Below, in pieces: positions 1 through 64,000 of a stretch of DNA of 64,000 nucleotides. The DNA is taken from contig JAOAHN010000058.1 in NCBI GenBank assembly GCA_026415215.1, forward strand, positions 1 through 64,000, read 5' to 3'. Origin of the DNA: Candidatus Hydrogenedentota bacterium. GTDB taxonomy: Bacteria; Hydrogenedentota; Hydrogenedentia; Hydrogenedentales; Hydrogenedentaceae. A program made the translations under genes and the position numbers. The stretch's first letter is position 1; every line of letters begins with the position of its first letter. The notes under the pieces are model-generated. The model was not told the DNA's origin, did not search any database, and worked only from the letters and a program-made list of their open reading frames with translations.

Positions 1-221
1 AAAGAAGCAATTACATTTTAATTAGGTAATTTCCAACCAGAAGGGTAAAATCAGAAAGGATATAAGACACTTTCATTTTTTCTCACATTTAACCTCTAAA
101 AATTAGATATACCCCCTTAATATCTCTTCTTTAAGCTTCTCAGATTCTAATCCCCAGAGAGCGATTTTCCCTTCCACAGAAGAGTTTAGAACTCTGTCTG
201 ACATTTTTTTCCGAATTGATA
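1..221. other. AT-rich flank of the CRISPR array, no gene seen
   Basis: The sequence is AT-rich and has no convincing reading frame. The minus-strand ORF that runs through it (103-300) extends into CRISPR repeats and is an artefact. It could hold the array leader or trailer. Because all five repeats are identical, nothing in the sequence tells which side the leader is on. Confidence 0.5.
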
Positions 222-521
222 ATTGCAATCCCACAAAAAAATTGGGCTTGTCAAAACCTAGGCCGGGGAAAAGTGAATACATGGCTAATTGCAATCCCAC
301 AAAAAAATTGGGCTTGTCAAAACTCAGAATCTCTAGGGTAGCGAAGATTTATCATTGCAATCCCACAAAAAAATTGGGCTTGTCAAAACCTGGCAATACC
401 GATATATTTTGAAGGCATTATTGCAATCCCACAAAAAAATTGGGCTTGTCAAAACTTCTATTGCACGAAAGGTATTTTGGTATTCATTGCAATCCCACAA
501 AAAAATTGGGCTTGTCAAAAC
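222..521. CRISPR. CRISPR array, five identical 36-bp repeats and four 30-bp spacers
   Basis: Repeats lie at 222-257, 288-323, 354-389, 420-455 and 486-521. All five are identical: they begin ATTGCAATCCCAC, continue with A7, and end TTGGGCTTGTCAAAAC. The four spacers (258-287, 324-353, 390-419, 456-485) are all exactly 30 bp and unrelated to each other, so the period is a strict 66 bp. Each repeat can fold as CAA-t-CCCA / TGGG-c-TTG around an A-rich loop. Read on the minus strand the repeat starts GTTTTGAC and ends ATTGCAAT. A 36-bp repeat starting with GTTTT plus 30-bp spacers is the usual geometry of type II arrays, so type II (perhaps II-C) is a reasonable inference. No cas gene lies in the window. 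With no degenerate terminal repeat, the transcription direction is undetermined. Confidence 0.97.
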
Positions 522-1333
522 TGAAAATGTTTTCACTATACCCCTAAAACCTGTTGTATCGCTTACCTACTACCTCTTTCACCTCCTGTTCTGACTATTA
601 ATTCAATAAAGGGGCACATTTTTCTCTATCTCAATATTCAATTTTTTCTAATTTACTATCAGCATTAGCTGAAATTCATTATTTCTATAATACCAAATCA
701 AAACTTATTTGTCAAGTCAGATTTTAGTTTTTCACTTATCTAATTCTGTCCCTTCCAAGCTCATAAGACATAAAATCTCCACACCATCCTTATTTCAAAG
801 GGGTATAAATCGACCTCTGTTCTCAACGACAGACATAGTAGCACTAAAAGAAGTTGACTATGCTCTAACTCAGGTCATTCAGAATGATAAAAGAAGACAA
901 CAATGTTTACTCTGGCCTCAGCTATGTTGCCTGTTTATTTCTACACCACATCCCCAGGACGAAGCCTAAAGTTATAAGCAGGACTTTCTTTTAGTTTTCT
1001 CGTTGTAAACCTACCCTGAGATACCGTAATCCCTACTCCTTAAGTAACCTGCCATCATAATGACTCCGAAGATTCACGCTTAAATCCAAACCAAGGGTCT
1101 CTACGCTTATCATATCTGATTATCTCCCCTTTATCTTTTTCGCCATGTTTATAGGTATCGCGAAACTCAACTCTTGGTAATCCCCCGTGTTTGAAAATAT
1201 CATTGAATTAAAAAGATTTACTCATTAACTGGTTTTTAATGGGATTTGTTGTATTATACGGTGCAAGTTTCCTTATAACATTGTTAATTATGGGCGCTCA
1301 CTTATGATTTACAGTTTATGGATTTCACAGAAT
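522..1333. other. Gene-poor interval between the CRISPR array and the HAD gene
   Basis: About 0.8 kb without a convincing intact gene. The 86-codon plus-strand ORF at 709-969 has no ribosome binding site and no recognisable sequence. A minus-strand stretch with coding character is listed separately as a possible pseudogene. A short match to the repeat end (TTGTCAA near 710) is too brief to call a tracrRNA anti-repeat. No tRNA or transposase was seen. Confidence 0.5.
941..1207 (-). pseudogene. Possible decayed gene fragment
   Basis: On the minus strand one frame stays open from 1207 and reads NDIFKHGGLPRVEFRDTYKH and then a charged stretch ending RRDPWFGFKRES. It then meets two in-frame stops (1055-1057 and 1040-1042). 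The same frame continues with protein-like sequence ending NFRLRPGDVV before a stop at 941-943. The final LRPGDVV resembles the end of SLBB/polysaccharide-export proteins, but seven residues are not enough to assign a family. There is no ATG or ribosome binding site at the upstream end. The reading is a remnant of a lost gene next to the CRISPR array. Chance is a real alternative because only about 85 codons are involved. Confidence 0.25.
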
Positions 1334-1960
1334 CTACAATTCTAATACTTCGAGGAGTTTTTCTGGGGACTCCACAATGTAGTCGGGCTTTGATTTCTCC
1401 AATCTATCTTTACTATGCCATCCCCAGGTTACCGCTATAGTTATTGCTTTAGCTTCTTTACCCTCCTTAATATCACCGCAGGTGTCACCTATGTAGTAGG
1501 GAATACAATTAGGATGTTTTACAGCGATTTTCTTTATTTTCTTAACTTTACTTGGTTCTATGTCTGCTCCGAGTATTTCCTGAATGCCATTTATTTTTTC
1601 TCGTTCTAAAAAGTCCCTTACCGCTTCACTTAAGTTTGAGCTTATTACATAAGTGGGGTAACTTTTAGAAATTTTTTCTAACATTTCTCTAATACCGTGG
1701 AAGGGTTTTACTCTTTTATTGGCATCGGCAATCCTGGGTTGGAATTTATAAAATAAGTCTTTTAGTTTCCAAGGGGGAAATCCTAACTTAAGAAGAGACA
1801 ATATTAGGTTTCCGTCAAATAGGCTGAGAAAAGTTTCTTTTGAATTGAGTTTGTGAAAGCCTAATTCTTCACATGCGTTGGTGAATTCTGAAAAGAATAT
1901 TTCAAATGAATTGGCAATCACGCCATCAAAATCGAACATTACTACTTTAGAAGTGTTCAT
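1334..1960 (-). CDS. HAD-superfamily phosphatase, phosphoglycolate phosphatase-like
   Basis: A 208-residue cytoplasmic hydrolase of the haloacid dehalogenase superfamily, predicted to remove phosphate from a small phosphorylated metabolite. All four HAD motifs are visible: DFDGVIANS with D10 and D12 (nucleophile and general acid), VISSN around residues 105-109, a lysine in PSKVKK near 138-140, and GDTCGD with D159 and D163 (magnesium ligands). The segment between motifs I and II is a helical cap of the Gph type. The start is well supported by AAAGGAG five bases upstream of the ATG. It stands alone, divergent from yebC across about 110 bp. The exact substrate cannot be read from sequence: phosphoglycolate, pyrophosphate or a sugar phosphate are all possible. 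Confidence 0.85.
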   Translation of the reverse strand: MNTSKVVMFDFDGVIANSFEIFFSEFTNACEELGFHKLNSKETFLSLFDGNLILSLLKLGFPPWKLKDLFYKFQPRIADANKRVKPFHGIREMLEKISKSYPTYVISSNLSEAVRDFLEREKINGIQEILGADIEPSKVKKIKKIAVKHPNCIPYYIGDTCGDIKEGKEAKAITIAVTWGWHSKDRLEKSKPDYIVESPEKLLEVLEL

Positions 1961-1993
1961 CTATACTCCTTTTAGCAGTTTTTTTGTTGTGTA

Positions 1994-2023
1994 TTGTTGT
2001 AAGAGAGATGTGTTTGATATAAT
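1994..2023 (+). promoter_or_regulatory. Sigma-70-type promoter for yebC-ruvC
   Basis: TTGTTG (1994-1999) and a perfect TATAAT (2018-2023) are separated by 18 bases and lie about 50 bases ahead of the yebC start. The gene has GGAG shortly before its ATG. This is a motif reading only. Confidence 0.5.
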
Positions 2024-2074
2024 AAAATTGAAAGTATAGAGAAAACAATTAACTATGTAAGATGGAGTAAAGGG

Positions 2075-2821
2075 ATGTCTGGACATTCGAAATGGGCAAC
2101 AATCAAGCATAAAAAGAGTGCACAGGATGCTAAAAAGGGTAAGCTATTTTCTAAGCTTGCGAGGGAGATAACTATAGCAGTGAAGCTGGGTGGGCCTGAC
2201 CCTGAATCAAATTCTCGCTTGAGAACAGTGCTTTTAGCCTGTAGAAGCGCCAATATGCCCAAGGAGAATATAGAGCGTGCAATAAAGAGAGGATCTGGTG
2301 AGGGCGGAGAAAATTATGAAGAGGTTAGATATGAATGTTATGGTCCTGCAGGTGTAGCTTTGGTTGTAGATGTATTAACGGATAATAAGAGAAGAACAGT
2401 GGCGGATGTGCGACATGTCGTGACTAAGCACGGAGGTAGTATGGCAGAAGCAGGAGCGGTTATGTGGAATTTTGAGCAGAAAGGTTTAATTACGGTTCCA
2501 AAAAACATTTCTGAAGAGGAAATAATGGAAAAGGCTATAGAGGCTGGGGCTGAGGATGTGGATACTGAGGGGGATATGTATGAGGTTTATACCGCTCCTA
2601 ATGATTTACATGCGGTTTTGCAAGCCTTTGAGAAGATGAATATGCCTGTAAATGAGGCAAAACTCACATTGAAACCTAAGAATTTGATATCAGTCGATAG
2701 TAAGTCTGCTGCTGCGGTATTAAAGTTGATGGAAGCACTTGAAGATATGGATGATGTTCAAGATGTTTATACGAATCTGAACATCACTGATGAAGCTCTC
2801 GCAGAGGCAATGGCTGAATAA
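2075..2821 (+). CDS. yebC: YebC/TACO1-family protein
   Basis: A 248-residue member of the YebC/PmpR/TACO1 family, recognised by its N-terminus MSGHSKWATIKHKKSAQDAK and by full-length similarity in order (GGPDPESNSRLR, ANMPKENIERAIKRG, YECYGPAGVALVVDVLTDNK). The family was long annotated as transcriptional regulators. More recent work links YebC and mitochondrial TACO1 to relief of ribosome stalling on difficult (proline-rich) sequences. Length is normal. The gene starts at an ATG preceded by GGAG and is followed after 15 bases by ruvC on the same strand, the gene order found in many bacteria. The window has a proline-rich OmpA protein (43615-44262), but no specific link can be claimed. Confidence 0.95.
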   Translation: MSGHSKWATIKHKKSAQDAKKGKLFSKLAREITIAVKLGGPDPESNSRLRTVLLACRSANMPKENIERAIKRGSGEGGENYEEVRYECYGPAGVALVVDVLTDNKRRTVADVRHVVTKHGGSMAEAGAVMWNFEQKGLITVPKNISEEEIMEKAIEAGAEDVDTEGDMYEVYTAPNDLHAVLQAFEKMNMPVNEAKLTLKPKNLISVDSKSAAAVLKLMEALEDMDDVQDVYTNLNITDEALAEAMAE

Positions 2822-2836
2822 CAGAGAATATAGGTA

Positions 2837-3322
2837 ATGATTGCAATTGGGATTGATCCCGGGACTGCAACGACAGGATTTGGGGTAGTAAAAGAGTATA
2901 ATTCGCGGCTTTACCATATAACTCACGGGATAATAAAGACCTCTCCGAATGATCCTATTCAGCAAAGATTATTAGATATATATACCCAGCTTTTGGAGTG
3001 TTTTTCTAAATATTCTCCTGACTTAATGGCAATTGAGAAGATTTACTTTAAGCAGAATGTTACAAATGGGATTTATGTAGCCCAAGCAAGAGGGGTCGCA
3101 TTGCTTTTGTGTGCACAGAGGGGTATTCCAGTAGTTGAATTTAGTCCCACTGAGGTAAAGACTGCTTTAGTAGGATATGGGAGGGCAGAGAAGCATCAAG
3201 TGCAATCCATGGTCCAAAGATTACTTACACTAAGTGTTTTACCAAAGCCTGACGATGCGGGAGATGCGCTCGCTCTTGCTATATGTGCTCTGCAAACTAA
3301 GAGACAAGTTGATATCAGTTGA
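2837..3322 (+). CDS. ruvC: Holliday junction resolvase RuvC
   Basis: A 161-residue crossover junction endodeoxyribonuclease that cuts Holliday junctions during recombination and repair. The N-terminus MIAIGIDPGTATTGFG holds catalytic D7. The second acidic residue is E67 in MAIEKIYF. The C-terminal pair is D140 and D143 in PDDAGDALALA. These match the four-carboxylate RNase H-like site of RuvC, and the length is typical. It is the second gene of a yebC-ruvC operon. ruvA and ruvB, which often follow, are absent: the operon ends at a strong hairpin about 60 bases downstream, so they must lie elsewhere if present. Confidence 0.96.
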   Translation: MIAIGIDPGTATTGFGVVKEYNSRLYHITHGIIKTSPNDPIQQRLLDIYTQLLECFSKYSPDLMAIEKIYFKQNVTNGIYVAQARGVALLLCAQRGIPVVEFSPTEVKTALVGYGRAEKHQVQSMVQRLLTLSVLPKPDDAGDALALAICALQTKRQVDIS

Positions 3323-3382
3323 TTTTATTTATACTATCTTGATTATAAAAATCTTATTGGTGTTCTACATGCTGAAAAAAAT

Positions 3383-3434
3383 ATAGCACGGTGGGAAGTT
3401 ATGTTTTTGTAGTCAATACTTGCCACCGTGCTAT
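3383..3434. terminator. Bidirectional hairpin terminator between ruvC and the GLUG gene
   Basis: A perfect 12-bp inverted repeat (ATAGCACGGTGG at 3383-3394, CCACCGTGCTAT at 3423-3434), with AAGT/ACTT extending pairing into the loop. It lies between two convergent genes and is GC-rich against an AT-rich background. The U-tract is weak (ATTTATAA). It probably serves both strands. Confidence 0.75.
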
Positions 3435-3484
3435 TTATAAGTTGTGCAGATTTAATTTTTTAGTTTATAGGGTTCTGCTGGCCC

Positions 3485-6148
3485 TTATATTATCCTCCCT
3501 GGGCAGAATGTATCTTCTGAATCTCCACAGAAGTGGTATCCACCTGAATTAAAGAATTGGATGAGCCTTAGAAGCTCGTATAATGATATACTCCAGTTAT
3601 TTGGCGAATAGTCAGAGCTGTGAGGTCTGCAGGATTTATCTTCGCCGTCTCCGGGTGCATAACCGTCTTCAGTTCCCTGGAAGCAGTGGATCTTCCCTAC
3701 ATTGAAGAATTGAATTACTCTCAGTAATTCGGTAAGGCTTATTATTTTGTCAGCATTTATATCAGCGGTGTGTATTTCTAATGGGTTTATTTCTCCTTCA
3801 ACGCCACCTTCAGCAAAGCCTTCTCCTTCGGTTGCTCCTTCACCTTCGGCTCCTCCTTCTATTGCACCTTCCTGTGAGCCTTCGCCTTCGGTGGTGCCCT
3901 CAGTGATACCTTCTCCACCACTTGAGCCTTCACCTTCGATGGTGCCTTCAGTGGCACCTTCTCCACCACTTGATCCTTCACCTTCGGTAGCTCCTTCTAA
4001 ATTACCTTCTCCTTCAGAACCTCCTTCTGTTGAACCTTCTCCTTCGAAAAATCCTTCGAGCAAACCTTCATTTATACCTTCGCCTTCTGAACTTTGGCTT
4101 TTTTCCCATAGTAGAAATGGATAACCAATCCCATTGTCTATACCCCAAACATTCTCGAAGTCCCAACCGATAAATGTAGATTGTTGTTGCATTTCTTCTG
4201 TGGTTTTGCCTTCACCTCCTGCGGAGGTATTCAATCCTGATGTATCGATGTCCCAGTAGCTACTAACGACATTTCCTCCATTTGCACCGCCTATTAATCC
4301 TCCTACATTGTCTAATCCTGAGGCAGTGCCAGTAGAGTAACTCCTTAATACATTGCCTTCATTGTATCCGACCAGACTTCCAACATCGTAACTTCCAAAG
4401 GAATCCACAGAGGAATAGCAATCTTCAATGGTGCCATAGTTTTCTCCAACTAATCCACCTACGCTATTGATTCCTGCAGAGGTACCTGTGACGAAGCACT
4501 GAGATATCAAACCGTAGTTGGCTCCTGAGATTCCACCTACACCGTTAGTTCCCGAGACCTGAGCATTTTGTAATCCCAAATTAAGAACTTGTCCTTGTTC
4601 GCCTATGACACTGAATAGCCCGGCTGGGTTTCCTGAGGTGTCATCAATGAATAGGTTGTAGATTATGTGCCCGTTGCCGTTAAATGTGCCTGTAAATGGA
4701 TTTCCAGGGCTACCTAAGGGGATGAAACCTGAACCCCCATTCCAATCTATGGTTACGCTTGCATCAATGTCTTGCGTTAGAACATAGTTTCCATCAATAG
4801 GGAACATCGGGTCGTTGCCAATTTTTTGGATGTCTTCGATACTGCCAATAAATATTACATTTCCCTCACCTTCGAGGGTTCCTTCGCCCAAGCCTTCCCC
4901 TTCTAAAGATCCTTCAGTATATCCCTCTCCTTCTGAAATTCCTTCGTTAGCCCCTTCTCCTTCTGTTACGCCCTCAGACACGCCTTCGGTCAACCCCTCA
5001 CCTTCGTATGAACCTTCTGTGGTTCCTTCAGATCCACCTTCAGCGGTTCCTTCGCCTTCTAAGGTTCCTTCAGAAAGTCCTTCTCCTTCTTGGACACCTT
5101 CTAAGGAACCTTCGCCTTCAATTATTCCCTCTTGTGTTCCTTCTCCTTCAATGGTTCCTTCAGTATTACCCTCACCTTCGGAGGGAGAATAGGTTTCCCA
5201 TATTAGGTAAGGGTAAGTGGAACCTTCATTTATAGTCCATACATTTGTAAAGTCCCAGTTAGAGAATGTAATTTGAAATTTCATTTCTGCGGATGTTAGT
5301 CCGACACCTCCAGCAGATGTCGTTCGTCCGGAGGTTTCGATATCCCAGTAACTATCTGTTACTACACCTCCTGAACTATAACCCACAAGACCACCAGTGT
5401 TATTTGCACCAGTTACATAGCCTGCGGAAAAGCACTCAATAATAGTGCCATAGTTGGCACCTACTAACCCGCCAATCCGTTGAGATGACCCATTAGTAGG
5501 TCCTAAGGCATAGGACTGGTATATAGTTCCATTGTTCTCACCTACTAATCCGCCTAATACTGAGGACCCAGTCACATTGCCAGTAGAAAAACTCTGTGAT
5601 ATAGTGCCGTTGTTTACGCCAACTAAGCCACCGATTCGAGCCGGACCTGATACGGAGGATTTAGAGTAACATCTAAATACCAATCCTGCGTTTAGACCTA
5701 CTAATCCTCCTGACCTGTTGCCACCATTTACTGAATTGCCTTCTATTCCCAAGTTTTTTACTTCTCCAGTGCTACCAACACAACTGAATAATCCAGTATA
5801 ACCCTGTCCACCACGATTTATATGTAAGTTGGATATTTTGTATCCCTTGCCATCAAATTTGCCTGTGAATGGATTTGATACGCTTCCAATTGGAGCAAAA
5901 CCTGCGCCAGAGTTCCAACCTAATGTAACACTCGCATCGATATTTTGAGTAAGTTCGTAATTACCGCTCAAAGGATAGGCTGGGTCGTTGCCAATTTTTT
6001 GGAGCTCCTGAATTGTGTTGATTTGTATTATGGATTGTGCATAAGTATTGGATATTACTGAGAACAGTCCAAATACAATGACTGGCAATATTAACTCTCT
6101 CAGCCTGAAGTTGTTTTTTAAACTATGATATGAATCTACAGCCCTCAT
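3485..6148 (-). CDS. Large secreted protein with GLUG repeats, EGEG linkers and a doubled dockerin-like C-terminus
   Basis: The protein starts best at ATG 6148, not at the track start 6229, because GAAGGAG lies just upstream; this gives 887 residues. A signal peptide (LILPVIVFGLFSVISNTYAQ) is followed by two blocks of GLUG-type repeats, with motifs such as GGLVGENNGTIYQSYA and GLVGANYGTI, roughly at residues 40-315 and 435-685. After each block comes a linker of repeated EGEG/xxEG units (about 320-430 and 686-786). The last 100 residues hold two related copies of (I)SLxELLRxIQFFN followed by Cys-containing loops, EF-hand/dockerin-like with DINADK in the first copy. GLUG repeats occur in bacterial surface proteins and IgA-protease-like proteins. 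It is probably exported and adhesive or structural; no catalytic motif is visible. It stands alone and converges on ruvC. Confidence 0.8.
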   Translation of the reverse strand: MRAVDSYHSLKNNFRLRELILPVIVFGLFSVISNTYAQSIIQINTIQELQKIGNDPAYPLSGNYELTQNIDASVTLGWNSGAGFAPIGSVSNPFTGKFDGKGYKISNLHINRGGQGYTGLFSCVGSTGEVKNLGIEGNSVNGGNRSGGLVGLNAGLVFRCYSKSSVSGPARIGGLVGVNNGTISQSFSTGNVTGSSVLGGLVGENNGTIYQSYALGPTNGSSQRIGGLVGANYGTIIECFSAGYVTGANNTGGLVGYSSGGVVTDSYWDIETSGRTTSAGGVGLTSAEMKFQITFSNWDFTNVWTINEGSTYPYLIWETYSPSEGEGNTEGTIEGEGTQEGIIEGEGSLEGVQEGEGLSEGTLEGEGTAEGGSEGTTEGSYEGEGLTEGVSEGVTEGEGANEGISEGEGYTEGSLEGEGLGEGTLEGEGNVIFIGSIEDIQKIGNDPMFPIDGNYVLTQDIDASVTIDWNGGSGFIPLGSPGNPFTGTFNGNGHIIYNLFIDDTSGNPAGLFSVIGEQGQVLNLGLQNAQVSGTNGVGGISGANYGLISQCFVTGTSAGINSVGGLVGENYGTIEDCYSSVDSFGSYDVGSLVGYNEGNVLRSYSTGTASGLDNVGGLIGGANGGNVVSSYWDIDTSGLNTSAGGEGKTTEEMQQQSTFIGWDFENVWGIDNGIGYPFLLWEKSQSSEGEGINEGLLEGFFEGEGSTEGGSEGEGNLEGATEGEGSSGGEGATEGTIEGEGSSGGEGITEGTTEGEGSQEGAIEGGAEGEGATEGEGFAEGGVEGEINPLEIHTADINADKIISLTELLRVIQFFNVGKIHCFQGTEDGYAPGDGEDKSCRPHSSDYSPNNWSISLYELLRLIQFFNSGGYHFCGDSEDTFCPGRII
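3791..4090 (-). repeat. Second EGEG linker-coding repeat
   Basis: About 300 bp of degenerate tandem DNA, seen on the plus strand as recurring CCTTCxCCTTC. It encodes units such as SEGEGxxEG, with several SSGGEG variants. It joins the second GLUG block to the dockerin-like C-terminus. Confidence 0.85.
4864..5182 (-). repeat. First EGEG linker-coding repeat
   Basis: About 320 bp of degenerate tandem sequence encoding EGEGxxEGxxEG units between the two GLUG blocks. It is similar in unit design to the second linker but not an exact copy. Opposite-strand ORFs rich in PSPSxxPS are shadows of it. Confidence 0.85.
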
Positions 6149-6393
6149 GTTAATTCTCCTTCCTGTAAGTTTTATTCTCTTTATATTTTGATGTACATCA
6201 TAACATAAAGTAATATAGGAATATTCCAAAATATCTCATTTTTTTTAGATAATTGAAAAAATTAGAGCGGGAAGTTTATGAATTAAGTTTAGATGATAAT
6301 TTTTTTTCTTGGTAAAAGTAGATTAATTGTAGTTTATAACAAGGGATTTTTAATAATATCTAATATTATGAAGTAGTTAGAATAACTTGATTT

Positions 6394-8877
6394 ATGTGTA
6401 TGTTATTGACCTCTGGTGGACGAAAATACTTCTCTTTAATTTTCGAGATATTCTTTATATCTTTGCTTGTTACTGTCTCAGTGATTAACTCGGAGAGGTT
6501 TCTAAGGAGTTGGCATGGACCGGGTGGAAGCATCACTACTGATTTGTATATTCCTTCTGTTATGTTTGCTTGTGGACATGGCTTAGTAAATGTTAATCCC
6601 TCTGAGATTCCACATCTAAGGGCCTTTTTGGAGTTTGCTGAACAGACTTTTTCCGGTGAATATATTCCTGAAGATGTTAAGTATTTAGAATTAGATGGCT
6701 ATCAGAGTTGTCATCTTTATTTGGTATATACGGTGGGTATAATCTGGAGATTATTTGGGGTATCTTGGGAAGTCCTGCGCTGGTTTTTGGTGGGATTGTT
6801 TGCGGTAACTACTCTAATAATATATGGAATAGCGAGAATATTTCTTCCATCTTTTTTGTCTATAGTGGTGGGATATAGTTTCCTAAGAGAGGAGACTGCA
6901 TTAATTATCCTTCCTATTCTTCGTGATTTTATCAGGGGGACATTTATTCTTGCGGTTTTATTTACTTTATTTAACCTACTCAAGGGAAAAAATGATAGAA
7001 GGAGGTATCTTCTTAATTGTTGCTCAATTGGATTAACCTGTGGGTTAGGAATGGGTTTTCGTCAAGAGTTATTGATGTTTTTTATATTGTCTTTGTTAGT
7101 ATTAGTCATAATCCCTATAGACAAACACTTGATTAAATTTCCGAGCCGATGCTTAGGTATAGGGATTACAATAGTTATTTTTATAATCTCTTCTTATCCG
7201 GTATTAAAGGCATATCATCATTATGGAACCTATGGTTTTCATCACACATTGATGGGATTTGCAACAGAACACGATGACCTTGCTGGTTTAGAAAGAACTA
7301 ACTATGAGCGAATATATAAGTATGATGATATGCTTGTATCTGCATCTGCTGATATATATTCTTGTCTTCAGAATTCCCCCAAAGAAAAAAATTATCCTGA
7401 TATTAGAGAACCCGAGTGGGAAAAACGAAAGTTGATACTTGCATATTTTTACTGGTTCCCGGCGGATATTTTAGTAAGAATATACTCAGCCATTGCACGA
7501 ATTACTGACCACATAATTACAAGTGCTTTACCTGTAAACTTGTATAGGACATTTTTATCAATTGGGATAATTCTCTTATTCATTGCAATGGATTTTCACA
7601 AAGGGGTGTGCTTCGGACTTATATTGCTATATAGTATGGCAATCCAGACATTGCAATTTAACTTTCGCCATAGTTTCTATCTACTTTTTTTACCTTGGTT
7701 GTTGTATGCTCTGCTTATTTATTGGCTTTTTAAGGGGGCCTATGTTCTATGGGAAGGGGGTAGGAATAGTCTTAAGGATAATATTGAGAAATTGACTGGC
7801 ATAGTAAAAAGGTTTATTGTTTTTGGACTGTTGGCGATTGGTATTTCGGAGGGTATTCTATTTATAGCTCGCCAGATTCAGACTCATCAGCTTTCTCGAC
7901 TGTTTAACTCATACCGCACTGCTGAGTATGAATCTCTTTCCTATAAGACATATTCAGCAGAGAAAGGGGTAGTGTATTCTCTCGATAAACCATTGTCTAT
8001 ACAGCTGGAAGAAAGACCAACACCTGATTGTTTTTTTGTAGCTAATGTTTTAGTGATAGACTTTTTAGTTGATCAATTTCCTGTGTGTTTTGAGCTGATT
8101 TACGATGGTGTGAATGATTTTTCATACACTTTGACAATAACAAACCCAGGGATGTCGAAAGAAAATAATCATCAAGTTCGTTATTTTCTGCCTGTGTATG
8201 AGAATATGAGTAATCTGAAAAATGACTGGAATCGGTTTATAGGTTTTCGGATTTCAGATACTACTAATATGGAGCTGGTGGGAATTCATAGAATCTGCAA
8301 TTTAAAAGACCTACCCATACTAATGAATTGTTATTTTATAGATGATAAATTTACCCTTCCTTACTATCAGAGGTTAGCGTCCTATTCCAGCGCACATATT
8401 AATCCATGTTGGAGACCTTATGGTATATCTGACTCGCAAAGAATCGTTAACGATGCAAAAGTTATGTTTTCAAAAGGAGATAAGGGGAGATCTTTTGAAA
8501 TACTTTGGGATGCTATGAAAAGAGAGCCTTACTTACTAAAGTACGGACTGGTGTTAGCCGAGCTTTATGAACGAGAGGGGGAGATAGAAATGTGTAAATA
8601 TGTATATGAACAGTTAATTTCGAATCGACCTCACGACCCCATTCCTGCTATAAAATTAGATGCATTATTATCTCGAGGGCGCTTTTCTATGGAAGAGAAA
8701 CAACAATTTTGGGGAGATATGATTAATAAATATCCGGAATCTTCCATGGTCTGGCTATATTACTCAAAATACCAGAATGAAAATGTCGATGCTAATGAGT
8801 CATTATTAAGAGCGGTTAAGCTCAATAAATATATCGATAATAAAGTGTCAGAATTTAAATGGGAGTGGTGTAGATAA
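6394..8877 (+). CDS. Polytopic membrane protein, GT-C-like, with C-terminal TPR-like region
   Basis: An 827-residue protein that I cannot assign to a named family. It has an N-terminal membrane segment (FEIFFISLLVTVSVI), a long first extracytoplasmic loop containing TTD, then about ten hydrophobic segments up to residue 510. This resembles the layout of GT-C glycosyltransferases, which use lipid-linked sugar donors. Residues about 510-680 are soluble and beta-rich. Residues about 685-827 look like TPR helices (KYGLVLAELYEREGEIEMCKYVYEQL). The upstream sequence shows no good ribosome binding site, so ATG 6394 or ATG 6400 could be the start. The gene is followed by an SGNH hydrolase gene 62 bases downstream on the same strand. 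Together they suggest modification of an envelope polysaccharide or protein. Confidence 0.55.
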   Translation: MCMLLTSGGRKYFSLIFEIFFISLLVTVSVINSERFLRSWHGPGGSITTDLYIPSVMFACGHGLVNVNPSEIPHLRAFLEFAEQTFSGEYIPEDVKYLELDGYQSCHLYLVYTVGIIWRLFGVSWEVLRWFLVGLFAVTTLIIYGIARIFLPSFLSIVVGYSFLREETALIILPILRDFIRGTFILAVLFTLFNLLKGKNDRRRYLLNCCSIGLTCGLGMGFRQELLMFFILSLLVLVIIPIDKHLIKFPSRCLGIGITIVIFIISSYPVLKAYHHYGTYGFHHTLMGFATEHDDLAGLERTNYERIYKYDDMLVSASADIYSCLQNSPKEKNYPDIREPEWEKRKLILAYFYWFPADILVRIYSAIARITDHIITSALPVNLYRTFLSIGIILLFIAMDFHKGVCFGLILLYSMAIQTLQFNFRHSFYLLFLPWLLYALLIYWLFKGAYVLWEGGRNSLKDNIEKLTGIVKRFIVFGLLAIGISEGILFIARQIQTHQLSRLFNSYRTAEYESLSYKTYSAEKGVVYSLDKPLSIQLEERPTPDCFFVANVLVIDFLVDQFPVCFELIYDGVNDFSYTLTITNPGMSKENNHQVRYFLPVYENMSNLKNDWNRFIGFRISDTTNMELVGIHRICNLKDLPILMNCYFIDDKFTLPYYQRLASYSSAHINPCWRPYGISDSQRIVNDAKVMFSKGDKGRSFEILWDAMKREPYLLKYGLVLAELYEREGEIEMCKYVYEQLISNRPHDPIPAIKLDALLSRGRFSMEEKQQFWGDMINKYPESSMVWLYYSKYQNENVDANESLLRAVKLNKYIDNKVSEFKWEWCR

Positions 8878-8939
8878 AAGGTGTGGAGTTGTCCAAATGA
8901 GCTGATGACAAAAATTATTTTTATGAAGAGGTTTTAATT

Positions 8940-10439
8940 ATGAGAAAGATAATTAAGTTATTTTATGGTCTGTTTGTAGCTGTAATGTGGATTTTGGTGT
9001 TATGCCTTTCGTTAGAACTATTTACTAGGGTAGTATTGAAAACTGCAAATTATCTATATAGACCCCTATTTGAGATGCAAAATGCGAAAGCTTACAAAAT
9101 GGTGAAATTATCGGAGGAATTGGAAGAGAAATACCTTGTGGAAAAGGACTATAAGCCTAAAGACCAAATAGTTTTTTCGTCTCCAAAGTCATCTGACCTT
9201 ACAAGTATAAATGGAGACTATCTTTGCAAAAAGAATTATGAGCTTACTTTGAAAGGTGTGGCAGAGATTTATTTTGATATAGATGGTAATATCATCGAAT
9301 CCTATGGGGATCCTCTGATTGAAAGATATATTTATAATATTGTGAATGACTTACCTGTTAGTTATAATGACTCTTCTTGGGATACCGTTTTAGAAGTAAT
9401 TAGAAATCCTTCACTTGCTCCCTATAGTGCACAGTTGAGATACATAGGGACTTATAATCATTATTACCAAGTTGAAATCACCCAGCAGTCTGATGGACTT
9501 GTTTTAATTGCGAGGGAACTAAGAGATAGCTATCCTTTGTCTTTGATTGCGACTTATACTTCGAAAAGTGAAGATAGTGCTTGGCTTGTTCCTTTCTTTG
9601 CCTATAAACCGAATGTTGATAGATACAATAATTTAGGATTTCGCGACGAGGATATAATCCTACCTAAACCAGAGGGAGTATTGCGTATTTTATGCGTAGG
9701 GGGTTCAACAACTGAAGAGGGACCCTCCAACGATGTGACCTATCCTAATATAATGGAGAGAAAGTTGAGGAAGTATTTTAACACTGACAAAATTGAAGTT
9801 ATTAATGCAGGGGTTATAGGTCAGAGGTCATTTGGAGAAGTTCGGAGAGTAAATGATTTTATAAGTCTTCAACCTGATTTGGTAGTTTATTATAATGCCA
9901 TTAATGATATTTGTCTTGTTGATATGCCACAATGGCTAAAGCTTCCTAATTCGTATCGAGATACGATTCTCTATTCTGATTTATTAACCCGGATATTCAA
10001 TCGAAAGTTGCTTCCCTCGGATGACTATATTGCAGATTATTTTCATAGGACGATATTCCGTAACTTAGGAGCAATGAATTGTGGTTTTAGTAAACAAAAT
10101 ATTCGTATGGCAATATGTAGTTTTGCTTATCCAAAAATTGAATGGTATGAGTTCGTAGCAAGATTATATTTCGATTTCAATATGCGTAATGCGTGGCTTT
10201 CCTTAGAAGATGTGATGATAACTTTTGATACATACATAAAGGTTATTCAAATATATAATAGGGAATTGAAAAAATTTTGTGAGCGGGAAAACATTCTTTA
10301 TATACCCGTGGCTGAGGAACTAAATGGAGGAACCGACTATTTTACAGATGTATGCCACATGACTCAACTTGGTTTGTATGTGAAGGCGGATATCATAAGT
10401 TCTTATGTGGCAAAGTGGATAGAGGAAAGTTATCGGTAA
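8940..10439 (+). CDS. Membrane-anchored SGNH/GDSL hydrolase family protein
   Basis: A 499-residue protein with one N-terminal membrane anchor (LFVAVMWILVLCLSLELF) and an SGNH-hydrolase domain in the C-terminal half. The blocks are visible in order: GGSTTEEG near residue 253 (nucleophile serine), NAGVIGQ near 288, YNAINDI near 318 (block III Asn), and DVCHMTQLG near 470 (Asp and His of the catalytic pair). Such enzymes remove or transfer acyl groups on glycans and lipids. Residues 50-230 form an additional region I do not recognise. GAAGAGG precedes the ATG. Its position after a GT-C-like membrane protein fits a role in tailoring an exported glycan; that is inference. Confidence 0.7.
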   Translation: MRKIIKLFYGLFVAVMWILVLCLSLELFTRVVLKTANYLYRPLFEMQNAKAYKMVKLSEELEEKYLVEKDYKPKDQIVFSSPKSSDLTSINGDYLCKKNYELTLKGVAEIYFDIDGNIIESYGDPLIERYIYNIVNDLPVSYNDSSWDTVLEVIRNPSLAPYSAQLRYIGTYNHYYQVEITQQSDGLVLIARELRDSYPLSLIATYTSKSEDSAWLVPFFAYKPNVDRYNNLGFRDEDIILPKPEGVLRILCVGGSTTEEGPSNDVTYPNIMERKLRKYFNTDKIEVINAGVIGQRSFGEVRRVNDFISLQPDLVVYYNAINDICLVDMPQWLKLPNSYRDTILYSDLLTRIFNRKLLPSDDYIADYFHRTIFRNLGAMNCGFSKQNIRMAICSFAYPKIEWYEFVARLYFDFNMRNAWLSLEDVMITFDTYIKVIQIYNRELKKFCERENILYIPVAEELNGGTDYFTDVCHMTQLGLYVKADIISSYVAKWIEESYR

Positions 10440-10538
10440 TGAAGATTTCATCTATTATCCATTATAGGGAGAGCGAAACATTTTATTGGAATTGATTTTG
10501 AGCACCAGTGCATATATAAAGTATAGCCAGCGAAAGTC

Positions 10539-12551
10539 TTATTTAACTTCCAAAACTCCTATGTCGTAGATATTTACTTTAGGGATAGATACCTTTAATC
10601 TGTTTCCTTCATTTGTAATCTGTAATTGTAGTAGGTCTGGAGCAAGATAAGCCTTTTCAATCTGTTTATTAGCGGGAAGAATCGTAAGTGGTAAGTAGAC
10701 TGCAATGTTTTCAATTGCAGGCACATCTTCAACCATGTGGCGTTCGGGACTTAGATATCCGCTTACACCTCTGTTTACAAGATTTAGAAGTAGTTTGTTA
10801 TCTTTTTTTCTAAGAGCAAATTCTAAGTACCAGGGGCCAGTGTGTCTTGCTAATTTGGTGGTGTCTAATTCCGAGAGCCAGTGATTTAGCGCTGTTCTAT
10901 ATTGGGGCACAGGATTAGTAGAATATAGCCTGAAAAACGGACCGTAAATAGCTAATACTTTACCTTTCCCTATCTCGTGAAGACTTACTGCAGGGTATTG
11001 AGTCGCATCTTTATCAGGCTCTTCACCATTTAGAAGGAAGGCAATAATTTTTGCCTGATTTGTCCTTACACACTCGTATTCCCCGCCTGTGGTTATGGAA
11101 CTTCCATCGGGTAGTGGGAGCCATCCTCTACGCATAGTTTTCTCTGATGTTCCATTAAGCCAATCACCATAATTAGAAGTAAGAAAGTTTCCAGACAATA
11201 TAAGATTCCCACCATTATTTACATATTCTTTCACCTTGGATACAAAGTTTGGTGTGAGATGTTTTCTTTCAGGGATCACCACTAATGGATAGTTGTCAAT
11301 GACTTTTATCAAAGTATCTTCGTTTAGAATGTCTACAGAGAAACCGAGTTCAAGCAGTATACTTACAGCCCCTTCAACAGGTTGTAAAACTATACCGTGC
11401 TTGCCGTAGAGCGGGTCATTTTCCTTATAGAATGTAGTTTCACTGTGAAGGACTGCAACTTGGGGAATCGTTTCGGACTTGAAACACCATTCCTTTCTTG
11501 CTTTGCAGAATTCCCCTACTGTTGAGAGCAGTGGAGTGTGCCAATCTACTAACCTGCCAGAGCGCTTGGGGTTATCATAAATAAACACGGATCCACCTTG
11601 TGCCATTACTACCGATAATTCTTGGCAGAGGTGTGGCACGGTCTTCATTATTTTACCTATAGTTTGTGAGTGCAGGAAGCTCCATGCCATAAGGTCCCAT
11701 GGCTTTCCACGAGAAGCCAGGAATCTCGCTTCAAAAGAGGCCTCTTTGGCACCGAAGGATGGGGAAAAATCGCCACTTAAGTAATCAACATCCACTACTA
11801 TAGGTTCAGGCTGTCTCATTGTATATAGCCAGTTGCTGCAAACCATACAGGAAGGCTTTACCTTATGCACTTCCTCTACCACTCTTTTTACATGTTCAGT
11901 AAATAAGTTTCTGTGGAAGGCTACCCACTCTTCCCAAAAAGGGTCTTCTCTTTTTGTAGGGACATTTTGGATACCTGTAGATTCAGTAAATTTTTTCCTG
12001 CATCTCTCGCACCAACATGGGAAGCTTGCCCAATTTTCGCCATCTACCCATATTCCATCGATGTCATATTCCTTTATGACTTCGATAAGTTGTGGAATCA
12101 TAAGTTGCGTGTCATAATCACTCGTTCTACAAGTGTTATTTGGGTCAATTGAGCCATCAGACTTTTTTCTACCCCAGTCCGGGTTTAGCTCAATCGCTCG
12201 GCTATCCCAAACTCCAGAATAATGGATAGATAATGGAATTCCCAATTCTTTAGTTACATCTCGCCAAATTCTCAAAGCATCTTGTACTATGCCCGGTGAT
12301 GGGGAACCTATTTTTGTCGGGTATCCTGTGTAACCTGGATGCCCTTTGCAATCATATTGGACAAAATCAGGCTTGACTTTCAAGAGGAAATCTCTTATTT
12401 GTTCTGGGTTAGTTTCCTTTCCTAATTCAGTGTCTTTGGCATTAGGATGGAGGTCAAAATGGATTCCAAAGAAACCATTCTCATGCCAATTAGGAGTCTG
12501 GGTATTTATTGGAACAAGGCAAGAAATTATGATGAATGTTAGAATACTCAT
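10539..12551 (-). CDS. Secreted glycoside hydrolase-like protein (TIM barrel plus beta-galactosidase trimerisation-like domain)
   Basis: A 670-residue protein with a short signal peptide (MSILTFIIISCLVPINTQ). The first 330 residues resemble the TIM barrel of GH29/GH42-like enzymes: GIHFDLHPNAKDT, FVQYDCKGHPGY, SIHYSGVWD, and DIDGIWVDGENW with D170 and E172 as candidate catalytic residues. A CxCxxC cluster (C179, C181, C184) follows at once, as in many proteins of this group. The middle region (VAVLHSETTFY, GAVSILLELGFSVDIL, LVVIPERKHLTPNFVSKVKEYVNNGG) matches the class I glutamine-amidotransferase-like trimerisation domain of beta-galactosidases. The C-terminus is beta-rich. It probably acts outside the cytoplasm on an oligosaccharide; fucosidase or galactosidase activity cannot be decided. 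AAAGG lies seven bases before the ATG. Confidence 0.7.
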   Translation of the reverse strand: MSILTFIIISCLVPINTQTPNWHENGFFGIHFDLHPNAKDTELGKETNPEQIRDFLLKVKPDFVQYDCKGHPGYTGYPTKIGSPSPGIVQDALRIWRDVTKELGIPLSIHYSGVWDSRAIELNPDWGRKKSDGSIDPNNTCRTSDYDTQLMIPQLIEVIKEYDIDGIWVDGENWASFPCWCERCRKKFTESTGIQNVPTKREDPFWEEWVAFHRNLFTEHVKRVVEEVHKVKPSCMVCSNWLYTMRQPEPIVVDVDYLSGDFSPSFGAKEASFEARFLASRGKPWDLMAWSFLHSQTIGKIMKTVPHLCQELSVVMAQGGSVFIYDNPKRSGRLVDWHTPLLSTVGEFCKARKEWCFKSETIPQVAVLHSETTFYKENDPLYGKHGIVLQPVEGAVSILLELGFSVDILNEDTLIKVIDNYPLVVIPERKHLTPNFVSKVKEYVNNGGNLILSGNFLTSNYGDWLNGTSEKTMRRGWLPLPDGSSITTGGEYECVRTNQAKIIAFLLNGEEPDKDATQYPAVSLHEIGKGKVLAIYGPFFRLYSTNPVPQYRTALNHWLSELDTTKLARHTGPWYLEFALRKKDNKLLLNLVNRGVSGYLSPERHMVEDVPAIENIAVYLPLTILPANKQIEKAYLAPDLLQLQITNEGNRLKVSIPKVNIYDIGVLEVK

Positions 12552-13027
12552 TTTGATACCTTTATTATAGTTAGAGTTATAAATTTGTATAAATCAATAT
12601 AAGAGAATGATTAGAAAAGTTTCAATTTAAAAGACCATAACACTAAAAAAAGGTGTCTTTTTGATATAACACTATTAGGTTTTGGTTTTTCTGTAACTGC
12701 CAGACTCCTGTAGGGTAAATCTAAAAATAATGTGGGTGCCATCATGAGTAGAAAAAATTTTTGTTTAGAAACTTTTTCGAATAGTTTTACCTATAGTGGG
12801 ACCTTTATAGAGTGTTATTAAAACTCTGGATACTTTTGCGTAGATGTGATTTTGTGAATTATTTTCAATTTCACGCGAGTGTTACGGGACCAATTAATTC
12901 AAAGTTTTAGATTTTTGATTCACTAAAGACAGAGAAATTCCCCATTCAATAAATCCCCATTTCTATTTTTTTTCCTTAAGAAGTTATTTCGAAATGATAT
13001 CATTGAATACCATAAAAAGTATGGATA
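12552..13027. other. Intergenic region, no gene seen
   Basis: About 480 bp of AT-rich sequence between two minus-strand genes. No ORF, tRNA or strong terminator is visible. GGATATT/AATATCC at 13023-13049 straddles the end of the radical SAM gene and is too AT-rich to be called a terminator. The right part (12552-12620) probably carries the promoter of the glycoside hydrolase gene, since TATAAT on the minus strand lies very close to its start. Confidence 0.4.
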
Positions 13028-15607
13028 TTATAATGTATAATGAATATCCTTTAATTCTGGTGACAGGGACTCCGATATATGGTCGAGGAATGTGTGTATT
13101 CTTATGCTATAAATTTTGAGGCTGGGAATCACTAATTGGAGTTCTTTTCTTAATTGGGATGACTTTAACATCCTATTTTCTACGAGAGGGCTAATCCATT
13201 GGAGGGATAGATATATTTTACCTTTAGAACTTTCTGTTTCTTCCTGCAAAATTTTGTAAGTTCTATATAGAGGAGTGAGAGATTTTTCTTTTGGGTAATA
13301 ATGCTCCCACATTGTGATAAAGATTTTTTTTGCATGCTCCGATACCTGCTCAAATTTGCCTTCTTTAGTTTCAATTAGCAAGCAATACTCTGCTCCTTTA
13401 ACTCTCTGCATAATTGATGGAGAGTCTTTTGGGATTAACCCAATATCATCAAGAACAAAGCCATCAGGCAATTCTTTTTTAACTTTCTCTTTGTAAGACT
13501 CGTAGGGAATACTTTCTTCAGCCAGCCAAAGGTCTATGAACTCCTCTAAGAGTATTTCTCCCACAGGTGCAGGATATGCGAAGCTTATTTTAGGATGTGC
13601 ATGAAAGCCTTTGGAGTAGGCTAATGGTAGATTTGCTCTTCTTAGTATTCTTATCCAAGCATTGTAAAGTTCCAAGTGGCTCAGGAATCTCGCCATTTTG
13701 ATTTTTTTTATCTTAAACAGTAATCTTTGAACAGGCTCCGGTGAATAATTGAGAGAGATATGTTTTGCGAGCTCCTCTGAATAATCTATTTTTTTGTTCC
13801 ATCGAAGACATTGTTCCTTCGTGTATAGTTGGATCCCACATTTATCACATTTTCCTTCTCGGCAATCGGGTGTAGTTAGTTCCTTAAGTGCAATTTCTCG
13901 TTGTTTTAGGAGCCATTCTTTTTTAATACCGATATCTATAAAATCCCAAGGTAGCGGTTCATCAGTTTTTCTTTTTCCGAGTAAGCCATCTGGTTGTATA
14001 TTTAATTCTCTCAATGCCGATAACCAGTGGTCGAAATTTATCTGGTTTGAAGAGGTTTCGAGATAAGCACCTTTGCTCCAGGCGCGGTAAATTAACTCTC
14101 CTATCTTTCTGTCGGCTCTGCTTATAATCCCCTCAATAAAAGAAAACTCTGGAGAGTGAAAGCTTACTTTTATACTTTTGTATTTCTTCAGTTCTTGGAG
14201 AATTCTAATTTGTTTGTTTTTGGTCTCTTCGAGAGATATTTGCTGGTCCCATTGAAATGGGGTCCACGGTTTAGGGACAAATGTAGAAATGCCAAGATGA
14301 ATTTTTGCGTCATTCCTAATCTTTTTAGCTTCGTTAAGACATAAAATTGCAAGTTCAATTAGCGCAGAAATATCCTCATCGGTCTCGGTAGGGAGTCCAA
14401 TCATAAAGTATAGTTTGATGTGAGTCCATCCTTTGCTAAATGCTATTTTAGTGATTTCTAAAAGTTCTTCATTGGTCACAGTTTTGTTTATAACTTTACG
14501 GAGTCTATCTGAACCTGCCTCCGGGGCAAATGTTAAACCGCTTCTCCTAACTCCGGAAACCATTTCCGCAAGAGAAATAGAAAATCCATCCACCCTTAGA
14601 GAAGGGAGGTTAATAGCAGTCATCCTTGGTTTAGTTAATTTCTGAAGTTTTGATAGGAGTTCGTTTATATGGGAGTAATCGCAGGTAGCTAAGGATACGA
14701 GACTTATGGATTCAAACCCTGTACTATTTAGTAGCTTAGTGGCTAAATTTACTATTTCATCAGGGTTGTGTTCACGCACAGGTCTGTATATACATCCTGC
14801 AAGGCAAAATCTGCAATTTCTCGAGCAACCTCTCATTATTTCAATAGATAATCCCTCGTGGATAAGTTGAGTAAATGGCACGATGTAACTCTTAATGTAG
14901 TTGGGGTTTTTAAGTTTTTTTGAAATTCGTCTTTTTACCCTGAAATTCTCAGGATTGGGAGTAGTATATCCAGATGAAGTTTGAATTGTTTTTACAAACT
15001 TAGGAACATATACTCCTTCGATTTTTGATATTTCAATAAGTTTTTCTTCTCGCTCCTTGCCCTTTAGTGCTTTCAGAAGCTCAGCTATCTCTATAGCAAT
15101 TTCTTCTCCGTCACCTATTACAAAAAAGTCAACGAATGGGGCCATAGGTTCAGGATTAGCACAGCAAGGTCCTCCTGCACATACAAGGGGGTGACCCTCC
15201 TCACGGTTTTTTGATAGGAGAGGGATCTGAGATAGATGAAGCATATTTAGCACAGTTGTATATGTTAATTCAGATTGCAAGGTGAAGCCTAACAAATCTA
15301 CAGATTTCACGGGGTCTTTAGATTCCCAAAGAAATAAGGGGATTTGTCTCTCGATTAGAAGTTTTGCAAGGTCTGGGGCAGGTGCATATACCCTCTCTGC
15401 CCAAACATACGGAAGATCGTTCAATATGGAGTACAGTATTTGTAAACCCAGATTACCAAGTCCTAACTCATATAGGTCAGGGAAGGCTAAGGCAATTCTC
15501 ACAAGGACTTCATCTTTGTTTTTGTGTATGGAATTCCATTCGTTTCCTAAATATCTCGAAGGCTTTTCTACATTTTCGAGCAGTGATTCTATAACCTCTT
15601 TGAACAT
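13028..15607 (-). CDS. Radical SAM protein fused to a DUF2344 domain
   Basis: An 859-residue protein joining two families that are often separate or fused: an N-terminal radical SAM protein of the TIGR03960 type and a C-terminal TIGR03936/DUF2344 domain. The N-terminal 200 residues look like a B12-binding-type fold (VRIALAFPDLYELGLGNLG, VCAGGPCCANPEPMAPFVD, VIGDGEE). The iron-sulphur motif CSRNCRFC (CxxxCxxC) is near residue 260, followed by core motifs (GLTFAPEAGSDRLR, HIKLYFMIGLPTETDED). A cysteine-rich insertion, CREGKCDKCGIQ, precedes the C-terminal domain. That domain starts near residue 620 (KIKMARFLSHLELYNAWIRILRRA). Its substrate is unknown; the fused gene often sits near ribosomal or RNase G genes, which is not so here. 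The gene begins seven bases after the sialidase-like gene and is probably co-transcribed with it. Confidence 0.88.
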   Translation of the reverse strand: MFKEVIESLLENVEKPSRYLGNEWNSIHKNKDEVLVRIALAFPDLYELGLGNLGLQILYSILNDLPYVWAERVYAPAPDLAKLLIERQIPLFLWESKDPVKSVDLLGFTLQSELTYTTVLNMLHLSQIPLLSKNREEGHPLVCAGGPCCANPEPMAPFVDFFVIGDGEEIAIEIAELLKALKGKEREEKLIEISKIEGVYVPKFVKTIQTSSGYTTPNPENFRVKRRISKKLKNPNYIKSYIVPFTQLIHEGLSIEIMRGCSRNCRFCLAGCIYRPVREHNPDEIVNLATKLLNSTGFESISLVSLATCDYSHINELLSKLQKLTKPRMTAINLPSLRVDGFSISLAEMVSGVRRSGLTFAPEAGSDRLRKVINKTVTNEELLEITKIAFSKGWTHIKLYFMIGLPTETDEDISALIELAILCLNEAKKIRNDAKIHLGISTFVPKPWTPFQWDQQISLEETKNKQIRILQELKKYKSIKVSFHSPEFSFIEGIISRADRKIGELIYRAWSKGAYLETSSNQINFDHWLSALRELNIQPDGLLGKRKTDEPLPWDFIDIGIKKEWLLKQREIALKELTTPDCREGKCDKCGIQLYTKEQCLRWNKKIDYSEELAKHISLNYSPEPVQRLLFKIKKIKMARFLSHLELYNAWIRILRRANLPLAYSKGFHAHPKISFAYPAPVGEILLEEFIDLWLAEESIPYESYKEKVKKELPDGFVLDDIGLIPKDSPSIMQRVKGAEYCLLIETKEGKFEQVSEHAKKIFITMWEHYYPKEKSLTPLYRTYKILQEETESSKGKIYLSLQWISPLVENRMLKSSQLRKELQLVIPSLKIYSIRIHTFLDHISESLSPELKDIHYTL

Positions 15608-15614
15608 CTTTCCA

Positions 15615-16904
15615 TTAGTTAGTTAAGAATGGGAAGGGCTTGAAAATATGGGAAACTTGTTTATTAGTTTTACTCCAGATGATTCTGCCTAAGAGGACAC
15701 AACCCTGGGCACCTTTTTTTCTTGCGTTGTTAAACATACCCTCGCCGTCGGTGATCCAAGTCTCATTTGGTGAAACAGGATAAACCCCGAAGTTACCCAA
15801 AGTGGCGCCTCTCTCGGGAAAAACTATTTTTTCTGTCTTTCTGATTACACAAATATTTTCATAGTCTGGGTTGACTTGGGCTATAAACAAAGGGGCTCTA
15901 TGTCTGATGATGTGGTCGTTGTTTGCACCTTTTCGTGTGTATACTAAGAATAAACCGTCGCTGTGAACTGCCCAGTGCTGTTGGGTGTTATAACTGCCTA
16001 ATTCGGAGCCGTCATCGAAAGTCCACGATTTTATCGGTCTATAGTGTAGCCCGTCGTCGCTTACAGTTATATATCCACGCTCATCATTTCTCAGAGTAAG
16101 ATAATATTTGTCTTTGAATTTTGCAATAGAGGGTTCACAAAGCCCCCTTGGGATGTTCAATGTTAGTATATCTCCGTGCTCAATGAATTTAAGGTGTTCG
16201 CCATCGAATAAGTATCTTACTACAGTTACGGAGTAGTTATTGTTGTTATCTTCAATGGTTTTGGCAAAGTATATAGGTAGTAAGACAATCCCGTCGTTTT
16301 CTACTATCCACTGCACACAAGCGGGCATGGTAGAAAAACATTTTTCTAAAAAGCCCTTGAACTCTAACTTTTTCCATTTAGTCCATGAATTGGACATAGG
16401 ATCATAGATAGCATAAACTCCTTCAACTCTTCCTGCTCGGTCTCTGATTTGGCGACCTTTTTCATCATATCTTACTCTAACTCCTATGGCTAAGTACTTT
16501 TTAGTTTTTTCGTGCCATCCCGGCGTTACATCACAAACACTTGCGGTAATACCTTCTTCTTCTTTAACCCAATCTAATTCCGGTACTAATTGTGGATTTG
16601 ACCAGGTTTTTCCACCATCGTCAGTGTATGATGTATATAAGCCGGAATAGTAGTCAGACACCATAAGATGCTTTTGCAAAGTCATAAGGATTCTTGGACA
16701 GCCGTTATTCTCAATTACAGGTATTGTTGCTACTCTTGGATGGAACCAGCAGAAGTCTTCACCTAAGTGACTAATTATGCAATCCCACTTTATCTCTGAG
16801 ATTAAGTTATCATCTTCTGCCAGAGATTGGTTTGAAGTGAGGAACACGAAGGGTATGGATAGTATTACCAAAACTTTATTTTTGTCAAGCAATTTGTTAA
16901 GCAC
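15615..16904 (-). CDS. Secreted sialidase/BNR-repeat-like protein
   Basis: A 429-residue protein with an N-terminal signal peptide (VLVILSIPFVFLTSNQSLAE). The rest fits a six-bladed beta-propeller of the exo-alpha-sialidase superfamily: a clear Asp-box, YTDDGGKTW, near residue 95 and a degenerate one, VSDDGLHYRPIKSW, near 280. HPRVATIPVI resembles the region of the first catalytic arginine, and RGATLGNFGVYPVSPNETW lies near the end. The classical Arg triad cannot be confirmed by eye, so true sialidase activity is uncertain; many such proteins act on other sugars. It lies directly upstream of the radical SAM gene with a seven-base gap, an odd pairing of an exported and a cytoplasmic function. 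Confidence 0.7.
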   Translation of the reverse strand: MLNKLLDKNKVLVILSIPFVFLTSNQSLAEDDNLISEIKWDCIISHLGEDFCWFHPRVATIPVIENNGCPRILMTLQKHLMVSDYYSGLYTSYTDDGGKTWSNPQLVPELDWVKEEEGITASVCDVTPGWHEKTKKYLAIGVRVRYDEKGRQIRDRAGRVEGVYAIYDPMSNSWTKWKKLEFKGFLEKCFSTMPACVQWIVENDGIVLLPIYFAKTIEDNNNNYSVTVVRYLFDGEHLKFIEHGDILTLNIPRGLCEPSIAKFKDKYYLTLRNDERGYITVSDDGLHYRPIKSWTFDDGSELGSYNTQQHWAVHSDGLFLVYTRKGANNDHIIRHRAPLFIAQVNPDYENICVIRKTEKIVFPERGATLGNFGVYPVSPNETWITDGEGMFNNARKKGAQGCVLLGRIIWSKTNKQVSHIFKPFPFLTN

Positions 16905-16992
16905 GGTTTGATCTCTCTGTGGATTTATTACCTAAATTATATCAGTATTCAGAAGTGACTACTTAATTTGTAAGCTTTTCTATATAAAGAGG

Positions 16993-17020
16993 AGGCAGGT
17001 GAATAATCACTCACCTGCCT
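16993..17020 (-). terminator. Hairpin terminator downstream of the oxidoreductase gene
   Basis: A perfect 10-bp inverted repeat, AGGCAGGTGA (16993-17002) and TCACCTGCCT (17011-17020), with an eight-base loop. On the minus strand it follows the Gfo/Idh/MocA gene by about 30 bases and is followed by CCTCTTTATATAG, a weak T-rich tract. Confidence 0.75.
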
Positions 17021-17049
17021 TACTATGCAAAGATTAGTTTCCACAGTTT

Positions 17050-18306
17050 TTAGATAAGTTTTGTTTCTCCCGGAACTGGAATAGGTCCGATTGGATAGGA
17101 TTTGGTCCAGTCTAATTCTTCGGGGACTATGCTTAAGTTAGATTTCATCATATCATCCCAGGTAACTTCTTGGCCTGTGTATGCTGATATTCTGCCCATG
17201 ATAGCTGTCATGGTGCTTATTGCTGTTTCCATACCCATGTTAAGGTAAGGTGTTTCATTTCTTATGGCTCTTACAAGGTCTATATGTTCTTGCACATAGG
17301 GACTTTCTTTATCTTTGCCCATATCGTTACATTTGCTCTTTCCTTTTGTTCCAAACACTTCTTCAAATACATCTTCTTTTGAGTTGTTCCAATGTCTTGA
17401 GAAACTGAACATATGGACACCATTTGGATATTCAAAATCACATTCAAAGTGGTCCCAAAGGTCTCCATATTTTTCCTCTTTCGGTTTCCACGCTCTTCCT
17501 CCTGAAGCTACGACTTTTGTCGGGTGAGTACCCATAATCCAGTTTATTATATCTATATTGTGTATATGTTGCTCGACAATGTTATCTCCGCAGGTCCAAA
17601 TTTGGTTGTACCAGTTGCGTAAGCGGTATTCTAAATCGCTCCATCCGGGTTTTCTTTCGTGACAGAACGGAAGTGAACCGTTCCAATATACTCTTGCTGC
17701 AATGATTTCTCCGATTGCGCCATCTTGGATTTTCTTCACTGTTTCTCGATATGCATTGCTTGAACGCCTCTGTGTCCCTGTGGCAAAGCATAAACTTTTT
17801 TCTTTTGCCTTTTCCACAGCTTTCATAAATCTCTTTACGCCTACAGGGTCAACTGCAATTGGTTTTTCAGTAAAAATGTGTTTTCCAGCCTCAACTGCTT
17901 CTTCGATATGTTGAGGTCTGCAGAAGGGTGGGGTGGCGTGTATCACTATATCCACATTAGTTTGGAGTAGTTTCTTATATGCATCTAAACCTACGAAGCA
18001 AAGTTCATCAGGAATATCAATTTTCTTTGCATATTTTGGATTTTTCTTCATTCCCTCGAGTTTTTTTCTGCATTCTTGGAGTTTATCTTCAAATACATCA
18101 GCCAATGCTATTACCACTACATTGTCATTACCGTCGAGATTATCTTTTACTGCGCCAAAACCTCTGCCACCACATCCAATCAATCCAATTCTTAATGTGT
18201 CTACATTCTTTTCAGCGGGTTCAGCATTTTTTGTAATTACAGCGAATGATGCAATAGCGGCTGTCTTAGCAAAATCTCTTCGACTCATCTTAAATTTTTC
18301 ACTCAT
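17050..18306 (-). CDS. Tat-exported Gfo/Idh/MocA-family oxidoreductase
   Basis: A 418-residue NAD(P)-dependent oxidoreductase. The N-terminus carries a twin-arginine signal (MSRRDFAKTAAIASFAVI) preceded by a short extension, so the mature enzyme is probably extracytoplasmic. The Rossmann fold starts at RIGLIGCGGRGFGAVKDN. The family hallmark EKPIAVDP is present, and the C-terminal substrate domain contains NWIMGTHPTKVVASGG. AAGGAG lies seven bases before the ATG. Such exported members are common in Planctomycetes, Lentisphaerae and relatives and are thought to oxidise sugars or cyclitols, perhaps carrying a pre-bound cofactor as glucose-fructose oxidoreductase does. The substrate cannot be predicted. 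A clean hairpin terminator follows. Confidence 0.88.
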   Translation of the reverse strand: MSEKFKMSRRDFAKTAAIASFAVITKNAEPAEKNVDTLRIGLIGCGGRGFGAVKDNLDGNDNVVVIALADVFEDKLQECRKKLEGMKKNPKYAKKIDIPDELCFVGLDAYKKLLQTNVDIVIHATPPFCRPQHIEEAVEAGKHIFTEKPIAVDPVGVKRFMKAVEKAKEKSLCFATGTQRRSSNAYRETVKKIQDGAIGEIIAARVYWNGSLPFCHERKPGWSDLEYRLRNWYNQIWTCGDNIVEQHIHNIDIINWIMGTHPTKVVASGGRAWKPKEEKYGDLWDHFECDFEYPNGVHMFSFSRHWNNSKEDVFEEVFGTKGKSKCNDMGKDKESPYVQEHIDLVRAIRNETPYLNMGMETAISTMTAIMGRISAYTGQEVTWDDMMKSNLSIVPEELDWTKSYPIGPIPVPGETKLI

Positions 18307-18453
18307 GGTATGGCTCCTTGTGTTTTTAAAAGTTTTGGTTTATTTTTTTCTATGAGAGGGAAATTTTCCTCATTCGTCATAAGTTGTAATTAAAGTAGTA
18401 ATATATGAAAAATTGCGTTATTGAATCTACTCTTAATTGAAAGCTGAGCGAAT

Positions 18454-20451
18454 TTATATTTTATCAGAAAAGACATCATCTCTTGCTTGTTGAATTATAT
18501 GTAAGTCCTTTGAGAAATCTATAAACTTTAAATCAGATTCTCCAGATTGTCTCAGCCCGAGAATTTCTCCTTGTCCCCTCAACAATAAATCTTGTTCGGA
18601 GATTTTAAAACCATCATTTATAGAGCACAAGATTTTGAGCCTTTTTGCACTTAGTTGAGCGAGCTTATTTGGGAGAAGAAAACAATACGATTGAAGGGAG
18701 CTTCTACCTACTCTACCGCGGAGTTGATGTAATTGACTTAGCCCGAAGCACTCAGCATTTTCTACTACCAGTGATGTAGCATGGGGAACATCTATGCCCA
18801 CTTCGATCACGGTGGTGCAGAAGAGTACATCTATCTTACCTTCTGCAAACCTTCTTATTACATCTGCTTTTTCGCTAAAAGAAAGTCTTCCATGTAATAC
18901 ATCAGTTTTCAGTGATAGGAAGATGCTATTTGACAATTCCGAGTATATATTAAGGAGAGGTTTTAGGTCTTCTCGGCTTTCACTTTCTTCAATGCTTGGA
19001 CATATCCAATATGTGGCTTTGCCTTGCTTCGCTTGTTCTATTATAAATTTGTAGAGACTATCCCGTTTCTCTTTTCTAATTATGTAGGTTTTAACAGGTT
19101 GTCTACCAGGTGGTAGTTCATCTATTACTGAAATGTCCATACCCCCATAAACCGTTAAGGCAAGAGTTCGTGGAATAGGTGTAGCAGATAGGTAAAGCAC
19201 ATCTGGGCAGTGCCCCTTCATACAAAGTTTTTGTCTCTGGAGGACTCCGAATCTGTGTTGTTCGTCTATAACTACAAGTCCTAATTTATTAAAAATTGTA
19301 GATTCTTGGAATAGTGCGTGGGTTCCTATAATTATATCTACCTCTCCTTTCGATATTTTTTTTCTTATTTCTGGGGCGTTTTTTACTGAGCTGGTTAACA
19401 GAACAATTTTCAGTGAAAATGCGGAGAGAGCATTGAGAAAGTTGAGGTAATGCTGTTCTGCAAGCACCTCTGTAGGTGCCATTACTGCAACTTGGTATCC
19501 ACTGTCTACAGCTGAGAGTATAGCATGAAGAGCGACCAATGTTTTCCCACAACCTACATCCCCTTGAATGAGCCTAAACATTCTTTTAGGAGAAGACATG
19601 TCATTTAACACTTCTCCTATTACTTTTTCTTGGGCACGGGTGAGTTTGAATTTGAGATTGCTACGAAAAGTACTCAGGAGTTTACCATCCGTTTTATGCA
19701 CACAGGCATTCTTATCAAACTCTGTATTTTTCCACTTAGACCATCTCTTTTGGATTTGAACAACTTCATCATAGGCTAATCTTCTTCTGCTTTGTTCTAA
19801 ATACTCAAGAGTATTTGGAAAATGGAGATTTGTTATAGCCTCACTAAGTGGAACCAGATTTCTTTCTTGGAGAAACTCAGATGGTAATGGATCAACTATC
19901 TTTACTTTTTGAAGCGTTTCGAACACCCATCTTCTGAAAGAACGGAGAGAAATCCCATCTGGCAAAGTGTAAATCGGGACAATTCTATTAGTGTGAATAT
20001 TTTCTTCTTCAGGTATGAACTCCTCATACTCTGGATTTGTGATTGTCCACCTTCCATTATATTTTTCTGGTTTACCAAATAGAAAAAACTTTTTGCCTTC
20101 TTGGAAGACTGAATTTGCAAGGTAGCCTCTTCCCCAAAATATGGCCTCTATTTTTTCTGTTTCGTCTGTTAATATTATTCTTGATTGAGTAATTCCTTTT
20201 GAGGTATAGACAATTCGAGATTTTACCACACTCAAAAGAAGGGTACATTCCGATTTTTGGTTAAGCATCTTTATTGAAGTAAGTCTTCGTCTATCTTCAT
20301 ATCTTCTGGGGGGATAGTGAAGTAGATCTTTTATCGTGATAATCCCAATGGAGCTAAGTTTTTTGGCTCTCTTCTCCCCAATCTCAGGGAGAACAGTTAC
20401 AAGATCGGACAAGCTGTATGAAGTAGATGTTGTTTTATATCTGATAGGCAT
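18454..20451 (-). CDS. recG: ATP-dependent DNA helicase RecG
   Basis: A 665-residue helicase that remodels stalled replication forks and branched DNA. The N-terminus has a helix-hairpin-helix-like start (LPEIGEKRAKKLSSIGIITIKDLLHYPPRRYEDR) and the wedge/OB domain, then helicase domains with Walker A GDVGCGKT near residue 295, VVIDEQHRFGVLQRQ, LYLSATPIPRTLALTVYGGMD, and the RecG signature LRGRVGRSSLQSYCFLL. Length is close to the family norm. It is a single gene, divergent from the C45 hydrolase gene across about 100 bp. Confidence 0.97.
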   Translation of the reverse strand: MPIRYKTTSTSYSLSDLVTVLPEIGEKRAKKLSSIGIITIKDLLHYPPRRYEDRRRLTSIKMLNQKSECTLLLSVVKSRIVYTSKGITQSRIILTDETEKIEAIFWGRGYLANSVFQEGKKFFLFGKPEKYNGRWTITNPEYEEFIPEEENIHTNRIVPIYTLPDGISLRSFRRWVFETLQKVKIVDPLPSEFLQERNLVPLSEAITNLHFPNTLEYLEQSRRRLAYDEVVQIQKRWSKWKNTEFDKNACVHKTDGKLLSTFRSNLKFKLTRAQEKVIGEVLNDMSSPKRMFRLIQGDVGCGKTLVALHAILSAVDSGYQVAVMAPTEVLAEQHYLNFLNALSAFSLKIVLLTSSVKNAPEIRKKISKGEVDIIIGTHALFQESTIFNKLGLVVIDEQHRFGVLQRQKLCMKGHCPDVLYLSATPIPRTLALTVYGGMDISVIDELPPGRQPVKTYIIRKEKRDSLYKFIIEQAKQGKATYWICPSIEESESREDLKPLLNIYSELSNSIFLSLKTDVLHGRLSFSEKADVIRRFAEGKIDVLFCTTVIEVGIDVPHATSLVVENAECFGLSQLHQLRGRVGRSSLQSYCFLLPNKLAQLSAKRLKILCSINDGFKISEQDLLLRGQGEILGLRQSGESDLKFIDFSKDLHIIQQARDDVFSDKI

Positions 20452-20548
20452 AGAAACTTCACCAATATTTGGGATGTCTCTAAATTATAAGAGTATAATA
20501 TTTTAATCTCTGTATAGTAACTCAATTTAATTATTAGGAGTGGAAAGT

Positions 20549-22639
20549 ATGAAAAGACTAAGGATACTATTACCGGTTGCATTTGTGGTATGTGCTCTTG
20601 TTTTGGGGTTTTATTTTTGGCTTTACCCTTCGCGAGGACCTAAGGAAAATGTAGATTTAAGTAGGGCGCTTCTTGAGGAAATAGAAGGCACGAGAGTGTT
20701 GCACCTTAAGGGTACCCCGTATGAGATGGGGTTCCAGCGTGGTGTGTTGTTAAAAGAAGTGATTAGGCATAGCCTGGCAAGGTTTGACGAACTTCTCGAA
20801 TTAGCGAAGAAAGAGGTGGGTCTTCCTAAAGTGGCTTCAAAACTCATATTGGATATTGCTTGGCGATTGTGCTCGCCCCACATACCTCAGAGATACCAAC
20901 GGGAACTTGAGGGAGTTGCTGATGGGGCAGAAGTATCGCTCCAGGAATTAAGGAGGATTCATGTTGTTTCTGTTATTACGGAAAGAGGATGTAGTTCTTT
21001 TGCGGTGTGGGGCAAAGCTACTGCAGATGGAAAACTTTATCACGGGAGAAATTTTGACTGGATAATGGAAGCAGGGATACAGGATACCGCTGTCTTAGTT
21101 TGTTATGAACCGCAAGGATTGAATCCTTTTGTCTCAGCTGGATACGCATGCGCTATCGGGGTTTTGTCAGGAATGAATATGAAGAAGGTTTCTGTCGCAC
21201 AGATAGGTGCTACGAATAAGGATAGGAGAATTGACGGGATACCCTTGGAGTTCCTACTTCGCAGGATACTTGAAGAGGCATCTAATTTGGATGAAGTGAC
21301 GAATATTATAAAAAAAGCAAGACACACTGTGGGGTATAACTATGTTATAGCAGATGGGGATGAAAATAGGGCACTTGTTTATGAAACTTGTGCAAATCAT
21401 GTAGCGATATTTAAGGATAACGACCCGCGAGAGACTGTGGAGTATGCAATACCAATCGAGAATGCGGTTATGCGAGCGGATGAAGCTATGGACCAAACCA
21501 TAAGGGCTCTTCAAACATGTGCTAATGCTCCCAACTTGCCTTATGGCTCCAACTCTTATGACCACAGATATAAGGGGATGGCAACGAGGATAAAAGAGAA
21601 CTATGGCCGGATTGATCAAAAGATAGCACTTGAAATACTTAAAGCAGTGGCAATGGTCAAGGTAAATCTACACAGTGTGTTGTATTGTCCTACTGATTTA
21701 GAGCTTTGGGTTGCACACGCAAAAGGCACGGAGGACGCGGCTAAACAAACATATGTGCATTATAAAATGGTAGAGTTATTTGATACTAATAAGAAATCTA
21801 CAGGAGCTCCAGTATATTTTTCAGCCATGGGCCGGGAAGGAGAGTATATAGTAGATACAGGATTTTTGAAAGGTATATTCAGACCTGAGGGGAAGTCTTT
21901 AGGGTTCGAACCATTGGAATTAGCTACTTCTAATACTCGACTGTCAAATTTCCCTGGAATACTCAATTTCTACAGAGTATTTAAAACTAATTATAGATTC
22001 GGTGATGGGATGAGAGATGTAAAGAGTGAGGCGAGGTTTATAGATAACAGGAGCATAGAGGTAGTATGGAAACCTTCTGAGAAAATGCCTTTTGAGCTAA
22101 CATCAGTTTATCGGTGGAAAGACCCTAAAACTCTTGACCTTCTTATTACTGTTAAGGCTTTGGTTGACTTACCAAAATTTGAAATCTTTCTCTCGTCTTA
22201 TTTGACGGAAGATTTCCCTGAACCCTATATCTATGTAAAAGATGAAGAAGGTGAAAGAAAATTTGTTTCTACTCCACCTCAAGCTGGTACATGGCAGGCT
22301 TTTCCAAGGGATAAAGATGCAATAGAGATTATCAGAGACGGGCGGTGGACATATCCTCCGAGTCCTGTTGATTGGGTGATAAGGGAATGTTTTGCAGAGC
22401 CGATAATATATCGTAGGGATAAGAAAACAGGGTTGGCAATCATTAAAATGGCGTTAAAAGAAGACTGCTTTTCGATAATGGCACCTCATATAGGAGAAGC
22501 ACATTATTCGATGTATTTTTCGTTGTTTGGGAAAGACCTCAAAGCGGGAGAATCAGCGAGTACGAAAGTGAGATTAGTGATTGACGAAATCTCAGAAGAG
22601 GGAATATTAAAGAAATATGAAGAGTTTCTAATTCAGTAA
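20549..22639 (+). CDS. C45-family (acyltransferase/amidohydrolase-like) membrane-anchored protein
   Basis: A 696-residue protein when started at ATG 20549, which has AGGAG eight bases upstream; the track start, GTG 20540, overlaps that site and is unlikely. One N-terminal membrane segment (LLPVAFVVCALVLGFYFW) anchors it. Residues 50-400 match peptidase family C45 (acyl-CoA:6-aminopenicillanate acyltransferase and relatives): LKGTPYEMGFQRGVLLKE, EGVADGA, and the nucleophile Cys in RGCSSFAVWG (C148), followed by HGRNFDW. In typical C45 precursors the Cys becomes N-terminal by self-cleavage; here a 147-residue region precedes it. The last 270 residues form a beta-rich domain I do not recognise. 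The natural substrate is unknown, probably an N-acyl or amide compound. Confidence 0.75.
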   Translation: MKRLRILLPVAFVVCALVLGFYFWLYPSRGPKENVDLSRALLEEIEGTRVLHLKGTPYEMGFQRGVLLKEVIRHSLARFDELLELAKKEVGLPKVASKLILDIAWRLCSPHIPQRYQRELEGVADGAEVSLQELRRIHVVSVITERGCSSFAVWGKATADGKLYHGRNFDWIMEAGIQDTAVLVCYEPQGLNPFVSAGYACAIGVLSGMNMKKVSVAQIGATNKDRRIDGIPLEFLLRRILEEASNLDEVTNIIKKARHTVGYNYVIADGDENRALVYETCANHVAIFKDNDPRETVEYAIPIENAVMRADEAMDQTIRALQTCANAPNLPYGSNSYDHRYKGMATRIKENYGRIDQKIALEILKAVAMVKVNLHSVLYCPTDLELWVAHAKGTEDAAKQTYVHYKMVELFDTNKKSTGAPVYFSAMGREGEYIVDTGFLKGIFRPEGKSLGFEPLELATSNTRLSNFPGILNFYRVFKTNYRFGDGMRDVKSEARFIDNRSIEVVWKPSEKMPFELTSVYRWKDPKTLDLLITVKALVDLPKFEIFLSSYLTEDFPEPYIYVKDEEGERKFVSTPPQAGTWQAFPRDKDAIEIIRDGRWTYPPSPVDWVIRECFAEPIIYRRDKKTGLAIIKMALKEDCFSIMAPHIGEAHYSMYFSLFGKDLKAGESASTKVRLVIDEISEEGILKKYEEFLIQ

Positions 22640-22696
22640 TCTTTATCTAATCAGAATAAAAATTGTAAAATGTTGTTGAGTGCATAGGGATGGACG

Positions 22697-24409
22697 ATGG
22701 TTAGTGGAAAATTGGTTTTGCTGACGGGCACAAAAAAAGGTTCTGAATTTCTCTTAGACAGGGAGGTTACGATAGGGAGAAGCCAAGAAAATGTAATTTG
22801 TATAGAAGACCCAAAGGTTTCTCGGAAGCACGCGGTAGTCATGCCTACTGAGAAGGGGGTCTTGCTTAAAGATTTGAATAGCGGGAACGGCACATATATT
22901 GGTTCCACGAGGGTAAGTGAATATTTTCTAAAGTCAGGGGATGTAATTCGCATAGGGACTCAACTACTCAGATATGAGTTAGGTGAGGAGACAAAAGTAG
23001 ATACTGCGCCGCCTTTACTTGTAGATGCGGAGTTTACCACTGAATTTGAAGGAACGGACCTTAAGACAATTCAGCATACGCTTCTTGAAATTCCTCGAGG
23101 TCCTGCAAAGGATCAGTTCAGTATACTTCAGAAAAGACTTAGGGCTGTTTATCAGGCGAATCAGATAATAGCAAGTGAGCAAAATATTAATGAACTTTTT
23201 GCTAAAATAATGGACCAGATATTTGCACTTCTTCCCGCCGATAATGGGGCTATATTACTTTGGCATAAGAGGAAGAAATGTCTAACTCCTGAGTTTGTTA
23301 TATCAAGGGGTGAAGAATTTACAATATGTTCCTCGGTAGTAAATAGAGCATTTGATAGACGAGAGGCAATTCTTATCCAAGATGCCTTAAGGGATTCTAA
23401 ATACAAGTGTTCATCTTCATCCAGTATAATCAGAAACAAGATTCATTCAATCATGTGTGTGCCTTTGATTTATCAGGAACACTGTTTGGGGGTTATCTAT
23501 GTAGATTCTCGTAAAAGCTCTACGGAATTTACCCAAGAAGACTTGGAGATGCTGGTAGCTCTGGCAGGTCCTTCTGCAATTGCTATGAGGAATGCTCAGT
23601 ACTTGGAGATGATAAAGCAAGGATATAAGGATACTTTGACTGCCATAGCCAATGCAGTAGAGTTGAGAGATCACTATACAATAGGACATACATGGCGAGT
23701 AACTCAATTTGCTCTGGAGATTGCGAAAATACTTGGATGGTCTGAAAGTAAGTTAGAAGAGGTGTATATGGGTGGGGTTTTACACGATGTAGGTAAGATA
23801 GCAGTTGATGATTCCATTTTACGGAAAAGTCAGCCTCTAACTGACGAAGAATTTGAAAAGATGAAAATACATCCATTGAAAGGAGCGGAATTATTGAGGG
23901 ATATTGCTCTGTTTCAACCTATAGTTCCCTATTGTCTATATCATCACGAGAGGTATGATGGAAAGGGTTATCCATACGGACTAAGTGGGAAGAATATACC
24001 ACCTGAAGGTAGATTAATTGCTGTTGCCGATACATTCGATGCAATGACGAGTAATAGACCCTATAGGAAGGGTATGGAACCAGAGTTAGCAATAGAAAAG
24101 ATTATAGAATCCAAGGGAGCACAATTAGATCCTGAATATGTAGATGCTCTTGTAGAAGCATACAATAGCGGTAAAATTCATTCTATAATTCAAGATTTTC
24201 ACAAGCGTGACAAAAGAAGTTTAGCATGTCCTTTTTGTAGTACTCATATAAGAATAGGTGAGGAAGTGGAGATAAATTCGGAGTATGTCTGCCCAGTCTG
24301 TGGTAGAAGAATTCTGATTAGAGAGACTAATGGAATTTTATTTGGTGAACTTCTGCCCCAGTCTGAAGCCTTATATACTATGATACCTTTTAGACCTTTT
24401 GAGAAGTAA
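22697..24409 (+). CDS. FHA-GAF-HD-GYP signalling protein with C-terminal zinc ribbon
   Basis: A 570-residue cytoplasmic regulator. Residues about 5-95 form an FHA domain (VTIGRSQEN, VSRKHAVV, LNSGNGTYIG) that would read phosphothreonine. Residues about 155-300 form a GAF sensor domain. Residues about 315-490 form an HD-GYP phosphodiesterase, with the metal motif HDVGK near 362 and HHERYDGKGYP near 415, expected to degrade cyclic di-GMP or a related dinucleotide. The tail has two CxxC pairs (CPFC and CPVC, about residues 510-540) spaced like a zinc ribbon. The N-terminal GRS...SRKH and the HD-GYP residues are intact, so both functions look live. It lies 57 bases after the C45 gene, with no kinase gene nearby. 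FHA plus HD-GYP links Ser/Thr phosphorylation to second-messenger turnover. Confidence 0.9.
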   Translation: MVSGKLVLLTGTKKGSEFLLDREVTIGRSQENVICIEDPKVSRKHAVVMPTEKGVLLKDLNSGNGTYIGSTRVSEYFLKSGDVIRIGTQLLRYELGEETKVDTAPPLLVDAEFTTEFEGTDLKTIQHTLLEIPRGPAKDQFSILQKRLRAVYQANQIIASEQNINELFAKIMDQIFALLPADNGAILLWHKRKKCLTPEFVISRGEEFTICSSVVNRAFDRREAILIQDALRDSKYKCSSSSSIIRNKIHSIMCVPLIYQEHCLGVIYVDSRKSSTEFTQEDLEMLVALAGPSAIAMRNAQYLEMIKQGYKDTLTAIANAVELRDHYTIGHTWRVTQFALEIAKILGWSESKLEEVYMGGVLHDVGKIAVDDSILRKSQPLTDEEFEKMKIHPLKGAELLRDIALFQPIVPYCLYHHERYDGKGYPYGLSGKNIPPEGRLIAVADTFDAMTSNRPYRKGMEPELAIEKIIESKGAQLDPEYVDALVEAYNSGKIHSIIQDFHKRDKRSLACPFCSTHIRIGEEVEINSEYVCPVCGRRILIRETNGILFGELLPQSEALYTMIPFRPFEK

Positions 24410-24438
24410 CATTATTTTGTATTTGTTATTTAGATAGT

Positions 24439-24461
24439 GTGATAATAGACCATTATCTCAC
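24439..24461 (+). terminator. Weak hairpin after the HD-GYP gene
   Basis: GTGATAAT (24439-24446) can pair with ATTATCTCAC (24452-24461) with a two-base bulge, followed by TTTAAAA. The stem is AT-rich and only eight pairs, so this is a tentative call. Confidence 0.3.
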
Positions 24462-24514
24462 TTTAAAACTGACCCAGCTGATTTAACAAGAGATTCTTAC
24501 GAGGAGAGTAGACT

Positions 24515-25921
24515 ATGGATAGCAAAAAGGTAAGTAGAATAACGCGTCGTGCATTTCTTGCTGTTTCTACTACTGCAGTTTCTTTTAGTGCAGTGGCTCA
24601 AACCCCTAACACTGCGAAAGTTGTTCCAAGGAAAATATCACCAAATGAGAAGCTTAATGTTGCAGCTATTGGAGCAGGGGGTAAAGGTCTTTCCGATATA
24701 ATGAATTGTCACAAACTTGGCCATAATGTAGTAGCTCTATGCGATGTCGATTGGAAACGAGCAGAAGAGGCATTTTATCGACTTCCAAATGCAAAGAAAT
24801 ACAAGGATTACAGAAATATGTTAGAGGAAATGAAAGAAATTGATGCAGTTACAGTATCTACCCCTGACCATTCTCATGCCCATGCAGCATATACTGCTAT
24901 GAAATTGGGCAAGCATGTGTATGTCCAAAAGCCTCTAACTCACACTATAGCGGAGGCAAGGCTACTTACATTAACCGCTCGTGAGATGGGAGTAGCCACG
25001 CAAATGGGAAATCAAGGCCATTGTGGAGACGGTGTGCGTCAACTTTGTGAGATGATATGGAGTGGAGTTATAGGACAGGTCAAAGAGGTTCATATTTGGA
25101 CGCATAGACCAGTATGGGATAATCAAGGGCGGACAGAACCTTTACCCCCCGAGGTAGCTCCTGAAGAGATAGATTGGGATAGATGGCTTAATGGTGCTCC
25201 GTATATGCCATATAATCATAAATTGGCTCCTCATGATTGGCGGGCTTGGCAATTGTATGGTTCCGGTTCACTTGGAGATATGGCTTGTCATATTATGGAT
25301 CCTGCATACTGGGCTCTCAAGTTGTATGAAGCGACGGAGTTTTCAGTAGAGGTTATATGGGAGAAAGGAAAGAATGACCTTACTTTCCCCGTCGCTACTA
25401 CTATTAAGTATTCTTTTCCGGCACGGGGAAATATGGGGCCGGTTGATGTTTACTGGTATGACGGACATTGGAAGGACGAATCGACAGGGGAAGAAGTGTA
25501 TAACAGGCCCAAAAGACCTGAAGGGATTCCAGAGAATGAAGTGTTGGGCGATGATAATAAAAATGGCTCTTTGTTCATAGGTGAAGAGGGAATGCTTACT
25601 GCGGGAGAGTATGGTGGAGAACCGAGATTAGTTCCGAGTTCTCTTATGAAAGATTATACTATTCCTCCCCAAACTATAGAGAGGATTCCTGATGAAAATC
25701 CATACTATGACTGGCTTAGGGCTTGTAAAGAAAGTAAGCCTGCCTGCTCGAATTTTGATTACTCAGGTCCATTCACTGAGATGGTGCAGTTTGGAAATCT
25801 TGCTATCAAAACTGGAAAGAAATTAATTTGGGATAATATAAATGGTGTAGTTAAAAATGTTTCAAATCCTAAGGAAATAATTACGAAAGAGTATCGCAAA
25901 GGATGGGAATTACCCTGCTGA
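24515..25921 (+). CDS. Tat-exported Gfo/Idh/MocA-family oxidoreductase, second copy
   Basis: A 468-residue enzyme of the same superfamily as the 17050-18306 product but clearly a different subfamily (longer, and poorly similar outside the motifs). The N-terminus has a twin-arginine signal (RITRRAFLAVSTTAVSFSAVAQ). Rossmann motif LNVAAIGAGGKGLSDI, then STPDHSHAHAAYTAMKLGKH and VQKPLTHTIAEARLL, mark the cofactor domain. The C-terminal part contains GSGSLGDMACHIMDPAYWAL, typical of the planctomycete-type exported members. GAGGAG precedes the ATG. It is monocistronic as far as the sequence shows and converges on holA. Substrate unknown; sugar or sugar-acid oxidation in the periplasm is the likely role. 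Confidence 0.88.
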   Translation: MDSKKVSRITRRAFLAVSTTAVSFSAVAQTPNTAKVVPRKISPNEKLNVAAIGAGGKGLSDIMNCHKLGHNVVALCDVDWKRAEEAFYRLPNAKKYKDYRNMLEEMKEIDAVTVSTPDHSHAHAAYTAMKLGKHVYVQKPLTHTIAEARLLTLTAREMGVATQMGNQGHCGDGVRQLCEMIWSGVIGQVKEVHIWTHRPVWDNQGRTEPLPPEVAPEEIDWDRWLNGAPYMPYNHKLAPHDWRAWQLYGSGSLGDMACHIMDPAYWALKLYEATEFSVEVIWEKGKNDLTFPVATTIKYSFPARGNMGPVDVYWYDGHWKDESTGEEVYNRPKRPEGIPENEVLGDDNKNGSLFIGEEGMLTAGEYGGEPRLVPSSLMKDYTIPPQTIERIPDENPYYDWLRACKESKPACSNFDYSGPFTEMVQFGNLAIKTGKKLIWDNINGVVKNVSNPKEIITKEYRKGWELPC

Positions 25922-25975
25922 TTTTTCTTAGGAAAATTAGAATAGGGATTTAAATGGGGGGTTAACAAGTTGAAA

Positions 25976-27001
25976 TTACTGGTGTTTGGCTGTGGGGGAA
26001 TAAGCTAATTTTATAACAAGAAGTTCAATAGCTAATCTCTCATCAACTCCTGATTGTCGCATTTGTGCAGTTACTTCATTGCATAGATTCATAGCGGTTA
26101 TAAGCTTTTTAATTCCAAACCGTTGAGCAAGAGGTGCAACTTTGTTAGCTACGAAGGAACTTTTAGGTTTCTCTTCTGATGCGGAGGTTGTCTTATAAGC
26201 GTTTTCTAACAACCAGTGTATTACCCCTATAATCTCGGACACGGTTTTTCCTTGGTTGAGAAGGTCATTTAGTACTTCGCAAGCTTTTCCAGAGTCTGCG
26301 TTGGCTATAGCATCTGTAAGATTCCATATCGACTCTTCTGCAACATCTGCACAAGAATAAATAACATCTTCAATTTTTATTACTTGTCTTTTGCCCACAT
26401 AATTAAGCAGGAGAGTCAATGCATTATTAATTTCCGTTAGTGAAGGTCCAGTTCTTGCAATAAGTTCTTCGAGAGCCTCGGATAGTATTCTTTTGTTATG
26501 TGAGAGCAGAGTATCTCTTATCCATTCTTTTATTTTGGCAGGAGATAGAGCGGGTGATTCAACAACTCCTTTCATCTTCTCAAAGGTTTTATATAGGATT
26601 TTTTCGGGGTCTATACTCTCCGTTATACATATTAATATAGTAAATTCGGAGGGGTTTTCTATGTATTCGAGAAGTAGATTCAATTCTTTATCTTTTTTTC
26701 TCCCGTCTTTATCATAATTCTCAAATTTTCGGACAATTACCATCTTTTGGGGGGTAAAAAATGGATGGGTTTTGCACTCCACAATGACATCCTCTATAGT
26801 AGCCTCGTCTCCGTAAAATGTTTTTACTCCAAACTCTTCTGTTCCAGGGGAGAAGTTAATCTTAATTAGTTCTGAAACGGTCTCTTCTACGAGGAAAGGC
26901 TCATAGGATTTTTTTCTGTCGGTTACCCTTGGACAAAAGAGTATACATTGGGGAATTGCTTTTTTCTTTCGGAGTAGTTCTTGAAACTGGAGTATATCCA
27001 T
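25976..27001 (-). CDS. holA: DNA polymerase III subunit delta
   Basis: A 341-residue clamp-loader subunit that opens the sliding clamp. Recognised from overall layout: an N-terminal Rossmann-like domain without a functional P-loop, LVEETVSELIKI..., VIVECKTHPFFTPQKMVIVRKFEN, LLLEYIENPSEFTILI, a helical middle domain (LTEINNALTLLLNYVGKRQVIKIEDV), and the C-terminal collar domain with GIHWLLENAYKTT-like helices. It is the third gene of a minus-strand run, bamD-like, lptE, holA. The lptE-holA adjacency is the same as in Escherichia coli and supports both calls. Confidence 0.85.
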   Translation of the reverse strand: MDILQFQELLRKKKAIPQCILFCPRVTDRKKSYEPFLVEETVSELIKINFSPGTEEFGVKTFYGDEATIEDVIVECKTHPFFTPQKMVIVRKFENYDKDGRKKDKELNLLLEYIENPSEFTILICITESIDPEKILYKTFEKMKGVVESPALSPAKIKEWIRDTLLSHNKRILSEALEELIARTGPSLTEINNALTLLLNYVGKRQVIKIEDVIYSCADVAEESIWNLTDAIANADSGKACEVLNDLLNQGKTVSEIIGVIHWLLENAYKTTSASEEKPKSSFVANKVAPLAQRFGIKKLITAMNLCNEVTAQMRQSGVDERLAIELLVIKLAYSPTAKHQ

Positions 27002-27025
27002 TTTATATCTTAGGTGAAGGGATGT

Positions 27026-27631
27026 TTACCAAGGTTCTACAGTTCTGTAAAATATATCTGAAGCAAGTTGCTCTATTGCCTCCGAGACTGCTCTGTTTTC
27101 CTCGTCGCTTGGGAAAGAACGGACAGGAAGTAAATAGGCTTCTACATTACCCCGTAATCTATCCGAAGACTGCCCTGCAGCGCGGGAGAAAAAGGTACTT
27201 TCTCCTGCTATTAACTGGTCTTGCCACAGGATTTTTCCTGTTTTTTGGTCTGTAACTCTGACTCCTGCGGTTAACACAATGAGAAATTGAGTCGTTTCAT
27301 CTCTTACATCATAAGTAAGCCCCTTCCTTTGATAGTCAAGCAGAACACCTTCTATGAGTAAATCTGCTTCTTCTGGCTTCACTACTTTTAGTCGGCCATC
27401 AGTAATAAATTTTCGTATAAGGGCATTAGTCAATGGAGCTTGGATGTCATACTCAGACGATTTATTATAAAAACCTACTACCGCCACCGTTTGGTATTTG
27501 GGATCCAGAGAGAGTTTTGTAGTGTAAGCACATCCCGATGTAAGTATAGGTAAAAAACACAATGCAAGTATACAAGTATATATCTTTGGTTTATCAGAGG
27601 CAAGCTTTGAAAATGAGAATATTCTTAACAT
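27026..27631 (-). CDS. lptE: LptE-family outer-membrane lipoprotein
   Basis: A 201-residue lipoprotein with a clear lipobox (ILTSGC, Cys near residue 34). The family role is to plug the LptD barrel and help insert lipopolysaccharide into the outer leaflet. Features fit the LptE superfamily: SLDPKYQTVAVVGFYNKSSEYDIQAPLTNALIRKFI, then VKPEEADLLIEGVLLDYQRK and LIVLTAGVRVTDQKTGKILWQDQ. It lies four bases after the BamD-like gene and 24 bases ahead of holA, so the three are probably co-transcribed. No lptD is in the window. Confidence 0.82.
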   Translation of the reverse strand: MLRIFSFSKLASDKPKIYTCILALCFLPILTSGCAYTTKLSLDPKYQTVAVVGFYNKSSEYDIQAPLTNALIRKFITDGRLKVVKPEEADLLIEGVLLDYQRKGLTYDVRDETTQFLIVLTAGVRVTDQKTGKILWQDQLIAGESTFFSRAAGQSSDRLRGNVEAYLLPVRSFPSDEENRAVSEAIEQLASDIFYRTVEPW

Positions 27632-27635
27632 AATC

Positions 27636-28646
27636 TCATCTTTTAATTGATCTTTCGAATTCTTGTTTTATATCACTCATCCTAATGGGATTATTTTCTA
27701 ACCACTCATTTGCTTTTTTAGCCCAGGATGTATCTTGATATTTCTCGGAGATGAGTTTGTAGTAAATACGAGCAGAGTTAAATGCTCTTTTCTTCTCATA
27801 GAATTGGGCAATTATATACTTTTGTTCAGCTATTTTTTCGCGCATTTCTGCCCTAATTTTTTTCAATTCTTCACATTTAGGGTCGTCGGGGTGATTTCTT
27901 ATGAACTCGTCGACCGCTTCTATTGCGAGCTCAGATTTACTCTGGTCGTATTGGGGGGGAGAGGATGTCTCATAATAACATTTTGCTAAACTGTATCTTG
28001 CATCATCTATCCACTCGGATTGTGGATAATTTTCAATGACCTTTTTGTATTCATAACTTGCTTCTAAGTATTCTTTTCGTGCTTGGTGACACAACCCTAT
28101 TTTATACTGGGCCTCCGCTGATCCTGGCATAAATGGCTGGTTACTCACTACTCCACTGTATACTTCTATTGCCTGTTTAAGGGGTTTCTTCTTAAAAAGA
28201 GATAAGAACCTGCTCCGCTTTTTGGTGCCTTTCTCGTATAGTTTATCGCCTATCTCAAACATCTTTTTAATAGCATCTTGATACAATTTAGACTCTGGGT
28301 AGTTGGATACTAATTTTTGGAATTCTCTTGAGGCATCTAATAGTTTTCCCATAGCAAACTTAATTTCGCCCCTAAGGAAGAGATTCTCATCTGCAAGTGG
28401 ATCTTGACTGTAGAACTGTATAAACTTATCTGTTTCTTCTAATGCTTTTCTGTAAGAACCCTGAAGATATAAACTCCTTGCGTATTCAATCTGTAATTGT
28501 GGCGTTTCTTTGGGCATTCTTTTAATATTTATGAATCTCCCTGTTTGTGGAGTCCAAGTCCATTGAGAATAAGCGTTATCAACCGTAGTAAATATGAGAG
28601 CTATACTCCCTACAATTATAGTAATGAAAAATAATTTATTCATCAT
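27636..28646 (-). CDS. BamD-like TPR protein of outer-membrane assembly
   Basis: The start is best placed at ATG 28646 (GGAG eight bases upstream), giving 336 residues; the track start at 28691 adds 15 residues without support. A signal peptide (FFITIIVGSIALIFTTVDNAYS) is followed by TPR-like repeats typical of BamD/YfiO and YbgF: YARSLYLQGSYRKALEETDKFIQFY, FAMGKLLDASREFQKLVSNYPESKLYQDA, YLEASYEYKKVIENYPQSEWIDDARYSLAKCYY, AQFYEKKRAFNSARIYYKLI. BamD proteins are normally lipoproteins, yet no lipobox Cys is present here, so the product may be soluble in the periplasm or a different TPR family member. Adjacency to lptE supports an envelope-assembly role. Confidence 0.72.
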   Translation of the reverse strand: MMNKLFFITIIVGSIALIFTTVDNAYSQWTWTPQTGRFINIKRMPKETPQLQIEYARSLYLQGSYRKALEETDKFIQFYSQDPLADENLFLRGEIKFAMGKLLDASREFQKLVSNYPESKLYQDAIKKMFEIGDKLYEKGTKKRSRFLSLFKKKPLKQAIEVYSGVVSNQPFMPGSAEAQYKIGLCHQARKEYLEASYEYKKVIENYPQSEWIDDARYSLAKCYYETSSPPQYDQSKSELAIEAVDEFIRNHPDDPKCEELKKIRAEMREKIAEQKYIIAQFYEKKRAFNSARIYYKLISEKYQDTSWAKKANEWLENNPIRMSDIKQEFERSIKR

Positions 28647-28773
28647 CTTCTCGTCTCCATTGATTTGGGATGTAAATCCACCAATACCCAAGCCTAATTA
28701 AATATTTGCATATAATAATAACATATAATAAACACTCTACAAAAAGTATTGATTTAGATGTAAACATATAAGT

Positions 28774-29490
28774 ATGAGAAATATGGATAGAGTTGAAAGG
28801 TTTAAGTTGGAATTACAAACTACTACTCTTTGGGATTTTCACTCTCAGCACTACGGAAACAAAATGCAAGGGGACCAAAATTATCCTGGTGCAACACCCT
28901 CTTATATTATATGGAACTTACTTCAAAGATATACCCGTGAGAATGATTTGGTGGTAGACCCGATGTGTGGGAGTGGAACGACTATTGATGTAGCCAATGA
29001 TTTAAATAGAAGAGTAATTGGTTTAGATTTAACTCCCTACCGTAGTGATATTATCCCTGCAGATGCACGCTCTCTTCCTTTAAAGAGTGATTGTGCTGAT
29101 TTTGTTTTTATCGACCCTCCTTATGGAGACCATATACATTACTCTGACGACCCAAGATGTATAGGCAACCTCAATGCGAGGGATGATGTGTATTACAAGT
29201 CTATGGAGCAATGTATTAGAGAAATATTTAGAATATTGAAACCCCAGCGATTCATGGCTTTATATTGTTGCGATTCGTTCCAGAAAAGAAAACCATTTAG
29301 TCCCATTGGATTTAGATTGTTCTCTATAATGGAAAGGTATTTTCTCCCCATAGATATAATTGCTGTGGTAAGGCATAATAGGACATTAAAGAGAAGGCAT
29401 TATCATACAGAAGCAATTAAAGGTAACTATTTTTTGAGAGGATTTAATTATCTTTTTATTATGAAAAAGGAGATGAAGAAAAGGGATTGA
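28774..29490 (+). CDS. DNA methyltransferase-like protein (orphan)
   Basis: A 238-residue S-adenosylmethionine-dependent methyltransferase of the DNA N4/N6-methylase fold. The AdoMet motif VVDPMCGSGTTIDVA (near residue 56) precedes the catalytic motif FIDPPYGDHIHY (near 111). The N-terminal LWDFHSQHYGNKMQGDQNYPGATPSYIIWNLL matches a small conserved family usually annotated as DNA methyltransferase. The order of motifs is AdoMet motif first, then DPPY, with little room for a target-recognition domain. No restriction endonuclease is next to it. A tRNA- or rRNA-methylating role (compare Trm11/RsmD folds) is a genuine alternative. It starts divergently from the bamD-like gene. Confidence 0.75.
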   Translation: MRNMDRVERFKLELQTTTLWDFHSQHYGNKMQGDQNYPGATPSYIIWNLLQRYTRENDLVVDPMCGSGTTIDVANDLNRRVIGLDLTPYRSDIIPADARSLPLKSDCADFVFIDPPYGDHIHYSDDPRCIGNLNARDDVYYKSMEQCIREIFRILKPQRFMALYCCDSFQKRKPFSPIGFRLFSIMERYFLPIDIIAVVRHNRTLKRRHYHTEAIKGNYFLRGFNYLFIMKKEMKKRD

Positions 29491-29645
29491 TGATAGCCTG
29501 TTTATCCTCGGGTTGAGGCAAGTATAATCTCAAATTGTCATTAGGAAGATAAAATTTCTATCTATAAAATATAATCCGAATTTTCAGTGGATTTTTGTCT
29601 TATTTAATATAAGATACTTGGGTGAGAGTGGGATTTCTGAGAGGA

Positions 29646-30869
29646 TTAAATTGCTTCTTTTTTCTTCAGTAATTCTTCTATTTTATCGTAAAGTTTTTGA
29701 ACTAATTCCCTTTTAGGGGTCAATGATGGTTCGTTTTCAATGCCATCCGGGGTAATTATAGTAGCGTAGGCAAATTCTGAACCGAAAGCGCATTTTTCCC
29801 CTCCTACCTTGTTAACTACAATAAGGTCGAGATTCTTATTTCTAAGTTTTTCCTTGGCATTTTCTATTAGATTGTTTGTTTCCGCAGCAAATCCTATGAC
29901 GATTTGTTTCTCATTTTTCCTCTTGCCCATTTCCCCGAGGATATCGGGATTGGGAGTAAGTTCTAATAAGAGTGCTTCATCAGTTCTTTTTTTCTTGTGT
30001 TCCAGTGGTTTTATAACGCTGTAATCCGCTACTGCCGCAGAGGCTATGAACACATCACATTCTGGAAACAGTTTGAGAACCTGTTCATACATTTCTTGGG
30101 CTGTTTGGACATAGACTGAGTTTGAGTGGTAAGGGAGCTTCTCAACTGAAGGTCCAGAAACTACTGTTACCTCTGCACCTCTTTTTATTGCTTCTAAAGC
30201 AAGTTCTCTCCCCATTTTACCAGACGAGCGGTTGCTTATATACCTAACAGGGTCAATGGGTTCTTGAGTGGGGCCACTTGTTATGAGTACTTTCTTTCCT
30301 GTTAGATTTTTATTTTTGGTCAGCAATATATCTATTTTTTCAAGGATAATTTCCAGTTCAGCCATGCGTCCTTGACCTACTTCACCACACGCTGTAGTAC
30401 CAATGAATGGCCCTATGAAGTGGTGCCCCCTTTCTGATAAGATTTGAATATTTTTTTGTGTGGCTGGATTAGTATACATTTGCGGGTTCATTGCGGGAGC
30501 CCATAATACCGGAGCGGTAGTAGCTAAAAGAGAAGTTGTAATCCAGTCGTCCGCTATGCCACAAGCAGATTTTGCTATCAAATTTGCGGTAGCGGGTGCA
30601 ATTATAAAAAGGTCAATTACATGAGAGAGGGATATATGTGAGATAGGAACAGGCTGTCGAGAATTACTGAACATCCCAGTAATTACAGCGTTTCCTGACA
30701 GGCTTTCAAACAATATAGGGGAGACGAGTTTTTGAGCGTTTTCTGTCATTGCTACATAGACATTGGCTCCCCTTTCTTTTAGCCTTCTGCACAGCTCACA
30801 GGATTTATATATGGCTATTGAACTTGAGACTGCAAGTAAAATTGTCTTTTGTTCTGGTTTCGAAGACAT
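29646..30869 (-). CDS. coaBC: Bifunctional phosphopantothenoylcysteine decarboxylase/phosphopantothenate-cysteine ligase
   Basis: A 407-residue enzyme for two steps of coenzyme A synthesis. The flavin-containing decarboxylase domain (residues 1-185) shows the active-site His in PISHISLSH (H78), the NxxxA-type segment ANLIAKSACGIADD, WAPAMNPQMYTNP, and the redox Cys in TTACGEVGQGRM (C161). The ligase domain starts near residue 192 with VLITSGPTQEPIDPVRYISN and RSSGKMG and ends normally. It is the last gene of the yicC-gmk-rpoZ-coaBC operon, an order seen in many bacteria, and lies about 20 bases after rpoZ. Confidence 0.96.
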   Translation of the reverse strand: MSSKPEQKTILLAVSSSIAIYKSCELCRRLKERGANVYVAMTENAQKLVSPILFESLSGNAVITGMFSNSRQPVPISHISLSHVIDLFIIAPATANLIAKSACGIADDWITTSLLATTAPVLWAPAMNPQMYTNPATQKNIQILSERGHHFIGPFIGTTACGEVGQGRMAELEIILEKIDILLTKNKNLTGKKVLITSGPTQEPIDPVRYISNRSSGKMGRELALEAIKRGAEVTVVSGPSVEKLPYHSNSVYVQTAQEMYEQVLKLFPECDVFIASAAVADYSVIKPLEHKKKRTDEALLLELTPNPDILGEMGKRKNEKQIVIGFAAETNNLIENAKEKLRNKNLDLIVVNKVGGEKCAFGSEFAYATIITPDGIENEPSLTPKRELVQKLYDKIEELLKKKEAI

Positions 30870-30888
30870 TATAATTCTAATTTACTCA

Positions 30889-31104
30889 TTAAATTTTGGA
30901 GAGGTCTTCTTTTTCATTCTTTCTATATGTTAGCTTATCTTGCTCAAATTCCTCCACAGAAGTAACTGTTGGCTTTTTCTTTTTTCCAAAGGCATGTCTT
31001 TCCATCTTAGCTATTTGGTTTACTCTTTTTGCTGCAATAATTACGAGGCGATACAGGCTGTCAATTTTATCTTTGTACTCATGTACATAAAAAGGCACTG
31101 GCAT
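30889..31104 (-). CDS. rpoZ: RNA polymerase omega subunit
   Basis: A 71-residue protein with the omega core: IDSLYRLVIIAAKRVNQIAKMERHAF, matching the (Y)RLVxxAAKRARQL pattern of RpoZ. It stabilises assembly of the RNA polymerase beta-prime subunit and in many bacteria helps sense ppGpp. The start has an unusually strong ribosome binding site (AAAGGAGGTG, six bases before ATG). Its place between gmk and coaBC is the classical context and supports the call despite the short length. Confidence 0.9.
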   Translation of the reverse strand: MPVPFYVHEYKDKIDSLYRLVIIAAKRVNQIAKMERHAFGKKKKPTVTSVEEFEQDKLTYRKNEKEDLSKI

Positions 31105-31132
31105 TTTTTACACCTCCTTTTCAGGTTCTTGT

Positions 31133-31738
31133 CTAGCTGGTAATTTCAAAATCTAATCTAATTCTGCTTGGTCTAAGAAGTTCAGCATTAATAATTGTAT
31201 TTAAATCGTAGGCAGATTGCTCCACTTGGTAATTTACTATATTATAGTCAAACTCATTTCTACATTTCATTTCTTCAATTGCTCTCTCCATTCGGATTTT
31301 AATTTTTTCTTCTGGTTCGGTAGCTCTATTTCGGAGCCTTCTTTCCATTTCGGTGGTCGAGGGGGGAAGCATAAATACTGATATTGAGTTTGGATATAGT
31401 TTTTTTATGCTTCGCATACCCTGAACATCGAGTTCAAGGATGATATGCTTGTTAGATTTAAGAAGCCGTTCTAATTCAGATCTCAGCGTACCATAGAGGG
31501 AATCATGCACTTTCGCATACTCGATGAACTCGTTTTTTTCTATCTTTGATTGGAACTCCTGCTCTGAAATAAAATAGTAATCGACCCCATCTCGTTCGCC
31601 TAACCTGGGTTTTCTGGTTGTAGCAGATATCGATATTACAAGGTCTTGCCTCTGTGAGATAAGATACTGCAGTACAGTAGTTTTACCTACCCCAGAAGGA
31701 GCAGATACCACTATTATTAGATTATTGGGTTCTGACAT
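31133..31738 (-). CDS. gmk: Guanylate kinase
   Basis: A 201-residue enzyme that phosphorylates GMP to GDP. The P-loop SAPSGVGKTT is at residues 12-21. GMP-binding elements follow: SISATTRKPRLGERDGVDYYFISEQEF, FIEYAKVHDSLYGT, and ILELDVQGMRSIKK. The length is normal. It starts six bases after the yicC stop and is followed by rpoZ after 28 bases, so the three are surely one operon. Confidence 0.97.
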   Translation of the reverse strand: MSEPNNLIIVVSAPSGVGKTTVLQYLISQRQDLVISISATTRKPRLGERDGVDYYFISEQEFQSKIEKNEFIEYAKVHDSLYGTLRSELERLLKSNKHIILELDVQGMRSIKKLYPNSISVFMLPPSTTEMERRLRNRATEPEEKIKIRMERAIEEMKCRNEFDYNIVNYQVEQSAYDLNTIINAELLRPSRIRLDFEITS

Positions 31739-31744
31739 GCCTAT

Positions 31745-32617
31745 TTACTCCACATTTTGTATCTGTTCTCTGATTTTTTCAAGTTGTGTCTTCATATTAA
31801 CAACTTCCCAAGCAAGATTGGCATCTCTCAGTTTAGCGCTTATTGTGTTGAACTCCCTTGCTAACTCTTGAACTAAAAAGTTTAAGGTTTTACCGTTTTG
31901 TTTCATTTCAAGAACCTCGTCTACTCTACTTAAATGAGTTTTAATTCGGGAGATTTCTTCTGAAATGTCAAGTCTGTCCGCCCAAATTACAATTTCCATC
32001 GCCAGTCGCTCTTCTGTAATGTGGGGAGCAATCGATAGTTCATTAAGCTTCGCTCTTAGTTTTTCCTTTTGAGTTTCCACGAGGATAGGGCACTGTTCTT
32101 CTAATTTTCCGACACTTTCTTTTATTTCATTAAATATACCTCGAATTTGGACCTCTATTGACTTCCCTTCCGCTTCTTTTGATTTTGTCAACTCTTTAAT
32201 TGCAGTATCAAGTAAGGGGTCGAGCTCAAGTTTAATATTTTCTAACTCCTCATCAGTTATAGTGGTTTCAAATACGCCCGGAAGTTGAACGAGGGTGTTT
32301 ATAGAGATTTCTTCTGAGGTAGGAATGAGTGCTTTTATGTGTTGAATATGATTTAGATATTCCTTTACTACATTTTCATTGAAAGTAAAAAAAGGCTCTG
32401 AAGTTTCGGTTATATGTCTCCTAATCCAAACATTTACTTTCCCTCTGTTTATTGAGTTTCTTATCTTTTCCCTAATGTAGTTTTCAAGTGCACCCCAGAG
32501 AAAAGGTAATCTTATAGAAATCTCCAAACCTCTGTGATTGACTGAAGATATTTCTACTGATACCGCAGAGCCTTTTATGGTCCCGGATGCAGAACCGAAA
32601 CCTGTCATGCTTTTCAT
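31745..32617 (-). CDS. yicC: YicC family endoribonuclease-like protein
   Basis: The start is placed at ATG 32617 (MKSMTGFGSA), the family's usual N-terminus, instead of the track start at 32689; this gives 290 residues, the normal size. The YicC N-terminal domain (SVEISSVNHRGLEISIRLP, LENYIREKIRNSINRGKVNV) and the C-terminal DUF1732 domain (EEISRIKTHLSRVDEVL, GKTLNFLVQELAREFNTISAKLRD) are intact. The E. coli protein has been linked to RNA cleavage and small-RNA turnover. It is the first gene of the operon with gmk, rpoZ and coaBC and has a promoter-like sequence upstream. Confidence 0.94.
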   Translation of the reverse strand: MKSMTGFGSASGTIKGSAVSVEISSVNHRGLEISIRLPFLWGALENYIREKIRNSINRGKVNVWIRRHITETSEPFFTFNENVVKEYLNHIQHIKALIPTSEEISINTLVQLPGVFETTITDEELENIKLELDPLLDTAIKELTKSKEAEGKSIEVQIRGIFNEIKESVGKLEEQCPILVETQKEKLRAKLNELSIAPHITEERLAMEIVIWADRLDISEEISRIKTHLSRVDEVLEMKQNGKTLNFLVQELAREFNTISAKLRDANLAWEVVNMKTQLEKIREQIQNVE

Positions 32618-32668
32618 AATCACAATTCCAAAAGAAGGATGTTTTTCTTTAAGATGTTGAAAGAAAGT

Positions 32669-32698
32669 ATTATAATAGAAATATAACACTGCTCACAA
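32669..32698 (-). promoter_or_regulatory. Sigma-70-type promoter for yicC-gmk-rpoZ-coaBC
   Basis: On the minus strand TTGTGA (32698-32693) and TATAAT (32674-32669) are separated by 18 bases. The predicted transcript begins about 45 bases before the yicC ATG at 32617. Placement and spacing support the later yicC start. Confidence 0.5.
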
Positions 32699-32753
32699 TG
32701 CTTTGCTAAAAAGTATGTAAGATAATTTCCCGGTTTTTCGGAGAGTGTTTGTG

Positions 32754-34217
32754 ATGATATTGTTGAGAAAGGGATTTTATAGCCTGATTTGTTCAGCGGT
32801 TATTTTATTATTGTTAACAAATTGTTTCTCTGAAGAAAAGGGGCTCATCAAAGATAGTGAGAGTAGTCAAAATGTAGACCAGATTTATAAGGAGAAAGTG
32901 GATAGCTCAGAGAATGTATCCGGAGAGAATACGACCGAAGGTATTATATCTGACGGTAGTGCTGTTGAGTCGAACAACTCGATGCCTATTGAGAATTTAA
33001 GGTTTCAGTCGACTTTAACCCCTCAACCTTCTATCATCGAGGATGAAAAGCGAGAACAAAATACATCACCTTTGTCGTCAGAAACTCCAACCTCTGATGT
33101 AGGGGAAGTGGTTCGGGAAGAAGGCAGAGAGACACAAGAAGTAAAGGACCAAACCGTCCCTGTTATAGAGGAACCACAGCAGGATTCTATACAACTTGAG
33201 GGTTCACAACAAACAGAGTTTTCAAAAGTTAGGGTAGGGATGAGTTATGATGAAGTGGTAGGGGTTTTAGGAGAGCCAGATATGTTGGTAACTTCCCAAA
33301 AGGAGAATGATGTTTTTATCTATCTGTGGAGGCGGGCGGGTGCATTTCTATATGGTAAGTTTGAGAATGGTGTTTTGACTCGTCGATCAGGAAAATTAGA
33401 GGAGGATATAGAGTCTGTTCCTCTCACGGAAGAAGTATATTTGAAAGTGAAGTTGGGGATGAGTTTAGAAGAAGTTAATATGCTTTTAAAAAGGGAAGGC
33501 AGAAAAATTGGTGGAGAAGGGGTGGAAGATGGAATATATCTTTGGGCAGATCCTAAACTGGGTAGTAGTTTTTCCGCAAAGTTTGAAAAAGGCAAGTTGG
33601 TTAGAAAAAGTGGTTTTTATTCTAAACCTACGATTTTATCCGAGTTAAGGGAGGGGAATGAGGCTGAAAAGACAGAACTTAAGAAAGATGAAGTTTCTGC
33701 AGAAGTATATGTGGCAGAAGAAGGAAATGTAGATGAGACAGTTGAGACAACTTCTGGGCGAGAGATTGTGCAGGAAGGTGCTAAAGGTCCTGAGGTTTTG
33801 GAGGAAAGTAAGGGGAGAAACGAGGATAAGAAGGATTATGCATCTTCTCAGAGGATAGTTTCTGTGGGTAGAAAAAACATTCTGGAGGAGGGTAGGAGGA
33901 GTTATTCTGGCGAGATAGGTAAAGGGGGGTCTAAGAAAGCAAAGCTTCCCGATTTTACATATCAGCTTCGAGAAGGTTCCTATGAAATAAAACTTCACAA
34001 CCCCTTAGATGTGGAAGTGTCAGTGGGAATTCGTAGTGATAAAAGAGGGAAAAATGTGTCTATAGCACCTGGAGGCACAAGGTCGATTAAAGTGCCGAGG
34101 GGAGAATATAAGTTTTTTTACATACGAGCGGATGACCCTACTCGATTGATGGATGGGGGAACAGTAAAGATTGACGGGCTTTTCATAGGGGATGTAGATA
34201 TCTATTTGATTAAATAA
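32754..34217 (+). CDS. Lipoprotein with two BamE/SmpA-like repeats
   Basis: About 487 residues from ATG 32754 (GTG 32751 is also possible; GGAGAG lies 7-10 bases upstream). The signal peptide ends in a lipobox, LLLLTNC, with Cys near residue 24. Residues about 30-155 are Ser/Glu-rich and probably disordered. Two tandem repeats follow: VRVGMSYDEVVGVLGEPD...YLWRRAGAFLYGKFENGVLTRRSG and VKLGMSLEEVNMLLKREG...YLWADPKLGSSFSAKFEKGKLVRKSG. Each resembles the BamE/SmpA fold (VxxGMSxxEVxxxLGxPD). A second low-complexity linker leads to a C-terminal beta domain (YEIKLHNPLDVEVSVGIRS...). The role is probably in the envelope, but a direct BamE function is only inferred. An enolase-superfamily gene follows after 17 bases. 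Confidence 0.65.
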   Translation: MILLRKGFYSLICSAVILLLLTNCFSEEKGLIKDSESSQNVDQIYKEKVDSSENVSGENTTEGIISDGSAVESNNSMPIENLRFQSTLTPQPSIIEDEKREQNTSPLSSETPTSDVGEVVREEGRETQEVKDQTVPVIEEPQQDSIQLEGSQQTEFSKVRVGMSYDEVVGVLGEPDMLVTSQKENDVFIYLWRRAGAFLYGKFENGVLTRRSGKLEEDIESVPLTEEVYLKVKLGMSLEEVNMLLKREGRKIGGEGVEDGIYLWADPKLGSSFSAKFEKGKLVRKSGFYSKPTILSELREGNEAEKTELKKDEVSAEVYVAEEGNVDETVETTSGREIVQEGAKGPEVLEESKGRNEDKKDYASSQRIVSVGRKNILEEGRRSYSGEIGKGGSKKAKLPDFTYQLREGSYEIKLHNPLDVEVSVGIRSDKRGKNVSIAPGGTRSIKVPRGEYKFFYIRADDPTRLMDGGTVKIDGLFIGDVDIYLIK

Positions 34218-34234
34218 GAGACTTGGAATTGTAT

Positions 34235-35647
34235 ATGAAGGCTACAGATGTCGATGTAAAAGGAGTTGCTCTATACTTCATACCTGTTAAAACACGAGTT
34301 CCATTGAAATTCGGCACAGAGACACTTACAGAGGTAACTTGTGCAAGAGTATGTGTGAGAGTGGAGGATAGAAGAGGTAAATCCTGTTATGGTTGGGGAG
34401 AAACGCCATTAAGTATCCAGTGGATTTGGCCATCTACACGACCGTATATAGAAAGGTACAATAGCGTTGTCTCATTTACAAGAAAGGTTGCCCATCACAT
34501 TTGTAATATTTCTGAAAAGGGACATCCAATAGAAATTGGTTATAGGTTTATCGAGAATAATTTACCACGACTTATGAAACACTTTAATTCAGGTAGTTTA
34601 GTAGAACCTCTTCCAAGACTTGCGGGATTAGTTTGTTGTTCGCCTTTTGACCTCGCTATTCACGATGCTTATGGGAATTTACTTGGTGTGCCTACTTATG
34701 AAACTTATAGTGCTGATTTTATGAGTTTTGATCTCTCTGGATTTATTACCCCTTCTGTGGATCTGAAAGATGTGATAGACTTTAAAGGTAAATACCCGAG
34801 AGATTTTCTTGTTTATCCTTTGCCGGAAAAAATTTTGGCTTGGCACTTAGTGGGCGGACTTGACTCGCTCGAAGAGGAAGAGGTTCATAAAGAATTAAAA
34901 GATGGTTATCCCAACTCACTGCGAGAGTGGATTAGAAGAGATGGTTTGAGATGTTTGAAGATAAAACTGAGGGGCAATGACTTCGAGTGGGATTATAATC
35001 GTCTGGTTCGGGTAGGCAAGATAGGAATTGAAGAGGGTGTTAACTGGTTAAGTGCTGATTTTAACTGTACTGTCAGGGATACTTCGTATGTGGTGGGCAT
35101 CTTAGATAAGTTAATGTATGATTACCCTCGTATTTTTGGGATGCTCTTATATGTAGAACAGCCATTCCCTTATGAGTTAGAGGATTTTCCGATAGATGTG
35201 CGGTGTGTCTCTGCAAGGAAGCCGTTGTTTTTGGATGAGAGTGCTCATGATTGGAGAGTTATTATGCGAGGGCGGGAGTTAGGTTGGAGTGGTGTAGCTC
35301 TAAAAACTTGTAAAACTCAAACAGGTGCACTCTTATCGTTGTGTTGGGCAAAGGCGCATGGTATGCTTTTGATGGTGCAAGATTTAACAAATCCAATGAT
35401 TGCACAGATACCTCATGTTTTACTTGGAGCTCATGCGGGGACAATTATGGGGGTAGAAAGCAATAGTATGCAGTTTTATCCTAAAGCGAGTGAACCCGAG
35501 GCAAAGATTCATCCTGGTTTGTATTCAAGAAAAAATGGTTTTCTGGAGTTAAAGAGTTTAGTGGGGTCGGGTTTTTGTATGAGAATTGAAGAAATTGAGA
35601 GGGAACTTCCTCCTTGTGACCTTGTTATCGGTGATATGGATATATAG
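34235..35647 (+). CDS. Enolase-superfamily enzyme, mandelate racemase/muconate lactonizing type
   Basis: Started at ATG 34235 (the track start, TTG 34223, is less likely), 470 residues. Members remove a proton next to a carboxylate of an acid sugar or a dipeptide-like substrate, using magnesium. The expected barrel residues are visible in order: KIK near 241-243 (catalytic lysines), D in SADFNC near 273, E in VEQPFP near 307, D in FLDESAHD near 334, and a final K in VALKTCKTQTG near 356. That set is the MLE-type subgroup. The capping N-terminal domain contains ARVCVRVEDRRGK and YGWGETPLS. The protein is about 100 residues longer than usual, the extra lying between the N-terminal domain and the barrel. 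Substrate unknown. Confidence 0.78.
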   Translation: MKATDVDVKGVALYFIPVKTRVPLKFGTETLTEVTCARVCVRVEDRRGKSCYGWGETPLSIQWIWPSTRPYIERYNSVVSFTRKVAHHICNISEKGHPIEIGYRFIENNLPRLMKHFNSGSLVEPLPRLAGLVCCSPFDLAIHDAYGNLLGVPTYETYSADFMSFDLSGFITPSVDLKDVIDFKGKYPRDFLVYPLPEKILAWHLVGGLDSLEEEEVHKELKDGYPNSLREWIRRDGLRCLKIKLRGNDFEWDYNRLVRVGKIGIEEGVNWLSADFNCTVRDTSYVVGILDKLMYDYPRIFGMLLYVEQPFPYELEDFPIDVRCVSARKPLFLDESAHDWRVIMRGRELGWSGVALKTCKTQTGALLSLCWAKAHGMLLMVQDLTNPMIAQIPHVLLGAHAGTIMGVESNSMQFYPKASEPEAKIHPGLYSRKNGFLELKSLVGSGFCMRIEEIERELPPCDLVIGDMDI

Positions 35648-35667
35648 AAGTTTGCTATAAACAAGTT

Positions 35668-36330
35668 CTAATTGTTAGATTGAGACTCACTAATAAAGTT
35701 TGCTATGTAGTCCTTAATTTTTGGATGGTTCATAATAGTGTCCAGTGCCTGATGAAGATTTTCTCCACTTATTACAAGGTCTGCAAATTTTTTAGTTGAC
35801 AAAATATATTTTTCATACATAGGCTTCACAGTTTTTAAGTATTGCTCAATTATACTCTCTAAACTACGGTTTCTCTCTTTTGTGTCTCTGAGTATTCGTC
35901 TAATTAGGGCTATATCGTTTGGGATTTCCACATAAATCTTAAGGTTTCCAAGTGTCCTTAGTTCTTCGTAATATAGAGCATATAATCCTTCTATAATGAT
36001 TACCTGCGACGGTTCTAACTTTGTAGACTCTTTAAGCCGAGTGTGTGTGGTAAAGTCGTATGTGGGAGCATTTACTGCAAGCCCTTTGAGTAATCTCGAT
36101 AAATCTGAAATTAACAACTGGTGTTCTATTGCATTTGGTTCATCAAAGTTTGTTTTAGTCCTTTCCTCAAAGGGGAGATGAGAAAGGTCCTTATAATAGT
36201 TATCAGTTGGAATAATAAGGGAATTAATCCCTTTCTCAGAAAATGATGCGGATATTAGCCTTGCAAGCGAGCTTTTTCCAGAGGCAGTTCCGCCTCCTAT
36301 TAAGATAGTGAATGAGTTTAAGATGTCCAT
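35668..36330 (-). CDS. udk: Uridine kinase
   Basis: A 220-residue kinase of the pyrimidine salvage pathway that converts uridine (and cytidine) to the monophosphate. The P-loop GGGTASGKSS is at residues 12-21. Further family elements are IPTDNYYKDLSHLPFEERTKTNFDEPNAIEH, the substrate region YDFTTHTR, and VIIEGLYALYYEELR. The start overlaps the end of the FecCD-type permease gene by 13 bases, so it is translationally coupled to a transporter with no obvious nucleoside link. It converges with the enolase-superfamily gene. Confidence 0.92.
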   Translation of the reverse strand: MDILNSFTILIGGGTASGKSSLARLISASFSEKGINSLIIPTDNYYKDLSHLPFEERTKTNFDEPNAIEHQLLISDLSRLLKGLAVNAPTYDFTTHTRLKESTKLEPSQVIIIEGLYALYYEELRTLGNLKIYVEIPNDIALIRRILRDTKERNRSLESIIEQYLKTVKPMYEKYILSTKKFADLVISGENLHQALDTIMNHPKIKDYIANFISESQSNN

Positions 36331-37343
36331 TCCTTACTTGTACCAGTGAATAGTATGTATAAGAAAACAGGTACCCCTATGATTGTGGTTATTATCCCAA
36401 TAGGTATCTCTGTAGCAAACACATTTCTGGATAGAACATCGCAGATAAGTAGAAAAGTTCCTCCAATAATGGCGCTTCCGATGATTAATTGAAAGTGAAG
36501 AGCACCATATACATATCTCGAGATATGCGGTATAATTAAACCTACGAAGCCTATAGGTCCTATCTCCGCTACTAATATGGCAGTAAGCATTGATACGATG
36601 AAGAATATAGTTAGTTGAAGTTTCTTAACATTGATCCCTCGAGATTCTGCTATTTCGCTGTCAAAACTATACTGGTCTAACATTTTGCTTGTGTATAAAA
36701 GCATTAAAAAAGTAAATAAAAATACTATACCACAGATAATAGCGGGCCTATATCCTAATACCTGGGTAGAGCCAAATAGCCATCTCTCCATAAACACTAA
36801 TTTATGAGGGAGGGCGAAATATCTTAAGAGCATTATTAAAGAATTAGCAAGCATTCCAAGCGTAACTCCTGTAAGCAGTAATACAGTGGTGGATAATCTT
36901 ACTCTCCTCCATACCAATAGAAGAATTAGGATGATTTGAGTTCCCCCGAAGATCAAAGCCATTAGATAGGACATAGGGACTCTAAGCCACGGGAAAAATA
37001 ACTTGTCGGAGTATAGGTATGCTATGTATGCACCCAGAGATGCAAAACTTGCAGTCCCTAATGTGTAAGGAGAGGCTAAAGGATTTCTTAATAGTGTCTG
37101 AAAAGCTACGCCACATATCGACAAACCTGCTCCTGCTATTATACATATAAGTGTCCGAGGTATTCTGTGAGTAATAAGTATTTCCAATATAATTTGGTTA
37201 TCAGGATTATCATAATTTTTGACTGATTCGAAGACCCTTTTCAAAGGTGTTGGTTCGTAGCCGATGAAAATACTCGCAAATGTAGTAATTAGTAAGACAG
37301 TGATGAAAAATAAGGTCGTTATTGGAAATCTTTTATTTTTCAT
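36318..37343 (-). CDS. FecCD/BtuC-type ABC transporter permease
   Basis: A 341-residue inner-membrane permease with about ten hydrophobic segments. Family signatures are visible: RIPRTLICIIAGAGLSICGVAFQTLLRNPLASPYTLGTASFASLGAYIA (the FecCD N-terminal motif), LLTGVTLGMLANSLIMLLRY, AEIGPIGFVGLIIPHISRYVYG and the C-terminal IPIGIITTIIGVPVFLYIL. It imports iron-siderophore, heme or cobamide together with the two genes just upstream, which overlap it and each other. No TonB-dependent receptor lies in the window. Confidence 0.94.
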   Translation of the reverse strand: MKNKRFPITTLFFITVLLITTFASIFIGYEPTPLKRVFESVKNYDNPDNQIILEILITHRIPRTLICIIAGAGLSICGVAFQTLLRNPLASPYTLGTASFASLGAYIAYLYSDKLFFPWLRVPMSYLMALIFGGTQIILILLLVWRRVRLSTTVLLLTGVTLGMLANSLIMLLRYFALPHKLVFMERWLFGSTQVLGYRPAIICGIVFLFTFLMLLYTSKMLDQYSFDSEIAESRGINVKKLQLTIFFIVSMLTAILVAEIGPIGFVGLIIPHISRYVYGALHFQLIIGSAIIGGTFLLICDVLSRNVFATEIPIGIITTIIGVPVFLYILFTGTSKEWTS

Positions 37344-38124
37344 ATATTAAGGGCTCTACCAAGATGGAATTTGTAAGTGGATGATTACCTATCCAGAATT
37401 TGCAATTGTAAGCGGAGAGTAAATTATCTTGGTTTAATACCACATTGGGTGGACCGTAGCCTATCAATGAGTGGCTATTGGAGAAAAGTAATACCTCGTC
37501 CGCAAATCTTGTAATTACATTAATCTCGTGAGTAGTTAGGATGATGGTGAGACCAGAAGATTTCAATTCTTGGAGTAATGTTAGAAGTTCCAGTTGGAAA
37601 GGAGTATCTAATCCGGATAGGGGCTCGTCTAAGAGTAAAATTTCCGGTTCTTGAGCGAGAATACTTGCAATTACAGTCTTTTTGAATTCTCCAGCGGATA
37701 ATGCTTCGATCCTTCTCCCCTTTAGGGCGGTTAGACCCATTTTATTAACGCAATCATTTATAATTTTTCTATCTCTTAAGTTAAGATTAGATAATGGCAT
37801 TTTATGAGGAAATCGCCCAAGAGCAATTACATCCTCTACTGAAAGAGAAAACAAAGGTGATATAGTTTGAGGGAGTATAGCAATCTTTTTGGCTAAATCC
37901 CTTCTATTATACTCTTCTATTGAGGTTCCCAAGAGTTTAATTTCTCCTTTCGTGGGTTTTAACAATCTACAAAGAATTCTTAAAAATGTGCTTTTTCCTG
38001 AACCATTGGGTCCTATAACTGCGGTTAGAGTATTGCTCTTTATTTTTAAAGAAAGGTCTACGAATAAAGACTGGCTTTTGTAATAGCTGAAGCTGATGTC
38101 ATTTAATTCGTATGCGATGTTCAT
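37333..38124 (-). CDS. FecE/BtuD-type ABC transporter ATP-binding protein
   Basis: A 263-residue ATPase with all ABC motifs: Walker A GPNGSGKST, Q-loop ILPQTISP, signature LSAGEFKKT, Walker B ILLLDEPLSGLD, and the switch His in TTHEIN. The signature is LSAGE where many have LSGGQ, a tolerated variant in this family. It overlaps the permease gene by 11 bases and the binding-protein gene by four bases (ATGA), so the three are tightly coupled. Confidence 0.95.
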   Translation of the reverse strand: MNIAYELNDISFSYYKSQSLFVDLSLKIKSNTLTAVIGPNGSGKSTFLRILCRLLKPTKGEIKLLGTSIEEYNRRDLAKKIAILPQTISPLFSLSVEDVIALGRFPHKMPLSNLNLRDRKIINDCVNKMGLTALKGRRIEALSAGEFKKTVIASILAQEPEILLLDEPLSGLDTPFQLELLTLLQELKSSGLTIILTTHEINVITRFADEVLLFSNSHSLIGYGPPNVVLNQDNLLSAYNCKFWIGNHPLTNSILVEPLIYEK

Positions 38125-39014
38125 CGAATAAGGTCAAATTCGGGATGTAGGTAACTTGCTATTTTTTCTGCTACTCTGGGTAATCTCGGACCTGGTCTCA
38201 TTCCATAAGATTCTAAGATGAAGTATATTCTACTATTTTTAACAGCTGGCACAGTATCGAAAGCCTTCCAATCGAGAAATAGGTAGTCTAATTGTTTTTG
38301 AGTTAGTGACTCGCCACATCTAAATTCTATAATTGCTTGAGGGGCCTTAGATATTATGGCTTCAGCTGAGATTTCAAAATAGGGACGGGTTTCTTCTTCA
38401 AAGACATTTTTTCCGCCTGCAATCTTAAGTATTTCTGATAAGAATGAATTTCCACCTGCTACTTGTATAGAGGATAAATCTCTTGGTTCCCTACCTACTA
38501 CTAACAAAGTAGGCACTGGTTCAAAATTCTTTATTTTCTCCTCTGTGTATTTGAATTTGTTTTTCATTTCTTCTATTAATTTTTGTGCGCGAGATTGCTG
38601 ATTTGTAAGTTCGCCCAATTTAGTAATGCCGTTATATATACCTTCAAGAGTATCCATAGATATAGAATAATATTTTATTTTTATTTCATTAGCAAGACTT
38701 GATAATTGAGGAATCTCTCCCGCAGTAACTATTATTTCAGGGTTAAGGGAGGTTATCTTTTCAATATTTGGGGATATGTATGTCCCAACTTTGGGGAGAT
38801 GCTGTATTTCGGGTGGGTAATCATCAAAGTCGCCGATAGCTATTACTTTTTCTCCCGCTCCTATTTGGAATAGTATTTCTGTGATGTTGGGCCCTATCGA
38901 AACAATACCAAACTTTTTATGTTGATTACCGCATCCAGTGTAGTAAATGGAAGACAATATCAAAAATATGTAAAACACTCTGTGAATATAGTAGGTATTT
39001 ACTCTTGCCTGCAT
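38121..39014 (-). CDS. Substrate-binding lipoprotein, BtuF/FepB type
   Basis: A 297-residue periplasmic binding protein with a lipoprotein signal (YYTGC near residue 28). The fold is the helical-backbone metal receptor type: IVSIGPNITEILFQIGAGEKVIAIGDFDDYPPEIQHLPKVGTYISPNIEKITSLNPEIIVT, LIEEMKNKFKYTEEKIKN (spine helix), LLVVGREPRDLSSIQVAGGNSFLSEILKIAGGKNVF. The pattern YPPEI...LPKVG is common in cobamide and heme binders, so vitamin B12-like compounds are a reasonable guess, with iron-siderophore as the alternative. AAAGGG precedes the ATG. No cobalamin riboswitch is visible in the 150 bases upstream. Confidence 0.88.
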   Translation of the reverse strand: MQARVNTYYIHRVFYIFLILSSIYYTGCGNQHKKFGIVSIGPNITEILFQIGAGEKVIAIGDFDDYPPEIQHLPKVGTYISPNIEKITSLNPEIIVTAGEIPQLSSLANEIKIKYYSISMDTLEGIYNGITKLGELTNQQSRAQKLIEEMKNKFKYTEEKIKNFEPVPTLLVVGREPRDLSSIQVAGGNSFLSEILKIAGGKNVFEEETRPYFEISAEAIISKAPQAIIEFRCGESLTQKQLDYLFLDWKAFDTVPAVKNSRIYFILESYGMRPGPRLPRVAEKIASYLHPEFDLIR

Positions 39015-39166
39015 AAAGAGTCCCTTTAGAAGAATAGAATAACTTTAGAAGAACGAAAATATATTATAATCTATATCCTTGTGGAGTAAAAAAACTAATT
39101 TTTAAGTTAGGTAATACCAAGTGAAAACATTGATTCGATGCGTCTAAGAAAGTAGGTGTGGTTAGC

Positions 39167-42100
39167 ATGAAGTGGTACCCATTAAGTTTTGTATGGCGAA
39201 AATATGCATGGGATGTATGGAATCCCATGGTATTCTACGCTAATTTGCCGGATGCTATTAAACCGGAAGAAAAGAAAAAACTGTTAGTGCAAACAATAGT
39301 AGATGGAGTAAATAAGGAAAATACTAATAACCCCGATTTCTTATTTTGGTCTTATGGCGAATTAAGAGCATTAGAGTTGATTACAGAGGTGTTTAGGTAT
39401 GTGATAGATGTTTATTGTAATAAGGTTGTTGAGGCTCCATTTGCGGGTTACGGGGAGAGGTTGGAACAGAATATCGGGGAAAGTTTACATTACCTACTTA
39501 AAGAATGGCTTAGTTACTATCCTCCAATAAAGTTATTTTACGGTGAAAATAATATTGAAGATTATTTTGTGAAGATACCGCGAGGTTCGTCATCCTGGGA
39601 AAATACGCTAATAGAGTTGTTATTGGGTTGGGTAAATAATCACAATCCCGCATGCAAAAAATACAAGATTATGTTTGATGATGAACCGTTGAAGGAAAAG
39701 TTTGTTGAATATATTGAATCTGTAAAGGAAGCGGAAAAATATTTTTCTGAACTCCCACCCCTTCCTGAAACGAACCTCTCATTATGGGATACCCTTTGGG
39801 AGCCTATAAGAGCTTGTCCAAATTCGCTTGAGGAACAACTGGAGTTTATTCGCAGAAATTGGAGTTTTTTCTTGCCTGCATATTTATTAAGAGAAATCGA
39901 TGTAGTTCGGGGCGTGATAAGAGAAGAAAGAATTTTCCGCGGGTTTGGCAAAGGACCGCTTGAAGTATTAGATTTTAGAAGAGGGCGGGGATCTGGCTTA
40001 GAAGAATATGAGGCATATTCACCTGATAGAGACTGGATGCCGAATCTCGTTCTCATTGCCAAGTTGGTTTATGTATGGTTGTATCAGCTTTCAAAAAAAT
40101 ACAAGAGGAATATTAGGCGTTTAGATGAGATACCAGATGAGGAGTTAGACCAACTTGCACGCTGGGGGTTTACAGGGCTGTGGTTGATAGGAGTATGGGA
40201 AAGGTCTGAGGCTTCAAAAACAATAAAGAGGTTAGCAGGTAATCCTGAAGCTATTGCTTCTGCTTATTCGATTTATGAGTATGAAGTTGCTCGGGATTTG
40301 GGCGGAGAAGAGGCATTGAGTAATCTAAAAGAAAGGGCTTGGAAAAGGGGGATTAGACTCGCTAGTGATATGGTCCCAAATCACTACGGAATATATTCAC
40401 GGTGGGTAATAGAGTATCCTGAGAGATTTATTCAACTTCCATACTCACCTTTCCCTTCGTACAAGTTCACCGGGCCGAACCTTTCTCTCCATCCGGATAT
40501 CGGTATCTATATTGAAGATGGTTATTGGGACAGAACAGATGCTGCTGTAGTATTCAAGTGGCAAAATTTTAAGACAGGTGAAGTTCGATACATATATCAC
40601 GGAAACGATGGTACACACATGCCGTGGAATGATACAGCCCAGTTGAATTTTCTACTTCCGGAGGTAAGAGAAGCGGTAAAACAAACTATTCTGAAAGTAT
40701 CAGAAAAATTTCCAATAATTCGTTTCGATGCAGCTATGACATTAACAAAGAGGCATTTTCAAAGGCTTTGGTATCCGGCGCCAGATGAAGGTGGGGCAAT
40801 TCCTTCTCGAGCTGATTATGGTATGGCTCGAGAAGAATTTGATAAATTTTTCCCTAAGGAATTTTGGCGTGAAGTGGTGGATATGATAGCCGAGAAATCC
40901 CCTGATACACTTTTGTTGGCAGAAGCTTTTTGGTTGTTAGAAGGATATTTCGTTAGGACACTTGGGATGCATCGAGTTTATAACAGTGCGTTTATGAATA
41001 TGCTTAAAATGGAAGACAATGCAAAGTACAGGCAGACGGTGAAGAATATACTTGAATTTAGCCCGCCCGTTCTTCAAAGATTTGTGAATTTTATGAACAA
41101 CCCAGATGAAGAAACCGCAGTTGCACAATTCGGAAAGGGCGATAAGTACTTTGGTATTGCAACTATGATGGTAACATTACCCGGGTTACCAATGTTTGGG
41201 CACGGACAAATTGAAGGATATGCCGAAAAATATGGAATGGAATATAGTCGAGCGTATTGGGATGAACTCCCAGACGATAATTTAATCCACAGACATGAGG
41301 TAGAAATTTTTCCTCTGATGAGAAAAAGGTATCTTTTCAGTGGGGCTCAAAATTTTGCCTTCTATGATTTTGTTACACCGCAAGGATGGGTTGATGAAAA
41401 TGTATTTGCATATACTAATAGGGTAGGAGAGGAGAAGGCTTTAGTAATCTATAACAATTCCATAAACATGACAAGGGGAAGAATATTTAGTTCAACTCGA
41501 ATTAATGTAGGACCAGCAGACTCTCCTTATTTTATTGTCAAAAACTTAGGAGAAGCACTTGGTCTAAAATCTGATCCAAATGTATATTATGTTTTCAGGG
41601 AACATAGAACTCGCCTTGATTATATTATCTCAGGTAAGCACTTATGTGAAAACGGATTTTATGTGGAACTTCAAGGATATGAATATAAAGTTTTCCTTGA
41701 TTGGCGTGAAGTGCATGACCAGGATGGTATCTGGGCAAGAGTAGCAGAAATCCTTGGAGGAAAGGGTATCTCAAACATAGAGGATCTTTACAAGGAATTT
41801 TTGTTTTCAGATGTACTTGAACCACTAAAAACTCTAATCTCTCCTCTTTGTTTAGGTCGGATTATTAGCGGTGATGAGATAAAGGAGTCGAGTGTAAAAG
41901 AATATATTGAGTTGTTCTGGAATGCTGTTGCTGGGAGAGTAAAATATCCGTTTTCGATAATCCCTTGGGTGGATAGAACTGTATTAGAGCTCGGTAGTGT
42001 GGGGAAAAAATATAAAGTCTTCGTTGAGGAAATAGGCGATCCTGAAATTGTTGAGATTTTAAGGGATTGTTTTGAGGGAGAATATAGAGTTAGATACTCT

Positions 42101-42625
42101 ATTTTACTGGAGATTTGGGGTTTATTCAGCTACATTGGTGGAATGGCTTTACATAAAGTTAGTCCAGAAGGGAGAATAGATAGCGAAGAATTGTCCGTTA
42201 CCGCTCAGTGTGTAAAGGAGTGGTATTTTCCCTCAGCTATTGAAAAAGGTTTGCTCTCACTCGGTTATGATAAAACTTGGGCAATGGAAGATGCTCAGAT
42301 TTTTAGGATAGCTATAGAGCATTCAGAGAGGCTAATAAAGTTGCAGAAGGAACCCTGGGCTCCTAACCTTTACCTGTTATTTAGCGATCCGGCTGTTAAG
42401 AAGGTTTTAGGAGTTCACGAATATGGTGGAAGAACATGGTTGGTAAAAGAGAAGTGGGAATTTTTGCTCAGGGCAATGTTTATGTTTTTATGGTTTGTAA
42501 AGTATCCTTGGGACGAAGTGGATATAGAAGAGTTGTTATATGTTAAAGCAAATATAGATGAACTTATATTTGCAGCATCTGAATCTGATTACGATTTCTA
42601 CTATCTTTTCGAGTCTATTAAGTGA
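39167..42625 (+). CDS. Large GH13-like alpha-amylase superfamily protein
   Basis: About 1152 residues from ATG 39167 (the track start, GTG 39158, lies three codons earlier). No signal peptide is seen, so it is probably cytoplasmic. Residues 1-290 are not recognised. Residues about 300-720 form the GH13 barrel: WGFTGLWLIGVWERS, GIRLASDMVPNHYGIYS, IIRFDAAMT with the nucleophile Asp near 520, LLLAEAFWLLEGYFV with the acid Glu near 585, and FMNNPDEETA near 645 where GH13 enzymes usually have NHD. Thus His of the third motif is replaced by Pro. The last 430 residues (GHGQIEGYAEKYGMEY, then a helical region) include a beta-sandwich and an unrecognised tail. It may act on glycogen or maltodextrins inside the cell; the specificity is not readable. 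Confidence 0.72.
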   Translation: MKWYPLSFVWRKYAWDVWNPMVFYANLPDAIKPEEKKKLLVQTIVDGVNKENTNNPDFLFWSYGELRALELITEVFRYVIDVYCNKVVEAPFAGYGERLEQNIGESLHYLLKEWLSYYPPIKLFYGENNIEDYFVKIPRGSSSWENTLIELLLGWVNNHNPACKKYKIMFDDEPLKEKFVEYIESVKEAEKYFSELPPLPETNLSLWDTLWEPIRACPNSLEEQLEFIRRNWSFFLPAYLLREIDVVRGVIREERIFRGFGKGPLEVLDFRRGRGSGLEEYEAYSPDRDWMPNLVLIAKLVYVWLYQLSKKYKRNIRRLDEIPDEELDQLARWGFTGLWLIGVWERSEASKTIKRLAGNPEAIASAYSIYEYEVARDLGGEEALSNLKERAWKRGIRLASDMVPNHYGIYSRWVIEYPERFIQLPYSPFPSYKFTGPNLSLHPDIGIYIEDGYWDRTDAAVVFKWQNFKTGEVRYIYHGNDGTHMPWNDTAQLNFLLPEVREAVKQTILKVSEKFPIIRFDAAMTLTKRHFQRLWYPAPDEGGAIPSRADYGMAREEFDKFFPKEFWREVVDMIAEKSPDTLLLAEAFWLLEGYFVRTLGMHRVYNSAFMNMLKMEDNAKYRQTVKNILEFSPPVLQRFVNFMNNPDEETAVAQFGKGDKYFGIATMMVTLPGLPMFGHGQIEGYAEKYGMEYSRAYWDELPDDNLIHRHEVEIFPLMRKRYLFSGAQNFAFYDFVTPQGWVDENVFAYTNRVGEEKALVIYNNSINMTRGRIFSSTRINVGPADSPYFIVKNLGEALGLKSDPNVYYVFREHRTRLDYIISGKHLCENGFYVELQGYEYKVFLDWREVHDQDGIWARVAEILGGKGISNIEDLYKEFLFSDVLEPLKTLISPLCLGRIISGDEIKESSVKEYIELFWNAVAGRVKYPFSIIPWVDRTVLELGSVGKKYKVFVEEIGDPEIVEILRDCFEGEYRVRYSILLEIWGLFSYIGGMALHKVSPEGRIDSEELSVTAQCVKEWYFPSAIEKGLLSLGYDKTWAMEDAQIFRIAIEHSERLIKLQKEPWAPNLYLLFSDPAVKKVLGVHEYGGRTWLVKEKWEFLLRAMFMFLWFVKYPWDEVDIEELLYVKANIDELIFAASESDYDFYYLFESIK

Positions 42626-42650
42626 GGACTTGTAGTCAAATCAAACTGCA

Positions 42651-43334
42651 TTACTTAGTTGTGTTAAGTTTCCAGATTTTCAAGTTGTCAAAGCAACCTG
42701 TGTCATCGAAAGAGCCCAATCCGATTTTCCCCTTTATAAAGGTTTTATCCTCTGCAACCATTATTGGTTTGCTCATATTGTCGAAATAGGCTTCTATTTT
42801 TCCCTCTTTACTATCACGAATTATCCTTATTTTGTGAAAATTATTTCCCCACTCTACTCCTTCTGTTCTCTCTTTTGCGATGGATATTCTTGGCGCTCCA
42901 TTCACAAGGAACACGGAATGGGCATGTTCATCTGCTTTAGTAGCAATATGGATGTAATAGTAGTGAGTTGGGTCCTGATACCCGAAGAAAAAGCATAAAT
43001 CACGGTGTCCGTATTCTTTTCCTGTTTGTTTTACATCTACTTCGAGTACAAAATCTTCCCACTCCATTTCTTTTAAAATAGCAATACTTTTTGGGGAACG
43101 CACAGGTGGTTCGTAATTGCTTGGCCCCATTAAGCATAGGAGATGGTTTCCACTCTCATCTTTGGAAAGCGCCCACGCATTAGAGTCTGTCATTTCCCAT
43201 TTGGAAATTCCGGATTCAAAATCCTCAATGAAATCTGGATGTTTCTGAGTAGAGCTCTCTGCAATTAAATAAGTTGTATTAATCAATGAGCAACAAGTTA
43301 GCATTAATATTAGAGTTTTTAACTTATTCTTCAT
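42651..43334 (-). CDS. Secreted concanavalin-like (LamG/DUF1080-type) protein
   Basis: A 227-residue exported protein with signal peptide LKTLILMLTCCSLINTTYLIAE. The rest is a single beta-sandwich of the laminin-G/3-keto-disaccharide hydrolase type: DFIEDFESGISKWEM, FVLEVDVKQTGKEYGHRDLCFFFGYQDPTHYYYIHIATKADEHAH, VEWGNNFHKIRIIRD, GKIEAYFDNMSKPIM, GKIGLGSFDDTGCFDNLKIWK. Such domains bind or cleave carbohydrate. It stands alone, converging on the GH13 gene. It is probably periplasmic or surface located; no catalytic residues can be named with confidence. Confidence 0.7.
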   Translation of the reverse strand: MKNKLKTLILMLTCCSLINTTYLIAESSTQKHPDFIEDFESGISKWEMTDSNAWALSKDESGNHLLCLMGPSNYEPPVRSPKSIAILKEMEWEDFVLEVDVKQTGKEYGHRDLCFFFGYQDPTHYYYIHIATKADEHAHSVFLVNGAPRISIAKERTEGVEWGNNFHKIRIIRDSKEGKIEAYFDNMSKPIMVAEDKTFIKGKIGLGSFDDTGCFDNLKIWKLNTTK

Positions 43335-43503
43335 AATTGCTTCCCTTTATAAGTGATTCTTTATTTATAGGGTGTAAATATTTTATTTGATCTAAGGTGC
43401 AAATATAAAGTGAGTTATATCAAAGTTGATTTTTTATTGTTTATTATGATAACATTTCTAATTAGTCAAGTGATTTTCTTATTGTAAGAGCAAGAGAAAA
43501 TAC

Positions 43504-43561
43504 TTGACTTTGAGTATTTTTTTTTGGTTTAATTAGGTTTGTTAGCCGTGAAGGATACGGC
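43504..43561 (+). promoter_or_regulatory. Promoter and 5' UTR hairpin of the OmpA/Pal gene
   Basis: TTGACT (43504-43509) and TTTAAT (43528-43533) are spaced 18 bases apart. The leader then contains a small hairpin, GCCGT/ACGGC (43545-43549 and 43557-43561). GAAGGAGGG lies just before the ATG at 43615. The strong -35 and ribosome binding site suit an abundant envelope protein. Confidence 0.5.
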
Positions 43562-43614
43562 ACAACGAAGAAAGGTTAACCAGAATAAACTATAACATTA
43601 GAAGGAGGGAATCT

Positions 43615-44262
43615 ATGAAAAAGCTAATAGCATTATCGTTAGTAGTAGCAATTACTGTTGTTGGATTGCCTGCCACAGCGGCAAAGGTTTGGGATGATAT
43701 GTCCTGGTGGGGTAATACTGGAGCTAAACCTGAACCAGTAGCAGATTCTAAGGGAAGGAGTGGTTATTGGTGGTGGCCTAAAGAGCCTGCATCCAATGCG
43801 GATGATTCTGAATTGTGGGGAAATCGTGGGATAGTTTATAGCATGTGGGAGAAACCGGCTCCTCCAGCTCCGCCAGCTCCAACACCTCCACCTCCTGCTC
43901 CTCCGGTTCAGAAGAGAACTGCTCCGGTGTTTAACCATGTATTGTTTGACTTTGATAAGTCTGTATTAAAGCCTGAGGGTAAGGCTATTGTAGACGAAGT
44001 CGTTGCTTACTTAAAGAAGTATCCAAAAGATAAGGTTACTATTGAGGGGCACTGCTGCAGTATTGGAACAGACGAATATAATATGGGATTAGGTCAACGC
44101 CGTGCTGATGCGGTGAAGAAGTATATGGTGGAGAATGGAATAGATGCTTCCCGTATAACTACTATTAGCTACGGCGAAAGCAGACCTGCAGTTCCAAACG
44201 ATACTCCTCAAAATCGTAAACTTAATCGTAGAGCGGTATTTGTAATCACCATTGGAGATTAA
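43615..44262 (+). CDS. OmpA/Pal-family peptidoglycan-binding outer-membrane protein
   Basis: A 215-residue exported protein. A signal peptide (LIALSLVVAITVVGLPATA) is followed by a Trp-rich stretch of about 60 residues (DDMSWWGNTG, YWWWPKEPAS, ELWGNRGIVYSMWE), then a proline/alanine linker. The OmpA-like domain starts near residue 105 (FNHVLFDFDKSVLKPEGKAIVDEV) with the peptidoglycan-contact motif NMGLGQRRADAVKKYM and ends NRRAVFVI. It should tie the outer membrane to the cell wall, though it lacks a Pal-type lipobox. The Trp-rich segment is not a module I recognise. GAAGGAGGG and a strong promoter suggest high expression, and a good terminator follows. Confidence 0.88.
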   Translation: MKKLIALSLVVAITVVGLPATAAKVWDDMSWWGNTGAKPEPVADSKGRSGYWWWPKEPASNADDSELWGNRGIVYSMWEKPAPPAPPAPTPPPPAPPVQKRTAPVFNHVLFDFDKSVLKPEGKAIVDEVVAYLKKYPKDKVTIEGHCCSIGTDEYNMGLGQRRADAVKKYMVENGIDASRITTISYGESRPAVPNDTPQNRKLNRRAVFVITIGD

Positions 44263-44718
44263 GAGCCACCAGGACGAGACCTAAAAGGTTAACTTTCTCG
44301 GTTGTGCCTTGATATAGGAGGCACGGGAAGGAAAATGCCCGTGCCTCATATATTTTTAAATTAGATGGTTAAGATAAATTGTGTTAGCTTTTGTTAATGC
44401 TCAATATAATGCTAATTTTTTTTGGAGTGTAAGAGTAATAAAGACTTTTGTGTTCTCGTTACAGTGCTAAATTTTGAATGTTGATGTTTTAGAATAAATA
44501 GTTTTGTAAATAGCGTGTAGATTGGTGAATTATGAAATGCATTTTAATTTTGACTTTTACTCATTACACTTGTTGAAAACTTTTTCTAATCTTATAGTAA
44601 TTACTGATGGATAAGTAGCTTTATTGTTTTAGAGTTCTGGACATTCGAGTATCAGGGAAATCTGTATTTTCAAAAGAATTACCGAAGGGTAAAATGGGTA
44701 GGGAGGGGAAATCTTAAT
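44263..44718. other. Intergenic region with one terminator, no gene
   Basis: About 455 bases between convergent genes. The only feature seen is the terminator at 44318-44347. The rest is AT-rich, with no ORF, tRNA or repeated motif I can support. Confidence 0.5.
44318..44347 (+). terminator. Rho-independent terminator of the OmpA/Pal gene
   Basis: GAGGCACGGG (44318-44327) pairs perfectly with CCCGTGCCTC (44338-44347). Flanking ATATA/ATATAT can lengthen the stem. TATATTTTT follows on the plus strand. Confidence 0.85.
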
Positions 44719-46236
44719 TTATTTTTCTTCCCAGTGAATAGCTAACCAAAATTTATTAACCTTGTTAACCTCAATCTGAGGCGGTAGGGGTAGAGTCTTT
44801 AGATATGATTCGAATTTTTGGGGTATTAGAATTATCTTTTTCTTATCAGATTGGTTTCGTAGAAAACTCACTACTTTTTCTTCAATCTCACCTAATGCCT
44901 TATTAAAGTCTTTCTCTGCTTCCTCGCCAATCTCTATTTCGGGAACAGGTATGTGAAGGTAAAATTCCAACCCATTAAGTTCACGAGATTTTACCGTAAA
45001 AAGTTCTACTTTTTGGTATTTCGTCACCAGTGGGTTAAGATCATCGGCGAGTTGTTTCATATCTTTTGAGTTAGGTATGTAACCTGAAATACCTTTGCCT
45101 ATTATTATAATAAGTGTTTGCACTAAAGCAATTATAAGAACCTGCTTAATATTTATGATATTGTTTTCGATTCTTTTCAGGAGTATTTTTGCCATTCCTG
45201 AAGATAGGGGAATAAATAAAGGAATAATATATAGGGATAATCTTGATTTGCTTACGAAGAAGAAAATCATAGGTATGGTAAATATAAGTAAGAGGAAAAA
45301 AAACTCAATAGTATTGAATTCTGGAAAAAGTATCGGTGTTTTAGATGTTCTTTTCTCTTTTATCATTGAATACACTAAGAGAAAGATCCATAAGCCTGTT
45401 CCTAAAAGAATTGGGGCTACATACACGGGAAATATCTTGTACCATTCGGGATTCCTATCAAATTCCCCTTGGGCAAGCCTTCCAAAAGTCTCATGTAGTA
45501 GCCAGTATTTCAATAAACCGGGATATTTCCAATTTTCATAAAAATACCATCCCAATCCTATTACTATGTATATGAATATTCCTACAGGTGAAATGAAATG
45601 CCATAAACTTTCTTTGTGTTTTATCCATCTCCACATACAAAATGGAACTATTCCTAATAGCGGTATGAGTCCCATAGGACCTTTAGTAAAACATCCCAGA
45701 CCTAATCCTAACCAAAATATGTATACATAGTGCTTCTTTTTATATTTATATGCTTTCCAGAATGAATAGTATGTGATGGAGTGCCATAGTACAAGAAGTG
45801 TGTCAGTGGAGATTGCATTAGCTCCTCCTACTAAAAAAGGTGAAGTCCCATAAATCAAAGAAGCTAATACTCCTGTATTAAAGTCCCATAATTCCTTTGT
45901 AAGGAGAAATACGAACAATACTGTAAAAAGGAATGCAGGTATGAGGTAAAATCTTGCTCCCCAAGTGCTATCATCCCCGAATATTGCTAATCCGCCTGCT
46001 ATCGCAATGTAGGTAAGAGGTGGTTTTGTCCAATGGTGTTCTCCATGAATGATAGGTTCTAATAAATTACCCGATTTGAGGGTTTCTCGAGCACATAAGG
46101 CATATCTTCCTTCTGTTGTTTCGTACAATCCTCGAGTACCCTGGAACAAAGTTACACATAAGAAAGACATAAATAGGGATAAATAAAATGTTTTTCGCCA
46201 GGAATTGAAATCAGATGAAAATTCCTTGTTAAACAT
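44719..46236 (-). CDS. GT39/ArnT-type membrane glycosyltransferase
   Basis: A 505-residue GT-C glycosyltransferase with about ten membrane segments. The first periplasmic loop has TRGLYETTEGRYALCARETLKSGNLLEPIIHGEHHWTKPPLTY, the ArnT/PMT signature (compare E-x-R-YA-x-A-x-EM). It transfers a sugar from a polyprenyl-phosphate donor to a lipid, protein or glycan acceptor on the outer face of the inner membrane. The soluble C-terminus (about residues 410-505) is short. Its gene starts three bases after tspO and is the last of a pfk-tspO-GT39 run. Acceptor and sugar cannot be read. Confidence 0.87.
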   Translation of the reverse strand: MFNKEFSSDFNSWRKTFYLSLFMSFLCVTLFQGTRGLYETTEGRYALCARETLKSGNLLEPIIHGEHHWTKPPLTYIAIAGGLAIFGDDSTWGARFYLIPAFLFTVLFVFLLTKELWDFNTGVLASLIYGTSPFLVGGANAISTDTLLVLWHSITYYSFWKAYKYKKKHYVYIFWLGLGLGCFTKGPMGLIPLLGIVPFCMWRWIKHKESLWHFISPVGIFIYIVIGLGWYFYENWKYPGLLKYWLLHETFGRLAQGEFDRNPEWYKIFPVYVAPILLGTGLWIFLLVYSMIKEKRTSKTPILFPEFNTIEFFFLLLIFTIPMIFFFVSKSRLSLYIIPLFIPLSSGMAKILLKRIENNIINIKQVLIIALVQTLIIIIGKGISGYIPNSKDMKQLADDLNPLVTKYQKVELFTVKSRELNGLEFYLHIPVPEIEIGEEAEKDFNKALGEIEEKVVSFLRNQSDKKKIILIPQKFESYLKTLPLPPQIEVNKVNKFWLAIHWEEK

Positions 46237-46239
46237 TTT

Positions 46240-46635
46240 TCACCTACTCCAGTTAAGGTATGTAATCGAGGATTGAAGCACTGTGGCAAAACTTACCCAA
46301 ATCAAGTAGGGTAATTGTAGTAGCGATAGTGTTTTACTATGTGGGTATAGCCATACTATCGATAATATTATGGTAATTAACAAAAGGACTGCGTCTATAG
46401 TTGCTAATAAGTTATTTTTGAGTCCAAATTGAACTGGTGTAAATGAGAAATTGAATATGAGATTTAGTATTAACACAAAGCCTATATGCATTGGGATTTT
46501 TTTTCTTATTACATAATAAAATGTAAACCCATAAGTAATGAATATTAGTGTATAAAGAAAGGTCCATGCGGGCCCAAACACCCAGGCGGGGGGAGACCAC
46601 CATGGTTTAATTAGTTGTTCATAGTATTCCTTCAT
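46240..46635 (-). CDS. TspO/MBR (translocator/benzodiazepine receptor) family protein
   Basis: A 131-residue integral membrane protein with five helices, typical of TspO. Hallmarks are KPWWSPPAWVFGPAWTFLYTLI in the first third, FNFSFTPVQFGLKNNLLATIDAVLLLITI, and the end PYLIWVSFATVLQSSITYLN. TspO proteins bind tetrapyrroles and sterol-like ligands and respond to oxygen or stress. The length is slightly short (typical about 150), because the first helix begins late. It lies between pfk and a GT39 gene with gaps of 30 and 3 bases. Confidence 0.9.
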   Translation of the reverse strand: MKEYYEQLIKPWWSPPAWVFGPAWTFLYTLIFITYGFTFYYVIRKKIPMHIGFVLILNLIFNFSFTPVQFGLKNNLLATIDAVLLLITIILSIVWLYPHSKTLSLLQLPYLIWVSFATVLQSSITYLNWSR

Positions 46636-46665
46636 AATTTACTCCACAATCTGCATAGTTATCAT

Positions 46666-47961
46666 TCATAACGGGCTTGAAATATATTCCGGTTGTCCTG
46701 TGGATGCTAAGACAGATCTCCATAACTCGCCAGTAGGATCAACTTGCTTTCTCCCTTTTATTACCATATCCATAGGGATATGAACAAATTCATTGTTTAT
46801 AAACCCTATGGTAATTCCTGTTTTACCTGAAAACCCTGCATGCACTGCGTTTCTGGCTAAAGAATCACAAAATATAGCGTCATCGGCGTTTGCAGGTACG
46901 CTCCTAATAATGTAACTTGGGTCAAAGTACTTCATTTGTATATGAATATTCTTATTCTCGAAGTAGTTTAGTATTATATCTTTCAAGAATTTTCCTGGAT
47001 CTGGATGGATAGTATTCCCTGAAGCATCTTTTTTCATATCTTTTTCATTAAACCAGTTAGCACCCGCACCTTCAGCTACTATAACTAATGCATGTTCTCT
47101 GGTTAGAAGCCTATTTTCGAGCCATTTCAAGAATCCATTTTCTCCATTTAGTATAACTGGAACTTCGGGAATTATTACAAAATTTGCTAATTGACTTGCA
47201 AGAGCAGAATAGCAAGCAACGAATCCGGAGTCTCTTCCCATTAGTTTTACCAGACCTAAGCCGTATCTTACAGATTTGGCTTCAATATGGGCACTGATTA
47301 AGACTTTTCTCGCTTCTTCTACGGCGGTGTTAAATCCAAAAGAGCGAGAGATGTAAAGTATATCATTATCTATTGTCTTGGGGATTCCAATGATAGAGAT
47401 TGGTATATTTCGCTTTCTTGTTTCTTTGTATATCTCATAGGCACCTCTATGTGTCCCATCTCCACCTATACAGAAGAGGATGTTTACACCGAGCTGTTTT
47501 AAATAATCAACTATTTTTTGGGGGTCTTGAGGACCTCTTGAGGTACCTAAAATAGTTCCACCTTCGTCGTGAATCTCATCTACAACTTCAGGGTCCAGCT
47601 CGGTGGTAGGAATTTGATTTTCCGGGTTGATTCCAGCAAACCCGTAACGGAAGCCTAAGATTCTTCTGATTCCATAGTTAAACCAAAGTTCTACTACAAG
47701 AGAGCGAATGACATTGTTTAGTCCTGGGCATATCCCCCCACAAGTAACTATCCCTACCGCACATTTATTAGGTTCAAAATATATGAGTTTTCTTGGTCCA
47801 GCCTTTTCAAAAAATAGGTTATCTTCTATGGTGGTTAGTCTTCCTTCTTTAGCTTCTATGTTGAAGGGAATATATATGTTATCCTCGACAAATGAGGACT
47901 CTCTAATAGAAAGTGGAGAGGTAAAAGTGGGATTTCCAACTAATGGGGATTTTAATAACAT
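46666..47961 (-). CDS. pfkA: 6-phosphofructokinase, ATP-dependent type by motif
   Basis: A 431-residue glycolytic enzyme that phosphorylates fructose 6-phosphate. The fold is clear: CGGICPGLNNVI (residues 74-85), GTSRGPQDPQKI, GGDGT at 166-170, PKTIDND at 194-200 and MGR at 241-243. Gly at the fourth position of GGDGT favours ATP, whereas PPi-dependent enzymes usually have Asp there. The Lys in PKTIDND is common to PPi enzymes but also to plant ATP-dependent PFKs, which carry the same GGDGT/PKTIDND pair. The long N-terminus (about 65 residues) also fits that clade. The gene begins a run with tspO and a glycosyltransferase. Confidence 0.9.
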   Translation of the reverse strand: MLLKSPLVGNPTFTSPLSIRESSFVEDNIYIPFNIEAKEGRLTTIEDNLFFEKAGPRKLIYFEPNKCAVGIVTCGGICPGLNNVIRSLVVELWFNYGIRRILGFRYGFAGINPENQIPTTELDPEVVDEIHDEGGTILGTSRGPQDPQKIVDYLKQLGVNILFCIGGDGTHRGAYEIYKETRKRNIPISIIGIPKTIDNDILYISRSFGFNTAVEEARKVLISAHIEAKSVRYGLGLVKLMGRDSGFVACYSALASQLANFVIIPEVPVILNGENGFLKWLENRLLTREHALVIVAEGAGANWFNEKDMKKDASGNTIHPDPGKFLKDIILNYFENKNIHIQMKYFDPSYIIRSVPANADDAIFCDSLARNAVHAGFSGKTGITIGFINNEFVHIPMDMVIKGRKQVDPTGELWRSVLASTGQPEYISSPL

Positions 47962-48003
47962 TTTATACTCCCTTTATATCCGTTTTTCACGCGTATAAAC
48001 AAT

Positions 48004-48031
48004 AAAAACACTGTGCAAAATTAGTGTTTTT
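48004..48031. promoter_or_regulatory. Inverted repeat between divergent pfk and the large surface-protein gene
   Basis: AAAAACACT (48004-48012) and AGTGTTTTT (48023-48031) form a perfect 9-bp inverted repeat with a 10-base centre. It lies between two divergent starts, about 57 bases from the start of the plus gene, whose own -10-like TATAAT is near 48055. It could be an operator or a transcription roadblock. Confidence 0.35.
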
Positions 48032-48087
48032 GTAGTATTATATTTTTGTGAGTCTATAATAAAACAAAAACTCTTGGGAGAGCAATA

Positions 48088-51000
48088 ATGATTAAAGATT
48101 ATATAAGAGGAAAGGTGTGCATATTTCTCTTTTTATACTTTAGTTTTTTGTTTTTTAACTCCTCCGCAGATCTATACAGGATTTATGAGGGTGCTCCTAA
48201 TGGTGCTACTGGTAATCCGAATGAATGGGGGTTTGAACAAATAAGTGATGCGTGGTTGCATGCCACTCAGGTGAATCCGGGTAATCATACGATACGGATT
48301 GAATGGGGCGGTCCTTCACAGATGGATGGTGTGTATTTTCTGGTACCGGAATTAGTTTTAGGGGATAGTGGGCATATTGAAGTAGTAGCGGATACTGGAA
48401 TTCGACCGGAGATACGGCCTGATGGGGATCATCCTGTATTTACGAATAGTTCGACTACGGGTAAGATATTGAGGATAGTAGGCTATGATGAGGGGGTATA
48501 TAACCGAATTGCTTTGTATTCATCTTATTCTTCTCCGATTTTGACTACTTCAGTAAATGGGAATGGGGTTGTGGTGGTAGAGAAAGTGAATTTTATAAAG
48601 AAAGAACGGGTATGGGAGCCGTCGGTGGTGCCGGGTGCGCCTGATGGAAGTTATGTGTATTTGCAGAATGTTCCTAATCAGAAGCATCAGTTTTATATGG
48701 TTCGTTTTTTAGGTGGGGATGAGGTAGATCAGACCCTACCGGTGATGGTAATTGGTCCGATGAGTGGTATGGGTGTACTGGAGGCGTCATTACGGTATGT
48801 GGATTTTAGTTATGCGAAGGGAAGAGGAACTCGATTGGCATTGAAGAATGTTGTTCGGATGACATTGGATCAGTGTATATTTGCACCGGAGGGGGGGAGT
48901 AGTTATTCCAACAGTGCGGTAGCTGTGCGAGCAGACAGCCCTACAGCAAGTGATGGTGGTTCCCAAGTTGTGTTCTACAACTGTTCTTTCCGCAGTGGGA
49001 GTGCGAATCTGTTTGATAAATTGGGTGAGGATACTCATGTTACGGGTAATATATACCGTTTATACAAGCCAGTGTTTACGGGACCCTGTGGTGAACGGGC
49101 TTTCAATTTTCAACAAAGTGGAGCCCGAGTTGAGATATTGGGTTTAGAACCAGGCAACAATTGGTTTGATACTTCTGACGACATAGTTCCATCTCCGGTA
49201 TATTGGGTGGATATGGATGGTATGACAGCTAACACCGGAGTTTATGCTCGGATCCTCCGGGGCACAATGAGATTCTATAGAGCTAAAGGAACTATTAGGC
49301 CCTATGTAGGGTATGGAGTAGTTTCTCTCGGTGGAGAATTAACAGGATCTGTAGTAGTGGAGATGGATTCATGCTGGTGGGGGTTCGGAGCAGGGACATA
49401 TCGTTCAGGTGCGACGGGAGGGAATTATGCTCCATCATTGATTATAACTAATACTATATTTTACGGAGGGGGAGTTCAGTCGTATATTGATACTCGGGGC
49501 TTCAATGATACGCTCTCTCCTTCTGCTTATGCTACGATTCGTCTGCGTCATGTGACACTGACTTCGCCTTTGGGGAGTCCCGTTACTAATTGGCTTGTCC
49601 ACGGTCGGGCGGGCGATACTTTGTATTCTGCTGGGACAATTTTTGATGCTCCCAATGCTTCCAATCTTACTCCTGTTTGGGAAACGGGTTATGAGTGGAA
49701 AAACTTGGCATGGAATAGGAATAGTATGGATGGGAGGGGGAGTTTTCCGGTAGCACCGAATGAGCAAATTATAGTTTATGCTGACCCGAAGCTGGATGAG
49801 GTTGGAAAACTTCAGACAGGTAGTGGTGCGTTAGGTAGGTCTGGAATATCCGATCCTACTAATAGAGATTTTGAGGGCCAGAGTAGACCTTTACCACCAT
49901 CTTATGCCTCGCCCGATATTGGGGGTGATGAGGCATTTTTCCGGCCCACCGATATTTTATCTGTTCCCGAAGAAATAGAGGTTTATGACAATGTGTTAGA
50001 AGGGACTATCGTAGCGGTATTTACTGTAATTGACCCTGATCCGGGGGAACCGCATACTTTAAACTTGGTGCAAAATGGTAATGGAGCGTTTCGGTTGGAT
50101 GGTAATCAATTGGTAGTGGACTTTCCGAACGCCCTAAATGGGAGTGAGTTTCCTTATGTTACGGTTCAGGTTTGGGCTACTGACATGATGGGTTTACATT
50201 ATGACAAGACATTTTTGGTTCATGTTATTGATGCGACCCCCGCATATGTAAGCTCGGTGCGGGTTACGCAACCGCTGGAAATAGAGGTTGAATTTTCTGA
50301 GCCAATGCGAATGGATGAGTTAGGGGAAGTAGGAAATTATTCAATCTCCGGTGAGGGAAGGGGTACTTTGTTACAAAATCCGCACATGGTTACAGTGATT
50401 AGTAATAAGAAAGTGCGATTGAATTGGAACTCAGGGGAAATGAAGAACGGTGGGGATGTAACTATTACGGTAACAGGGGTGTATGATGCTCAAGGGAATC
50501 CCATAGGTATGCCGAACAGTAAAACTCATATTGGGGGAGGTGTAGGTGGAGTCCCACCAATGTTAGCCTCTATAGAAGTAGTGGGACCACGACGGATAAA
50601 TGTTGTTTTTTCCGAAGCGCTTCAAGAATCGGGTTTAGTTAGTGCACTCAATCCAAATAATTACCGTTGGTGGAAAACAAATCCACCGGGTAATTCCCCC
50701 ACAAATGTAGAGAAATTATCTAATAATCCCCCTGTCTATACGATCTCGTGGACTACAGGGCTTAGTATATCCGAAGGTGAAGAAGTGACTGTTCGTGTGG
50801 ATAATGTACAAGATTTAGCTGGGAATCCAATTGATACACAGTTTAATACAGCTTCGGATGTTTTTGATGTCATTTTACCGAAAGCAATTTCTCTATCTGC
50901 TGTTAACGAACGAACATTGAAAATAAAATATAGCAAAGACATGGGTTCATCGGCGCTTTTTGTGGGTAACTATACTCTTGGGAATCCTCCGGGAGCATCT

Positions 51001-52122
51001 GGCAAGGGCACACTTTCAATAAGGCCCTCAAGGGTAATAGTAGATGCTGAGCCGAGGACATATATATTGCAGTGGGATGAAGGAGAAATGAAAGGAGGCT
51101 CATTAGTGCAGATTGAGGTTCAGAATGTCCGTGACATATATGGCAATTTAATAGACCCCGATTGGAATACAGTTTATTGTTCAAGTGTGGGTGTGCCTCC
51201 TTATGTAGTTGATGTGAGAATAGTAGATGGTAGAAAAATCCGAGTTATATTTTCTGAACCTATGGAGGCTTATATGAGCTTTCAAGGGAGGTATTGTATA
51301 TCTGGACCTGGTAAAGGTAGTTTGAGCACAAATCCTGATTCGGTGCAGAAAGTAGTAGATGGGAACTATCTCCTTATATGGAATGAGGGCAGTTTATTGC
51401 AAGGAGAAGATATTAGTGTTAGTGTAGTAAGCGGAGCGGACCTTGCAGGGAATTCTTTAGTCGAACCCAAAGGCAAGACGATAACCAATAGGATTAAAAT
51501 TACTGCAAACCTTTATAATCGAAATGTATATCTTGGAGATCAATTCATTCTAAACTTTAGTTATGTTGGCGGTGAGGGAGATGTGCATTTCCAATGGTAT
51601 AAGGATGGTCTTCCTGTAGGTCCTGACTCAAATGTTTGGACAAAGGATGAAATTTTATCGACAGATAGAGGTGAGTACTATTGTGTAGTTAGCGACTCCA
51701 GAGAGGAGAAAGTCTCTACTAACAAAATGTACTTAGGAGTGTTTCCTCGAATGGAAATAGAAGAACAGCCGATAGGTGCGATTGTAACCGATGGAGATGC
51801 CTATGTATTAAGAGTGAGAGTAAAAGGAGGTATTCCTCCTATAACTTATCAGTGGATAAAGGACGGATTGAATTTAGGTGTAGATACCTCAGAGTTGGTA
51901 ATTGACAGTATGTCTCCTGAAGATGAAGGTTACTATTGGGTAGAAATATCAGATGAGCAAGAAACTGTTCAGTCTGAAAAAGTGTTTTTGAAGTATTCTA
52001 AGGGAGTACCAATATCAACTCAGTTAACCCTTATATCCTTGTTATCACTTATTTCGCTGATAGGGGTTATAAAGATTTACAAAAAGTATAAAAAAAGGTC
52101 TCGATGTGATTTAGTCTGTTGA
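48088..52122 (+). CDS. Large surface protein: beta-helix, cadherin-like, four SbsA-like and two Ig-like domains
   Basis: A 1344-residue protein with a signal peptide (CIFLFLYFSFLFFNSSADL). Residues about 30-610 look like a right-handed beta-helix (many short turns such as VVVVEKVNFIKK, VVFYNCSFRSGSANL). Then come a cadherin-like domain (VYDNVLEGTIVAVFTVIDPDPGEPHTLNL), four SbsA-Ig-like repeats (ending FSEPM, FSEAL, YSKDM, FSEPM), and two Ig-like domains (FQWYKDGLPVG...YYCVVSD and YQWIKDGLNLG...YYWVEIS). A C-terminal membrane helix followed by KIYKKYKKRSR resembles a tripartite surface-sorting tail, although no named motif such as LPXTG or PEP is present. It probably forms a stalk on the cell surface; function unknown. 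GGGAGAG precedes the ATG. Confidence 0.75.
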   Translation: MIKDYIRGKVCIFLFLYFSFLFFNSSADLYRIYEGAPNGATGNPNEWGFEQISDAWLHATQVNPGNHTIRIEWGGPSQMDGVYFLVPELVLGDSGHIEVVADTGIRPEIRPDGDHPVFTNSSTTGKILRIVGYDEGVYNRIALYSSYSSPILTTSVNGNGVVVVEKVNFIKKERVWEPSVVPGAPDGSYVYLQNVPNQKHQFYMVRFLGGDEVDQTLPVMVIGPMSGMGVLEASLRYVDFSYAKGRGTRLALKNVVRMTLDQCIFAPEGGSSYSNSAVAVRADSPTASDGGSQVVFYNCSFRSGSANLFDKLGEDTHVTGNIYRLYKPVFTGPCGERAFNFQQSGARVEILGLEPGNNWFDTSDDIVPSPVYWVDMDGMTANTGVYARILRGTMRFYRAKGTIRPYVGYGVVSLGGELTGSVVVEMDSCWWGFGAGTYRSGATGGNYAPSLIITNTIFYGGGVQSYIDTRGFNDTLSPSAYATIRLRHVTLTSPLGSPVTNWLVHGRAGDTLYSAGTIFDAPNASNLTPVWETGYEWKNLAWNRNSMDGRGSFPVAPNEQIIVYADPKLDEVGKLQTGSGALGRSGISDPTNRDFEGQSRPLPPSYASPDIGGDEAFFRPTDILSVPEEIEVYDNVLEGTIVAVFTVIDPDPGEPHTLNLVQNGNGAFRLDGNQLVVDFPNALNGSEFPYVTVQVWATDMMGLHYDKTFLVHVIDATPAYVSSVRVTQPLEIEVEFSEPMRMDELGEVGNYSISGEGRGTLLQNPHMVTVISNKKVRLNWNSGEMKNGGDVTITVTGVYDAQGNPIGMPNSKTHIGGGVGGVPPMLASIEVVGPRRINVVFSEALQESGLVSALNPNNYRWWKTNPPGNSPTNVEKLSNNPPVYTISWTTGLSISEGEEVTVRVDNVQDLAGNPIDTQFNTASDVFDVILPKAISLSAVNERTLKIKYSKDMGSSALFVGNYTLGNPPGASGKGTLSIRPSRVIVDAEPRTYILQWDEGEMKGGSLVQIEVQNVRDIYGNLIDPDWNTVYCSSVGVPPYVVDVRIVDGRKIRVIFSEPMEAYMSFQGRYCISGPGKGSLSTNPDSVQKVVDGNYLLIWNEGSLLQGEDISVSVVSGADLAGNSLVEPKGKTITNRIKITANLYNRNVYLGDQFILNFSYVGGEGDVHFQWYKDGLPVGPDSNVWTKDEILSTDRGEYYCVVSDSREEKVSTNKMYLGVFPRMEIEEQPIGAIVTDGDAYVLRVRVKGGIPPITYQWIKDGLNLGVDTSELVIDSMSPEDEGYYWVEISDEQETVQSEKVFLKYSKGVPISTQLTLISLLSLISLIGVIKIYKKYKKRSRCDLVC

Positions 52123-52165
52123 ATATATAAATACGAATTTTTCTATTAGGGGTGTGGATTTTAGT

Positions 52166-53917
52166 CTATTCCCAGCGTGGGTTTATGCTTTGCCCAAAGG
52201 TAGGAGTAGGTTCTACTTCAGGAAGTGATATTTCGATATCTAAGTTTTCAAGGAGAGTCCCTTGAGCAAGATACAAATCTATGAGGGCTTTCTCGTAGGC
52301 AATTCTTGCTTGGAGTTCCATCGTTTTTGCAAGAGTATAATCTGTTTGGACTTGTAAAACTCTCCAGCTTGTGCTAACACCGAGTTTCAACCTTTTTTCT
52401 TCCGCTACTACATTCGCTTCTTGTAGTTTCCTCGCCTGTCTATTACTTTCCACAAGCACCCGATTAGTTTCAATGTTTCTCACTGCTAAATGGACGCTCA
52501 TCATGACAGCTTGCTCAATCTTTTTCATCCTCTCCTCCATTTCTCTCTTAGTCAATTTAGCTCGTTGATATGCTCCTCTTCCTGCTCTGTTTCCAATTGG
52601 GATTGTGGCTTTGATTCCGTAACTGTAATATGTTTCTTGGTCATCTCGTATTCCATAGAAAACTTTGCTCAACTCCGGGTCTCTTCCTCCTTGGCCGTAA
52701 GTGGCAATCAGGTCTAACTGGGGAAGTATCTCATTTCTTGTTTCGAGTAGTTTGAGGTCTGCAGTTTCGATTTGTAGTTTCGCGATTTCAATTTCAGGTC
52801 TATTCTCGAGTGCACTTTTTACACATTCGTCCACATTAGGACCTAAATTTTCTACATCGAGTTTTTCTTCGTCGAAGGTTCTAGGTCGGTCCGTGGGAAC
52901 TATAAGAACTTTGGAAAATAATTCACCATCTCTAATAAAAAGTAAATTTTTGAGAATATCGGAGGCACTTTCCATTTGTGCCCGAGCTGCTAACAGTTCG
53001 CTTTGGCGAGTTGCCACGCCCGCTTTTGCTTGTAATACTTCTATGTCCGCTGCAGTCCCTATTTCTCTTCGCTTCTCACTAATTTCAAGTAGACGCTCTG
53101 CATTTGCGAGCGCTTCCTCTCTGACCTTTACATTCTCAATGGCTCCTACCAAATCCCAGTAAGCCTTTATGACTTCTGCTATGGTGTTCATCATGGTCAT
53201 TTTTAATTGTGCATAAGCGAGTTTTTCAGCCTTTTCCGCCATCTTAATTTTTGCGGTATTTACTTTTATTCCAAAGCCCCTTAATAGGGGTTGAGTAAGT
53301 GTAAAGAGTAGCTTACCACCATATTCTCCCTTCAAGTCTGAAAATGTAGTTGCTTGCCACTCGGTATTGAATGTTAGTGCGTATTGAGTCCCTAACTTAA
53401 GTTTTCCGCCAATTGAAGAAGTTAAGTCAGTTCTCTTCGTTTCGAGAGAGGTAACACCTGCGTAGGCCCGGATTTCTTGGCTCGCATAAATCGAGGCGTA
53501 ACTATATTGGAGAGAAGTTTGAAAAAGGGGGTCGAACATCCCTTTTGCTGTGAGTTGGTCTGCTTGAGACTTTATTGGTTCTAACCCACTTACAAGTATA
53601 TCCGGGTTCTGCTTCAAGGCAAGCTCGATACACTCTTTAAGAGACATTCTCATCACTTTATCTACACCTCTTTTCTTCTCGCCAGCTTTTCTCAATGCTT
53701 CGAGGTCGATGAGGTCAACGGAAATCTCTTTTTGTAAATTAAGTTCTTCTGTGGCCTCAGCTGATGAAGAGTTTGGCTGGGTGGGAATAATTAGTATATC
53801 CTCGGTTTGCTCTTGAGCCTCGGAAAGTTTAACTTCTTCTCCTTTCGGTGAAACACCTATAATTAGGAATAGTAGTGACAAGATAATTAAGATTATTGGT
53901 TGCCTAAATATAGCCAT
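52166..53917 (-). CDS. TolC-family outer-membrane channel protein
   Basis: A 583-residue exported protein with signal peptide (IILIILSLLFLIIGVSPKG) and two outer-membrane efflux protein repeats. Motifs are MSLKECIELALKQNPDILVSGLEPIKSQADQLTAKGMFDP in the first and VKSALENRPEIEIAKLQIETADLKLLETRNEILPQLDLIATYG in the second, with long alpha-helical coiled coils typical of the periplasmic tunnel. It should pair with an inner-membrane pump; no membrane-fusion or pump gene is near. The extra 90 N-terminal residues after the signal (rich in E and Q) are unusual. It stands alone. Confidence 0.9.
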   Translation of the reverse strand: MAIFRQPIILIILSLLFLIIGVSPKGEEVKLSEAQEQTEDILIIPTQPNSSSAEATEELNLQKEISVDLIDLEALRKAGEKKRGVDKVMRMSLKECIELALKQNPDILVSGLEPIKSQADQLTAKGMFDPLFQTSLQYSYASIYASQEIRAYAGVTSLETKRTDLTSSIGGKLKLGTQYALTFNTEWQATTFSDLKGEYGGKLLFTLTQPLLRGFGIKVNTAKIKMAEKAEKLAYAQLKMTMMNTIAEVIKAYWDLVGAIENVKVREEALANAERLLEISEKRREIGTAADIEVLQAKAGVATRQSELLAARAQMESASDILKNLLFIRDGELFSKVLIVPTDRPRTFDEEKLDVENLGPNVDECVKSALENRPEIEIAKLQIETADLKLLETRNEILPQLDLIATYGQGGRDPELSKVFYGIRDDQETYYSYGIKATIPIGNRAGRGAYQRAKLTKREMEERMKKIEQAVMMSVHLAVRNIETNRVLVESNRQARKLQEANVVAEEKRLKLGVSTSWRVLQVQTDYTLAKTMELQARIAYEKALIDLYLAQGTLLENLDIEISLPEVEPTPTFGQSINPRWE

Positions 53918-54076
53918 ACTTCTGATAATCCTTTTGATGATAATAATATTAACTTTAAGTATCTCGAGGCTACAAACTCGGATTTATCGGCGACACACAA
54001 TTATATTACTACTTAGACTCGCTTGTATTACAAACTGGTTTTGTAGTAGGTTATGTATCAGGAAGGCTGTATTCAA

Positions 54077-55135
54077 ATGGAAAGAAGTGATAAGGTAACG
54101 CTATTAGTCCTTTATAGTATAGTGTTGATTGGGTTTGGCATATATTATTACTCTTTCACCATTCTCTCAGAATATCATAAAATTAAAGACCCCCAGAATT
54201 ACTTGTATAGGATTAAAAGAAATTTAGATTCGGGAAGATATGAAGTAGCTGAGAAGGAAATCAGGGAAGTAATTCAAACATTTAGACCTCCTGAGCCTGA
54301 AGTGTTTGAATTGTTGCATAGGGTTACTAAATATACAAAGGGGGGGGGCAATGAAGAAAGGCTCGAATTGCGAAAGGAAATTTACAGGTTATTAGATACC
54401 TGTGGTTCGGCAGAGATGGGTAAGGATAAATTTATATTGGACAGCATCAGGGGAAAATTGAAATCATCATATAATTTAGATAAAAACCAGATACAAATAG
54501 TTCGCTCTGTATGGAAGAATCTAATTGCTAATCCCTGGAAATGTTTTGCAGAGTTTGGAATTAGTGAATCCGAGATTCTTGACCTACTTATTCTTTCTGG
54601 TGGCGAAATATGTTTTGGTTCAAATATAGGTAATACTGGGGTATCATTTGATGGAGACATTCTTGTATTAAGTGAAGGTAGTTCAGATGGTAGCGGAGCG
54701 CAGATTTGGTATCAGGGACGAAACTATGGAGGTAGCCGACGAGGTTTTTATGTTGTAATTATGACCTTGTCGCCACATAGGGTGATTCGGTCGGATAGAT
54801 TTGATGTTTGGGAGAGCAAAAATGAAGCTATAAGAATGGCACAATTTTTAGATGAGATTCCAGAGAGGCATATAGGTATTTTTGCCGTTTCAGATGAGGC
54901 ATCCGAAAATATGACTCCCACTCTTGAAGAATCGCTCATTAAATTTGGGTTCGCAAGAAGAACCTATGAAGGATGGGACAAAAAATTTTTTGGTTATTCT
55001 TATGCTTTTGCTGGCATCGGTGTGAAGGGAGCAAGTGAGGGCTCTGCTATTCAGAATTGGGCTAAATATGAACCAGGAAAGCGCAAAATTCCAGTGGCTA
55101 TCGTAGGTATACTTAAAGGAGTGGTAGAAAGGTGA
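54077..55135 (+). CDS. Membrane-anchored protein with an ILEI/PANDER (FAM3-like) domain
   Basis: About 352 residues from ATG 54077, which has CAGGAAGG nine bases upstream; ATG 54053 is a weaker alternative. One N-terminal membrane helix (VTLLVLYSIVLIGFGIYYYSF) is followed by a helical region to residue 170. Residues about 178-348 match the ILEI/PANDER (FAM3, GG) domain: SFDGDILVLSEGSSDGSGAQIW, GGSRRGFYVVIMTLSPHRVIRSDRFDVWES, IGIFAVSDEASENMTPTLEESLIKFG, YAFAGIGVKGASEGSAIQNW. The eukaryotic counterparts are FAM3 cytokine-like proteins and the carbohydrate-binding stem domain of POMGNT1. The start codon of the WecA-type gene overlaps its stop, so the two are coupled. A glycan- or lectin-like role is inferred from that. 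Confidence 0.72.
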   Translation: MERSDKVTLLVLYSIVLIGFGIYYYSFTILSEYHKIKDPQNYLYRIKRNLDSGRYEVAEKEIREVIQTFRPPEPEVFELLHRVTKYTKGGGNEERLELRKEIYRLLDTCGSAEMGKDKFILDSIRGKLKSSYNLDKNQIQIVRSVWKNLIANPWKCFAEFGISESEILDLLILSGGEICFGSNIGNTGVSFDGDILVLSEGSSDGSGAQIWYQGRNYGGSRRGFYVVIMTLSPHRVIRSDRFDVWESKNEAIRMAQFLDEIPERHIGIFAVSDEASENMTPTLEESLIKFGFARRTYEGWDKKFFGYSYAFAGIGVKGASEGSAIQNWAKYEPGKRKIPVAIVGILKGVVER

Positions 55136-56214
55136 CAAATATTGGGATAACTCACTATTTGTTTGTCTTCATTGTAACCTTCTTGATAACGGCTGTCTTG
55201 GTGCCGGTCTTCAGATTATTAGCTCTCAGACTTGGAGTTGTTGATATGCCTGATATGAAAAGGAAGATTCACAAGAAGCCCATACCTTATCTTGGAGGAC
55301 TCGCCTTTTATTTTGCCTATTTGGTGGCTTGTTTGTATATTCAGCGGTTTCATCCCCAGTTGTGGGATCATCGGTTATTTCTTATGAGCATTGTGGGGAC
55401 TATATTAGTGCTGTTGGGTCTACTTGATGACCTGATTTCTATACCTGCGAGTAAGAAATTAATTGTGGAGATTTTGTTAGGACTTCTTTTGTATTACTGG
55501 GGTTTTAGAACTACTGCTGTGGCACATCCTTTGGGGGGAACTTGGAATTTAGGATGGCTTGCTCTGTTAATTACTCCCCTATGGATTGTAGGCGTAATGA
55601 ACGCAATTAATTTTTCTGATGGTTTAGATGGATTAGCAGCAGGACAAGTAGCCATTTGCTCCGCTACTATATTTGCAATCGCCTTCAGAAACGGTCAAAC
55701 TTTCACCTGTATAGTTATGAGCATGTTGTTGGGCTGTTCTTTGGCATTTCTAATTTATAATTCCCATCCCGCATCAGTTTTTATGGGAGACACTGGAGCC
55801 TTATTTTTAGGTTTTGTCCTCGGTTGTGCCACGCTCGTTGAACGGAGGAAAGGGATTACTATGGTTGCTCTTACCGTGCCAATGGTGGTGCTTGCGGTGC
55901 CTATTTTAGATACATTTTTAAGCTTTATTAGGAGGATGAAAAGGGCGGTTAGAGGAGGCTTTTTCCTCCCAGATAAGGACCATCTTCATCATCGCCTTTT
56001 GAAATTAGGTTTAACTCAGCGCCAAGCAGTTTTTTCTCTATATTATTTTTCGATTTGTATGGGATTTCTCGCTTATATAACTTCGCTGTTGCCTTCAGAA
56101 TATACCTTCCTTGTGTTATTTCTTGTGATAATGTTGGTTGGAATGGGCGTCGTTATTCTTCACTTCATAGAATCACTAAAAGATGAAGAAAATTTGAAGA
56201 AGATAGACGGTTGA
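55132..56214 (+). CDS. WecA/TagO-type undecaprenyl-phosphate phosphoglycosyltransferase
   Basis: A 360-residue integral membrane enzyme that transfers a sugar phosphate, usually N-acetylglucosamine 1-phosphate, to undecaprenyl phosphate to start O-antigen, teichoic or capsule polymers. Family motifs are present: RKIHKKPIPYLGG, GLLDDL with D99 and D100 (magnesium), NAINFSDGLDGLA near residues 162-171, VFMGDTGA near 224, and DKDHLHHRL near 286. About ten membrane helices are seen. The start is GTG 55132, overlapping the stop of the ILEI gene by four bases. MraY is excluded because this has the WecA/TagO-type HxHH loop and sequence. A DapA-family gene converges downstream. Confidence 0.92.
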   Translation: MTNIGITHYLFVFIVTFLITAVLVPVFRLLALRLGVVDMPDMKRKIHKKPIPYLGGLAFYFAYLVACLYIQRFHPQLWDHRLFLMSIVGTILVLLGLLDDLISIPASKKLIVEILLGLLLYYWGFRTTAVAHPLGGTWNLGWLALLITPLWIVGVMNAINFSDGLDGLAAGQVAICSATIFAIAFRNGQTFTCIVMSMLLGCSLAFLIYNSHPASVFMGDTGALFLGFVLGCATLVERRKGITMVALTVPMVVLAVPILDTFLSFIRRMKRAVRGGFFLPDKDHLHHRLLKLGLTQRQAVFSLYYFSICMGFLAYITSLLPSEYTFLVLFLVIMLVGMGVVILHFIESLKDEENLKKIDG

Positions 56215-56252
56215 AAAATGAGAATGTACGGTAGCTGAATGCGATAAGAAGC

Positions 56253-57149
56253 TTATATTAAATTGAGTTTTCTTAAATTGTTTTCGATTTCCTTTTTCTC
56301 TAAAGGTGTTGGTTCTCGATGTGGTGGACGGACATAACCCACATCTATTCCTCTCAATTTTAGAGCATACTTAAACATGCCTAAGTTTTTACCGTATTGC
56401 AATGTCTGACAAAGTTTTGTCAATTGTGTTTGAAATATCCAAGCTTCAGGAAGCCTTCTCTTCATACAATTATCATATACTCCTAAATATAGCTCAGGAG
56501 CCACATTAGCAGTGCCTGATACTGCACCTTGAACTCCTGCAAGGAATGCTTGGTATCCGTACTCATCCACACCATTTATTACAACGAAGCCAACTGGTTT
56601 ACTCCCTAAGAGCTCAGAGAGGTTTACCATGTTTCCCGTGCTATCCTTAATACCTACGATATTTGGGTATTTTTTCGCCAATTTTAAAATGAGTCCGTTT
56701 GATAAGAAGTTTCGGGCACAGGATGGAATATTGTATAAGAGTATCGGAAATCTTGGAAACTCCTTAGCGATAGTGGAGTAGTACCTGTAAAGAGCTTCTT
56801 CATCATAGTAATAGTATCCAGGCGTTACTATGCCAGCTCCAGAAGCTTTTTGTTCTACTGCGTGAGCGGTAAGTTCAATAGTAGATGTCAAATTAAAAGT
56901 CCCTGTGTGTGCTATGACCATACATCTTTTATCTACTAACTTGACAACGCTTTCAAGCAGTTCTTTTCTTTCTTCGATCGACATTACCAGACCTTCGCCA
57001 GTAGTTCCACCTACGAATAATCCATGCACGCCTTTATTAATTAGGAATTCAGTCAGGTTTTTTAGTTTGTGGTGGTCAATCTCCTTGCCATTTTTGGTAA
57101 AAGGAGTTAAAATTGCGCAAATAATCCCTTTTATATTTAAGCCTTCCAT
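56253..57149 (-). CDS. DapA/N-acetylneuraminate lyase-family aldolase
   Basis: A 298-residue class I aldolase of the dihydrodipicolinate synthase superfamily. The Schiff-base Lys is K168 in VGIKDSTGN. The catalytic Tyr is Y139 in LLYNIPS, and GGTTGE (47-52) binds the substrate carboxylate. The sequence after GTTGE (GLVMSIEER) differs from true DapA (GTTGESATL), and the gene is not with other lysine genes. N-acetylneuraminate lyase, 2-keto-3-deoxygluconate aldolase or a related activity is therefore as likely as DapA. The sialidase-like gene in the window makes NanA tempting but lies 39 kb away. Confidence 0.82.
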   Translation of the reverse strand: MEGLNIKGIICAILTPFTKNGKEIDHHKLKNLTEFLINKGVHGLFVGGTTGEGLVMSIEERKELLESVVKLVDKRCMVIAHTGTFNLTSTIELTAHAVEQKASGAGIVTPGYYYYDEEALYRYYSTIAKEFPRFPILLYNIPSCARNFLSNGLILKLAKKYPNIVGIKDSTGNMVNLSELLGSKPVGFVVINGVDEYGYQAFLAGVQGAVSGTANVAPELYLGVYDNCMKRRLPEAWIFQTQLTKLCQTLQYGKNLGMFKYALKLRGIDVGYVRPPHREPTPLEKKEIENNLRKLNLI

Positions 57150-58086
57150 AGGTTAAGTCCTTGTGTTATATTTCATATTTCATAATTATTTTATTTTCCT
57201 GTTGATTGCATTTCTGGTATTTGAGTTCGCTTACATAGCTTTAGAGAGTTAGACAAGTGTTTTTTCATTATTTTGGATCGTTATTTTAGATTTTAAGCAT
57301 TTGTTAAATTTCATTTACGGTTCTCGAATAAGTAATACACACATACCTGTTCTATAAAAACACTTGTATTACCGATTTTTCTGTAGTATGAAGAAGGCTC
57401 CTTATTCATTTAGAATCTGACACTATCATTTTACCCTTCAATCTTCAGGTTTATACAAATATCCTTGGACTTATCCAATGTTAGGAGAAATATTTATATG
57501 TCTACCAGTAATATAGCATAAACCTAATATCTTGCTTTAAACCGTTAGATTCACATGAAATGTGATAAAGTTATTAAGCCTACTACTATACTTATGTAAA
57601 TTCTTAAGTACTTAACTATTAAGATAATATTATCTAACAAACTCTTTTCCAATAGTATATAATCCCTACTTATTTGACCTTTTTCTCCTTCTTAAAGGTT
57701 TCTATTAGCTATAGTTTTTCTCTTTATTTTAGTTCTGATAAGTATGGACCTTAAGCGTGGGAATTCAGCTAATCTAAATTTTTAATATATGTATCTTAAG
57801 TTATGAAATTTTATTTCTAAGAATGGAATAGATGTTGCAAAACATTGTGGTTTGATTTAGGGTTATTGTAGCATTGCTACTACTGTTATGTCTTCACATC
57901 GTCAGCTAACCCTTTTGATGTCTATCTTTCGTTGTCGATGTATTTTTAAGTATTTTGTTGAAAAACTATTAAAAAGACTTCCTATCATAATTCAGATAGA
58001 ATATCTATTATTGATTTTTATAATCTAATATTTTGGTAATCGGGAGGGAGTAGTAATTATTCGAGAGAGTAATGCTAAGAGTAAAA
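57150..58086. other. Gene desert, about 0.9 kb, AT-rich
   Basis: No ORF in the track, no tRNA, and no strong hairpin. The sequence is very AT-rich, with many short runs of A and T. A single TTATCCAAT near 57475 is one partial DnaA-box match, which is not meaningful alone. I see no CRISPR, no IS remnant and no recognisable conserved RNA (RNase P, tmRNA, 6S, SRP motifs were looked for by eye). It may be regulatory or decayed sequence between genes on the minus strand. Confidence 0.5.
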
Positions 58087-59004
58087 TTATTCTAATATAT
58101 TTCCTGTATTGAAAAATTTCCAAATTAGTGAGGATATGTTAGGCTCTGGAGCAGTGGGTCCTACTATAAATCGAGGATAATAGTTTTTGTTTCCCGCCCA
58201 AGTATGGCCCCCTCCATTTATTTTTATTAATGCTACTCCTGGCTCGCAGGGATAGTAAATAAGTTCGGAGTAAAATTCGTCGTTAATATTTGAATCTGGA
58301 AGCATTTTATTATCGGGAGGTGATAAACAGTTATATTTTTCCGCCCACCACTTTATGTTTTCTTCTGCAGACATGAAGTTGTTTGTTCTTCCTGGTGCGG
58401 AATCTGTTTCACCTCCGTAATATGGTACTATTGGGTCTGATGTACCGTGAATAATCAGCACAGGGATCTTTTTAGCGGGAGTTCTTTCTTCTCCATATTT
58501 TTTTATCATACTTCCCATTACGGGGGCGATTCCTGATAGATTAGAAGAATAACATGCATAAGCTTGTATCATCATCCCTCCTGCAGATGCACCGGTAGCA
58601 AATATTCTGTTAGTGTCTATAGGGTGTTTATCGCAGAGCTGATTAATTAATACATCTAAAAATCTTGTGTCCTTATTTGGAAGTGGGTCGGTTCTCCAAA
58701 TTCTCCACCTGCCTTGGGGGTACACAACGATAAATTTTTCCTTATCTGCAAGTTCATTAAACTTGGTGAGTTTTTCCATTCCCCTTGCTGTGTCACTGAA
58801 CTGGTGTAGTGCAAGTAGTAGCGGGACTTTTTCATTTAAAGAGATATTTTCCGGAATATGGATTCTATAATATCTCTTTTCACCATCTACATAGATACAT
58901 TGGTATCCTCTGTAGCAAGAGGTGAGTGTAATAATTGGTACTGTAAATATGCCTATGAATGATAAGGTAAATACTATTTTGATTAGAACCTTAAATTTAT
59001 TCAT
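58087..59004 (-). CDS. Secreted lipoprotein esterase (PHB depolymerase/feruloyl esterase-like)
   Basis: About 305 residues from ATG 59004; GTG 59010, two codons earlier, has the better spacing to AAGGG and is possible. The signal ends in a lipobox, LTSC (Cys near 30). The alpha/beta hydrolase fold shows the nucleophile Ser140 in ATGASAGG, the acid Asp in HGTSDPIVPYYGG, and His in GGGHTW. VPLLLALHQFSD and VVYPQGRWRIWR are typical of the LpqC/esterase-depolymerase family. It probably removes acyl or aromatic groups from extracellular polymers. It diverges from the next gene across about 100 bp holding an inverted repeat. Confidence 0.85.
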   Translation of the reverse strand: MNKFKVLIKIVFTLSFIGIFTVPIITLTSCYRGYQCIYVDGEKRYYRIHIPENISLNEKVPLLLALHQFSDTARGMEKLTKFNELADKEKFIVVYPQGRWRIWRTDPLPNKDTRFLDVLINQLCDKHPIDTNRIFATGASAGGMMIQAYACYSSNLSGIAPVMGSMIKKYGEERTPAKKIPVLIIHGTSDPIVPYYGGETDSAPGRTNNFMSAEENIKWWAEKYNCLSPPDNKMLPDSNINDEFYSELIYYPCEPGVALIKINGGGHTWAGNKNYYPRFIVGPTAPEPNISSLIWKFFNTGNILE

Positions 59005-59040
59005 CTGCACAAGGGTTCCCTTCCAGATATAAAATAATTC

Positions 59041-59063
59041 GTTTAAAGTAATATAATTTAAAC
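59041..59063. promoter_or_regulatory. Inverted repeat overlapping a -10 box
   Basis: GTTTAAA (59041-59047) and TTTAAAC (59057-59063) form a perfect 7-bp inverted repeat around a nine-base centre. TATAAT (59052-59057) overlaps its right half. It lies between the divergent esterase and membrane-protein genes, about 40 bases from each start. A regulator bound here could control both. AT-richness makes chance palindromes likely, so this is tentative. Confidence 0.35.
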
Positions 59064-59102
59064 ACATGGGTTTTGGAAAGTATTTCTTAGGAAGTAGTAT
59101 AG

Positions 59103-60128
59103 ATGGAAATGGACAGAATAAATTTCAAAAGGGTTAATTTGCCTGGAAATTTTTACTTTCAACTTAAGGGAAGTATTCTTTTGATCAAGAAAGATACATG
59201 GATCTCCAGGATACTCTATTATGTACCTGTAGAAATTTTAGAGATAACAAAGTTTGAAAGGAGAGATATTCGCCGACTTTGGGAGGGGATATTAGGGTTG
59301 ATGGTTGCTTTTTTGATATTTTTACCTTTGAGTCTATGGCGTCCTTATAGATCTCTGTTTGTAAAGGACGACCTAATCTGGATAATCCCTCTCTCTCTTC
59401 TATTTGGATTATCACTAATAGTTGGAATCAGGGGAATACTATTGTTTCTCCCCAATAGACCTGCTATTAGATTTTCTTTTACACATGGAATTAGGACGGA
59501 GAAATTTTCTTTTTGGGTAAAACCTAATCTTAAGCAACAATTGGAAGATTTAATCAGTCAGATATCGACTATAAAAAAGTATCTTGCGACTTCGGATGCT
59601 ACTCCTCTGAAAATTTGTCCGGCGTGGTATCGTTCAAAACCATATAGAAAGACTTTAGTCATAGGTTTAGCGGTGAGTTTTATACTATTCTGTGTGATTA
59701 CTGTATTGATTATCATAAGAACGCTTCTTGGGAGTGTTGAAAAGTTTTGGCTTCTGTACATACTATTGCCGTTTCCACCTCTGTTTTCTATACTGGGAGA
59801 ATATATAGAGAGGAATGGTTTAATAAAACCAATATTTCCAGAGATTAAGAGATTTAGGACTGCCTACGAGAATGAAAGGTTGAGAGAATTGGCGGAGGAT
59901 TTACAAAGTTTTATAAAGGCAAATCCAGATGTGTATCCCGCAAGGTTCTTTTACATTCAAGTTTTGACCGAGCTTGGAGAGTTTGACCAAGCACTTAAGC
60001 AGTGTGAGCTTTTATATGAGATAGACCCTTCTACGGTAAATAAGACTAAGATGGTAATTTTAGAGTTTAAAAAGGTGAGAGAGAGGATGGAATTAAATAT
60101 AGATAAGGAGTTAAACAAACCTTTATAA
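59103..60128 (+). CDS. Membrane protein with C-terminal TPR-like helices, function unknown
   Basis: A 341-residue protein without a recognised family. An N-terminal soluble part (residues 1-60; SRILYYVPVEILEITKFERRD) precedes two membrane helices (LGLMVAFLIFLPLSL and LIWIIPLSLLFGLSLIVGI). Then come a loop and two further helices (LVIGLAVSFILFCVITVLIII, LLYILLPFPPLFSILGEYI). The last 90 residues are a TPR-like hairpin (RLRELAEDLQSFIKANPDVYPARFFYIQVLTELGEFDQALKQCELL). AGGAAG precedes the ATG by eight bases. It lies 18 bases upstream of rmlD, so it may share the polysaccharide transcript. Confidence 0.5.
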   Translation: MEMDRINFKRVNLPGNFYFQLKGSILLIKKDTWISRILYYVPVEILEITKFERRDIRRLWEGILGLMVAFLIFLPLSLWRPYRSLFVKDDLIWIIPLSLLFGLSLIVGIRGILLFLPNRPAIRFSFTHGIRTEKFSFWVKPNLKQQLEDLISQISTIKKYLATSDATPLKICPAWYRSKPYRKTLVIGLAVSFILFCVITVLIIIRTLLGSVEKFWLLYILLPFPPLFSILGEYIERNGLIKPIFPEIKRFRTAYENERLRELAEDLQSFIKANPDVYPARFFYIQVLTELGEFDQALKQCELLYEIDPSTVNKTKMVILEFKKVRERMELNIDKELNKPL

Positions 60129-60146
60129 TTTCTCAAGGATTTGAAT

Positions 60147-60989
60147 ATGTTAGTGTATATCTTTGGTAGCAAGGGACAATTGGGTAGAGAGTTAGTCGAA
60201 GTATTTCAAGGTGAATACCAGGTTGAAGGTTTTGATTTACCTGAGTTTGATATTACCAATCCTTCGATGGTTTATTCATTGTTAGGTAAAGAGGCTCCTG
60301 ACCTTGTGATCAACTCCGCCGCCTATACTAATGTGGACAAGGCTGAAGAGGAAATAGACCAAGCGTTTTTGGTTAATGAAGTAGGGGCAAGGTTAATTGC
60401 TGATTTAGCAAATCAGTGGAAAGCTCCAGTGGTGTATTACAGCACTGACTACATCTTTGACGGTATGCAGAGGAGACCATACAAAGAGAGTGATGTTCCA
60501 AACCCCTTAAATGTGTATGGTCAGACTAAGTTGGCAGGAGAGCGAGCAACAAAAGTTGCAAATCCTAAGCACTATATATTGAGAACGGCGTGGCTATATG
60601 GCTTCGGTGGTAATAATTTTATTGAGAAAATGATCTCTTTAGTTCAGACAAGGGAAAAGGTGGAGGTCTCAGAGGACGAAATAGGCTCGCCTACTTATGC
60701 ATTTGACCTTGCCCAAATTACGAAAGAGATTGTTAAGACTCAAGCTTATGGTGTGTATCATGCAGTTAATAGTGGAGAATGTTCTCGTTATAGTTTGATC
60801 AAAGAGGCGTTCTCTCTGTTGAAAATAGAAATCCCAATTGAGCCTTGTTCAAGGACAAAGTTTTCCTTACCAGCTAAGAGACCTGCTTATTCTGTGCTTG
60901 ATAACTCTAAGCTTAGTAATATATTAGGTCGCCAAATAAGAAGTTGGAGTGAGGCTCTTAGGGATTACATCTCAAGGAGGACTCGTTGA
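60147..60989 (+). CDS. rmlD: dTDP-4-dehydrorhamnose reductase-like
   Basis: Started at ATG 60147 (AAGGA seven bases upstream); the track start TTG 60141 is too close to that site. It has 280 residues. The enzyme reduces dTDP-4-keto-rhamnose to dTDP-rhamnose with NAD(P)H. The Rossmann motif GSKGQLG, DITNPSMV, NSAAYTNVDKAEE, STDYIFDG, the catalytic Tyr-Lys pair in YGQTKLAGE, and the RTAWLYG motif are all present. The C-terminus (RPAYSVLDNSKL) is typical of RmlD. It is four bases ahead of rmlB. rmlA and rmlC are not in the window, so the pathway is incomplete here. Confidence 0.92.
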   Translation: MLVYIFGSKGQLGRELVEVFQGEYQVEGFDLPEFDITNPSMVYSLLGKEAPDLVINSAAYTNVDKAEEEIDQAFLVNEVGARLIADLANQWKAPVVYYSTDYIFDGMQRRPYKESDVPNPLNVYGQTKLAGERATKVANPKHYILRTAWLYGFGGNNFIEKMISLVQTREKVEVSEDEIGSPTYAFDLAQITKEIVKTQAYGVYHAVNSGECSRYSLIKEAFSLLKIEIPIEPCSRTKFSLPAKRPAYSVLDNSKLSNILGRQIRSWSEALRDYISRRTR

Positions 60990-60993
60990 GAAG

Positions 60994-62013
60994 ATGGAGA
61001 AGATACTTGTAACTGGAGGTGCAGGTTTTATCGGTTCTGCGTTTGTTCGGAACATGCTCAATTGGTATAAAGATGTGTACATAGTAAATCTTGATAAACT
61101 AACCTATGCAGGGAATCTCGATAATCTGAAAGGCATAGATGAAGAAAGGCATACTTTTATCCATGGAGATATTTGTGATTATGAAGTAGTGGCTAAAGCC
61201 TTAGAAGGATGTGACTATGTAGTGAACTTTGCTGCAGAGACCCATGTAGATAGAAGCCTTATGAGAGGTGCGGTGGATTTCCTTAGAACTAACATAGAAG
61301 GTGTATATCAACTTTTATCTATTGGGAAGGAGAAGAAGAACATTAAGAAGATAGTGCTAATTTCTACTGATGAGGTATATGGTAGTAGGGATGAAGGCTC
61401 TGCAGTTGAGACTGACCCGGTTAATCCGAGAAATCCATACAGTGTTTCAAAATGTGCCGGTGAATTAATGGGTTTAGCTTTCTACTACTCTTTTCACCTC
61501 CCTGTGGTTATTACTCGTGGATGTAACACTTATGGACCTTATCAGTATCCGGAAAAAGTTTTGCCACTTTTCATTACAAATGCACTGGAGAATAAACCTT
61601 TACCACTTTATAAGGGTGGAGAGCACAATATCAGAGATTGGCTATATGTTGACGACCACTGCAAAGCAATAGATTTGATTATGAGGGAAGGAGAACCTGG
61701 GCATATTTATAACATATCTGCCGGTTTTGAAAAACAGAATATTGAGGTTACAAAAAAAGTTTTGGAATTGACTGGTAAGGACGAATCTTTAATCCAATGG
61801 GTTCCTGATAGACCTGGGCATGATAAACGCTACTCTATGAATTCTGATAAGATTAGAAAATTGGGATGGAACCCCTTAGTATCTTGGGAAGAAGGGATAG
61901 AGAGAACTGTTAAATGGTATAAGGAGAACGAATGGTGGTGGAAGAAAATAAAAGAAGGAGAATTTAGGGAATACTATAGAAAACAATATATAGATAGAAC
62001 TGAAAAAACTTAG
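60994..62013 (+). CDS. rmlB: dTDP-glucose 4,6-dehydratase-like
   Basis: The start at ATG 60994 gives 339 residues and the usual N-terminus MEKILVTGGAGFIGS; AAGGAGG lies 13 bases away, long but the only clear site, and inside rmlD. The track start at 60949 overlaps rmlD. Motifs: GGAGFIG, NFAAETHVDRSL, STDEVYG, and catalytic Tyr-Lys in NPYSVSKCAGE, followed by TRGCNTYGPYQYPEKVLP and DWLYVDDHCKAIDLI. This is close to RmlB of short-chain dehydrogenases and forms dTDP-4-keto-6-deoxyglucose. A small DUF6485 gene follows after 17 bases. Confidence 0.95.
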   Translation: MEKILVTGGAGFIGSAFVRNMLNWYKDVYIVNLDKLTYAGNLDNLKGIDEERHTFIHGDICDYEVVAKALEGCDYVVNFAAETHVDRSLMRGAVDFLRTNIEGVYQLLSIGKEKKNIKKIVLISTDEVYGSRDEGSAVETDPVNPRNPYSVSKCAGELMGLAFYYSFHLPVVITRGCNTYGPYQYPEKVLPLFITNALENKPLPLYKGGEHNIRDWLYVDDHCKAIDLIMREGEPGHIYNISAGFEKQNIEVTKKVLELTGKDESLIQWVPDRPGHDKRYSMNSDKIRKLGWNPLVSWEEGIERTVKWYKENEWWWKKIKEGEFREYYRKQYIDRTEKT

Positions 62014-62030
62014 CGATAGGAGATTATGTT

Positions 62031-62246
62031 ATGTCACAGGTCTGTAAGAATGAAGAGAGAAATAAATCTTTTTGCACTTGTAGTTATCCAGGCTGTCCTC
62101 GTCATGGCTTATGTTGTGAATGTTTACAATATCATTTAAAGAAGCATCAGCTTCCAGGTTGTTGTTTTCCTACAGAAGCGGAAAGAACTTATGACCGTTC
62201 TTTTCGTAATTTTGTAAAAGCTTGGAAATTAGAAGAAAAAGAATAA
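62031..62246 (+). CDS. Small cysteine-rich protein, DUF6485-like
   Basis: A 71-residue protein with eight Cys: FCTCSYPGCPRHGLCCECLQYH, then LPGCCFP. The CxC...C...CCxC pattern followed by YHLKKHQLPGCCF matches a small conserved family known as DUF6485. A metal or iron-sulphur site is plausible. AGGAG lies eight bases before the ATG. It sits between rmlB and rbsK with small gaps (17 and 14 bases), so it is probably translated from the same mRNA. No function is known. Confidence 0.8.
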   Translation: MSQVCKNEERNKSFCTCSYPGCPRHGLCCECLQYHLKKHQLPGCCFPTEAERTYDRSFRNFVKAWKLEEKE

Positions 62247-62260
62247 AAAGGTTGGTTTGA

Positions 62261-63223
62261 ATGTTTGAATGGGTCAATACTTTAAGACGGGTGCCTCCAA
62301 ATGTTTTGGTGGTAGGTAGTGCAAATACTGACATAGTAGCTAAAGTACCCAGACTACCTACAGAGGGAGAATCTCTTAGAGGGAACTCTCTATCAATTGT
62401 ATTTGGGGGAAAAGGTGCAAATCAAGCAGTTGCATTAGCTCGAATTGGTGCTCGTGTAGAATTCATCTCGGCTGTAGGAGGGGACTATTATGGAAGGTTA
62501 ATGAAGAATAACTTTAAACGAGAAGGTATTTTGACGAGTGCGGTAAGAATGGTTAGGGGGGAGACCTCTGGAACCGCACTCATCTTTGTAGACGAAGGGG
62601 GAAGAAATAGTATAGTTGTGATTCCCGGCGCCAACCATAGGTTGTTGCCAGAGGATATGGTAAGGGATGAAAATCATTTTGTAGGTAAGGACATTTATCT
62701 AACTCAACTTGAACTCTTGCCTGAAACAGTGGAGGTGGGATTGGTCTTAGCTAAGAAAAATGGATTGGTCACAATTGTAGATGCAGGTCCTCCGCGGAAT
62801 ATTTCGGACAAAGTATTTCCTTATATTGACTTAATCTCTCCTAATGAAACGGAGACAGAATTTTTAGTGGGTATTAAGCCTATTACAAAAAAGGATTATA
62901 GGAGATGTGCAGGTTTTCTTTTGAAAAAAGGAGTTAGAGCAGTTGTGTTAAAGCTTGGTGCAAAAGGTTGTTATTACGCTGATGATACTCAAGAAGTGTA
63001 TGTGCCTGGTTTTAAGATAAAGCCAGTCGATACCACTGCTGCGGGTGATGCTTTCACTGCGGGATTAGCCTTTGCCTGGGGTAAGGCTTCTCTTGAGGAG
63101 GTTTTACTTTTTGCAAATTCTGCTGGAGCCCTTGCTTGTATGAAATTTGGAGCCCAACCTTCTATGCCATATTTAGATGAAGTTAAGTCTTTCCTAAATT
63201 CCATCAGGAAAAGTTTAGAGTAG
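62261..63223 (+). CDS. rbsK: Ribokinase-family sugar kinase
   Basis: A 320-residue PfkB-family kinase. The ribokinase signature is clear: VVGSANTDIVAKVPRLPTEGE, FGGKGANQAVALARIG, DEGGRNSIVVIPGAN, and the ATP/anion-hole motif DTTAAGDAFTAGLA with the catalytic Asp. The N-terminal 14 residues are a short extension. It phosphorylates ribose or a similar sugar. rpe, the next gene (seven bases), encodes an epimerase of pentose phosphates, which fits pentose use. Confidence 0.92.
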   Translation: MFEWVNTLRRVPPNVLVVGSANTDIVAKVPRLPTEGESLRGNSLSIVFGGKGANQAVALARIGARVEFISAVGGDYYGRLMKNNFKREGILTSAVRMVRGETSGTALIFVDEGGRNSIVVIPGANHRLLPEDMVRDENHFVGKDIYLTQLELLPETVEVGLVLAKKNGLVTIVDAGPPRNISDKVFPYIDLISPNETETEFLVGIKPITKKDYRRCAGFLLKKGVRAVVLKLGAKGCYYADDTQEVYVPGFKIKPVDTTAAGDAFTAGLAFAWGKASLEEVLLFANSAGALACMKFGAQPSMPYLDEVKSFLNSIRKSLE

Positions 63224-63229
63224 ATTGGT

Positions 63230-63937
63230 ATGATATCTCACATCAAAGATATTTCGAAAGTAAAGTACTCTGCTTCTGTAATGTGTTTAGATTTAGGTAA
63301 TCTGGAGCGGGAGTTTAAATCCTTGGAGTCTGTGGGCATTGACGAGTTGCACTTCGACATTATGGATGGCAGTTTTGTGCCCAATATCACACTTGGTTTT
63401 GATTTTATTAAGCTCGCGAAGCAGGTTACAAAACTTCCTTGCTGGGCTCATTTGATGATAGAAAAACCGAGTAGATACTTAAAGAGGCTCGCAGATTTGA
63501 AGTGTGACGGAATTTTTATACATTTAGAATCTTGCCTTCATTCTCACCGAATATTGAATCAAATACATGAGCTTGGGATGAAATCTGGAGTGGCGGTAAA
63601 TCCTATGACGCCCCTTATCGAATTAGAGTATCTGCTTGACTCGGTTAGCCGTGTCCTAATTATGGGAGTAGAACCGGGATATGCAGGACAGAAAATTTTG
63701 CCACAGACTTTTGAAAGGGTTCAGATACTCTCTCGAAAAATTGAACATGAGGGGGGGGCTGTAAAGATTGAAGTCGATGGAAATATTAATGTGGTTAATG
63801 GAGCTAAATTAATTCGGATGGGAGCAGATATTCTTGTACTGGGCTCCTCCAGTATATTCTTTGGATTCCCGAGAAATTACGAAGAATCTTTTCCCCAATT
63901 CAAAGAGGAACTTAAAAAGCAAGTAAATCTTGTTTAA
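63230..63937 (+). CDS. rpe: Ribulose-phosphate 3-epimerase-like
   Basis: A 235-residue TIM-barrel enzyme that interconverts ribulose 5-phosphate and xylulose 5-phosphate. Motifs are SASVMCLDLGNLEREF, LHFDIMDGSFVPNITLG (His-Asp pair), CWAHLMIEKP (metal His), IHLES, VNPMTPL, VLIMGVEPGYAGQ and EVDGNI (catalytic Asp). Residue choices such as SVMCLD where most Rpe have SILSAD leave room for allulose-6-phosphate epimerase activity. The gene follows rbsK by seven bases and is complete before the window ends. Confidence 0.88.
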   Translation: MISHIKDISKVKYSASVMCLDLGNLEREFKSLESVGIDELHFDIMDGSFVPNITLGFDFIKLAKQVTKLPCWAHLMIEKPSRYLKRLADLKCDGIFIHLESCLHSHRILNQIHELGMKSGVAVNPMTPLIELEYLLDSVSRVLIMGVEPGYAGQKILPQTFERVQILSRKIEHEGGAVKIEVDGNINVVNGAKLIRMGADILVLGSSSIFFGFPRNYEESFPQFKEELKKQVNLV

Positions 63938-64000
63938 TGATTTCCTTCTACCCTTTTTCTTCTCTCCATTAATTCTCGCCAGTTGGTAAGGATAAAGTTG

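Follow-up and report, generated by a model that had tools for sequence, protein, structure and literature searches.

Bacterial pathways that build envelope polymers compete for a shared lipid carrier, and the control of their initiating step is an open question. One enzyme that initiates envelope sugar polymers is WecA. In the little-known bacterial phylum Hydrogenedentota, a WecA-type gene lies directly downstream of a gene for a membrane protein with an ILEI/FAM3 domain. The locus, found in a stretch of 64,000 nucleotides (hereafter the window) from a member of the phylum whose nearest named relative is Candidatus Hydrogenedens, raises the question of what such a protein might do for an initiating enzyme. 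The conservation of the pair, together with fusions of the membrane anchor to WecA in other genomes, suggests that WecA has a so far undescribed helper that senses or handles sugar; a search of the literature for a bacterial ILEI-WecA pair found none. If this is correct, a lectin-fold subunit attached outside the initiating enzyme would couple the status of the polymer directly to initiation, and the FAM3/POMGNT1-stem fold would assist enzymes of sugar transfer in bacteria and animals alike. Such a bacterial role of the fold would also bear on the function of the FAM3 proteins.

The two proteins encoded by the locus

The first gene (54077..55135, + strand, ATG start at 54077) encodes a protein of 352 residues, predicted to be anchored in the membrane by a single pass, and its homologues start at about the same position. 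The sequence-only reading had placed an ILEI/FAM3 domain in this protein, with a profile match set beforehand as the test. The Pfam family ILEI (PF15711) matched residues 222-295 with E=5.9e-11 and 43.2 bits, the gathering cut-off being 27, and the structure prediction described below agreed. The domain occurs in a single copy in the window's genome. ILEI was the sole Pfam domain above cut-off in the protein, and a glycosyltransferase catalytic domain of the POMGNT1 type was absent. UDPGP was considered as a second Pfam domain and rejected, its E-value of 0.062 being below cut-off.

The AlphaFold model, based on a 16-row alignment (pLDDT 87.7, pTM 0.85), consisted of a long N-terminal helix (residues 5-37), a helical region extending to about residue 173 and then the ILEI domain, an architecture that differs from the secreted single-domain build of the FAM3 cytokines. 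The earlier description of the domain stood, with the refinement that the N-terminal part is a transmembrane (TM) anchor followed by TPR-like helices. The anchor helix (54089..54187, +) was identified from the model, a test with an anchor HMM and hydropathy. The TPR-like region, residues 39-151 (54191..54529, +), was assigned from the AlphaFold helices and is supported by a TPR_14 match in the homologue L018; designed TPR proteins were also matched by the profile of the alignment (A1), with weak E-values. In several members, including that of the window, the charges flanking the anchor are weakly biased, so the in-to-out orientation of the anchor is not firm.

The PF15711 match covers the core of the ILEI domain, which in the model spans about residues 170-345 (54584..55111, +) and is predicted to be periplasmic. 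The suggested relationship to FAM3 and the POMGNT1 stem was strong at the level of the fold. A Foldseek search of the PDB returned FAM3B (E 2.3e-8), FAM3C, FAM3A, TMEM2 and the POMGNT1 stem, all with a probability of 1.00, and the TM-scores by target were 0.72 for FAM3C and up to 0.81 for the POMGNT1 stem. The viral matches were phage tail-fibre hinge proteins and giant-virus proteins. The homologues diverge rapidly over the whole protein, with identities down to about 20%.

The second gene (55132..56214, +) encodes a WecA-type polyprenyl-phosphate sugar-1-phosphate transferase (PNPT) of 360 residues, assigned by its Pfam family (Glycos_transf_4, PF00953, E 4.6e-37), its clade and its catalytic motifs, DD, NAINFSDGLDGLA, FMGDTGA and DHLHHRL. 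The best NCBIfam match was ECA_wecA (TIGR02380), with a score of 134 bits that is below the cut-off of 326. A search of the phylum with the WecA protein gave 23 sequences at 47-100% identity, the remainder being at most 41% identical. These 23 sequences form one clade (support 98/99) that includes all of the ILEI-paired WecAs, and the catalytic motifs are retained across it, the HLHH motif being divergent in G028. A second, more distant WecA-type gene (G000:C116; L153:3659-8803) adjoins genes for a 963-aa Wzy_C protein (polymerase/ligase) and a GT4 enzyme in the window's genome, and the ILEI-linked WecA is thus not the sole one there.

As had been claimed, the stop codon of the ILEI gene (TGA, 55133-55135) overlaps the GTG start of the WecA-type gene at 55132, giving a 4-bp GTGA (55132..55135, +). 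A scan for promoters and terminators gave a signal no greater than that in shuffled sequences.

Conservation of the pair and ILEI domains elsewhere

A full-length-type ILEI protein was found in 18 of 68 Hydrogenedentota genomes. The eighteenth genome, G010, was left out of the pair count because its contig ends inside the ILEI gene. A WecA-type gene was directly downstream on the same strand in all 17 assessable genomes, which represent 9 genera and 5 families of the phylum. The stop/start overlap has the form NTGA in 16 of these pairs and TAATG in the other. The flanking genes are common within a genus and differ between lineages, which indicates that the pair has persisted in changing surroundings, and its recurrence in 17 genomes suggests that the pairing is more than chance. 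GT4 glycosyltransferase genes occur near the pair in some lineages other than the window's genus, and no Wzx, Wzy or export gene was recurrent in the neighbourhoods of the pair.

Several other features were observed around the locus. In the window, RmlD- and RmlB-like genes of the dTDP-rhamnose type (60141-62013) lie a few kb from the pair, and Rml-like genes are also found near it in members of the genus, as far as the contigs reach. A PMT/ArnT-like membrane glycosyltransferase is encoded at 44719-46236, and a protein of 1344 residues, carrying Big_5 and Ig-like domains and ending in a hydrophobic segment, at 48088-52122. In one genome (G002:C3:10478-11505), the ILEI gene is apparently split by a frameshift into two overlapping frames, as a result of either sequencing error or decay.

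Outside Hydrogenedentota, ILEI domains were present in 20 of 318 genomes of other phyla and in 2 of 195 genomes of the phylum to which L031 belongs. WecA was adjacent to ILEI in none of the 20 neighbourhoods from other phyla, so that the recurrent pairing expected from the sequence-only reading held for Hydrogenedentota and not for these neighbourhoods. Several of the ILEI proteins of other phyla are YfhO or PMT_2-type membrane proteins with the ILEI domain near the C-terminal end, as are two from Hydrogenedentota, L007 and L022. Large glycosyltransferase-like proteins of this kind were noted in several phyla (L007, L022, L031 and L143-L150). Membrane glycosyltransferase-like proteins are thus a recurrent setting of bacterial ILEI domains, a theme of which the WecA pairing is a Hydrogenedentota form.

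Sugar-contact residues and related systems

In the POMGNT1 stem, the sugar contacts are Arg129, Asp179 and Arg207; sugar binding is also known for FAM3C and for Fam3L2 of C. elegans (PMC9802357). Phages employ the ILEI fold as a carbohydrate-binding module, and that of a streptococcal phage keeps the equivalents of Arg129 and Asp179 (PMC9437275). Profile alignment, in which the POMGNT1 numbering was set from the 50-residue distance between 129 and 179 in the PDB chain instead of from coordinates, aligned R222 (54740..54742, +) with Arg129 and D273 (54893..54895, +) with Asp179; these positions are Arg in 15 of 16 homologues and Asp in 13 of 16, respectively. The position of Arg207 is Arg in 11 of 16 homologues, Ser in the window (S308, 54998..55000, +) and Gly in its three genus mates. 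The equivalent of Asp179 is lost in L002, L017 and L018. The residues that are kept suggest that the ILEI domain binds sugar, while the substitutions at the Arg207 position and the loss of the Asp179 equivalent in the three homologues were counted against a glycan-binding role. Of the earlier proposal of a glycan-recognition or export partner, recognition is consistent with the retention of two of the three contact residues, and nothing favoured export over recognition or regulation.

The protein resembles the stem of POMGNT1, the animal O-mannose GlcNAc transferase, in its fold, two of the three contact residues, the single N-terminal TM anchor and the location of a lectin-type module beside a sugar-transferring enzyme. 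However, POMGNT1 is a Golgi protein with its own catalytic domain in the same chain, whereas in the bacterial pair an unrelated polytopic PNPT is a protein of its own and the ILEI domain forms the C-terminal part of its partner. FAM3A-D (ILEI, PANDER) share the Pfam family and fold but are secreted single-domain signalling proteins, while the bacterial protein is membrane anchored and has TPR-like helices and an enzyme partner. The ILEI domains of phage tail fibres (the gp35 hinge connector and Tal CBM_1) share the fold and a proposed function as carbohydrate-binding modules, but belong to adhesion devices and have no enzyme partner of the WecA kind. The partner enzyme has the Pfam family and catalytic motifs of the WecA/TagO/MraY superfamily; we know of no WecA with an ILEI partner or an N-terminal anchor helix.

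Anchor-WecA fusions and the proposed role of the ILEI protein

Evidence beyond the sequence-only reading was provided by seven members of the WecA clade that have no ILEI gene (G041, G004, G005, G006, G015, G011 and G012); the ILEI profile gave zero matches in their genomes. Each of the seven WecAs is extended N-terminally, and the extension contains one more TM helix, similar to the ILEI anchor. When compared with a profile of the anchor, the extensions scored 33, 32, 17, 17, 14, 11 and 11 bits, the two weakest scores (11 bits) depending partly on kinship with G015, while the best unrelated sequence of 407 N-termini scored 5.5 bits and WecAs outside the clade 3.5 bits or less. The extension of G015, SPWARTLALWAVAGAVFGVFNAVYWPLRA, can be compared with the anchor consensus, tplvrvvvlWlivalvFalFnavywpvsq. 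On the tree, the fused state requires at least two changes, on well-supported branches. The simplest reading is that in-frame loss of the ILEI part joined the anchor to WecA at least two independent times. The reverse order, with the fused form first, is possible, and in either order of events the sequences indicate that the anchor and WecA belong together.

In a model of one fused form, the anchor helix (pLDDT 93-98) was followed by an 11-residue linker and then TM1. Lehrer reportedly found in 2007 that the N-terminus of E. coli WecA is periplasmic. An in-to-out anchor with a short linker would fit this location, so that the topology agrees with the fusion. Since an anchor-like segment is fused to WecA in the members that lack ILEI, the anchor of the ILEI protein probably docks on WecA.

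The reading that we favour, and consider slightly more probable than not, is that the two genes encode an initiating phosphoglycosyltransferase in complex with a periplasmic glycan-binding subunit, translationally coupled to it and anchored on WecA. The ILEI protein would be held in the inner membrane by its one N-terminal TM helix, with the TPR-like helices and the lectin domain outside. Translational coupling through the NTGA overlap would ensure that both proteins are made together, and the anchor helix would pack against WecA. The ILEI domain would bind a periplasmic sugar, most probably the glycan made by the pathway or a lipid-linked intermediate of it, and binding would either tune the activity of WecA or keep the growing product near the enzyme complex. 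The physical complex, the periplasmic location and the sugar binding are inferred; which way regulation would run and which polymer is made are guesses. There is a precedent for control at initiation in Myxococcus, where EpsW activates the initiating phosphoglycosyltransferase EpsZ (PMC12802240). There, as proposed here, a separate protein controls the initiating enzyme, but in Myxococcus a cytoplasmic response regulator (EpsW) acts on a monotopic enzyme (EpsZ), in contrast to a membrane-anchored lectin-fold protein and a polytopic enzyme here.

A rather unlikely elaboration is that the protein is a periplasmic glycan sensor attached to WecA by its anchor, through which the quantity or state of the exported glycan exerts feedback, across the inner membrane, on the first committed step of synthesis. 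The anchor-only fusions would then be sensorless versions.

The fusions can also be read in another way, to which we give a similarly low probability, with the anchor as the working part, a TM helix that stabilises or orients WecA, and the ILEI domain as an optional add-on with no essential sugar role. The seven genomes that keep the anchor fused to WecA and lack the ILEI domain favour this explanation; the ILEI part is dispensable in these clade members, which was counted against the glycan-binding subunit. There is also precedent for the binding of single TM helices to members of this superfamily, in that the phage PhiX174 lysis protein E acts on MraY (PMC4790310). Against this explanation, 17 genomes of five families retain the ILEI domain with most of its sugar-contact residues despite the rapid divergence of the protein. 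The seven genomes are a natural deletion of ILEI, which makes the question directly testable.

It is improbable that the ILEI protein is merely co-expressed with WecA and acts after initiation, holding, orienting or handing on the exported glycan for retention, chain length or attachment. A lectin fold predicted to lie outside the membrane, the C-terminal ILEI domains of the YfhO/PMT_2-type proteins in other phyla and the GT4 genes near the pair in some lineages would suit such a role. However, WecA is the constant partner, no Wzx, Wzy or export gene recurs alongside, and the fusion of the anchor to WecA argues for contact with WecA itself. A gene order that is accidental or simply left over from common ancestry, without any functional link, which would agree with the restriction of every pair found to one phylum, is very improbable given that the pair and the NTGA overlap were retained while the neighbours were reshuffled between lineages, and that anchor and WecA are fused in at least two separate lineages.

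Two other kinds of ILEI protein were observed. In the phylum of G297 (family f45), L138, L140 and L158 are proteins of about 440-475 residues that combine a TM segment, a helical region and an ILEI domain without a WecA neighbour, and a protein of this type was matched in all four genomes examined. L135 and L136 encode an ILEI protein that looks secreted, and their neighbourhood is conserved and includes an ELM1-like gene (PF06258).
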